A program made the translations under genes and the position numbers. Of a stretch of 24,509 nucleotides of DNA, positions 1-24,509 are shown piece after piece. The DNA lies in IMG/VR virus record IMGVR_UViG_3300025131_008761, positions 1-24,509 of that record; one strand, written 5' to 3'. The notes under the pieces were generated by a model, which was not told the origin of the DNA, did no database searches, and was given only the letters and a program-made list of their open reading frames with translations. The number at the start of each line of letters is the position of its first letter. Position 1 is the first letter of the stretch. The stretch comes from a virus.

Positions 1-1
1 A

Positions 2-1054
2 GATACTACATGCTTTCCAGCTTTCTTTACAGCCGCAACAGGAACGGTTTCAGCTAAAACTGGAACAAATTTAACATTTAATTCCGCAACAGGATTACTA
101 ACAGCCACTGCTTTATCTGATGGAACTGCCACTTTAACAGGTGGTGATTTAACAGGACTCACCTCTCTTGTTGTTGATAATATAACAATAGATGCAGCAA
201 CAATAACAAGTGGCACAGGAACTATTAGCTTTAATGATGATAATTTAACAACTACTGGCATAGCAGGTGCTTCTTCTTTGGACTTAGGTGTTGCAGCAGC
301 GACGACTGGGATTCTAAAGATGCACGGTTCTACTTCTGGAACTGTTACTATCCAATCCGCTGCTGCTGCTGGGACTTATACACTAACCTTGCCCTTGGAT
401 GATGGTGGTGCTAGCGAATTTCTCCAGACTGATGGTGATGGCGTTCTTACTTGGGCAGCGGCACCGGCACCGCCACCAGGCGTCACATTTGGCACAGATA
501 ACCAAATACCTTATGTTAATGCCGCTGGGAATGATTTTGATTATTCTGCGAATTTGACTTTTATTCACGCAACATCAACTTTAACTGTTGACGGAGATAT
601 AACAGCCACAGGGACATTGACCTCGACAGATGGGACCACAGGCCAATCACTAATAACCAGCGGTTTAATTGTAAACAATGACAATGGGAGCACTTCTACT
701 GATGATTTCAGAGCAGCTACTACAAGCGTATCAACCGCATTTGTCGTAGATGCCTCTGCTGATACGGTTAATACTAATACAGGTAGAATAGTAAAAACAA
801 ATAGACTTACCAGTAATACTGCTTTGACCGCTCAATATGACCAAGTTTTTTGCAACACAGATGGCGGAATTTTCATAGTTACATTACCAGCAGGCGTAAA
901 TGGAACAAGATATAGAATAATAAACACTGGAAGTAATAATTTAACAATAACACCTGCTGAAGGAGAGTCTTTACTTGGTTCGGCTTCGAGCTTTACTTTA
1001 GCAACTGATGAGGCATTAACAATAGTGTACGAAAGTACAGAAGGATGGTATTAA
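2..1054 (+). CDS. Tail-fibre/virion appendage protein, 5' part missing
   Basis: The reading frame is open from base 2 to the TAA at 1052-1054 (350 codons), so the gene starts before the window; the TTG at 278 is internal and not a real start. The protein is rich in Thr, Ser, Ala and Gly, with repeated short strands of the type GTxTLTG, NLTFNSATG and ITSGTGTISF and almost no Cys or charge clusters. This is the composition of beta-rich repetitive tail fibres or appendages of uncultured environmental tailed phages. The C-terminal ~80 residues (from about VNTNTGRIVKTNR) look like a compact beta domain with NNLTITPAEGES. No enzymatic motif is seen. Following virion-type genes on the same strand support a structural role. 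The family cannot be fixed further. Confidence 0.75.
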   Translation, partial: DTTCFPAFFTAATGTVSAKTGTNLTFNSATGLLTATALSDGTATLTGGDLTGLTSLVVDNITIDAATITSGTGTISFNDDNLTTTGIAGASSLDLGVAAATTGILKMHGSTSGTVTIQSAAAAGTYTLTLPLDDGGASEFLQTDGDGVLTWAAAPAPPPGVTFGTDNQIPYVNAAGNDFDYSANLTFIHATSTLTVDGDITATGTLTSTDGTTGQSLITSGLIVNNDNGSTSTDDFRAATTSVSTAFVVDASADTVNTNTGRIVKTNRLTSNTALTAQYDQVFCNTDGGIFIVTLPAGVNGTRYRIINTGSNNLTITPAEGESLLGSASSFTLATDEALTIVYESTEGWY

Positions 1055-1055
1055 A

Positions 1056-1115
1056 ATGAGTAGACAGTTTACAAGAGATTTTTTAATAGAAGTTCAAGCT
1101 TTTAGTTGTAGATAA
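1056..1115 (+). pseudogene. 19-codon remnant-like ORF after the fibre gene
   Basis: An ATG one base after the fibre stop opens a 19-codon frame reading MSRQFTRDFLIEVQAFSCR, then TAA. The opening FTRDFLIEV resembles, from memory, the N-terminus of larger virion proteins in uncultured tailed phages (FTREFL.EV followed by a Gly/Asn stretch), which suggests a 5' stub left after deletion of the rest. No SD sequence is visible because the fibre stop is adjacent, so translation would depend on coupling. It could also be a chance ORF. Confidence 0.3.
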
Positions 1116-1128
1116 CTAATTTATAATT

Positions 1129-1371
1129 ATGGCAACAGATAAAGAAAAACTACATAAAGGCGAAATACTTAAAATAAAATGTCCTATATGCGGGCACATA
1201 CAAGAACACGATGATGCAGATTTAGAGGCTGGAACCTATGTAATTAACTGCAACGATGATGATAATAAACATTGCATGGGTTCAGTGGAAGTTACACCCA
1301 AGTCTGACGGTAAAGGTTGGAAATTTAAAAAAATTAAAACAAATGGACAGAAAGAGGACTGGGATAACTAA
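1129..1371 (+). CDS. Small zinc-ribbon-like hypothetical protein
   Basis: An 80-residue hydrophilic protein with CPIC at residues 18-21 and two further cysteines at about 41 and 49, a spacing that could hold one zinc ion. The tail is Lys-rich (GKGWKFKKIK). There is no clear SD before the ATG; the upstream sequence is AT-rich (TTATAATT directly before ATG). The stop TAA overlaps the ATG of the beta-helix gene by one base, so the two are probably translationally coupled. It lies between two virion-type genes and may be a structural accessory or assembly factor. The function is not recognised. Confidence 0.65.
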   Translation: MATDKEKLHKGEILKIKCPICGHIQEHDDADLEAGTYVINCNDDDNKHCMGSVEVTPKSDGKGWKFKKIKTNGQKEDWDN

Positions 1372-2777
1372 TGGCGTTTACAGTAGCAACATCATCTAGT
1401 AAAATAGACATCACATCAGGAACAGGCAATTTGTCTGACTTAGAAACCGCTGTTGATGATGCTGGCATTTTTACTAGCACAGGGCAAGTTTTTGAGGTAA
1501 TTGGGAACAGAGAATTAGAAATATCTAGTGGAGTAACTTTAAACACAACAGATGGAGACACGCTTCAATGGAACCCAACCGCAAATCTGTCACCTGTGCT
1601 AGATGTCGTGGCTGGAGCTATTTTAAACATAGCTCAAAATACAATTATTGATTTTGATACAAACAGAACACATCAAGGTAGAATGTATTCTTATGGGACA
1701 GTTAATTGTAGTGGTACAGAGGGGAATGAAGTAATATTTCAGAACATGGGACACCATTATCTCTATATGTATGATACGACTCCTTGGCAATGGGATTATG
1801 TTATTTGGCAAAATACTATACAAGTTAAGAACTATTTAATGTATACTTTCCAGACTGGGCATAGTTCTACTAATGGACCGTCTACAGCTCATGTTTTTAA
1901 TAATATTACATTTAGAGGAACTGGGGCAGCAACTAATTTTGGCGACTTCCTTTTTTATTACACTGACATGGGCAAATGGACAATGGATAATTGGACCGTT
2001 GAAGCCATAAGTAATATGTATATTAGATACGGGACTACTCTTAAATTTACAAATTCTACATTTCAAAATATGTCGAACCTGGTTCGTCCTGAAGCCTCAG
2101 TGGCGGGGTCTCCTAATATGTCACACTATGATACCTCTAAGAACCTTATTGTGTTTTCTGGGAATGTAAATCAGAATATGATTGTGTTCGAGAATTGTAC
2201 TTTTGATGATGTAGATAGTGGTGTTTATGGGATATACTCAATTAACACGCCAATTCTTCTTAAAAATTGTACTTTCGACAACCAAACGTATCCTATATAT
2301 GCAAATGGCGCTACCGTTCTTTTGTATGGAACGACAACATATCCAGTAGCTCCTACAGCCAATATAAAATACGGAGGACAGGGAACTGTACTCCACGTTA
2401 GAAAATTAGACATAACAGTATTAGATGAAAATAGTGACCCGTTAGAAAACGCTATCGTTCACATTAGACAAAAAGATGCCACAAGAGAACAGTGGGCTTT
2501 TTATACCGACTCAAATGGGCAAATTAGATGCGGAGGGTACGATGAAGATATCTATTTAGTTGAGAGAGAAGAATATAGCAATGGCAATTTTGTTGAATGG
2601 TCAGATGGAACAGGAGATTTAGTCCATGTAATTGATGTATCTGCTGGTGGCTATACTGTAGATTCAAGAGAAGTCGCTATGAATCAAGATAGAGAAATTA
2701 CAGTGCAACTATCAGTAGCACCAGCAGGTGCCACCACCATTTACGATAGCACCTTTTATGGTTCGACAATATATTAA
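1371..2777 (+). CDS. Beta-helix-type tail spike/fibre protein with C-terminal Ig-like domain
   Basis: A 468-residue protein. Residues ~30-340 are a succession of short Asn/Thr/Gly-rich beta strands (SGVTLNTTDGDTL, VFENCTFDDVDSG, ILLKNCTFDNQTYPIYANGA) with the NCTF rungs typical of right-handed parallel beta-helices. Residues ~350-455 (RKLDITVLDENSDPLENA onward) resemble a transthyretin/carboxypeptidase-regulatory-like beta sandwich, common near the tips of phage fibres. There is no signal peptide or membrane segment. The ATG overlaps the previous stop by one base. A role in host-surface binding or polysaccharide contact is inferred from fold type and context; no hydrolase motif can be assigned. 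Confidence 0.75.
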   Translation: MAFTVATSSSKIDITSGTGNLSDLETAVDDAGIFTSTGQVFEVIGNRELEISSGVTLNTTDGDTLQWNPTANLSPVLDVVAGAILNIAQNTIIDFDTNRTHQGRMYSYGTVNCSGTEGNEVIFQNMGHHYLYMYDTTPWQWDYVIWQNTIQVKNYLMYTFQTGHSSTNGPSTAHVFNNITFRGTGAATNFGDFLFYYTDMGKWTMDNWTVEAISNMYIRYGTTLKFTNSTFQNMSNLVRPEASVAGSPNMSHYDTSKNLIVFSGNVNQNMIVFENCTFDDVDSGVYGIYSINTPILLKNCTFDNQTYPIYANGATVLLYGTTTYPVAPTANIKYGGQGTVLHVRKLDITVLDENSDPLENAIVHIRQKDATREQWAFYTDSNGQIRCGGYDEDIYLVEREEYSNGNFVEWSDGTGDLVHVIDVSAGGYTVDSREVAMNQDREITVQLSVAPAGATTIYDSTFYGSTIY

Positions 2778-2788
2778 AAGGAAATGAA

Positions 2789-3019
2789 ATGGCAATATTA
2801 GAAATTAACATACCAGCCGATAAAGTAGACAGATTATTAGCAGCAATTAAAGGAGTTTATCCTATACCCCAAATAGAAGACCCGAAAAACCCCGGAGAAT
2901 TCATAAATGAATTTGGTGATTTAGTATGGTCAAAAAAAATAGTTATCGACCATCTTAAACGTACAGTAACTAGATATGAACGAAAAATAGCTCAAGATGC
3001 TATTGTTATAGAAAATTGA
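2789..3019 (+). CDS. Small conserved-looking phage protein next to fibre genes
   Basis: A 76-residue soluble protein starting MAILEINIPADKVDRLLAAI with a good SD (AAAGGA about 7 nt before ATG). It has a short N-terminal strand, a helix, a Pro-rich middle (YPIPQIEDPKNPGE) and a C-terminal amphipathic helix ending in KIAQDAIVIEN. Small proteins of this size are often found after tail-fibre genes in environmental phages, but no family is recognised. It is likely co-transcribed with the upstream beta-helix gene, 11 nt away. It could be an assembly factor or a small tail component. Confidence 0.65.
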   Translation: MAILEINIPADKVDRLLAAIKGVYPIPQIEDPKNPGEFINEFGDLVWSKKIVIDHLKRTVTRYERKIAQDAIVIEN

Positions 3020-3048
3020 CCTTAGTTAAATTTTTTTTAAAAACACAC

Positions 3049-3054
3049 TATACT
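3049..3054 (+). promoter_or_regulatory. Candidate -10 box TATACT before the 3061 gene
   Basis: TATACT ends exactly six bases before the ATG at 3061, which would place transcription initiation on the start codon (leaderless mRNA). A weak TTAAAT lies 17 bp upstream as a possible -35. There is no SD in front of this ATG. The arrangement matches the stronger promoter before the gene at 7865. Confidence 0.35.
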
Positions 3055-3060
3055 AATTTC

Positions 3061-3273
3061 ATGTTAAAAGAATTATACTCACAATACGGCGAAATAATGG
3101 TACAGATGGAAGTTCTTCAGGCTAGATTGAATCAGGTAAAATCTTCAATCTTTGCGGAATTGAAACCCAAACAGGCAGAGCAGACTGAAACAACACTGGC
3201 ACCACCCGAACAATCAGGATGTTGTCCTGAAACAAATGGTGTTTGCGGTGGCCCTCCAGCAGTAGAGAACTAA
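3061..3273 (+). CDS. Small coiled-coil/Cys-tail hypothetical protein
   Basis: A 70-residue protein beginning MLKELYSQYGEIMVQMEVLQ. The N-terminal half is a predicted amphipathic helix with heptad-like spacing. The C-terminal third is Pro/Thr-rich and ends in a Cys cluster (SGCCPETNGVCGGPP). A TTG start at 3016 is possible in the same frame, but it adds a low-complexity Phe/Lys stretch and overlaps the previous gene; the ATG at 3061 gives a sensible protein. Neither start has an SD. The stop overlaps the convergent GMP-reductase-like gene by 4 bp. The function is unknown. Confidence 0.55.
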   Translation: MLKELYSQYGEIMVQMEVLQARLNQVKSSIFAELKPKQAEQTETTLAPPEQSGCCPETNGVCGGPPAVEN

Positions 3274-4220
3274 ATTATAGTCCAATCTGATTTTTTTTGA
3301 TATTCCGCAATGGTTCTAGAGTTCATGTAACTCATAGAACTTCTAAGGCCATTGCGGAATCGGTGTATGATTTTTTCCAAAGGACCAGTATATGGAATTA
3401 ATGTTTCCATACCCTCTACATATTTTGGCTTCTTATTTACCTGCTTTTGTGTAGAAAATGATGCCGCCCCTTTATATATTTTCATTAATTGTCCATCTAA
3501 TCTAAGTGTTTTAGAGGGACTTTCTTCTGTACCAGCAAAAATACAACCTGCCATACATATATCTGCTCCCAAAACTAAAGCTTTACATATATCTCGTGGC
3601 TCTTTTATTGAGCCATCAGCAATCAACATTGTTTTAGACTTAACCGATGCACATTCTAAAACAGAAGACGCCATAGGATAAAATAACCCTGTCTCTACAC
3701 GAGTTGTACAACTCGAACCTCCTGCTATCCCGCACCTAATTGCGTATATATTTAAATCACATAGCCATTCATAACACTCTTTACTTGCTACATTTCCAAC
3801 AGTAAAATATACATCTGAATAAAGGCTCATCAATTTTTCCAACGTAGCTTTTACTCTAGTATTTGCTCCATTTGCCACGTCTAAACAAAAACTACGACAT
3901 CCAGCAAATGCTAATTCTTGAAATCTTTCAAAGCAATCCCCATTAATTCCAATAGCACACCCACAATCACAATCTGCCAATTTATATTCATTAGCTTGTT
4001 CTTCTATAGTGTTAAACCTATGAATAAATCCATAAGCACCAAGCCGCAATAAATGACCAGCCATTGTCCCATCACATACATCCGGCATAGGGGCTGCGAT
4101 TAATGGTACAGTTAATTTTTGCCCCGCAAATTCTACTGATGTATCTGCCTCATCTCTACTATCCAACGTAGAAATGTTTCTTGATATCAATCCTATATCT
4201 GAATATTTTAAAGCACGCAT
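3270..4220 (-). CDS. GMP reductase / IMP dehydrogenase family enzyme
   Basis: A 316-residue TIM-barrel protein without the CBS insert of IMP dehydrogenase. Visible are STLDSRDEAD (17-26), VPLIAAPM (38-45), LDVANG (113-118), the catalytic loop GGSSCTTR with Cys171, TGLFYPMASSVLEC (177-190), ADGSIKEPRDICKALVLGAD (201-220), YKGAAS and the C-terminal GLRSSMSYM. The loop plus the following TG.xYPxxSxxxEC is closer to GMP reductase (NADPH-dependent GMP to IMP). The IMPDH Arg-Tyr flap dyad is not evident, although a relative with another purine substrate cannot be excluded. The start has a strong SD (AAAGGAG, 7 nt). It is the last gene of the minus-strand operon, directly downstream of the TnpB element. 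Confidence 0.82.
   Translation of the reverse strand: MRALKYSDIGLISRNISTLDSRDEADTSVEFAGQKLTVPLIAAPMPDVCDGTMAGHLLRLGAYGFIHRFNTIEEQANEYKLADCDCGCAIGINGDCFERFQELAFAGCRSFCLDVANGANTRVKATLEKLMSLYSDVYFTVGNVASKECYEWLCDLNIYAIRCGIAGGSSCTTRVETGLFYPMASSVLECASVKSKTMLIADGSIKEPRDICKALVLGADICMAGCIFAGTEESPSKTLRLDGQLMKIYKGAASFSTQKQVNKKPKYVEGMETLIPYTGPLEKIIHRFRNGLRSSMSYMNSRTIAEYQKKSDWTII
3302..3360 (-). repeat. Large inverted repeat (hairpin) inside the 3' end of the GMP-reductase-like gene
   Basis: A perfect 12-bp inverted repeat (ATTCCGCAATGG at 3302-3313 and its complement at 3349-3360) encloses a second stem (3314-3323 with 3329-3339, ten pairs, one bulged A) and a 5-nt loop. The whole structure lies in codons for GLRSSMSYMNSRTIAEY. 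No T-run follows on the minus strand; on the plus strand a T6 run comes about 10 nt after the stem. Confidence 0.6.
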
Positions 4221-4243
4221 TCTATGTCTCCTTTATCAGACTC

Positions 4244-4249
4244 ATTATA
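4244..4249 (-). promoter_or_regulatory. Candidate -10 box TATAAT for the GMP-reductase-like gene
   Basis: A consensus TATAAT on the minus strand lies 24 bp before the ATG at 4220, leaving a short leader that carries AAAGGAG. No convincing -35 is seen at 16-18 bp. It sits just outside the TnpB element, so the downstream gene may keep expression independent of the insertion. Confidence 0.3.
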
Positions 4250-4268
4250 AATATAAAAACTATGACGT

Positions 4269-4285
4269 ACCGCAACATCTACGGC
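4269..4285 (-). repeat. Right-end hairpin of the TnpB element
   Basis: On the minus strand GCCGTAGATGTTGCGGT folds into a six-pair stem (two G-U) with loop GATGT, 5 bases after the tnpB stop. Position and size fit an IS605 right end and also the 3' scaffold hairpin of a TnpB guide RNA (omega RNA), whose guide would be the sequence just beyond it. Confidence 0.45.
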
Positions 4286-4289
4286 TTTT

Positions 4290-5528
4290 CTAGCTCGCTG
4301 ACTCCAACTTGCTTACTTTAATACCATTGATTGCCACCAATGTTTCAAAAAAAGTAGAGGTTAAAATCTCCCTAGTCTTAAAATCCCTGTCGTCCACAGG
4401 TATTTGTTTCATTGCTTCTTCCTCAATGCAAATTGCAGATTTCCAATCTCTATCTTTCACAAATCCACAATCGCATGAATAAATTCTATCGCTTAAACTT
4501 AATTTATTTTTATTACCACAGTTAGGACAAAGTTGTGTACTTGGAAAAAACTTACTAACCATTATCGGCGTATGAGATTTGTGCTTCAAATCTCCAATAA
4601 TTCCACCAATATCTGAATTTTGTATCTTTTTTCCGTGACCACCACTCTGCCAAGCATGAATGCTTTCATCTTGGAAGCAAACATACTTGTTGTTTTTAAC
4701 AATAGCAGAAACTAATTTATGTCTAATATCTTTTTTCTTATTTGTAAGATATTCGTATTCAATTTTTCTTTTTCTTTTATCTTGTTCCTTCTTTTTAGAG
4801 GCAACTCTATTACCTCTCATTATTTTACGGTCAAGTCTTTTAATTCTTTTGCTAATTGGAACTTGAAATTTAACTTTAACTCCATTGCTAAAACTTAATT
4901 GTGTTTCACAACCAAAGTCTATTCCAATACTCATATCAGGAATAATACTTACTTTTTTATCCACATAAGTGGTAATATGTAAAAAGTAATCTTTGCCTTT
5001 TCTTATTAAGGTTGAATTAGCAATATCAGCATTGTCAGGTATTTGTTCAAGCCCATTAACTCTTAACCATTTTTTCTTCATGCCAGCAAGTTTGATTTTT
5101 TTATTTTCAAAATCAATATGATAAGTTCGTTTGTATTCTCTTAATGGGACTGAATTGAGTTCTCTTTTAAATTTCAATCGTCCTACTTTATATCCTTGTT
5201 TCTTTCTTGAAGACAGGGATTTTAACGAAGTAAATAATCTTTCTTTTATTGCTTGACGATGTTGAGTTTGCAGGACATTAAATTTCCTATCTTCGTATTC
5301 ATCTTTAACTTTGACTGGTACGCTCTTCAATGTGCAGTTTGCATCATTGATGTTTTTATTAGATAAACAGTAATTATAAAACCATTTTGCTTCTTTGAAC
5401 AAACTTGATAATCGCTTACGAATAAAGATTGATAGATGAGAACGGTCTATTTTACAAACATAAACTTTACAAGTTTGTGTTTTCCTTTTTTCTCTTGTAG
5501 CTAATCTTTTTGTAAATCGACTTAACAT
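4290..5528 (-). CDS. tnpB: TnpB-like RNA-guided nuclease (RuvC fold, zinc finger)
   Basis: A 412-residue protein of the TnpB (OrfB) family. The helical N-terminal region has an HTH-like segment (KRLSSLFKEAKWFYNYCL). RuvC-I is SIGIDFG with Asp204, RuvC-II is VCFQDES with Glu288, the zinc finger is CPNCG (334-338) plus CDC (352-354), and RuvC-III is DRDWKSA with Asp361. The acidic triad therefore looks intact, although the usual Asn of DxxxNAAxN is Lys. TnpB proteins are guide-RNA-directed DNA endonucleases that promote retention of their element. The ATG directly abuts the left-end hairpin and has no SD; an 18-residue basic leader precedes the usual N-terminus, so the true start is uncertain. 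No partner tnpA is adjacent. Confidence 0.88.
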   Translation of the reverse strand: MLSRFTKRLATREKRKTQTCKVYVCKIDRSHLSIFIRKRLSSLFKEAKWFYNYCLSNKNINDANCTLKSVPVKVKDEYEDRKFNVLQTQHRQAIKERLFTSLKSLSSRKKQGYKVGRLKFKRELNSVPLREYKRTYHIDFENKKIKLAGMKKKWLRVNGLEQIPDNADIANSTLIRKGKDYFLHITTYVDKKVSIIPDMSIGIDFGCETQLSFSNGVKVKFQVPISKRIKRLDRKIMRGNRVASKKKEQDKRKRKIEYEYLTNKKKDIRHKLVSAIVKNNKYVCFQDESIHAWQSGGHGKKIQNSDIGGIIGDLKHKSHTPIMVSKFFPSTQLCPNCGNKNKLSLSDRIYSCDCGFVKDRDWKSAICIEEEAMKQIPVDDRDFKTREILTSTFFETLVAINGIKVSKLESAS

Positions 5529-5549
5529 CTCACACTAATATAGTGTGAG
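5529..5549 (-). repeat. Left-end hairpin of the TnpB element
   Basis: CTCACACTA-ATA-TAGTGTGAG is a perfect 9-bp stem with a 3-nt loop, ending one base before the tnpB ATG. Strong imperfect or perfect hairpins at this position are the left-end signal of IS200/IS605 elements. In RNA it would also occlude the ribosome-binding region of tnpB. Confidence 0.65.
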
Positions 5550-5584
5550 TATATTCATTTTTATAAATAATAAAATTATTTTTA

Positions 5585-6022
5585 TCATGTCGGCTCTTGT
5601 GACCGCCAATCAAAATCTGTATCTTCAAAATCTGTATCTTCGCAATCCTTAAACTCACTAGAAAGACTATCATAATCCAAATTCATAAATGGGACATACT
5701 CTGCCTTATATCCTGCCGTATTTAACTTTTCTACCATGGACTGAGCCGCTTCATAGTTTAAAGAATGGATAACAAATCTTTGAACATCAGGTTTGTTTTG
5801 AACTACCCACCTAACAACTTCCATTCCCGTTTCTTTGCTGGATGGGTCAACATAAACCAACCCTCCCAAATCATGGTCTAGAAACACACATTTAGCAGTT
5901 TCTTCTAATTCAAAAAGCAATTGTATCATTTCTTCCGCTGTTGCAGCTAAAACAGCAGATGGAATATTACTTTTAAACTCGAACAGCCGTTTAGGGTTAT
6001 CATCTAAAAATAAAACTTTCAT
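5585..6022 (-). CDS. Cyclic-phosphate-processing receiver-like protein (cREC type)
   Basis: A 145-residue protein with a receiver-like Rossmann fold: MKVLFLDDNPKR with the acidic pair Asp7-Asp8, VFLDHDLGG with Asp49-His50-Asp51, then ETGMEVVRWVVQNKP and VIHSLNYEAAQSMVEKL. The DD, DHD and HSLN signatures fit the small family named 'cyclic-phosphate processing receiver domain', proposed by comparative genomics to act on cyclic phosphate ends in RNA repair/conflict settings; that activity is not shown here. It is not a classical response regulator: no output domain or kinase is nearby. The tail repeats EDTDF twice, from a 15-bp tandem duplication at about 5610-5640. It is separated from the exonuclease stop by 3 nt, with SD AGAGG. 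Confidence 0.72.
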   Translation of the reverse strand: MKVLFLDDNPKRLFEFKSNIPSAVLAATAEEMIQLLFELEETAKCVFLDHDLGGLVYVDPSSKETGMEVVRWVVQNKPDVQRFVIHSLNYEAAQSMVEKLNTAGYKAEYVPFMNLDYDSLSSEFKDCEDTDFEDTDFDWRSQEPT

Positions 6023-6025
6023 TTA

Positions 6026-6577
6026 CTAAACCTCTTTAGAGAATTTTTTTCTTATAAGTTTTACAATAACTTCAGCATCTTCTAATGCTGTATGTGCTGG
6101 TTCACCTTCTATCCCCGCTCTCTTCATACATTCTAAAGTATCTGGTATCTTTATATCCCCCGGTTCCCAATAAAGGATTGCAGGGTCTAAAACACGACTT
6201 GATATATGTAGATTAAAACGAGGAAGCTTTCTAAGAAATTGTAAATCAAAAGCGCCAAAACATTTTCCGGCTGCTGTTATTGACCCTTTTATACCATATT
6301 TTTCTAACCAAGCTACAAACTTCTTTCCAAACTGTTTGGGTTCAATATACGAATATGGCTTTTCTTTTTTTGCAATACGACGAAGAATAACAGGATGCAT
6401 AGACAATGCGTATGGATGTCCTATAAGTTCGTCATAAGTAAAATAAGTATGAAACCTAGGCAGTTCCTCAAAAGGCTTTTGAGCCAAAAGGTCATCTATA
6501 ACTGCCCCGACTTCCAAAATCTGATGGGTATCGTGGTCAGTACCAGTTGTTTCTATATCTATCGAAATTATTTTGAT
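6026..6577 (-). CDS. DnaQ-like 3'-5' exonuclease (DEDDh)
   Basis: The protein begins (M)KIISIDIETTG when translation starts at the ATC codon at 6575-6577, giving 183 residues. Exo I is DIETTG, Exo II is KCFGAFDLQFL and Exo III is HTALEDAEV, so the DEDDh metal-binding set is present. Such enzymes trim 3' ends of DNA or RNA (proofreading, RNase T or oligoribonuclease types). The only ATG/GTG/TTG-type start is a TTG at 6515-6517, which would remove Exo I. An SD (AAGGAG) stands 6 nt before the ATC, and an in-frame TAA lies two codons upstream of it. The beginning overlaps the end of the preceding small gene by 41 nt in another frame. Confidence 0.8.
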   Translation of the reverse strand: MKIISIDIETTGTDHDTHQILEVGAVIDDLLAQKPFEELPRFHTYFTYDELIGHPYALSMHPVILRRIAKKEKPYSYIEPKQFGKKFVAWLEKYGIKGSITAAGKCFGAFDLQFLRKLPRFNLHISSRVLDPAILYWEPGDIKIPDTLECMKRAGIEGEPAHTALEDAEVIVKLIRKKFSKEV

Positions 6578-6770
6578 GATTTACTCCTTCGTATGATTCG
6601 TGCTTATAAAGCTGCAAATAGACCACTTTATCTTTTTCATCCGATTTTTTAAGCTTTACTTTGCCAATTTCTATAGCTCTTAAAATATCACGCATCATTG
6701 TTTCTGAAATTTCTAAATCAATATTTGAAATTTCATCATTCTGATGCCAATTACAATTTATTTTTCTCAT
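6537..6770 (-). CDS. Small protein with EISExxxRDxL motif (paralogue of the 7865 gene)
   Basis: A 77-residue charged protein. The centre, LEISETMMRDILRAIEIGK, matches the paralogue encoded at 7674-7865 (IEISEQTLRDVLTIREMSK). The N-terminal MRKINCNWHQNDEISN is distinct. The C-terminal 14 residues are read from sequence that also encodes the exonuclease N-terminus in another frame. The start has AGGGA about 8 nt upstream, and the gene follows the Q_salvage-like stop by 9 nt, so it is in one operon with it. A short DNA- or protein-binding helical factor is possible; the function is unknown. Confidence 0.6.
   Translation of the reverse strand: MRKINCNWHQNDEISNIDLEISETMMRDILRAIEIGKVKLKKSDEKDKVVYLQLYKHESYEGVNHQNNFDRYRNNWY
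6575..6589 (-). promoter_or_regulatory. Ribosome-binding site pointing to an ATC start codon
   Basis: AAGGAG (6589-6584) is followed by TAAATC and then ATC (6577-6575), an ideal SD spacing. The TAA is in frame with the exonuclease and blocks a longer N-terminus. Codons after ATC read KIISIDIETTG, the usual opening of DnaQ-type exonucleases directly after Met. The site decides the start of the exonuclease gene. Confidence 0.6.
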
Positions 6771-6779
6771 CTCATATCC

Positions 6780-7616
6780 CTAGTAATCGGTAGTAATAGT
6801 CAAATGGAAATTATTATCACATGATTTCCTGTTTAGCCACAGCCAATAATCTACAACACTTGGATTCTTTCCAGATTTTTCACAAAGTGTTTTACATGCG
6901 GCAATCATAGATGCTCGTATCTCACACTCCATAAGAGAACCAGAAGGAATTAATATCCCTTCATCTATAACATTTTTCAATTCATCACTATACTGTAAAA
7001 TCCCCATATGTTCAAGCATCTTGGGAATCTGATAATCGGCGGGAACTGGCAACATATCGACTTGTGATTTAAACATATCAGATTTTCTTGCAACTTGCAT
7101 AAAGAACAAAGATGCTCGTTTCAAAAACATGTCATTTGCATACCCCGGATAAACAAGAACACTTTCTAAACAATCTTCTAAATCACCTCGGGAATCATAC
7201 AATTGTACCGCTATCATTTTATAATCTATATTGATTAATTCCATCAAATGAGATGAACGCTCATTCATAAGGGGGAACCTGTTTAAAGATAAAGATGAGA
7301 TAAAGTTTTGTATAACATCTACTCCACTCGGGTCATATACCTCATTTAAAACATCATACATACCCCATGCATTTGCACCACACGGCCTTATCTTAGAAGA
7401 CCCATACCAATAGCAATAATTAATTGCACCAGCTATAAGTTCATATTCCAATAACTCAATATCATTACTTACTTTTGGAGGAAGAGCTTCATTTTTTAAT
7501 TCTACTTCCTTCATCTTATCAATCCAAGACTCAATTGACACTTCACTAATTTCCACATATTTTGGATTAGCGGTGAATTGCTTAACTAAATCCCAGACGT
7601 TTTCTAGTGCTTTCAT
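6780..7616 (-). CDS. Queuosine-salvage (DUF2419/Q_salvage, QNG1)-like N-glycosylase
   Basis: A 278-residue, mostly helical protein with the landmark order of the Q_salvage family: AINYCYWYG (64-72), FPLMNERSSHLMEL (114-127), FLKRASLFFMQVAR with Lys166 (164-177), LPVPADYQIPKMLEHMGIL with Asp194 (189-207), YSDEL, IPSGS then ECEIRASMI (223-238), and VDYWLW (255-260). Known members are queuosine-5'-phosphate N-glycosylases that release queuine, with a fold related to helix-hairpin-helix DNA glycosylases and an essential Lys and Asp in corresponding blocks. A role in 7-deazaguanine salvage, or in cleaving a related nucleotide, is inferred. Identification is by motif recall, not by search. SD AGGA before ATG; it lies between the two small paralogues in one operon. 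Confidence 0.62.
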   Translation of the reverse strand: MKALENVWDLVKQFTANPKYVEISEVSIESWIDKMKEVELKNEALPPKVSNDIELLEYELIAGAINYCYWYGSSKIRPCGANAWGMYDVLNEVYDPSGVDVIQNFISSLSLNRFPLMNERSSHLMELINIDYKMIAVQLYDSRGDLEDCLESVLVYPGYANDMFLKRASLFFMQVARKSDMFKSQVDMLPVPADYQIPKMLEHMGILQYSDELKNVIDEGILIPSGSLMECEIRASMIAACKTLCEKSGKNPSVVDYWLWLNRKSCDNNFHLTITTDY

Positions 7617-7673
7617 AATTCTATCCTAAATGAACTCTATAATTAGTCCCATTTTTTCGAACAATAAGAATAT

Positions 7674-7865
7674 CTAAATTATTGACCAATTTTTGGCCCG
7701 TTTTTTAAACCATGCATATTCTGTTATACGTTCTACTAAACTTTTTTTTGACTTATCTACCGTTTTTAAAACTTCACGAAGTGTCTTTGTCGGTATTTTG
7801 GACATTTCTCTTATCGTTAAAACATCACGCAGAGTTTGTTCTGAAATTTCTATTTCTGATTCCAT
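7674..7865 (-). CDS. Small protein with repeated [TL]LR[DE]VL motif; first gene of the accessory operon
   Basis: A 63-residue protein starting MESEIEISEQTLRDVLTIRE. A second, similar segment (KTLREVLKTVDKSKK) follows after about 15 residues, so it looks like an internal duplication of a helix. The first segment is shared with the 6537-6770 protein. The C-terminus is basic and aromatic (AWFKKRAKNWSII). The ATG at 7865 is preferred over an upstream GTG at 7913: it leaves a consensus promoter intact upstream and avoids translating the terminator. There is no SD. The function is unknown; helical and basic, possibly a regulator. Confidence 0.6.
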   Translation of the reverse strand: MESEIEISEQTLRDVLTIREMSKIPTKTLREVLKTVDKSKKSLVERITEYAWFKKRAKNWSII

Positions 7866-7871
7866 GAAAGA

Positions 7872-7900
7872 ATTATATCTTATATTGAAATAAATTACAA
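7872..7900 (-). promoter_or_regulatory. Sigma70-type promoter giving a leaderless transcript
   Basis: The -35 is TTGTAA (7900-7895), then a 17-bp spacer, and the -10 is TATAAT (7877-7872). Six bases (TCTTTC) separate the -10 from the ATG at 7865, so the expected start site is the start codon itself. It lies just after a terminator and heads the minus-strand operon running to 3270. Confidence 0.6.
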
Positions 7901-7903
7901 AAC

Positions 7904-7940
7904 AAAAACCCACTTAAAGTATAAATTTAAGTGGGTTTTT
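7904..7940. terminator. Bidirectional intrinsic terminator
   Basis: A perfect 15-bp stem (7904-7918 with 7926-7940, core CCCACTTAAA) and a 7-nt loop, A-run on one side and T-run on the other. On the minus strand it closes the 9286-7927 transcript just before the promoter at 7900; the stop codon of the small gene at 7927 is inside the stem. Confidence 0.85.
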
Positions 7941-8097
7941 TATTTTTTAGGAATTTCATCTTTGCCTCAGTATAGTCTTCAGCATCAACTTTAAAATTTC
8001 CATTTATCCTATTCACTTGTAAAATACTGCAACAAAAGTCGGCTTCCACAACCGCTGACACGGGTATGCCAAGTTTAGTGTTGGTGCTGTTATCCAA
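7927..8097 (-). CDS. Short hypothetical protein, TTG start, ending in the terminator
   Basis: On the minus strand a frame open from about 8112 reads NRLLYKQC, then from TTG at 8097 LDNSTNTKLGIPVSAVVEAD, then FCCSILQVNRINGNFKVD and AEDYTEAKMKFLKNKKPT before TAA. The residue mix looks protein-like and the stop lies within the terminator stem, the usual layout for the last gene of a transcript. No ATG or clear SD is found; TTG at 8097 (56 aa) is the best start. It may instead be the 3' part of a gene whose front was lost. It is the only candidate gene in the 8130-7941 gap. Confidence 0.42.
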   Translation of the reverse strand: MDNSTNTKLGIPVSAVVEADFCCSILQVNRINGNFKVDAEDYTEAKMKFLKNKKPT

Positions 8098-8129
8098 ACA
8101 CTGCTTGTATAATAGCCTATTTTATTCAA

Positions 8130-8852
8130 CTATCCAAGCAATTTCTTCTTTTTCTTCTTGAAAAACGGGTCTTCGTCCCCCCAAGGAGGAAATTGTCTCT
8201 TAATTTGCCCCGGTATAGTCATTCTTTTAAAAGCTGCTACATCGCCTGTGCTTGTTCCTACTTCTTGTAATTTCATGAACTGCTTAAAACTCAAACCTTC
8301 CTTCGGATAGAGTTTGTCCCAATGGTCATCTGAAGCGAGTTCTTGAGCGTATTCAAATTCATCCATAGGCTCTTTACTTTTAGAAGGAACAACTTTATCA
8401 GCAGTCATTGACCAATAAAAGTCTTGTGGGGTATCCCCTTCTAATTCTGACTCTTGATGTGTATCAGTAAGAACATGATAATAATATTTACTTCTATCAG
8501 GTTTTATAATTACATAAGGGAACATGCTTGTTGCATCATCAACATAAACAATCCTTCCTGAAATCGAATCTGATGCTTCTTGCCCCAAATTATAATTGAC
8601 TTTTATGCGTTGCCCTCTTTTAAGACCACCTTCATACTGTTTGTGATAAGCATCATCTTTCCAGTTAGAATAATCTCTTTTTTTATTTTGAGCAGCCCAT
8701 GCCAACCTCTGTTCTCTATCTTTTGTGCTTCTTTGAAAATCAGACAAAGCCTTTCCTGCAAGAGCAGGAGGAGGTTTTCTCTTTAAAGCCTCAAGTTCTT
8801 CTGGTGATGCGAATTCCGGCTTTTCTCTAGGTATGTCTACATATTCTTTCAT
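8130..8852 (-). CDS. Hypothetical phage protein with C-terminal FKQFMKLQEVGTSTGDVA motif
   Basis: A 240-residue hydrophilic protein. Residues ~75-150 (RGQRIKVNYNLGQ, GRIVYVDDATSMFPYVIIKP) look like a small beta-barrel/SH3-type unit. Near the C-terminus LSFKQFMKLQEVGTSTGDVA is followed by Pro-rich sequence and a poly-Lys tail. From memory, 'F+xFL.E.GTSTGD.A.F.R' segments recur in proteins of large phages, but I cannot name a function. The ATG overlaps the upstream stop by one base (TAATG), so it is coupled to the 9286 gene. It may be virion-related or a co-packaged protein. Confidence 0.65.
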   Translation of the reverse strand: MKEYVDIPREKPEFASPEELEALKRKPPPALAGKALSDFQRSTKDREQRLAWAAQNKKRDYSNWKDDAYHKQYEGGLKRGQRIKVNYNLGQEASDSISGRIVYVDDATSMFPYVIIKPDRSKYYYHVLTDTHQESELEGDTPQDFYWSMTADKVVPSKSKEPMDEFEYAQELASDDHWDKLYPKEGLSFKQFMKLQEVGTSTGDVAAFKRMTIPGQIKRQFPPWGDEDPFFKKKKKKLLG

Positions 8853-9286
8853 TACATCATTCCTCCGGGCATACCTCCGGGCATACCACTAGCTTGTTGT
8901 TGTTGATTCATCCCTTGTGTCATCATGTCATTTAAAGTTTTTCTATCTACGGTGATTTCTCTTCCCGCTTCTGGGTCATTATCAGGGATACGAATAGTAT
9001 AACCGTCTTTATCTTGATAATAAGCACGCTGAGTATTTGCTGCTGGCATTGCAACTAAAACAGCACCAGTTATTTCGTCATCAGATTTTGGGTCTTCAGG
9101 AAGGAAATTTTTAATTCTATATGTCATCCCATTATAATAATAACTACCGAATTGGGCTGCTCCAAGCCAATGTGGAGCCGCTTTAAAACTCTTAGGGTCT
9201 ACAGCCAACTCATCTGCGGTCTTACTTAGAAAATCTGGCTCGACCTTCTCTAATTCTATAAACTTTCTAAACGATAGCTGTCTCAT
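8852..9286 (-). CDS. Hypothetical phage protein with Met/Gly-rich tail
   Basis: A 144-residue protein starting MRQLSFRKFIELEKVEPDF. The centre is a beta-rich stretch with WLGAAQFGSYYYNGMTYRIK and AVLVAMPAANTQRAYY; the tail is low complexity (NQQQQASGMPGGMPGGMM), partly from a 12-bp tandem repeat. AGAGG ends only two bases before the ATG, an unusually short SD spacing. The N-terminal LSFRKFIELE resembles LSFKQFMKLQE of the next gene. The function is unknown. It is transcribed with the 8852-8130 gene and diverges from the 9334 gene. Confidence 0.65.
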   Translation of the reverse strand: MRQLSFRKFIELEKVEPDFLSKTADELAVDPKSFKAAPHWLGAAQFGSYYYNGMTYRIKNFLPEDPKSDDEITGAVLVAMPAANTQRAYYQDKDGYTIRIPDNDPEAGREITVDRKTLNDMMTQGMNQQQQASGMPGGMPGGMM

Positions 9287-9333
9287 ACCTCTATATAGTT
9301 TTTATTTTTATTAAAAACCTCAATATATAAGAT

Positions 9334-9438
9334 ATGAGATTTAAAAAATATCTTCTGGAGCAAGAATATAAAAAAATGGACCGGGCGACTCAGGCTATCA
9401 ACAAAGAGCATACCAGCGATGGAACAAATAATGAGTAA
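9334..9438 (+). CDS. N-terminal part of a gene interrupted by an in-frame TAA
   Basis: ATG at 9334 opens MRFKKYLLEQEYKKMDRATQ, then AINKEHTSDGTNNE and a TAA at 9436-9438. The same frame then continues without another stop (KTSPYFSSFRELLDKWDENI and onward) straight into the protein starting at 9523, so 9334-9780 reads as one ~148-codon gene with a single internal stop. The opening MRFKKYLLEQ resembles short N-terminal peptides of phage virion or co-packaged proteins. No SD is visible (TATATAAGAT precedes the ATG). Alternatives are readthrough, reinitiation or a decayed gene. Confidence 0.5.
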   Translation: MRFKKYLLEQEYKKMDRATQAINKEHTSDGTNNE

Positions 9439-9522
9439 AAAACGTCACCATATTTCTCGTCTTTTCGTGAACTACTCGATAAGTGGGATGAGAATATTGA
9501 AAAAGATAAAAAATTAGAAAAG

Positions 9523-9780
9523 ATGGCTGATGATGATAATATCTCTTTCTTCTTCACATTAGACGATAATGTATATGGAGGAACAGAAGATAGCCGACTA
9601 GCTTTTGCACGAATGAAGTCTCCCGAAGAAGAAGATGAATCATGGGTTAAAGATGCCACATTCATTGGAATTAATCTTAAAAAATTAGAACAAGGTCATA
9701 AAGAACAAAAGATTTTTTCTAAATCTGATTTAAAAAAAATAAAACCTATTTCTAAAGAAAATGCATTTAGAGACCTTTAA
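9523..9780 (+). CDS. C-terminal part of the interrupted gene; hypothetical acidic protein
   Basis: An 85-residue frame starting MADDDNISFFFTLDDNVYGG, acidic in the first half and ending in a Lys-rich SDLKKIKPISKENAFRDL. Sequence upstream of this ATG, from 9439, continues the same frame with good coding character (FRELLDKWDENIEKDKKLEK), so this ATG may be an internal Met rather than the native start; its SD is poor. The stop overlaps the ATG of the nuclease gene by one base (TAATG). No domain is recognised. Confidence 0.55.
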   Translation: MADDDNISFFFTLDDNVYGGTEDSRLAFARMKSPEEEDESWVKDATFIGINLKKLEQGHKEQKIFSKSDLKKIKPISKENAFRDL

Positions 9781-10466
9781 TGCCACTACCATTCAATATC
9801 CCAAATAAAAACAAACGCAAATACCAATGTTTCGTTTGCGGCATACAATTCGACAACGAAAATAATGATGGTTTTAAAAAATTCAAAGAACATATCATCG
9901 AAGAGCATGAAGAGGGTAGAGACTACATAATATGCCCGTTAAGCCGCTGTAGGTCACCTGTGAGGGACGTTCGTTCACATTTCAGGTGCAAACACCCTAG
10001 CGAATCAATTCCTAAAAAAGGAATGATGAAATCTATTGTGTGGCATGATATAGCATCAAAAAAAAGAAAAAAAACTCGTAAACCTAAATTCAGAGAAGGA
10101 TATTTTCAATCCTCTAAAATGAATAAGCCTCTCCACTATCGTTCGGGATATGAAAAAACAATCTACGAATGCCTAGATGCAGATGTCGAAGTAAACGCTT
10201 TTAATGTAGAACCTTTCAAAATTGCCTACTTGCACAAGGGAAAAGAACACAAATATATTCCAGATTTAATTGTGCAATTTATAGATGGCAGTACTGAAGT
10301 TTGGGAAATCAAACCAGCAAACCAAACTTTCTTAGAAGTGAATCAAAACAAATGGCGTTCAGCTAATAAAGCTTGTAAGAATAGAGGGTGGAAATTTGTT
10401 GTGATAACTGAAAAGGGAATCGACCTTCTTAAGAAAAAAATCAAAAATCAAAGGAACAATATTTAA
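9780..10466 (+). CDS. Zinc-finger plus PD-(D/E)XK nuclease, TnsA/T4 gp4 head-completion type
   Basis: A 228-residue protein. Two N-terminal C2H2-like fingers: C17xxC20 with H38 and H43, then C52, C57, H67 and C70/H72. After a basic linker (KKRKKTRKPK) comes a TnsA-like nuclease core: YRSGYEKTIYE (Glu125), HKYIPDLIV (Asp162) and EVWEIKPA (Glu176, Lys178), the E-D-ExK order of PD-(D/E)XK enzymes. T4 gp4 head-completion nuclease and related phage proteins have this core; the zinc fingers would guide DNA binding. A virion maturation role is inferred. It is translationally coupled to the upstream gene and shares a 4-bp stop overlap with the convergent HIT gene. Confidence 0.7.
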   Translation: MPLPFNIPNKNKRKYQCFVCGIQFDNENNDGFKKFKEHIIEEHEEGRDYIICPLSRCRSPVRDVRSHFRCKHPSESIPKKGMMKSIVWHDIASKKRKKTRKPKFREGYFQSSKMNKPLHYRSGYEKTIYECLDADVEVNAFNVEPFKIAYLHKGKEHKYIPDLIVQFIDGSTEVWEIKPANQTFLEVNQNKWRSANKACKNRGWKFVVITEKGIDLLKKKIKNQRNNI

Positions 10467-10909
10467 GTTTTGAAGTGATTCGGCTCCTGAACGTGCCAAT
10501 AATCAGCCTTCTTTGGAATCACCCATCTAATCCCACCTTTCGGGTCAGGAACGTCACCTTTATATCGTGGAATCACATGTATATGAGCATGAGGGACAGT
10601 TTGCCCAGCAGCCCATCCATCGTTAACGCCAATATTGAAAGAATCTGGATGTAATTCTACGGAAATATTATGACGTATTTCAGTCACGAAGGCCCATATA
10701 GATTGCTGAATTTCTGAAGACAAACTAAACAAACTGACTACATGCTGTTTTGGAACAATTAGCGTGTGCCCTTTAGAAACAGGAAATCGGTCTCTAAAAG
10801 CAATAGCGTATTCGTTTTGGTGTAATATGTCTATTTCGCCAAAATTACAAAATGGACAACTTGTTATAACTTCTTTATGACCCACTACAATTTCTTCTTT
10901 ATTAATCAT
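10463..10909 (-). CDS. HIT-family nucleotide hydrolase (Ap4A/adenylyl type)
   Basis: 148 residues from ATG at 10909. CPFC at 18-21 suggests a structural zinc site, followed by AFRDRFPVSKGHTLIVPKQH (37-56) and the histidine triad VPHAHIHVIPRY (His107, 109, 111), where the middle to last His act in nucleotidyl transfer. The trailing DVPDPKGGIRWVIPKKADYW is typical of diadenosine-polyphosphate hydrolase-like HIT proteins. An upstream ATG in frame (10969) would add 20 residues that overlap the zinc-ribbon gene and look non-coding. The start overlaps the zinc-ribbon stop by 8 bp. Likely cytosolic cleavage of dinucleoside polyphosphates or nucleotidyl-amidates; the exact substrate is unknown. Confidence 0.88.
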   Translation of the reverse strand: MINKEEIVVGHKEVITSCPFCNFGEIDILHQNEYAIAFRDRFPVSKGHTLIVPKQHVVSLFSLSSEIQQSIWAFVTEIRHNISVELHPDSFNIGVNDGWAAGQTVPHAHIHVIPRYKGDVPDPKGGIRWVIPKKADYWHVQEPNHFKT

Positions 10910-11084
10910 GATATTTAGGTGTCCAACCTTGTCCTTTGAATATAACTGCTGGTGGTGAAGTAATAACACGAACTAATTGCTTCTTGCCACATTTAGGACA
11001 TTTCTTTTTTGATTTATCCATCATTGGATGAAATATATCTGAATTTTTATTACAGGACTCGCAACGATATTCGTAAGTTGGCAT
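10902..11084 (-). CDS. FmdB-type zinc-ribbon protein
   Basis: 60 residues from ATG at 11084: MPTYEYRCESCNK with C8xxC11, then CPKC at 29-32, a four-cysteine zinc ribbon of the FmdB/regulatory-protein family, followed by LVRVITSPPAVIFKGQGW, the conserved tail. The upstream in-frame start at 11129 would add 15 residues inside the deaminase gene and is disfavoured. GGAG lies 9 nt before the chosen ATG, only one base after the deaminase stop. The family is widespread with unclear function, probably protein or nucleic-acid binding. Confidence 0.85.
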   Translation of the reverse strand: MPTYEYRCESCNKNSDIFHPMMDKSKKKCPKCGKKQLVRVITSPPAVIFKGQGWTPKYHD

Positions 11085-11085
11085 A

Positions 11086-11571
11086 TTATGGACTCCAAAT
11101 TTGTCCAGAATGACGTACTTCCGGCCCACCTATTTTCCCGTAATAATCCAACACTTCCACCCCTGCTTCTTTTAACTGTTGATTCGCAACTCGTATCTCT
11201 TCAGCCCAAAATTCTGGAGACCTTTTCTCTGCATCTTTATGCCTAACTAAACATTTTATTCCAGCTTGTATAATAGCTCTGGCACAATTAGTACATGGTG
11301 CCCACGGAGAAACCATTGTTAATCCATCAGTAGCAATCCCTTGTTTCGCCGCTTTATAAATTAAATTTCTCTCTGCATGTTCCACAAATTGATACTTAAG
11401 AGGTCTTTCCCATCTTTCTTCTGTATATAATACGCCAACCGGGAACTCGTTAATAGCTGCTAAAATAATAGACCCATCATCTATCAATAAAGCCGCATTT
11501 TGAGTTGATGGGTCTGGGCTTTTTACAGCTTCCTCATATGCTAGTTTTAATAATTCTTTCCAACTTTTCAT
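11086..11571 (-). CDS. dCMP deaminase-like zinc enzyme
   Basis: 161 residues from ATG at 11571 (MKSWKELLKLAYEEA). The zinc-deaminase signature is complete: HAE at 65-67 (VEHAERNLIYKAA) and PC-TNC at 92-96 (SPWAPCTNCARAII). Family members convert dCMP to dUMP, or cytidine/CMP-type substrates, feeding dTTP synthesis. A longer frame from 11649 would add a 26-residue basic leader read within the upstream gene's Lys-rich tail, and is rejected because AAGGA sits well before 11571. One base separates it from the upstream stop. No allosteric dCTP-binding region can be judged by eye. It is part of a nucleotide-metabolism operon. Confidence 0.85.
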   Translation of the reverse strand: MKSWKELLKLAYEEAVKSPDPSTQNAALLIDDGSIILAAINEFPVGVLYTEERWERPLKYQFVEHAERNLIYKAAKQGIATDGLTMVSPWAPCTNCARAIIQAGIKCLVRHKDAEKRSPEFWAEEIRVANQQLKEAGVEVLDYYGKIGGPEVRHSGQIWSP

Positions 11572-11572
11572 A

Positions 11573-12013
11573 TTATCCTTTTTTCTTCTTATTGTTCTTT
11601 TTCTTATCGGTTTTCTTGAGGGGCGTAACCTTCTTTGTTTTTTTATCATTTAAACCTTTTGTAGAAAATGTTTCTAAATCATCTAGCTCTTCAGGCAAAA
11701 CCCCTCTTTTAATCATTTCTTCATAATGAATAATAGCCATGGCATTAAACATAATTGCTGAAAGATGGTCTTCATCCGTCTTTCCTTGTTTAAACCACAT
11801 TAAATGTCTATTTAAAGAAGCGAGAGTACGAGACATAGGCATTCCCTTTTCCCAATTCCTCTCAGCATATCGTTTGGCCCCTAATCGCAACCACTCCCCC
11901 AACCGTTCTTCGGCGAACGGGGAAATTAAATCAGGTCTTGGTTTGCTCTCGGCTACATCCCGAACAGCACCAGTTTCAAATTGCTCATCACTACCAGATT
12001 GTTTAAGTTTCAT
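11573..12013 (-). CDS. dATP/dGTP diphosphohydrolase-like protein (DUF5664, MazZ-related)
   Basis: A 146-residue protein with RPDLISPFAEERLGEWLRLG, KRYAERNWEKG (47-57), ASLNRHLMWFKQGKTDEDHL (65-84) and AIMFNAMAIIHYEEM (86-100), the all-alpha MazG-like pattern of the DUF5664 family. A relative in cyanophage S-2L (MazZ) hydrolyses dGTP/dATP to the monophosphate and diphosphate. The tail (KKTKKVTPLKKTDKKKNNKK) is strongly basic. SD AGGAG 5 nt before ATG. It is the first gene of the minus-strand operon with the deaminase, zinc ribbon and HIT genes. The reaction is inferred from the family. Confidence 0.78.
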   Translation of the reverse strand: MKLKQSGSDEQFETGAVRDVAESKPRPDLISPFAEERLGEWLRLGAKRYAERNWEKGMPMSRTLASLNRHLMWFKQGKTDEDHLSAIMFNAMAIIHYEEMIKRGVLPEELDDLETFSTKGLNDKKTKKVTPLKKTDKKKNNKKKKG

Positions 12014-12088
12014 ATTTCTCCTAAAATCTCTTCTACATTACTCAATTAGTTTAAGTTTAACATAAAATAAAATATGTTTCTATAAAAA

Positions 12089-12436
12089 ATGCAAAAGAAA
12101 ATAATAAAAATAAAAGAAATCTTCAGTAAACAAAAAGAAATAAAACCTATATGTGGAAAATGCAGATTATTTGATTCAAAAGAAAACATCTGTCGTGTTC
12201 TCATTCTTCATGAGGGAGAAAAAATTAATCTACCTGTAGCGAAGAATGATTCTTGCTTTTTTGAAAACGAATTTCTGGCTTTGAATGAAGAGGGACATAA
12301 AGAATCATTTAAACCCGAAGTTCAGCAAGTCAAATTTTGGGTAGAAGATAAAAAAGGAAAAAAAACAAAGGGGGACGGAACTGTTAAAATCGAATATCCA
12401 GAAGGGTTTTTTGGAAACAGAGATAAAGAATCATAA
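12089..12436 (+). CDS. Cys-containing hypothetical protein
   Basis: A 115-residue protein: Lys-rich leader, then ICGKCRLFDSKENICRVLIL and KNDSCFFENEF give four Cys (C..C-x11-C-x~24-C), which may bind zinc or iron-sulfur. The C-terminal third is basic and Gly-rich (KKGKKTKGDGTVKIEYPEGF). There is no SD; TATAAAAA abuts the ATG. It reads in the same direction as the next Cys-rich gene 7 nt downstream, so the two are likely co-expressed. I do not recognise a function. Confidence 0.65.
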   Translation: MQKKIIKIKEIFSKQKEIKPICGKCRLFDSKENICRVLILHEGEKINLPVAKNDSCFFENEFLALNEEGHKESFKPEVQQVKFWVEDKKGKKTKGDGTVKIEYPEGFFGNRDKES

Positions 12437-12443
12437 ATAAAAT

Positions 12444-12950
12444 ATGGCACTTATTCCTATCACGAACGGGGCGGCAATTGGAAACGCTATCAAAGCATGT
12501 TTAGAAGCAGACCCATGCAAAACTATTCTATGTGATTGCTGCTGTGAAGAAGAACCAGATGGACTCTGTGATGATTGTCCAGTCGGGTATCAATATTCTA
12601 CATACGGAGACGTAGGAATTTCAGGAGGTTACACAATATCTGATATCGGTCAAGATTTTTCTTATTACGACAATGACGCTTGTGATTGCAGATGGGTCTG
12701 GGAAAGAACGGGGGCAGAATACCTAATTCTGTGGCATTATGGTTCCTCTTGGTGTGCTTATTTTTCCACAGGCGGCGTCTCACCTATAGAATATACCACT
12801 GGCACTGACTGCCCATGCGAATCAGATTATGACGCTGGTGTTGTATCTACTGATTTGGTTTGCACAGACGGACTACTAATAGGTAGTTTCGATTTGCCTA
12901 GAGTAGGAGGAGGTACTAGTATTACAGTGACGTTCTCAGTTCCAAGCTAA
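12444..12950 (+). CDS. Cys-rich hypothetical protein, possibly virion surface
   Basis: A 168-residue protein with dense cysteines in the first 50 residues (ILCDCCCEEEPDGLCDDCP) and later pairs (ACDC, CPCE), plus aromatic beta-rich stretches (RWVWERTGAEYLILWHYGSS) and a C-terminal TSITVTFSVPS strand. Composition is like secreted or virion-exposed domains rather than an enzyme. There is no signal peptide or SD; CATAAATA precedes the ATG closely. It lies between a Cys protein and a glycosyltransferase-like gene. The function is unknown. Confidence 0.65.
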   Translation: MALIPITNGAAIGNAIKACLEADPCKTILCDCCCEEEPDGLCDDCPVGYQYSTYGDVGISGGYTISDIGQDFSYYDNDACDCRWVWERTGAEYLILWHYGSSWCAYFSTGGVSPIEYTTGTDCPCESDYDAGVVSTDLVCTDGLLIGSFDLPRVGGGTSITVTFSVPS

Positions 12951-12967
12951 GTGCGAATCCCGGCACT
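12950..12967 (+). other. Small hairpin after the Cys-rich gene
   Basis: AGTGC-GAATCCCG-GCACT, a 5-bp stem with an 8-nt loop starting on the last base of the stop codon. The loop resembles a tRNA T-loop (GAATCCC), but no tRNA body is present and no T-run follows. Confidence 0.35.
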
Positions 12968-12991
12968 GTGAATTAGATTAGGAATTAGACG

Positions 12992-14248
12992 ATGAATAGA
13001 AATTTAATCAGTTTTAGTTTGTGGGGAAACAACCCGCTCTATATCAAAGGTGCTCTAGAAAATATTACATTAGCGAGTACTTTTTATCCGGGGTGGTTGT
13101 GCAGATACTATGTAAATGAAAATGTTAAAATTATTAATGAACTTAAACAGCGTGGTTGTGAAGTTATAATCACTCATGATAAATTGGATTGGAGACAAGC
13201 CGCAGCATCAGATGAAAATGCGGATTATATAATTTTTAGAGATGTAGACAGTAGATTGGGCCATTTAGAGGCAAAACTGGTGACTGAATGGATGACGACA
13301 GGAGAAATAGCACAAATTATATATCCAAATAGATTTAGGGTGCTTTCCTCGATGCGAAAAAAGCCTTACCTTTTAGGCGGTCTATGGGGAGTCAAAGGCG
13401 GAAAATTACCTAAAGTGGCAGAACAACTAAAGACATGGCACTCCACACATAATCACTTTGTAAAAAATCATGATTATAAATTCGCAGATGAATTTATTAT
13501 GCCTATTATAGGGGAAGATTTAAGAATTGATAAAAGCAACGATAAGCTAATGGGTGCTAAAATATATCCAAAAGGCGTTAAGAAAAAACAAAAAATTTCA
13601 GATAGTAATTTTTGTAAAGTAAGAGCACATTGTAGCAACTGCCGTAATATGGCATCGGTGCGAAAGGTGTTAATAAAAGACTTTATAGTAGAAAATGTAC
13701 AAAATAACAACTTCCCATGTCCCGAAGGTTTTACTCCTGAAAACTTGCCAATTGGAGCCTTGCCAGCACCAATAACTCCAATTACATCTGTTAAATCTTT
13801 AGCAGTAAAAATAACAAAAAATCATTATATCCCAATTGAGCTAGGGGATGATTTGTTTAAAGCCAAAGCAGATGTGGATATCATCAACCCAGAAGATACT
13901 ATTCAATCAAACGAAAATTTAATAAACTGGATGAGCGATACTGTAGACCATTTTGTATTTACAAGCACCAAAAATCCTGTAGTATTTAAAAAAGATAGAC
14001 ATATTTTTCAATATAAAGACAAATGGATTGCCCTGCTACTTATCAACATAACACAAATACCATGTCCTTTCCCTACTTACGAATACGTATTGAATACTAA
14101 AAAAATAGACGAGAACAAACCTAGTGGGTTTATTCTCGTCTTAAAAAACGGAACTTATAAACCTTCTGACTTCACGCTAAAAAACCTAGCCAGTGAAGAA
14201 CATATTGAAGATGTAAAATTAATAAGCGAACGAAGTCGAATCTTCTAA
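12992..14248 (+). CDS. Glycosyltransferase-like protein
   Basis: A 418-residue protein. The N-terminal ~230 residues look like a GT-A domain: SFSLWGNNPLYIKGALENI (8-26), FYPGWLCRYYV, YIIFRDVDSRL with a DxD-type Asp84/Asp86, and a later LLGGLWGVKGG. The C-terminal ~180 residues, from about NFPCPEGFTPEN, are an unrelated region of unknown function. The reaction would be sugar transfer from a nucleotide sugar to an unknown acceptor (virion protein, host glycan or modified DNA). SD AGGA about 9 nt before ATG, in a 13-base sequence also found before the amidoligase gene. The stop shares 4 bp with the convergent small gene. Confidence 0.65.
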   Translation: MNRNLISFSLWGNNPLYIKGALENITLASTFYPGWLCRYYVNENVKIINELKQRGCEVIITHDKLDWRQAAASDENADYIIFRDVDSRLGHLEAKLVTEWMTTGEIAQIIYPNRFRVLSSMRKKPYLLGGLWGVKGGKLPKVAEQLKTWHSTHNHFVKNHDYKFADEFIMPIIGEDLRIDKSNDKLMGAKIYPKGVKKKQKISDSNFCKVRAHCSNCRNMASVRKVLIKDFIVENVQNNNFPCPEGFTPENLPIGALPAPITPITSVKSLAVKITKNHYIPIELGDDLFKAKADVDIINPEDTIQSNENLINWMSDTVDHFVFTSTKNPVVFKKDRHIFQYKDKWIALLLINITQIPCPFPTYEYVLNTKKIDENKPSGFILVLKNGTYKPSDFTLKNLASEEHIEDVKLISERSRIF

Positions 14249-14490
14249 CGGTCTAATTTTCTACTTTTGTATGATTCAGCAATTATTTTTGCCAACTTTT
14301 CAAACATCACATCCCATTCATCATAACTTTTTGCTGATGCTAACCACCTATCTACTTCTCTGCTTCTAGCCAAAACTTGGCTAATTTCTTCTGTGTCACC
14401 ACCTAAACGCTGTTGAAAACGAATGTACAAAAAAGAAACATCCGTATCAGATAAAGTTTTTGCATACTCTCTTAAATTCGAATCATTCAT
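14245..14490 (-). CDS. Small helical hypothetical protein
   Basis: An 81-residue, mostly alpha-helical charged protein (MNDSNLREYAKTLSDTDVSF to AKIIAESYKSRKLDR) with no Cys and no transmembrane segment. A good SD (AGAGGA, about 8 nt) supports the ATG at 14490. The stop overlaps the convergent glycosyltransferase gene by 4 bp, and its start lies only 12 bp from the divergent TTG-started gene. The function is unknown. Confidence 0.65.
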   Translation of the reverse strand: MNDSNLREYAKTLSDTDVSFLYIRFQQRLGGDTEEISQVLARSREVDRWLASAKSYDEWDVMFEKLAKIIAESYKSRKLDR

Positions 14491-14502
14491 AGGTAAATCC
14501 TC

Positions 14503-14775
14503 TTGCTACTTAACCTAGACAAAATTGAAAACTTATTATTAACTTCTTGGACTCAGTTCACGAACTATCGTGAATTACTCTCTCTTTGTGCCGAGTCTTC
14601 TCATGAACACCTTGATATACAAGGAACTATACATACTCTTAAGATGACAAGATTTGAACTCACATCTAAGGGATTTATATTATGGGTTGAGTATTCCATA
14701 GACAACAAAAATATAACTAGCGAATTTATGCTATCTGATTCAGAATTTACTCATTTACAAACTAAAGAAGCCTAA
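14503..14775 (+). CDS. Hypothetical protein with TTG start
   Basis: A 90-residue frame whose second half is convincingly protein-like (KMTRFELTSKGFILWVEYSI and NITSEFMLSDSEFTHLQ, a beta-rich pattern). An in-frame stop at 14494 limits the start to the TTG at 14503; the nearest SD-like bases are AGG 9 nt upstream. The first internal ATG would give only ~44 residues. The start is only 12 bp from that of a divergent gene, so any promoter would lie inside that gene. It shares a 4-bp stop overlap with the convergent gene at 14772. The function is unknown. Confidence 0.5.
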   Translation: MLLNLDKIENLLLTSWTQFTNYRELLSLCAESSHEHLDIQGTIHTLKMTRFELTSKGFILWVEYSIDNKNITSEFMLSDSEFTHLQTKEA

Positions 14776-15071
14776 CAAGCTTGTAGGGCCATTATAGGTA
14801 TCCCTTCTTTTTCAAACTTATCTTCGATTAACATTTTACCACTTTGTTCAGGGTATTGCAAATATAAATTATTATATGAATCTATATTTACTGAATTATT
14901 ATTTTGATTAGCTGTCACCCAGCAATAATCGTCGGTATTCTGGAGACCGTGTTTTCCCTCTTGAAGTATTCCTACTTCTACAGACATTCCTCCCGGTAAC
15001 AATAAAGATATTTGTCCTTTTTCCAGAAGATGGTCGATTAAAAGATGTTGAATCTTAGTGACTTTATCCAT
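14772..15071 (-). CDS. Small hypothetical protein, strong ribosome-binding site
   Basis: A 99-residue protein: helical N-terminus (MDKVTKIQHLLIDHLLEKGQ), then a beta-rich part with LLLPGGMSVEVGILQEG, DDYCWVTANQNN and SYNNLYLQYPEQ. It carries one of the strongest SDs in the window (GGGAGGA, about 6 nt from ATG), implying high translation. No domain or catalytic motif is recognised. It ends with a 4-bp overlap into the convergent 14503 gene. Confidence 0.65.
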   Translation of the reverse strand: MDKVTKIQHLLIDHLLEKGQISLLLPGGMSVEVGILQEGKHGLQNTDDYCWVTANQNNNSVNIDSYNNLYLQYPEQSGKMLIEDKFEKEGIPIMALQAC

Positions 15072-15144
15072 AACTTTTCCTCCCGTATAGATTAAACTCT
15101 AAAGATATCTACGTCAAATAATCAGTTAAAACATATAAAAAAGA

Positions 15145-15603
15145 TTAATAAAAATTAATAAACTGAGCGTCTATGTAGGCGTATTCAAAACCCTCAAACT
15201 CAAGAAATTTGGCTTCTTCATGGGCTGAAGGAAGTGGATGACCTTCTGCGTCTACAGTTATAGTCCAACAATAAATTTTCCTATTATCTCTTAATATCTC
15301 AGATAGGGACAGGTGATGCGACCCCAAAAACTTCTTGGCTAATTTAACAACTAGGTTGAAAGGAAGAAATGGAACCTTCTTCCCTAATATCTGTAAAGTT
15401 TCTAAATAATAGTCATTATGAAAAGCTTTACTAAAATGTATGATGATATGATATCCATCCACGCATAACTCCTGCGTCTTCAAGATGCCCATCTCATCTT
15501 CAAGTTGAGGGTCTGCTTGAGGAAAATTATATGGAACTAATTGTTCCCCTACATTTCTTATATGTTCTATCGCAGCGTCTAATTCTTTATACTCTGTTAT
15601 CAC
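15145..15603 (-). CDS. Conserved-looking phage hypothetical protein, GTG start
   Basis: A 152-residue soluble protein with VDGYHIIIHFSKAFHNDYYL, KKVPFLPFNLVVKLAKKFLG and RKIYCWTITVDAEGHPLP. The pattern of aromatic-rich strands resembles, from memory, an uncharacterised protein of large phages, but no function is known. GTG at 15603 is the first usable start after an in-frame TAA; AAAGGA is about 20 nt away, too far for a normal SD, and TATAAATT directly precedes the GTG. It follows the amidoligase gene in the same direction, 26 nt downstream. Confidence 0.65.
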   Translation of the reverse strand: MITEYKELDAAIEHIRNVGEQLVPYNFPQADPQLEDEMGILKTQELCVDGYHIIIHFSKAFHNDYYLETLQILGKKVPFLPFNLVVKLAKKFLGSHHLSLSEILRDNRKIYCWTITVDAEGHPLPSAHEEAKFLEFEGFEYAYIDAQFINFY

Positions 15604-15629
15604 AATTTATATACGATTATGAACGTCCT

Positions 15630-16661
15630 TTATAAAGCAGTTTCTTTTGAATATAATGCCTCTTCCAAATTTTCTGGCACGAGCCATTTTGAAAGGTCGC
15701 CAAGTCCTTGCTGAGATATAAAATCTTCAACCTGTTTAGCACAAATTTCTCGTGCTTTTTCAGATAAAGAACCAGATAAATTTTCACGTATATTTTTCTG
15801 TATTCTGGCGATAAACCAGTTTCTTGTTTCTTCCAACCCTTTTGATAAAGGTTGGTCAAATCCTAGAAACTTCATTACATCACTAAAATCTAACCATAAA
15901 TATCCAGTCCAAGGATTGCCTTCTTTATATTTTTTAGGCCATGGTGCTTTTTTAGCCATCTCTATAAAATGAATGAGTAACCTCATCCAATTTTTTATTA
16001 GATAAGAATCAAGACATCCTTCGCCCTCAATAATTCGAAACTCTATAGTCTTTCTTTTACCTTTACATAAGTGATACGTATTGATGGTGTAATACTTCAT
16101 TACACCTAATAGTTCAACAAGCCACTCTCCATCAATTTTTGTATCATGTTGGAACTCTGCGCTTAGCCCCACCTGTTCACAATACTTGTTTCTTTTTCTT
16201 CTTGCTGGAACAGAATCCATAAATACAGATTCGCATTTAACAAACCAAGCAAGGGCTTTACCCAAACTCCTGTTGTCAAAATCAGCTACTTCGACATGAA
16301 TATGAAATCCACATTTATCATCAACGGCAACTTCAGGGTTCGTTTTCATCAATTCAACGGCTGTACATACATCTCTGATGCCACGCCATCCTTTAATGAC
16401 AGGAGAGCACACCTCAATGCCAGCCGATGAATCGGGCTTTAATACCCATGATTCATTATTATGAGTATGCTCCCACTTATTGACGACGACCTGAGCATTC
16501 AACCCTTCCATTAAGGTTTCTGCAACTTCGTCAATACCCACAGGCATTTCATTACCGTGTAGGGGGTTAGTTTTGAAATCCCGATGGTCAAAAGAGCATA
16601 TTTCTATCTCCGCTCCAAACCTACGGCAAGAATCGAACTTTAAAACATTTTCTGAATCCAT
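15630..16661 (-). CDS. Amidoligase (COOH-NH2 ligase) family protein
   Basis: A 343-residue protein with the order of the putative amidoligase family (glutamine synthetase/gamma-GCS-like fold): RFGAEIEIC (14-22), WVLKPDSSAGIEVCSP (72-87), CGFHIHVEV (117-125), RKTIEFRIIEGE (203-214) and IKNWMRLLIHFIEMA (222-236). The GAEIE and EFR acidic residues would bind Mg-ATP. Such enzymes form amide or isopeptide bonds and in phages are thought to modify cell-wall peptides, proteins or surface molecules; the substrate here is unknown. AGGA precedes ATG in a 13-base sequence shared with the glycosyltransferase leader. It is divergent from the winged-helix gene. Confidence 0.82.
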   Translation of the reverse strand: MDSENVLKFDSCRRFGAEIEICSFDHRDFKTNPLHGNEMPVGIDEVAETLMEGLNAQVVVNKWEHTHNNESWVLKPDSSAGIEVCSPVIKGWRGIRDVCTAVELMKTNPEVAVDDKCGFHIHVEVADFDNRSLGKALAWFVKCESVFMDSVPARRKRNKYCEQVGLSAEFQHDTKIDGEWLVELLGVMKYYTINTYHLCKGKRKTIEFRIIEGEGCLDSYLIKNWMRLLIHFIEMAKKAPWPKKYKEGNPWTGYLWLDFSDVMKFLGFDQPLSKGLEETRNWFIARIQKNIRENLSGSLSEKAREICAKQVEDFISQQGLGDLSKWLVPENLEEALYSKETAL

Positions 16662-16688
16662 TTATCTAATTCCTAATTTTGAGCTTTC

Positions 16689-16712
16689 ATTCTACTCAAA
16701 ATTCTGTAGAAT
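16689..16712. promoter_or_regulatory. Candidate operator: ATTCTAC-N10-GTAGAAT
   Basis: A perfect 7-bp inverted repeat spaced by 10 bp (centre-to-centre about 1.6 helical turns) in the 77-bp region between the divergent amidoligase and winged-helix genes; a nested ATTCT/AGAAT repeat lies in the right half. Position suggests a dimeric repressor site, possibly for the adjacent winged-helix protein. Confidence 0.4.
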
Positions 16713-16738
16713 GCAATACAGAAATAAGGAGTTTCACC

Positions 16739-17401
16739 TTGAAAACTAAAAAATGTATGATGATTGAAGATTGCGATGGCTATAAGTATTTCACGTTTGT
16801 CAAAAATTACCGACAGCTTATAGAATTCGCAAATAAACTAAACGCAGAAATATCTATGGTGACAATAGCCGCCGACGTTATACCACCACTGCTTAACCTT
16901 GTTGACCTAGCTAAAGCGTTAACAAACCAAGATTATAAGGTTGATGTTCCTTATACTGTAATCGAAACTAAAATCAAAAAGCGTCTTCGTAGCAAAATCA
17001 AAACCGTCACATCCGAAAAAACAAGAAAAGCAGAAACCATTAGGAACCATATTAGAGAACTATTTTTATGCCAAAAACATGTTTCTGCTACCGATGTCGC
17101 CTACCATTTTAAGACATATGACTTCCTTCTTGCAACTTATAAAAACCATATTTTGGCAGTTCGAAAAGAATTATCAGAAAAAGGCTATAATGTAGCTAAG
17201 ACTGCGAAGGGACAATATAGGATAATCGAAGATGATAGACCGAAAAAAAGAACATTGTCCGTGATGGATTGCATCAAAAAGAAACAGTTAGCTAAAAAAC
17301 CAAAGAAGAAGTTAAGTGAATCAACTGTAAGAAGACTAAAGAGGGCAACCGCCCCAACCCGCAAGAAAAGAAAGTACCCTAAAGACAGCAGATGGGAATA
17401 G
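16739..17401 (+). CDS. Basic winged-helix DNA-binding protein
   Basis: 220 residues from a TTG start at 16739 chosen because AAGGAG stands 7 nt before it; an upstream TTG at 16679 lacks an SD. After an N-terminal domain (CMMIEDCDGYKYFTFVKNY) the region ~100-165 reads as a winged helix: RKAETIRNHIRELFLCQKH, VSATDVAYHF, LAVRKELSEKGY and the wing KGQYRIIED. The last ~50 residues are Lys/Arg-rich (KKRTLSVMDCIKKKQLAKKP), suited to DNA contact. Likely a phage regulator or chromosome-binding protein. It is closed by a terminator and faces a divergent promoter region with an inverted repeat. Confidence 0.65.
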   Translation: MKTKKCMMIEDCDGYKYFTFVKNYRQLIEFANKLNAEISMVTIAADVIPPLLNLVDLAKALTNQDYKVDVPYTVIETKIKKRLRSKIKTVTSEKTRKAETIRNHIRELFLCQKHVSATDVAYHFKTYDFLLATYKNHILAVRKELSEKGYNVAKTAKGQYRIIEDDRPKKRTLSVMDCIKKKQLAKKPKKKLSESTVRRLKRATAPTRKKRKYPKDSRWE

Positions 17402-17413
17402 TATTATACCAAT

Positions 17414-17445
17414 AAAAAAGCCCACCTTTTGGTGGGCTTTTTTTT
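17414..17445. terminator. Bidirectional intrinsic terminator
   Basis: GCCCACC-TTTT-GGTGGGC, 7-bp GC-rich stem extended by A6/T6, with an 8-nt T-run on the plus strand. It separates the convergent winged-helix and uvsX-like genes. Confidence 0.9.
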
Positions 17446-17459
17446 ATGGGCAGATATAA

Positions 17460-18659
17460 TTATGAAAGGTCTAATATTTTATCTATATCTGGTTCATCAG
17501 CAGAATTATCATTTGCCATATCTTTTTCCACTAAATCATCCGACATAGATAATTTGTATGCATCAGAATAAACAGCTAAATAATCTTCTACCTCTTTTTT
17601 AGATTCAGCATCTATTAAAGCTGGGCATCTTAAAATCAAATCCATTGGCACATCATTTCTTTCCTTCGATGCTTTGAATTTAATTTCTTCGCCTCCAGCC
17701 CAAGGCTGCTGAACTGTATACGTACCTTTTCCTACTACTCGTCCTGCACCTATCAATACTTCTAAAAGACCACCAAGAGGATTGATTCCACTCGCAAAAT
17801 ATAGCTGTACGTTAGTTGTCCCTAAAAACGGACAAAACGAACGACTCTTCTTATTTTTTAAGTTAATATTAACTCCAATTGGAATTTTTCTTTCTTTATG
17901 TTCAATTTGTTTTCTTGGCCAAGTTCGAACACGACAATTGGCATAGAACGGAAGTGCTTTACCACCGCCTGCTGTAACTTCAGGGTCACCATATGCACCT
18001 ATCGCAACTCTAGTTTGGTTGATAACAAACAAAGTAGCATTGTTTTCATCCAAGAACGGATTTACTTTTCTTAACAGTCGGCCTGCTGCTTTCGCACGTT
18101 CTCCGGGCTGTTCTTTTCCACCAACAATCTTTTTAAATTGTTCTTGGGTATATTCTTCAGGAAGGTTTGTCTCTTTCCATTCCCGTTCACAAGAAGATAC
18201 TCCAATAGAATCCCATGCAAAAAATATCGGAATATCATCACCTTTTTTATCCCTAATAAGTTTTGTCATGCTATAAATCTTTCTCTCCACCTCTTCAATA
18301 AAAAGCGGTGTTTGAATAATTAATTGATTTTCATTTACATGACCAGCACTAACGGCAAACCTTTCATTTGCTGCACGCTCACAGTCCAAGAGAATAGATA
18401 TTCCTCCCATTCTCTGGCAAGCTCCTAATGCTGCATAGGCAAATAAACTTTTTGCGGATGCTGGAGGACCAAAAATCTCTATAATTCCTGTAGGCCAGCC
18501 GCCACCCATAAAACGCCCCGAATTAATATAATTCAAAGCTAAATTACCACTATCTACAAAATATCTGCTATCACCCAATCCTTTTAAAACACGACCACCT
18601 GTATGTTCTGCTAAATCAGCAAAAAAATCCGTGTCTGTTTCTTTCTTTTTCTTTGGCAT
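17460..18659 (-). CDS. uvsX: RecA/UvsX-like recombinase
   Basis: 399 residues from ATG at 18659 (SD AAGGA, 6 nt); a frame from 18689 would add only a basic leader. The RecA core is visible: Walker A EIFGPPASAKS (64-71 GPPASAKS), LLDCERA with Glu94, Walker B FFAWDS with Asp150, LFVINQTR with Gln215, and a loop-2-like TAGGGKALPFYANC. The P-loop has Ala instead of the final Gly before Lys; T4 UvsX (recalled as GPSKSFKS) also lacks that Gly. The C-terminus is acidic (SADEPDIDKILDLS), as in recombinases that interact with SSB. It catalyses strand exchange in recombination-dependent replication and repair, downstream of the gp32-like gene. Confidence 0.88.
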   Translation of the reverse strand: MPKKKKETDTDFFADLAEHTGGRVLKGLGDSRYFVDSGNLALNYINSGRFMGGGWPTGIIEIFGPPASAKSLFAYAALGACQRMGGISILLDCERAANERFAVSAGHVNENQLIIQTPLFIEEVERKIYSMTKLIRDKKGDDIPIFFAWDSIGVSSCEREWKETNLPEEYTQEQFKKIVGGKEQPGERAKAAGRLLRKVNPFLDENNATLFVINQTRVAIGAYGDPEVTAGGGKALPFYANCRVRTWPRKQIEHKERKIPIGVNINLKNKKSRSFCPFLGTTNVQLYFASGINPLGGLLEVLIGAGRVVGKGTYTVQQPWAGGEEIKFKASKERNDVPMDLILRCPALIDAESKKEVEDYLAVYSDAYKLSMSDDLVEKDMANDNSADEPDIDKILDLS

Positions 18660-18693
18660 ATTTTTCCTTTTTATTTTCAATACATTCATTCAG

Positions 18694-18727
18694 AAAAAGG
18701 GCCATGGGCTTCCGTTCCCATGGCCCT
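18694..18727 (-). terminator. Intrinsic terminator after the gp32-like gene
   Basis: A perfect 11-bp stem (AGGGCCATGGG, 18698-18708 with 18717-18727) with an 8-nt loop, followed on the minus strand by T5. It lies between the SSB stop and the recombinase start, so it may give the stoichiometric SSB more transcript than uvsX. Confidence 0.85.
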
Positions 18728-18751
18728 CATGTTAGCATTCATAAAACACTA

Positions 18752-19708
18752 TTACATTGATTTCAACGCTTCAATGAACTCATCTCCATCTAACGCATCA
18801 TCTTCCGGCTCCGGTGTTGCTGGCGTTGCTGCTTCTGCCGCAGGCTCCGGTGTTGGCTCCGGTGTTTTAGCTTCTGTTACAACAGGAGCTTCTTCAGCGG
18901 GTGCCTTCTTTTGGAATTCCGAAGGGTCGAAATCATCATCAACATCCTTCTCAAGTCCAAGATGGACCTTAAGCTCATGCTTCAACTCTTCTTCAGGCTT
19001 AAGAACACGAAGAAGCGAGAGGTCGTGAAGACCATTCAACCATTTTTCTACATCTCCACCCTCTCCTAATGGAGATTCCTCAAGGAATTTAGAATCACTA
19101 TAGTTTGGATAACTATTTTGACCCGATTGCCTCATCGTCTTCATCAGTTTAAAATCACGACCACCCTTGACATCCGTAACATCACCAAGAGGCTTTTCCT
19201 CAAGTTCCTTATCACCGCAAATAGCTCTCACAATCATTCCATAAAGAGTTTTGCCGCAACTGAAAATCTTAGGACCAACATTCTGCTCTACTGCCTGCTT
19301 TTCTTCATTAAACTGAGAACGCACTAATACATTGTAGTAATAACGCTCAATTGGCTTAATGTCCCTTGCTTTTGCCTGCATTGCTTCTGCCTCAGATGGG
19401 TCTTTCTTTTTGGACTCATTCCAAAGCCAGTGGTAATAACGACAAATCGGACACTCTCCAACCCAACGTCTACCATCCAACTCTTTTGGACAATGCAAAC
19501 TCTTACCATTTACACGGTGAATTCTTGTTCTTACAACGAAAGGATTCGTCTCTTTCTCAAACATGCCATCGTCAGCGGGGGGAAGAAGGCGAAGTGTTAA
19601 ATGTCCATTACCATCAGGCATTCTTACGAAATTCTCTAGGAATTCATTCTTGCCGCCTGCTGCCAGTCTCTCTTTCTCGTTTTGTATTTCTGCTAAATTT
19701 AGTCCCAT
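18752..19708 (-). CDS. gp32-like single-stranded DNA-binding protein
   Basis: A 318-residue protein with the T4 gp32 layout. The N-terminus MGLNLAEIQNEKERLAAGGK resembles the cooperative basic segment. The OB-fold contains a zinc site with His64, Cys73, Cys86 and Cys89 (TRIHRV, LHCPKEL, ECPICRYYHWLW), close to the H-C-C-C arrangement of T4 gp32. The middle is RYYYNVLV and KIFSCGKTLYGMIV. The C-terminus is an acidic, Pro/Glu-repeat tail (TPEPTPEPAAEAATPATPEP, ending DEFIEAL) from three copies of a 12-bp repeat (18807, 18843, 18855), as in SSB protein-interaction tails. SD AAGGAG, about 10 nt. It coats ssDNA for the helicase and recombinase. Confidence 0.85.
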   Translation of the reverse strand: MGLNLAEIQNEKERLAAGGKNEFLENFVRMPDGNGHLTLRLLPPADDGMFEKETNPFVVRTRIHRVNGKSLHCPKELDGRRWVGECPICRYYHWLWNESKKKDPSEAEAMQAKARDIKPIERYYYNVLVRSQFNEEKQAVEQNVGPKIFSCGKTLYGMIVRAICGDKELEEKPLGDVTDVKGGRDFKLMKTMRQSGQNSYPNYSDSKFLEESPLGEGGDVEKWLNGLHDLSLLRVLKPEEELKHELKVHLGLEKDVDDDFDPSEFQKKAPAEEAPVVTEAKTPEPTPEPAAEAATPATPEPEDDALDGDEFIEALKSM

Positions 19709-19757
19709 TTTTTTGTTTCTCCTTGTTAAAAGTTAAGTTAATGGTTTACATTTGTCT

Positions 19758-19785
19758 ACTATAACTATAATCGTTTAAAATGCAA
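19758..19785 (-). promoter_or_regulatory. Candidate promoter for the gp32-like gene
   Basis: TTGCAT (19785-19780), 16-bp spacer and TATAGT (19763-19758) on the minus strand, between the upstream terminator and the SSB start; the expected mRNA start at about 19751 gives a ~42-nt leader with AAGGAG. The -35 is only half consensus. Confidence 0.4.
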
Positions 19786-19810
19786 GTTAATTAAGCTAAA
19801 AATAAAATTA

Positions 19811-19844
19811 AAAAAAAAGGAGCCAGATTTTTCTGGCTCCTTTT
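19811..19844. terminator. Bidirectional intrinsic terminator
   Basis: AAAAGGAGCCAG-ATTTTT-CTGGCTCCTTTT, a 12-bp stem with a T-run on the minus strand. It ends the 24509-19865 transcript before the gp32-like gene, so the SSB gene is an independent unit between two terminators. Confidence 0.88.
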
Positions 19845-19864
19845 AAAAAGTAAATTATTCTTAC

Positions 19865-20278
19865 TTATTTTTCTACCTCTTCTACTTCAGCTTCGGCAAT
19901 ATTTTCAGCATCGGCAGCGTTCTTTTCAGCTATTGCTTTCAACTTCTCTTGTATAGTTACATTTCCTTGGTCTTCAAGTTCTTTGTTTAATTCTTCTCTT
20001 TTTGCCTTTTCCGCATCATATTCTTTTTCAAGGGCTTCTAGAACTTCAAGATTATGTTGTAACTTAGCCTTGATTTTTTCATCCTTCTCCGCTTGTTTTT
20101 CCGGTGTTAAAGGATGACGGAATGGTTCTCTTTTGGGTTCAGCATCCCTTATTCTTTTTTCGATATCTCGCTCCTTCTTTTTTTCAGCACGGTCTTTCAT
20201 TCTCTTTTTAAGAAACATAGATTTATTCTTCTTTGTTCTCTCTTTTTTCTTTTTATCTTTTTTTCTTGTTTTATTCAT
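19865..20278 (-). CDS. Highly charged coiled-coil hypothetical protein
   Basis: 137 residues, nearly all Lys, Glu, Arg, Asp and Ala. The N-terminal 30 residues are extremely basic (NKTRKKDKKKKERTKKNKS), the middle is a long helix with heptad character (HNLEVLEALEKEYDAEKAK) and the tail is acidic (ENIAEAEVEEVEK). No domain is recognised; a scaffold-like or nucleic-acid-binding role is possible. SD AAGG is supplied by the end of the preceding small gene, 3 nt upstream. It is the last gene before the terminator at 19811-19844. Confidence 0.6.
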   Translation of the reverse strand: MNKTRKKDKKKKERTKKNKSMFLKKRMKDRAEKKKERDIEKRIRDAEPKREPFRHPLTPEKQAEKDEKIKAKLQHNLEVLEALEKEYDAEKAKREELNKELEDQGNVTIQEKLKAIAEKNAADAENIAEAEVEEVEK

Positions 20279-20281
20279 TTT

Positions 20282-20383
20282 TTACCTTAAAGCTGGGATA
20301 TTATCGTTTTGGGCACCAGACCAAACCAATCCTGAATCAGATAACCCTCCGTCTGTTTTTCCTGTTAAATCTCCTCTTGGCAT
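20282..20383 (-). CDS. 33-residue protein starting MPRGDLTG
   Basis: A short ORF that fills the gap between its neighbours: its ATG overlaps the upstream stop (TAATG) and its TAA is 3 nt from the next ATG. It reads MPRGDLTGKTDGGLSDSGLV, then WSGAQNDNIPALR. The MPRGDxTG opening is like that of small Gly-rich MPRGDGTGP proteins, although the rest differs. Tight packing supports a real gene or a coupling leader for the charged coiled-coil gene, whose SD it carries. Confidence 0.5.
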   Translation of the reverse strand: MPRGDLTGKTDGGLSDSGLVWSGAQNDNIPALR

Positions 20384-21039
20384 TACCATCGAAAACAACT
20401 TATATCAACACACCACATCAAGCTGCCATTATCATCTCTAGTTTTATATAAAATATTACGACCTTCTGCCTCATTTTTTTCAGCATATATAGGATACGCT
20501 TTTTTTCGAGTGAATGACATATTAGGATTAGTACCTCTGGCATAGTTCACCCAACTCTCATCATCAGGCCAATAATATTCACGTCTTATAGGCCGTTCAC
20601 TGGTTTTATGGGGTGCTGACTCCACTTTCTCATTAGAGTGGCTTACAGCCTGTTGTGGGGCTGTTGTGGGCACTCTTGGGGCACCTTCTAACAACTCTGG
20701 ATGAGCGGTTATAATGGCTTGAAGCTGTTCTTTTACATTACTCTCTTCGGAGCATTGAACAGGTGGCCCATCATCAAACTTAAATTTTTTATTCTTAATC
20801 TTGATTCCGTTTTCCTCTTCCGAAAAACTTATTTTTTTCTTTTTATATTCATAAGTTTCTATTTCTGTAACCAAGATGTTTCTTCGAGCAAGAAGGGACA
20901 TAACCTTTCCAGCTAGATTATCCAGTGGCAAATCTTCATAAGGAGAACCTACTTTAATGCTTCCTTCTTTAGTCTCATCTGTATCATATTCACCATCTTC
21001 ATCTTTGGTGTAATATTTATATTTTACTTCGTATCCCAT
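20383..21039 (-). CDS. Conserved-looking phage hypothetical protein
   Basis: A 218-residue protein: N-terminal beta-rich region (EVKYKYYTKDEDGEYDT), a helix AGKVMSLLARRNILVTEIET followed by YEYKKKKISFSEE and IKIKNKKFKFDD, a Pro/Ser-rich linker, then a C-terminal part RPIRREYYWPDDESWVNYAR with two Cys near the end (WCVDISCFRW). From memory, 'LARRNI.V..IE.YE..KK.ISF' occurs in uncharacterised proteins of large phages. SD GAGG before ATG. It lies in the replication/recombination block, so a DNA-metabolism accessory role is possible but unproven. Confidence 0.65.
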   Translation of the reverse strand: MGYEVKYKYYTKDEDGEYDTDETKEGSIKVGSPYEDLPLDNLAGKVMSLLARRNILVTEIETYEYKKKKISFSEEENGIKIKNKKFKFDDGPPVQCSEESNVKEQLQAIITAHPELLEGAPRVPTTAPQQAVSHSNEKVESAPHKTSERPIRREYYWPDDESWVNYARGTNPNMSFTRKKAYPIYAEKNEAEGRNILYKTRDDNGSLMWCVDISCFRW

Positions 21040-21076
21040 TTTATTACCTCAAAATAACTTAGTATAAAAAACATGT

Positions 21077-21679
21077 TTATTTTTGAATTATTCCAATTCC
21101 ATATCTTGTATTAAAAATAATAGGCACACGATTTTTTATATGACAAAAATCATCAAATCCACAATTAGACCCTATGTAATCAACTACTATCAACCCATCT
21201 AGCTTAATGTGCTCCCATAAAATATCTAATCTGGCTATTTGGTCTTCACTAGAAACTTCCCCGTTTACAATAGCAATATCCCATGAATCTTTAGATAATC
21301 CCTCTTGAGCTTCCTCGATAGTTCCTTCACAGATATCAAATTTTTTATGATAATTATTCTTTATGTTGGAAACCCCCATACGTGAAGAATAAAACTTCTC
21401 TGTATTCTCATGAAATACAAACATATTCTCAACTGTATTGTTCCCCTTCAAAAAACAACCACTATAAAGACCCAAATTAAAATTCCACCCAATTAAGCTC
21501 TTAGCACCTACTCTTTTCCCTAAATGATAATATAAAGGAAAATATAAAGGGTCTTGATAAGCTCCAGTTAATCTAGGCTTGTCTGAAAGTAATCGAAAAT
21601 TACCAAGCAAAACGCTGGAGCTTATTGTTTGTTTTTTCAGGTCTTCCTGTAATCCGAGTTGTAACGATTGTATATCCAT
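21077..21679 (-). CDS. Class I methyltransferase-like (Rossmann) protein
   Basis: A 200-residue protein. RVGAKSLIGWNFNLGLYSGC could be the glycine-rich strand-turn, WDIAIVNGEVSSEDQIARLD the motif IV region, and LDILWEHIKLDGLIVVDYIG the motif VI/VII strand, a pattern close to Methyltransf_24-type enzymes. The canonical GxGxG is not intact, so cofactor binding is uncertain and it may be a degenerate or related Rossmann protein. The ATG follows directly after the T-run of an intrinsic terminator and has no SD. Either the gene is controlled by antitermination at that hairpin or a later start and an internal promoter are used. Confidence 0.5.
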   Translation of the reverse strand: MDIQSLQLGLQEDLKKQTISSSVLLGNFRLLSDKPRLTGAYQDPLYFPLYYHLGKRVGAKSLIGWNFNLGLYSGCFLKGNNTVENMFVFHENTEKFYSSRMGVSNIKNNYHKKFDICEGTIEEAQEGLSKDSWDIAIVNGEVSSEDQIARLDILWEHIKLDGLIVVDYIGSNCGFDDFCHIKNRVPIIFNTRYGIGIIQK

Positions 21680-21719
21680 AAAAAAAGGGAACCCAAAAGA
21701 AACAATCTTTTGAACCCCC
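21680..21719 (-). terminator. Intrinsic terminator abutting the methyltransferase-like start
   Basis: On the minus strand a 14-pair stem (21719-21706 with 21700-21687, four G-U, none mismatched), 5-nt loop, then T7 at 21686-21680, and the ATG at 21679 follows at once. It ends the candidate structured RNA and could act as an attenuator for the downstream gene. Confidence 0.8.
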
Positions 21720-21891
21720 TTACCTCGGCCCGAGATTTTGTATATCTCTTTGCGATTCCATTGAGTTGTGCCTTACAAAGCATCCAACCCTCGTGTTAAC
21801 TTCTCGCTGCCCTAACAAAACGATGTGCCATCCACACGAACAGACACATTCGCCTTCTTTGTTAAAACTGAAGACGAAACTAACCAAGGCA
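21680..21891 (-). ncRNA. Candidate structured non-coding RNA (~210 nt), family unknown
   Basis: The stretch between the UvsY-like and methyltransferase-like genes has no ORF above about 26 codons on the minus strand but folds strongly. A closing helix pairs 21891-21882 with 21730-21721 (ten pairs, four G-U). Inside are stem 1 (21852-21843 with 21829-21821, nine pairs, one bulge), stem 2 (21792-21763: three helices of 3, 3 and 5 bp around loop UGUA) and stem 3 (21748-21732, five pairs). A terminator follows. This may be an independent phage small RNA or the 5' regulatory leader (riboswitch or attenuator-like) of the downstream gene. It does not match 6S, tmRNA or RNase P as far as I can recall them. 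Confidence 0.55.
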
Positions 21892-21892
21892 T

Positions 21893-21898
21893 ATTATA
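21893..21898 (-). promoter_or_regulatory. Candidate -10 box before the structured RNA
   Basis: Minus-strand TATAAT; an alternative TATAGT lies at 21914-21909. The first would start the RNA inside its closing helix, the second (start near 21902) would include it completely. No good -35 accompanies either. Confidence 0.3.
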
Positions 21899-21920
21899 TA
21901 TTCTTAATACTATAATTTTT

Positions 21921-22436
21921 TTAATCATCTTTTGAAGAAGCTATAATTTCATCTACTTCTTGGTCTAAACTGCCATCCATCTTATTTTTTGCAAAGGTGT
22001 CACGATTTAGCTTATCTATTTCTTTTCTAAGCATGTGTCCTCTACTTTGTGCGTTTTCATGGCACTTATCCCACGCACGTAAATGCTGCTGTAATACCTT
22101 AACTTTATGTCGAGCAGCAATTTCATGGTCCTTGGCCTTCTTGACTTCATCATCACTTTTTACCCGTGCCTCAACAAATTTATCTGAGCCACCTTCTGAT
22201 TTGAATTGGGCAAACTTTTCTGAACTCATTTGGTCATGTTTAGCAGAAAAAACCTGCCACTCCGCATCAGCGTCCGCAAGCCGTTGACCAAAATAATTAT
22301 ACCATACACCTTCTTCTTCTGTATATTTGGTGAGAGTGACCTCTGAAAACGTAAGCTTTTTAGGGTCTATAACTACGTCCTGACCAGCCACTTTTATTGT
22401 TCGCAATCCATCTAAAATATCATCTAATGTTACCAT
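21921..22436 (-). CDS. uvsY: UvsY-like recombination mediator
   Basis: A 171-residue, mostly helical charged protein. The opening VTLDDILDGLRTIKVAGQDV then VIDPKKLTFSEVTLTKY, the stretch SDKFVEARVKSDDEVKKAKD, and LRAWDKCHENAQSRGHMLRK follow the order of T4 UvsY landmarks (IDSTKLQYEA..., MKTVLSADKDVLK, LLDFCSGALDAIKSRGFAIK). UvsY loads UvsX onto gp32-covered ssDNA. It is slightly longer than T4 UvsY (137 aa, recalled) and has a more acidic tail (DQEVDEIIASSKDD). SD GAAGGA; the ATG is 2 nt after the helicase stop. The context (helicase, gp32-like, UvsX-like genes on the same strand) supports the call. Confidence 0.62.
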   Translation of the reverse strand: MVTLDDILDGLRTIKVAGQDVVIDPKKLTFSEVTLTKYTEEEGVWYNYFGQRLADADAEWQVFSAKHDQMSSEKFAQFKSEGGSDKFVEARVKSDDEVKKAKDHEIAARHKVKVLQQHLRAWDKCHENAQSRGHMLRKEIDKLNRDTFAKNKMDGSLDQEVDEIIASSKDD

Positions 22437-22438
22437 TT

Positions 22439-24025
22439 TTATCCTTCCATTCTAAAATTAACTTCCCTCTGATTATTGTCTATAAAATTTCTTACTTTCT
22501 GGTCGTCGTTCATTATACTTGTTGTGGTTTCTTCTTTAGTGTTACGATATTCTTTTAATATCTTTGAATATTTCTCATAACTAATCTCTTTAATTGTCAA
22601 CGTATCATAATTAATTTCCACATGAAAAGAAAATCTGCTCTTTCCAGACCTATGTTTGGCCACATATATTCGAGCAAGACCACAATCTTTCTCTTCTTGC
22701 AATTGATTTATAGTCCACATAGCATCAAGCGGTTTTATCTGTGCATAAGAATCACCGAGATTTTCATCATCAATCAATTGACCACTTCTAATAACTTCTT
22801 TAGCAGACCTATTTGGCTGCATTGCGGTTAAAACTAAAACATTTTCTTCTACAGCAAATCCACGTAAATCTCTTGTCATTCTATATCTTGATTCATGCGT
22901 TGGAATTCCAGCATAATCTTTCATTTCTCCAATATAATCAATTATGACTAAATCAGGATGAAATCCACGTAACCCTAGCTGAGAGTGATATGCACGAAAT
23001 GAAGCCATATCCATCTGACCACCGGGGAACTGTTTAATTACCAACATTCGTTCTTCTTCGCAAACATCATCTTGGTATTCTTTAACAAAATCAAAAACAA
23101 GTTGTTTTTTATCAAGTAAATTATTTATCGTAATTTTATCTTCATCCCCAACATCGGGATTTTGAATCATACTAGATAATTCAGCATCAAATCTTTCTGC
23201 AACACCATCTTGGTCAATTTCAAGTGATATATATAATACTTTTTTCTTGTTGGTAATATTAGCAATTGCCGCCACTTTTAAAGCTAAAGATTTACCCGTT
23301 CCACTTAATCCAACCCAAGAACCAATTTCTCCTCGCTTCATACCTTCACCAGCAAGAGCTACATCAATAGCTTTAAAACCAGAAGTAAATCGGTCTTGCA
23401 TTTCCACATCTTTATTCATCCTATCATATCTTTCTTCTATCGTTTGAAAATAATCTAAACCAAAATCAAAATTATGCTCAACAGTCAATGCTTCTCTAAG
23501 CACATCATGAATAGTTTCCCATGTGTCATCTGATTCTGGGTCTTCTTTGATGGCCTGTAAAGATTCATGAAATGCTTGCTTTAAAGCTTGTGTCTTTGCA
23601 AAATTAACAATCTTATCCCTATAATAGTCTCTCGACTCCATACCGGGAAGATAGTCTAAAATAATTTCATTATATTCTCCAACATGGAGAACTTTAATCT
23701 CATCTGCTTTGCCATCAAGCTTCCCGTTAAGTTCATTAATCATTTGAACTCTACTGGGAAGCGTTTGATAATTTTCAAAATGTTTAAAAAGAATTTCACA
23801 AATATGACGATGATTTTCATTTATGAAATAATTAGGTTTTATAATAGCTAAACTTTCTAATAAGAAATTTCGGTCATGTAAAAGAAGACCAAGTAATTCT
23901 CTTTGAAAATCCTCATCCCATTTATAGACATTAGTTTTCTCTGCATCATCAGGGTTAACTAGCTTAGACAATTCTGCCGCTTCTTCTTTAGTTAACTCTA
24001 TGGGTAATTGTTCAATTTCATCCAT
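22439..24025 (-). CDS. DnaB-family replicative helicase (T4 gp41-like)
   Basis: A 528-residue protein. The N-terminal ~185 residues are helical (DnaB-N like: ELLGLLLHDRNFLLESLAII). The RecA-type motor contains Walker A GLSGTGKS (239-246), SLEID with Glu269 as likely catalytic base, Walker B LVIIDYIGEM (Asp363), then RYRMTRDLRGFAVEENVLVL, a motif with AMQPNR and LGDSYAQIKPLDAM. It unwinds duplex DNA 5'-3' ahead of the replication fork as a hexamer and in T4-like phages works with primase gp61 and loader gp59, neither of which is in this window. The ATG at 24025 has a poor SD. It is coupled to the UvsY-like gene downstream. Confidence 0.85.
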   Translation of the reverse strand: MDEIEQLPIELTKEEAAELSKLVNPDDAEKTNVYKWDEDFQRELLGLLLHDRNFLLESLAIIKPNYFINENHRHICEILFKHFENYQTLPSRVQMINELNGKLDGKADEIKVLHVGEYNEIILDYLPGMESRDYYRDKIVNFAKTQALKQAFHESLQAIKEDPESDDTWETIHDVLREALTVEHNFDFGLDYFQTIEERYDRMNKDVEMQDRFTSGFKAIDVALAGEGMKRGEIGSWVGLSGTGKSLALKVAAIANITNKKKVLYISLEIDQDGVAERFDAELSSMIQNPDVGDEDKITINNLLDKKQLVFDFVKEYQDDVCEEERMLVIKQFPGGQMDMASFRAYHSQLGLRGFHPDLVIIDYIGEMKDYAGIPTHESRYRMTRDLRGFAVEENVLVLTAMQPNRSAKEVIRSGQLIDDENLGDSYAQIKPLDAMWTINQLQEEKDCGLARIYVAKHRSGKSRFSFHVEINYDTLTIKEISYEKYSKILKEYRNTKEETTTSIMNDDQKVRNFIDNNQREVNFRMEG

Positions 24026-24056
24026 ACGATTTATTTTACCTTATTTCCAAAAATAA

Positions 24057-24509
24057 TCAAACAATTAATTCTAATTTTGATGAACCAAGATAATCAAATT
24101 CAGAAAGCGAGACCATTGCTTGTCTAATTCCTTTTTCCCTTGTTATCTTTTTTCCCATAGATTTCTGGGCATTCCACGTAATAGCCTTGCAATATGTGGT
24201 AAATTTCCCATCAATCTCCAAAGGCGCTTTTCTGGAAGGTCTCTCCTTAGCTGGGACCACCTTCCTAAGAATTTTATTTAGAATTTTTTCTTGATATGGT
24301 CCGAATTTTTGACGACTAGCACCATGACGTGTTTTGTTAGCCCAAAGATTTTTCAACTCTAAAACAATTAAATTCAATAACTTATCTTTTACGAATTTTT
24401 GACATAAATCAAGAGACTTCTCAATATAAACTTGTCTTTTATAATATGACCCTGCTCTAATTAGTGCTATCGTCAATTCCTGAGCAATGTCCTCCTGTTC
24501 ATCTGTATG
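24057..24509 (-). CDS. Hypothetical phage protein, N-terminus beyond the window
   Basis: The frame is open to the right edge: 150 codons visible starting HTDEQEDIAQELTIALIRAG; the TTG at 24476 is internal. Residues include LELKNLWANKTRHGASRQKF, KILNKILRKVVPAKERPSRK, and GKFTTYCKAITWNAQKSMGK, then KKITREKGIRQAMVSLSEFD. The 'F.TYC..I.WN..K......EK..R' run and the EDIAQEL opening recall sigma-factor region 2 and T4 gp55 late sigma in general style, but the match is weak and I do not assign it. It may be a phage transcription factor or an uncharacterised protein. 31 bp separate it from the helicase start. Confidence 0.55.
   Translation of the reverse strand, partial: HTDEQEDIAQELTIALIRAGSYYKRQVYIEKSLDLCQKFVKDKLLNLIVLELKNLWANKTRHGASRQKFGPYQEKILNKILRKVVPAKERPSRKAPLEIDGKFTTYCKAITWNAQKSMGKKITREKGIRQAMVSLSEFDYLGSSKLELIV

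Follow-up and report, generated by a model that had tools for sequence, protein, structure and literature searches.

Animals and some bacteria salvage queuine, a tRNA base, with enzymes of the Q_salvage family; what does a gene of this family do in a virus? The question is raised by a gene, here termed QNG, on IMGVR_UViG_3300025131_008761, an IMG/VR virus contig that we analysed over its whole length of 24,509 nt (hereafter the window). The record carries T4-type replication genes encoding RecA/UvsX-like, gp32-like and DnaB-like proteins. A first-pass annotation had described a Q_salvage-like reading frame with six motif blocks on the minus strand; the frame and all six blocks are present at that position, and the numbering given for Lys166 and Asp194 is correct (Table 1).

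Searched against Pfam, QNG matched PF10343 (Q_salvage) with an E value of 6.1e-18 and 65.8 bits (gathering score 25), the match covering residues 178–268 only. Neither PHROGs nor NCBIfam gave a match at E ≤ 0.01. Solved Qng1 chains matched QNG in phmmer at E = 2e-7, and each of the five distinct Qng1 sequences of the Protein Data Bank (PDB) could be aligned, along most of its chain, with a profile built from 28 viral relatives (E = 5e-26 to 1e-17). Judged by these sequence comparisons, the match to Q_salvage is far beyond chance. An AlphaFold model computed from 28 viral sequences reached a mean pLDDT of 94.6. The first 11 matches of a Foldseek search of this model against the PDB were all DUF2419/Qng1 (E ≤ 4.4e-10), and VIA superposed it on Qng1 entry 7uk3 with a Z score of 28.9 and an rmsd of 2.6 over 273 residues, and on human Qng1 with a Z score of 27.8. 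The model thus shows the Qng1 fold over the full length of QNG. The first-pass annotation had named a profile search as the refuting test of its family assignment; that assignment is borne out by PF10343 as the sole Pfam family at E ≤ 1, with no rival, and by the modelled fold.

Besides this fold, QNG shares with the Qng1/DUF2419 proteins of Sphaerobacter thermophilus and human the Lys/Asp pair, the NxCxW, ER, EIR and D motifs and a terminal H-x-T. The next family in the VIA comparison was that of the AGOG 8-oxoguanine DNA glycosylases, whose related glycosylase fold scored a Z of 15.7, about half that of Qng1, at about 12% identity over 209 residues. Together with the retained Lys/Asp pair, this neighbour could suggest that QNG is a glycosylase of modified DNA bases. 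We regard this as very improbable, since the match to the Qng1 fold is far stronger, runs over the full length and comes with Qng1-type motifs, and since no DNA glycosylase family was found in Pfam at E ≤ 1.

The alignment columns of Lys166 and Asp194 coincide with two positions altered by mutation in crystals of Qng1 with bound substrate. In the profile alignment, 7u5a deviates from the wild type at the Lys166 column (K to C) and 7ulc at the Asp194 column (D to N); the titles of these PDB entries describe the mutants K199C and D231N, respectively, bound to queuosine and queuosine-5'-monophosphate. The two residues singled out by the first-pass annotation are therefore those mutated by structural biologists, and, as read from the alignment columns, they fall on K199 and D231 within the full-length Qng1 superposition. 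To this extent the second refuting test of that annotation, on the placement of the two residues, supports it as well. Across the 38 viral-type rows of our alignment, K166, D194, R120, D162, E230, R234, D256 and H271 are identical throughout, with many rows recruited by a pattern containing Asp194, while Q196 occurs in 35 rows and K199 (viral numbering) in 32. Two motifs, ADYQ[VI]PK and FHLTxT[TS][DN]Y, served as search patterns, which biases their observed frequency; K166, R120, D162, E230, R234 and D256 lie outside both.

Viral and cellular proteins also differ in ways that may bear on substrate choice. S. thermophilus Qng1 has eight more residues before its FYKRA block, a stretch that the viral proteins lack before FLKRAS. 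Next to the catalytic Asp, the two cellular sequences compared read ADYKVPQ (7uk3) and ADYRLPQ (7ugk), whereas the viral rows mostly read ADYQxPK (ADYQIPK in the window). On the strength of the altered motif and the missing stretch, the specificity of QNG may have shifted. Most of the viral proteins end in FHLTxT[T/S][D/N]Y, and they form a clade apart from cellular Qng1.

To place QNG among its relatives, we scanned IMG/VR with an alignment query and found 38 contigs, of 15 to 548 kb, that carry the same viral branch besides the window. By contrast, tblastn with four members (window, L013, L018 and L034) gave no match among the 50,697 records of named phages, and BFVD, a collection of predicted viral protein structures, gave no match at E ≤ 0.001. 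The earlier statement that such a gene is unusual in a phage therefore holds for named phages and BFVD and fails for environmental contigs. A single-protein scan of genome_contigs returned no relative, and an alignment scan returned one, L046 (JAHQJS010000001.1), on a 179-kb contig of a Candidatus Borrarchaeum metagenome-assembled genome. Its gene order (DnaB-like, QNG, SNF2, FolE) is that of the viral loci L020 and L051, so that L046 may itself be viral; it may represent a virus of a Borrarchaeum archaeon or a binning error. A tRNA-His(GUG) gene lies about 100 bases upstream of QNG on this contig. One IMG/VR locus, L056, retains only the last third of QNG (6001–6309), and the gene may be interrupted there.

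Distant relatives of QNG were also found on five plasmids. Two of the encoded proteins, annotated as 'queuosine salvage family protein' in Azospira sp. I09 and on a Variovorax plasmid, exceed the PF10343 cut-off and have an ADYQ-type motif and an FHLT-type end like the viral rows, whereas their gene contexts are unlike the viral ones. On the Variovorax plasmid (L098), the Q_salvage gene is followed by a gene for an ATP-binding protein and later a VWA-like one, an order loosely like the AAA/Ro60 context of some phages described below. We built a tree of 41 rows, comprising 38 viral-type sequences (37 IMG/VR records including the window, plus L046), S. thermophilus Qng1 and two plasmid proteins; L012, a copy of L011, and the fragment L056 were left out. 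The viral-type rows separated from S. thermophilus Qng1 and the Azospira and Variovorax proteins with a branch support of 99/95, a split that is less sure than these values look because the branches are long.

The gene contexts of QNG follow this tree, six context groups requiring five changes together, the minimum possible. QNG adjoins a ribonucleotide reductase (RNR) cluster in 11 of 39 loci, with RNR directly downstream in most of those listed; elsewhere it lies near an SNF2 helicase gene and folE, or near genes for an AAA ATPase and a Ro60-like protein. In one group of large phages (L014, L018, L022, L026 and L029) the AAA ATPase and Ro60/TROVE genes come after QNG, and L022 has an RNA ligase gene nearby as well.

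Within the window's own lineage, the QNG frame is conserved in both close relatives and is under purifying selection. Comparison with the relative L002 gave dN 0.039 and dS 0.41 (dN/dS about 0.10), and comparison with L003 gave dN 0.111 and dS 0.58 (dN/dS about 0.19). That QNG is a lone oddity or a chance match is ruled out by these values and by the 38 further IMG/VR contigs. A decaying or non-functional gene acquired by chance, a reading to which the absence from named phage records might lend itself, is hardly credible: the dN/dS ratios contradict decay, all 38 rows retain the catalytic residues, and the genes form a single viral clade whose contexts track the tree.

The neighbours of QNG in the window are given in Table 1. 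Directly downstream on the same strand lies a DEDD-type 3'-5' exonuclease. Its listed ORF begins with TTG at 6517; an open frame extends back to 6577 and then takes in SIDIETTG. The codon aligned with the L002 start is ATC in the window, where the open frame is also overlapped by a small ORF. The L002 exonuclease gene starts nine bases past the QNG stop. Genes related to the IMP dehydrogenase/GMP reductase-like gene of the window also lie near QNG in L002, L018, L029 and L031; in L002 (9848–12213) this gene is split, its halves having putative intein-like ends and another ORF between them. A TnpB/OrfB_IS605-like gene with a Cas12f1-like TNB domain (PF07282; 4290–5528, minus strand) stands between the IMP dehydrogenase-like and cREC genes of the window and is missing from the corresponding place in L002. 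A thymidylate synthase-like gene (PF00303) lies upstream of QNG in L002 (5194–6138) and L003 (6793–7737); the window has none at 7674–7913, where the hairpin runs directly into a small ORF. Further from QNG, the window encodes a dCMP deaminase, a dATP/dGTP diphosphohydrolase, a HIT protein and a putative amidoligase (PF12224; 15630–16661, minus strand).

Table 1 Features of the QNG locus in the window (positions in nt; a dot marks a feature without assigned strand).
Feature	Position	Strand	Remarks
QNG, Q_salvage/Qng1-like N-glycosidase	6780..7616	-	278 aa, ATG start; Pfam, PDB, model and selection data
Lys166 codon (FLKRAS)	7119..7121	-	Aligned with K199 of S. thermophilus Qng1; same in 38/38 rows
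Asp194 codon (ADYQIPK)	7035..7037	-	Aligned with D231 of S. thermophilus Qng1; same in 38/38 rows, many recruited by a pattern with this Asp
Small ORF, no assigned function	6537..6770	-	Between QNG and exonuclease; overlaps exonuclease frame
DEDD-type 3'-5' exonuclease, proposed QNG partner	6026..6577	-	phrog_192; L002 copy matches PF00929
cREC receiver-like protein	5585..6022	-	PF20274; same strand as QNG
IMP dehydrogenase/GMP reductase-like protein	3270..4220	-	PF00478
15-bp hairpin and T run, terminator-like on both strands	7904..7940	.	Upstream of QNG gene group; consensus match only
Promoter-like site, after hairpin	7900-7872	-	Consensus match only

DEDD-type 3'-5' exonucleases yield 5'-mononucleotides. 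As this is the form of substrate used by Qng1, we propose the neighbouring exonuclease as a partner of QNG. Passages of two papers give queuosine-5'-monophosphate as the Qng1 substrate (PMC13421765, PMC11592518), and according to a third the sole activity known for the enzyme is cleavage of q from Q or Q-MP (PMC11130926). The reading that we consider reasonably probable is that QNG cleaves a 7-deazaguanosine 5'-monophosphate to the free base, aided by the adjacent exonuclease, and that the base is reused. The nucleotide bound would most likely be queuosine-5'-phosphate freed from degraded tRNA by exonucleases, the neighbouring enzyme supplying the 5'-mononucleotide in the window's lineage. The Asp194/Lys166 pair would then split the N-glycosidic bond to give the free base (queuine) and ribose 5-phosphate, and the base would be reused on tRNA by a host transglycosylase or, in sister phages, by a TGT/DpdA-like enzyme of their own. 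Most bacterial TGTs use preQ1 rather than queuine, which counts against this reading, as does the divergence of the viral rows from the two cellular sequences. In its favour, two of the 11 tRNAs in the scanned pieces of the 225-kb relative are tRNA-Tyr(GUA), a Q-type tRNA.

The fate of the base depends on which 7-deazaguanine genes accompany QNG. In family searches of the window and its two close relatives (63 and 225 kb), no TGT, DpdA, queC, queD or folE was found, these records being possibly fragments; a 7-deazaguanine operon in the window itself was ruled out by the same searches. A local phmmer search of L002, L003 and pieces of the 225-kb relative with 12 query proteins gave a sole match, an 80-aa stretch at E = 0.004 that we took as chance. 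The Vut_1 transporter was found in none of four records, the window's two relatives among them. These results count against the reading above, in that the queuine sink in the window's lineage would have to be the host's. Release from degraded tRNA followed by reuse through a host transglycosylase is the reading favoured for this lineage.

The picture is different in the wider set. The first-pass annotation had proposed a search for queC/D, folE and tgt/dpdA homologues; negative for the window and its two close relatives, this search was positive elsewhere, with 20 of 39 QNG records carrying at least one of QueC (12 records), FolE (5), PTPS/QueD (13), phrog_887 (7) and phrog_10773 (2). Canonical TGT (PF01702) was found in none of the 39, and divergent TGT/DpdA-like proteins emerged through PHROG models, of which phrog_887 is named queuine tRNA-ribosyltransferase and phrog_10773 has no stated function. 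The phrog_887 proteins form two groups, one of which (G009, G021, G022 and G029) consists of weak matches. The model of this group, from four sequences, had a pLDDT of 73.2, and all 50 VIA matches listed for it were TGTs (best Z 17.8), whereas plain Foldseek placed other folds at the top and none of its matches reached E ≤ 0.001. No TGT was returned when each of the two groups was used as a profile against the PDB, and hhalign did not join them. The phrog_10773 proteins (G027 and G028) we take to be TGT/DpdA-like from two features only, a motif of DSGG type, which occurs in that of G028, and a position beside queE.

Some records encode the preQ0 pathway and, close to QNG, a transglycosylase-like protein. 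In two records these genes are grouped with QNG. G028 carries queE, a 536-aa phrog_10773 protein gene, folE, queD, queC and QNG on one strand within about 12 kb, queC being the gene that precedes QNG; in G037, QNG, folE, queE, queC and a phrog_887 protein gene share a strand over about 16 kb, and queD has a separate place on the contig. In L034, too, queC lies directly before QNG; in other records, such as G009, the 7-deazaguanine genes are scattered. With folE, queD, queE, queC and a TGT/DpdA-like gene, G028 and G037 resemble the phage system of 7-deazaguanine DNA modification described in PMC6884629 (DpdA/DpdA2, FolE, QueD, QueE and QueC), whereas the window's lineage lacks that gene set. 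A search of the main text of that paper found the words 'salvage' and 'nucleosidase' nowhere, and no nucleosidase appears in it as searched.

We next asked whether queC is enriched on QNG contigs. As controls we used 40 random contigs of at least 25 kb, picked by exact 15-base patterns, and eight relatives of the RNR neighbour outside the QNG scans, one of them 22.6 kb; a UvsX-like query was dropped as a control, having given two relatives only. A PF10343 search of the 48 control records, run without a positive control, gave no match. After exclusion of the 8 of 39 QNG records below 25 kb and of a sub-cut-off match (G073), queC was above the cut-off in 11 of 31 QNG contigs and in 1 of 40 random contigs (Fisher p = 0.0003). 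A test of per-base rates gave p = 0.014, and at 60 kb or more the counts were 9 of 23 and 1 of 11 (p = 0.11, not significant). These p values are too good owing to shared ancestry: several of the 11 contigs belong to one phage group, and G079, an RNR-matched relative without QNG, has queC as well. The enrichment is thus suggestive and comes partly from contig size and lineage.

Two of these associations, the 20 of 39 records with a 7-deazaguanine gene and queC directly before QNG in L034, also speak for the reading given above. An alternative is that QNG naturally acts on a 7-deazaguanine deoxynucleotide or a preQ0/preQ1 nucleotide that phage 7-deazaguanine DNA modification makes or releases, and either recycles the base for DpdA or clears modified monophosphates from the nucleotide pool. 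The queC, queD, folE or TGT/DpdA-like genes on 20 of 39 records, the same-strand groups in G028 and G037, the adjoining RNR gene in one large group and the queC excess all point this way. On balance we hold it possible but unlikely, given that every one of these genes is missing from the window and its 63-kb and 225-kb relatives, that the queC excess weakens once contig size and lineage are considered, and that the solved Qng1 complexes contain, by their entry titles, queuosine or queuosine-5'-monophosphate. For sister phages with TGT/DpdA-like proteins of their own, supply of the base to DNA modification and supply to tRNA modification are equally open.

A role in counter-defence would have QNG strip or deplete the 7-deazaguanines of host QueC-like systems (type IV CBASS, Qat) or of Dpd restriction. 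The abstract of PMC13279940 describes QueC-family proteins at work in anti-phage systems, which gives the idea some basis; we consider it improbable, as no defence gene was recognised beside QNG among the annotated genes, the known chemistry of the family concerns free nucleotides, and nothing in our data ties QNG to such systems.

No viral or phage Qng1 was reported in the literature searched, and the queuosine passages of the huge-phage paper PMC7162821 name QueC/D/F only. Since it is missing from this literature, from named phages and from BFVD, a viral branch of Qng1 tied to 7-deazaguanine metabolism has apparently been undescribed so far. A bolder and doubtful version is that this branch, with a new specificity, is the base-recycling arm of phage 7-deazaguanine metabolism, recovering queuine or preQ-type bases from nucleotides of degraded host tRNA (or modified DNA) for phage TGT/DpdA-like enzymes to place into phage DNA or tRNA. 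If that were true, some jumbo phages would incorporate modifications of host tRNA into their genomes. According to PMC6884629, phages synthesise 7-deazaguanines de novo and use them in their DNA; recovery of such bases by a nucleotide N-glycosidase would amount to a salvage route for this chemistry in viruses. Our findings add a distinct viral branch to Qng1, which in humans is a micronutrient enzyme, and the altered motif beside the catalytic Asp of that branch makes its substrate specificity testable.

Follow-up and report, generated by a model that had tools for sequence, protein, structure and literature searches.

A conserved pseudoknotted RNA element near the replication genes of large phages

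The window analysed here, a virus record of 24,509 nucleotides (24.5 kb), contains on its minus strand a structured element (21891-21680) between the end of one open reading frame at 21921 and the start of the next at 21679. The element is ~210 nt long including a terminator and consists of an RNA domain of ~165 nt followed by that terminator. A first-pass annotation of the window left two options for this stretch, namely, a phage small RNA or a regulatory leader that switches between termination and readthrough into the gene behind it. Which of the two is the better description, and is the fold itself real?

Fold and gene neighbourhood of the element

The annotation was right to regard the stretch as non-coding. 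The sole listed open reading frame above 50 aa through the region on the minus strand is a 55-aa frame with a TTG start, and it is interrupted in two close relatives (L005 and L006). The proposed folding test against dinucleotide shuffles was equally clear: the minimum free energy of positions 21670-21905 is -68.8 kcal/mol, versus -53.1 ± 3.8 kcal/mol for the shuffles (z = -4.2), and none of the 200 shuffled sequences folds as well. Two homologues have z-scores of -3.2 and -4.1. Folding of a single sequence alone is weak evidence, and such values could come from a chance fold of AT-rich intergenic DNA next to an ordinary terminator, a reading to which we return with the homologues.

The RNA domain is a junction closed by helix P1, all parts being on the minus strand. 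The 5' strand of P1 (21883-21890) pairs with its 3' strand (21722-21729), and the helix extends to 21891-21882, so that the long-range closing helix of the annotation (21891-21882 with 21730-21721) is present. Compensatory changes are found in 8/8 pairs of P1. The joining strand J1/2 (21869-21882) contains a single-stranded GUCUUCA (21875-21869) kept in most members. P2 (21809-21868) forms a long hairpin, interrupted by an internal loop and composed of P2a (21868-21861/21816-21809), lower P2b (21853-21850/21823-21820) and upper P2b (21848-21843/21829-21824); its pairs show compensatory changes in 18/18 cases, with 92-96% of alignment cells paired. P3 (21763-21790) has the form GGGUUG-GA-UGCUU...AGGCA-CAACUC, with compensatory changes in 9/11 pairs and with both the GA bulge and a U-G wobble conserved. 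P4 (21732-21748) is a short hairpin, GAGAU...AUCUC, with compensatory changes in 4/5 pairs. All three internal stems described earlier thus exist as hairpins; what that description missed are a pseudoknot, a promoter-like box at 21898-21893 and the GA bulge of the third hairpin. By eye, J1/2 (CGAUCC) could additionally pair with the internal loop of P2 (GGAUCG), for example, in L023. This pairing fits the window and the group of L020, L023 and L080 and fails in some members, and we do not claim it.

Downstream on the same strand lies a gene for a 200-aa protein (F1, 21077-21679) of the conserved family A11, for which no convincing PDB relative was found. Its methyltransferase-like label has a weak basis, since the match to Methyltransf_24 (E 2.8e-4) is below the Pfam cut-off. 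The upstream gene (F4, 21921-22436, minus strand) encodes 171 aa and is UvsY-like by position only; the position agrees with the label given earlier, and the sequence has no PHROG match. It is preceded by a DnaB-like replicative helicase gene (F3, 22439-24025, minus strand; phrog_19, E 1e-62), which served as the synteny anchor. Elsewhere, the minus strand of the window carries an IMP dehydrogenase/GMP reductase-like gene (3270-4220), a HIT-domain gene (10463-10969), a dCMP/cytidine deaminase-like gene (11086-11649) and an amidoligase-like gene (15630-16661).

Homologues, covariation and the pseudoknot

Protein searches with the neighbouring genes led to close relatives with the same flanking genes, in which the RNA is 84-99% identical and carries compensatory changes, and a BLAST match in L020 revealed a distant copy in a different gene context. 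A covariance model built from four close sequences (R1) recovered L020, L023, L007, L025, L013 and L031 and then L080, L083, L105, L063 and L109, the distant homologues having E values of 1e-16 to 7e-5. Models R2 and R3 added L062, L081, L085, L104, L136, L009/L059 and L011/L061, as well as L074, L090, L091 and L097. Altogether, the covariance models recover about 25 distinct homologues, with E values as low as 1e-33. These lie in phage contigs of IMG/VR, among them contigs of 225, 245, 259, 343, 435 and, as the largest, 527 kb. Whole-record scans found one copy of the RNA per record.

Outside this set, the 595-kb record of an uncultured phage, LR756511.1, probably holds a weak, divergent copy directly upstream of a methyltransferase-like gene (best match 17.2 bits, E 0.0027). 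This copy is only probable because the match comes from an unfiltered 10-kb scan and default whole-record scans did not report it. In named phages, DNA similarity searches with the window gave chance matches only, and R3 gave no match in Atu_ph07 or Phosso. Both R3 matches in the E. coli phage EcS1 are weak and the better one overlaps annotated genes, and they were taken as chance. A scan of genome contigs pointed to one contig of phage type, from a Neisseriaceae MAG, but showed no clear copy in it. A pattern scan for the P3 hairpin recovered the members already known and, in coding DNA, four chance matches.

Pairing was counted on two alignments. The first, made by hand, comprises 11 sequences, with gaps written as N and insertions trimmed, and the aligner introduced no gaps into it. 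In it 96.0% of the cells are paired and both-sided changes occur in 44/48 pairs; none of 500 shuffles reaches any of the measures, and versions with slid strands are 36-45% paired. This alignment was built towards the proposed structure and is biased to it. Therefore, pairs were also counted on a model-made alignment of 19 members fitted to the same secondary structure (A9), where 91.6% of the cells are paired and 39/42 pairs show compensatory changes. The fold has been kept while the letters changed almost everywhere across about 25 distinct relatives. Such compensatory base changes in homologues, which the annotation had named as a check, are what is expected of a conserved structural RNA. 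They refute chance folding, against which the recovery of held-out members by the covariance models also speaks, leaving that reading with practically no probability.

A cleaner test is provided by the 6-bp pseudoknot, because A9 is already fitted to the modelled secondary structure, whereas covariance models cannot encode the pseudoknot helix and A9 was made without it. Strand a (UCGUGU, 21839-21834), in the apical loop of P2, pairs with strand b (ACACGA, 21796-21791), located immediately 5' of P3; a conserved GGAU (21833-21830) lies just 3' of strand a. On A9, 99.1% of the pseudoknot cells are paired and all six pairs show compensatory change, and sliding the strands by 1-3 columns lowers the pairing to 5-61%. 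The window's UCGUGU/ACACGA is replaced by CCGUAU/AUACGG in L020, CCAUGC/GCAUGG in L007 and L083, UCAUGU/ACAUGA in L025, CUGUGC/GCACAG in L013 and L063, UCGCAU/GUGCGA in L062, CCAUGA/UCAUGG in L081, CCAUAU/AUAUGG in L085 and CCGCAU/AUGCGG in L104. In L103 and L109 the helix requires a small shift or bulge.

A stand-alone RNA gene or a leader

The fold, pseudoknot and terminator are conserved as a unit, at a fixed site, in a clade of large phages. The intrinsic terminator (21721-21680, minus strand; -16.7 kcal/mol, z -4.0) is contiguous with P1. Nearly all members have such a terminator after the RNA, and in those inspected its hairpin begins 0-5 nt after P1. Of the earlier description, the run of seven T residues stands, and the 14 pairs are corrected to 16 bp. 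In the group of L020, L023 and L080, the terminator loop (approximately CAUGAACGUGUARUGUU, at about 7395-7412 in L020, with matching loops in L023 and L080) is more conserved than a terminator needs. At the other end, a promoter-like -10 box, TATAAT (21898-21893, minus strand), is found just before the closing helix. TATA[TA][AT] occurs within 26 nt upstream in 13/21 members, whereas the frequency across the locus predicts 0.9 and shuffling of the upstream sequence 4.2; the exact box is missing in the other 8/21. Both promoter and terminator are consensus matches at the sequence level.

The order of the locus is helicase, F4, variable genes, RNA, variable genes, methyltransferase-like gene, F6, F7, SSB and UvsX, with the RNA always between helicase/F4 and the methyltransferase-like gene. 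This anatomy can be read in terms of a cis-acting leader or riboswitch, in which sensing of a ligand or protein controls the terminator and hence the operon of the methyltransferase-like gene, SSB and UvsX. A closed P1, a pseudoknotted junction and a terminator directly behind are riboswitch-like, the methyltransferase-like gene is next in most members, and the ATG is close to the T-run in the window clade, L084 and L085. In the window, the ATG (21679-21677) abuts the T-run, as the annotation had noted of the terminator end, and some readthrough control is therefore possible in this clade. The ATG there follows the T-run without room for a ribosome-binding site, which makes the expression of the gene in this clade puzzling.

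However, in a riboswitch or attenuator the 5' arm of the terminator would be mutually exclusive with an upstream helix, and here P1 (21729-21722) and the terminator (21721-21680) lie side by side, a single fold contains both, and no antiterminator is evident. A constant gene or pathway directly downstream is likewise not found, since the next gene is deoxyribosyltransferase-like in L007, phosphatase-like in L031 and different again in others, and F1 in L103 comes only after an intervening minus-strand ORF. Moreover, at least eight phages have a separate structured leader in front of F1. For these reasons, the switch option of the annotation is disfavoured and a leader function of the RNA appears unlikely.

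The leader of the methyltransferase-like gene is a second structured element, present in L077 (about 3530-3580), L073 (about 9290-9340), L066 (about 12150-12200), L063 (about 11305-11360), L080, L083, L057 and L062. It consists of a sequence-variable stem of 7-10 bp and a strongly conserved loop of ~30 nt, UCRAGUC...CAAUU.GGGCGAUAGG, with fold z-scores of -4.5 and -4.8, and in most phages carrying it, it lies behind its own TATATAA-like box. This element is absent in the window and matches no Rfam family; it resembles a small riboswitch or an operator bound by a protein.

The main element is, in our view, probably a stand-alone gene whose product is a structured phage RNA of about 210 nt, because the next gene varies, opposite-strand genes can intervene (the preceding gene is on the opposite strand in L020 and L031) and a separate promoter-like box and leader often precede the methyltransferase-like gene. 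The 'phage small RNA' option is thus the one favoured by a discrete unit with a conserved fold, a promoter-like box and a terminator. Judging from these signals, the RNA would be transcribed independently on the minus strand, from the putative promoter at ~21898 to the terminator at ~21680, and would fold into a P1-closed multi-helix junction locked by the pseudoknot. It may then act in trans on a protein of phage or host, to which it would be a compact scaffold or a ligand, either in a ribonucleoprotein or as a protein-regulating RNA. The conserved unpaired motifs, namely, GUCUUCA, the GGAU following the pseudoknot strand and the GA bulge, would be the contact sites. Such short single strands seem better suited to tertiary contacts or to contacts with protein than to antisense pairing over a long stretch, and with so little unpaired sequence conserved, base-pairing to targets is the less likely mode.

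The nearness to helicase, SSB and UvsX suggests, by position only, a link to replication or recombination, and the fixed place beside the replication module together with the single copy suggests a core role. That the RNA is a core, once-per-genome cofactor of the large-phage lineage, working in a replication or transcription ribonucleoprotein, is a tentative idea that we hold to be possible but doubtful; phage RNAs of this kind are not known to have such a class of function. The same two features, single copy and constant proximity to replication genes, would also suit an origin-linked transcript that forms an R-loop or primer beside the helicase and UvsY-like genes, as at the T4 origin ori(uvsY). 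However, in a single test on 220 kb of the G006 contig, the cumulative GC skew has no extreme at the RNA, and the compensatory pairing points to a folded RNA rather than a hybrid. We regard an origin role as very improbable.

Comparison with known RNAs

The Rfam 15 scan covered 4227 models, including 6S, tmRNA, RNase P, GOLLD, ROOL, HEARO and riboswitches. In the window no family reached its gathering score, and over the RNA itself there was nothing even at E <= 10; five homologous loci gave none at E <= 0.5, and 20 member loci gave only two sub-threshold chance matches (E 0.11 and 0.72). These searches agree with the first-pass impression that the RNA does not resemble 6S, tmRNA, RNase P, GOLLD or ROOL. 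No description of the RNA was found in the literature search, which covered mostly open-access papers, so that priority is uncertain. The family has no relatives among the Rfam models, while nearly all of its pairs covary, those of the pseudoknot included. Several of the contigs that carry it are as large as huge-phage genomes (225-527 kb), and the consensus and the covariance model would allow direct tests once a phage and its host are in culture. A TnpB-like ORF of 412 aa (4290-5528, minus strand), with a Cas12f1-like TNB domain and a PHROG transposase assignment, is also encoded in the window. A TnpB/IscB guide RNA (omega/re-RNA), which would abut its nuclease gene and end in a guide, was considered and rejected, since this ORF is ~16 kb away and the RNA ends in a terminator.

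In overall anatomy, SAM-I-type riboswitches are similar, with a P1-closed junction, a pseudoknot that involves the P2 loop and a terminator that follows. Unlike them, the present RNA has no overlap of P1 with the terminator, shows weak sequence conservation and lacks a constant regulated gene. The stable RNAs C and D of T4 are also small, structured RNAs of a T4-type phage, but are sited in the tRNA cluster; homology to these was compared through Rfam only. The manA and wcaG motifs of T4-like cyanophages (PMC2864571) are structured RNA motifs from metagenomic T4-like phages as well. They typically sit in the 5' UTRs of metabolic genes, whereas the RNA described here has its own terminator, varying downstream genes and no Rfam match. 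GOLLD and ROOL (PMC12286853) are, like it, phage-encoded structured noncoding RNAs with elaborate folds and a role not established, but they are far larger and often located near tRNA islands, whereas the present RNA domain of ~165 nt is followed by a terminator and lies near replication genes. Structured phage RNAs of the GOLLD and ROOL kind were already known, and what appears to be new is the RNA family itself.
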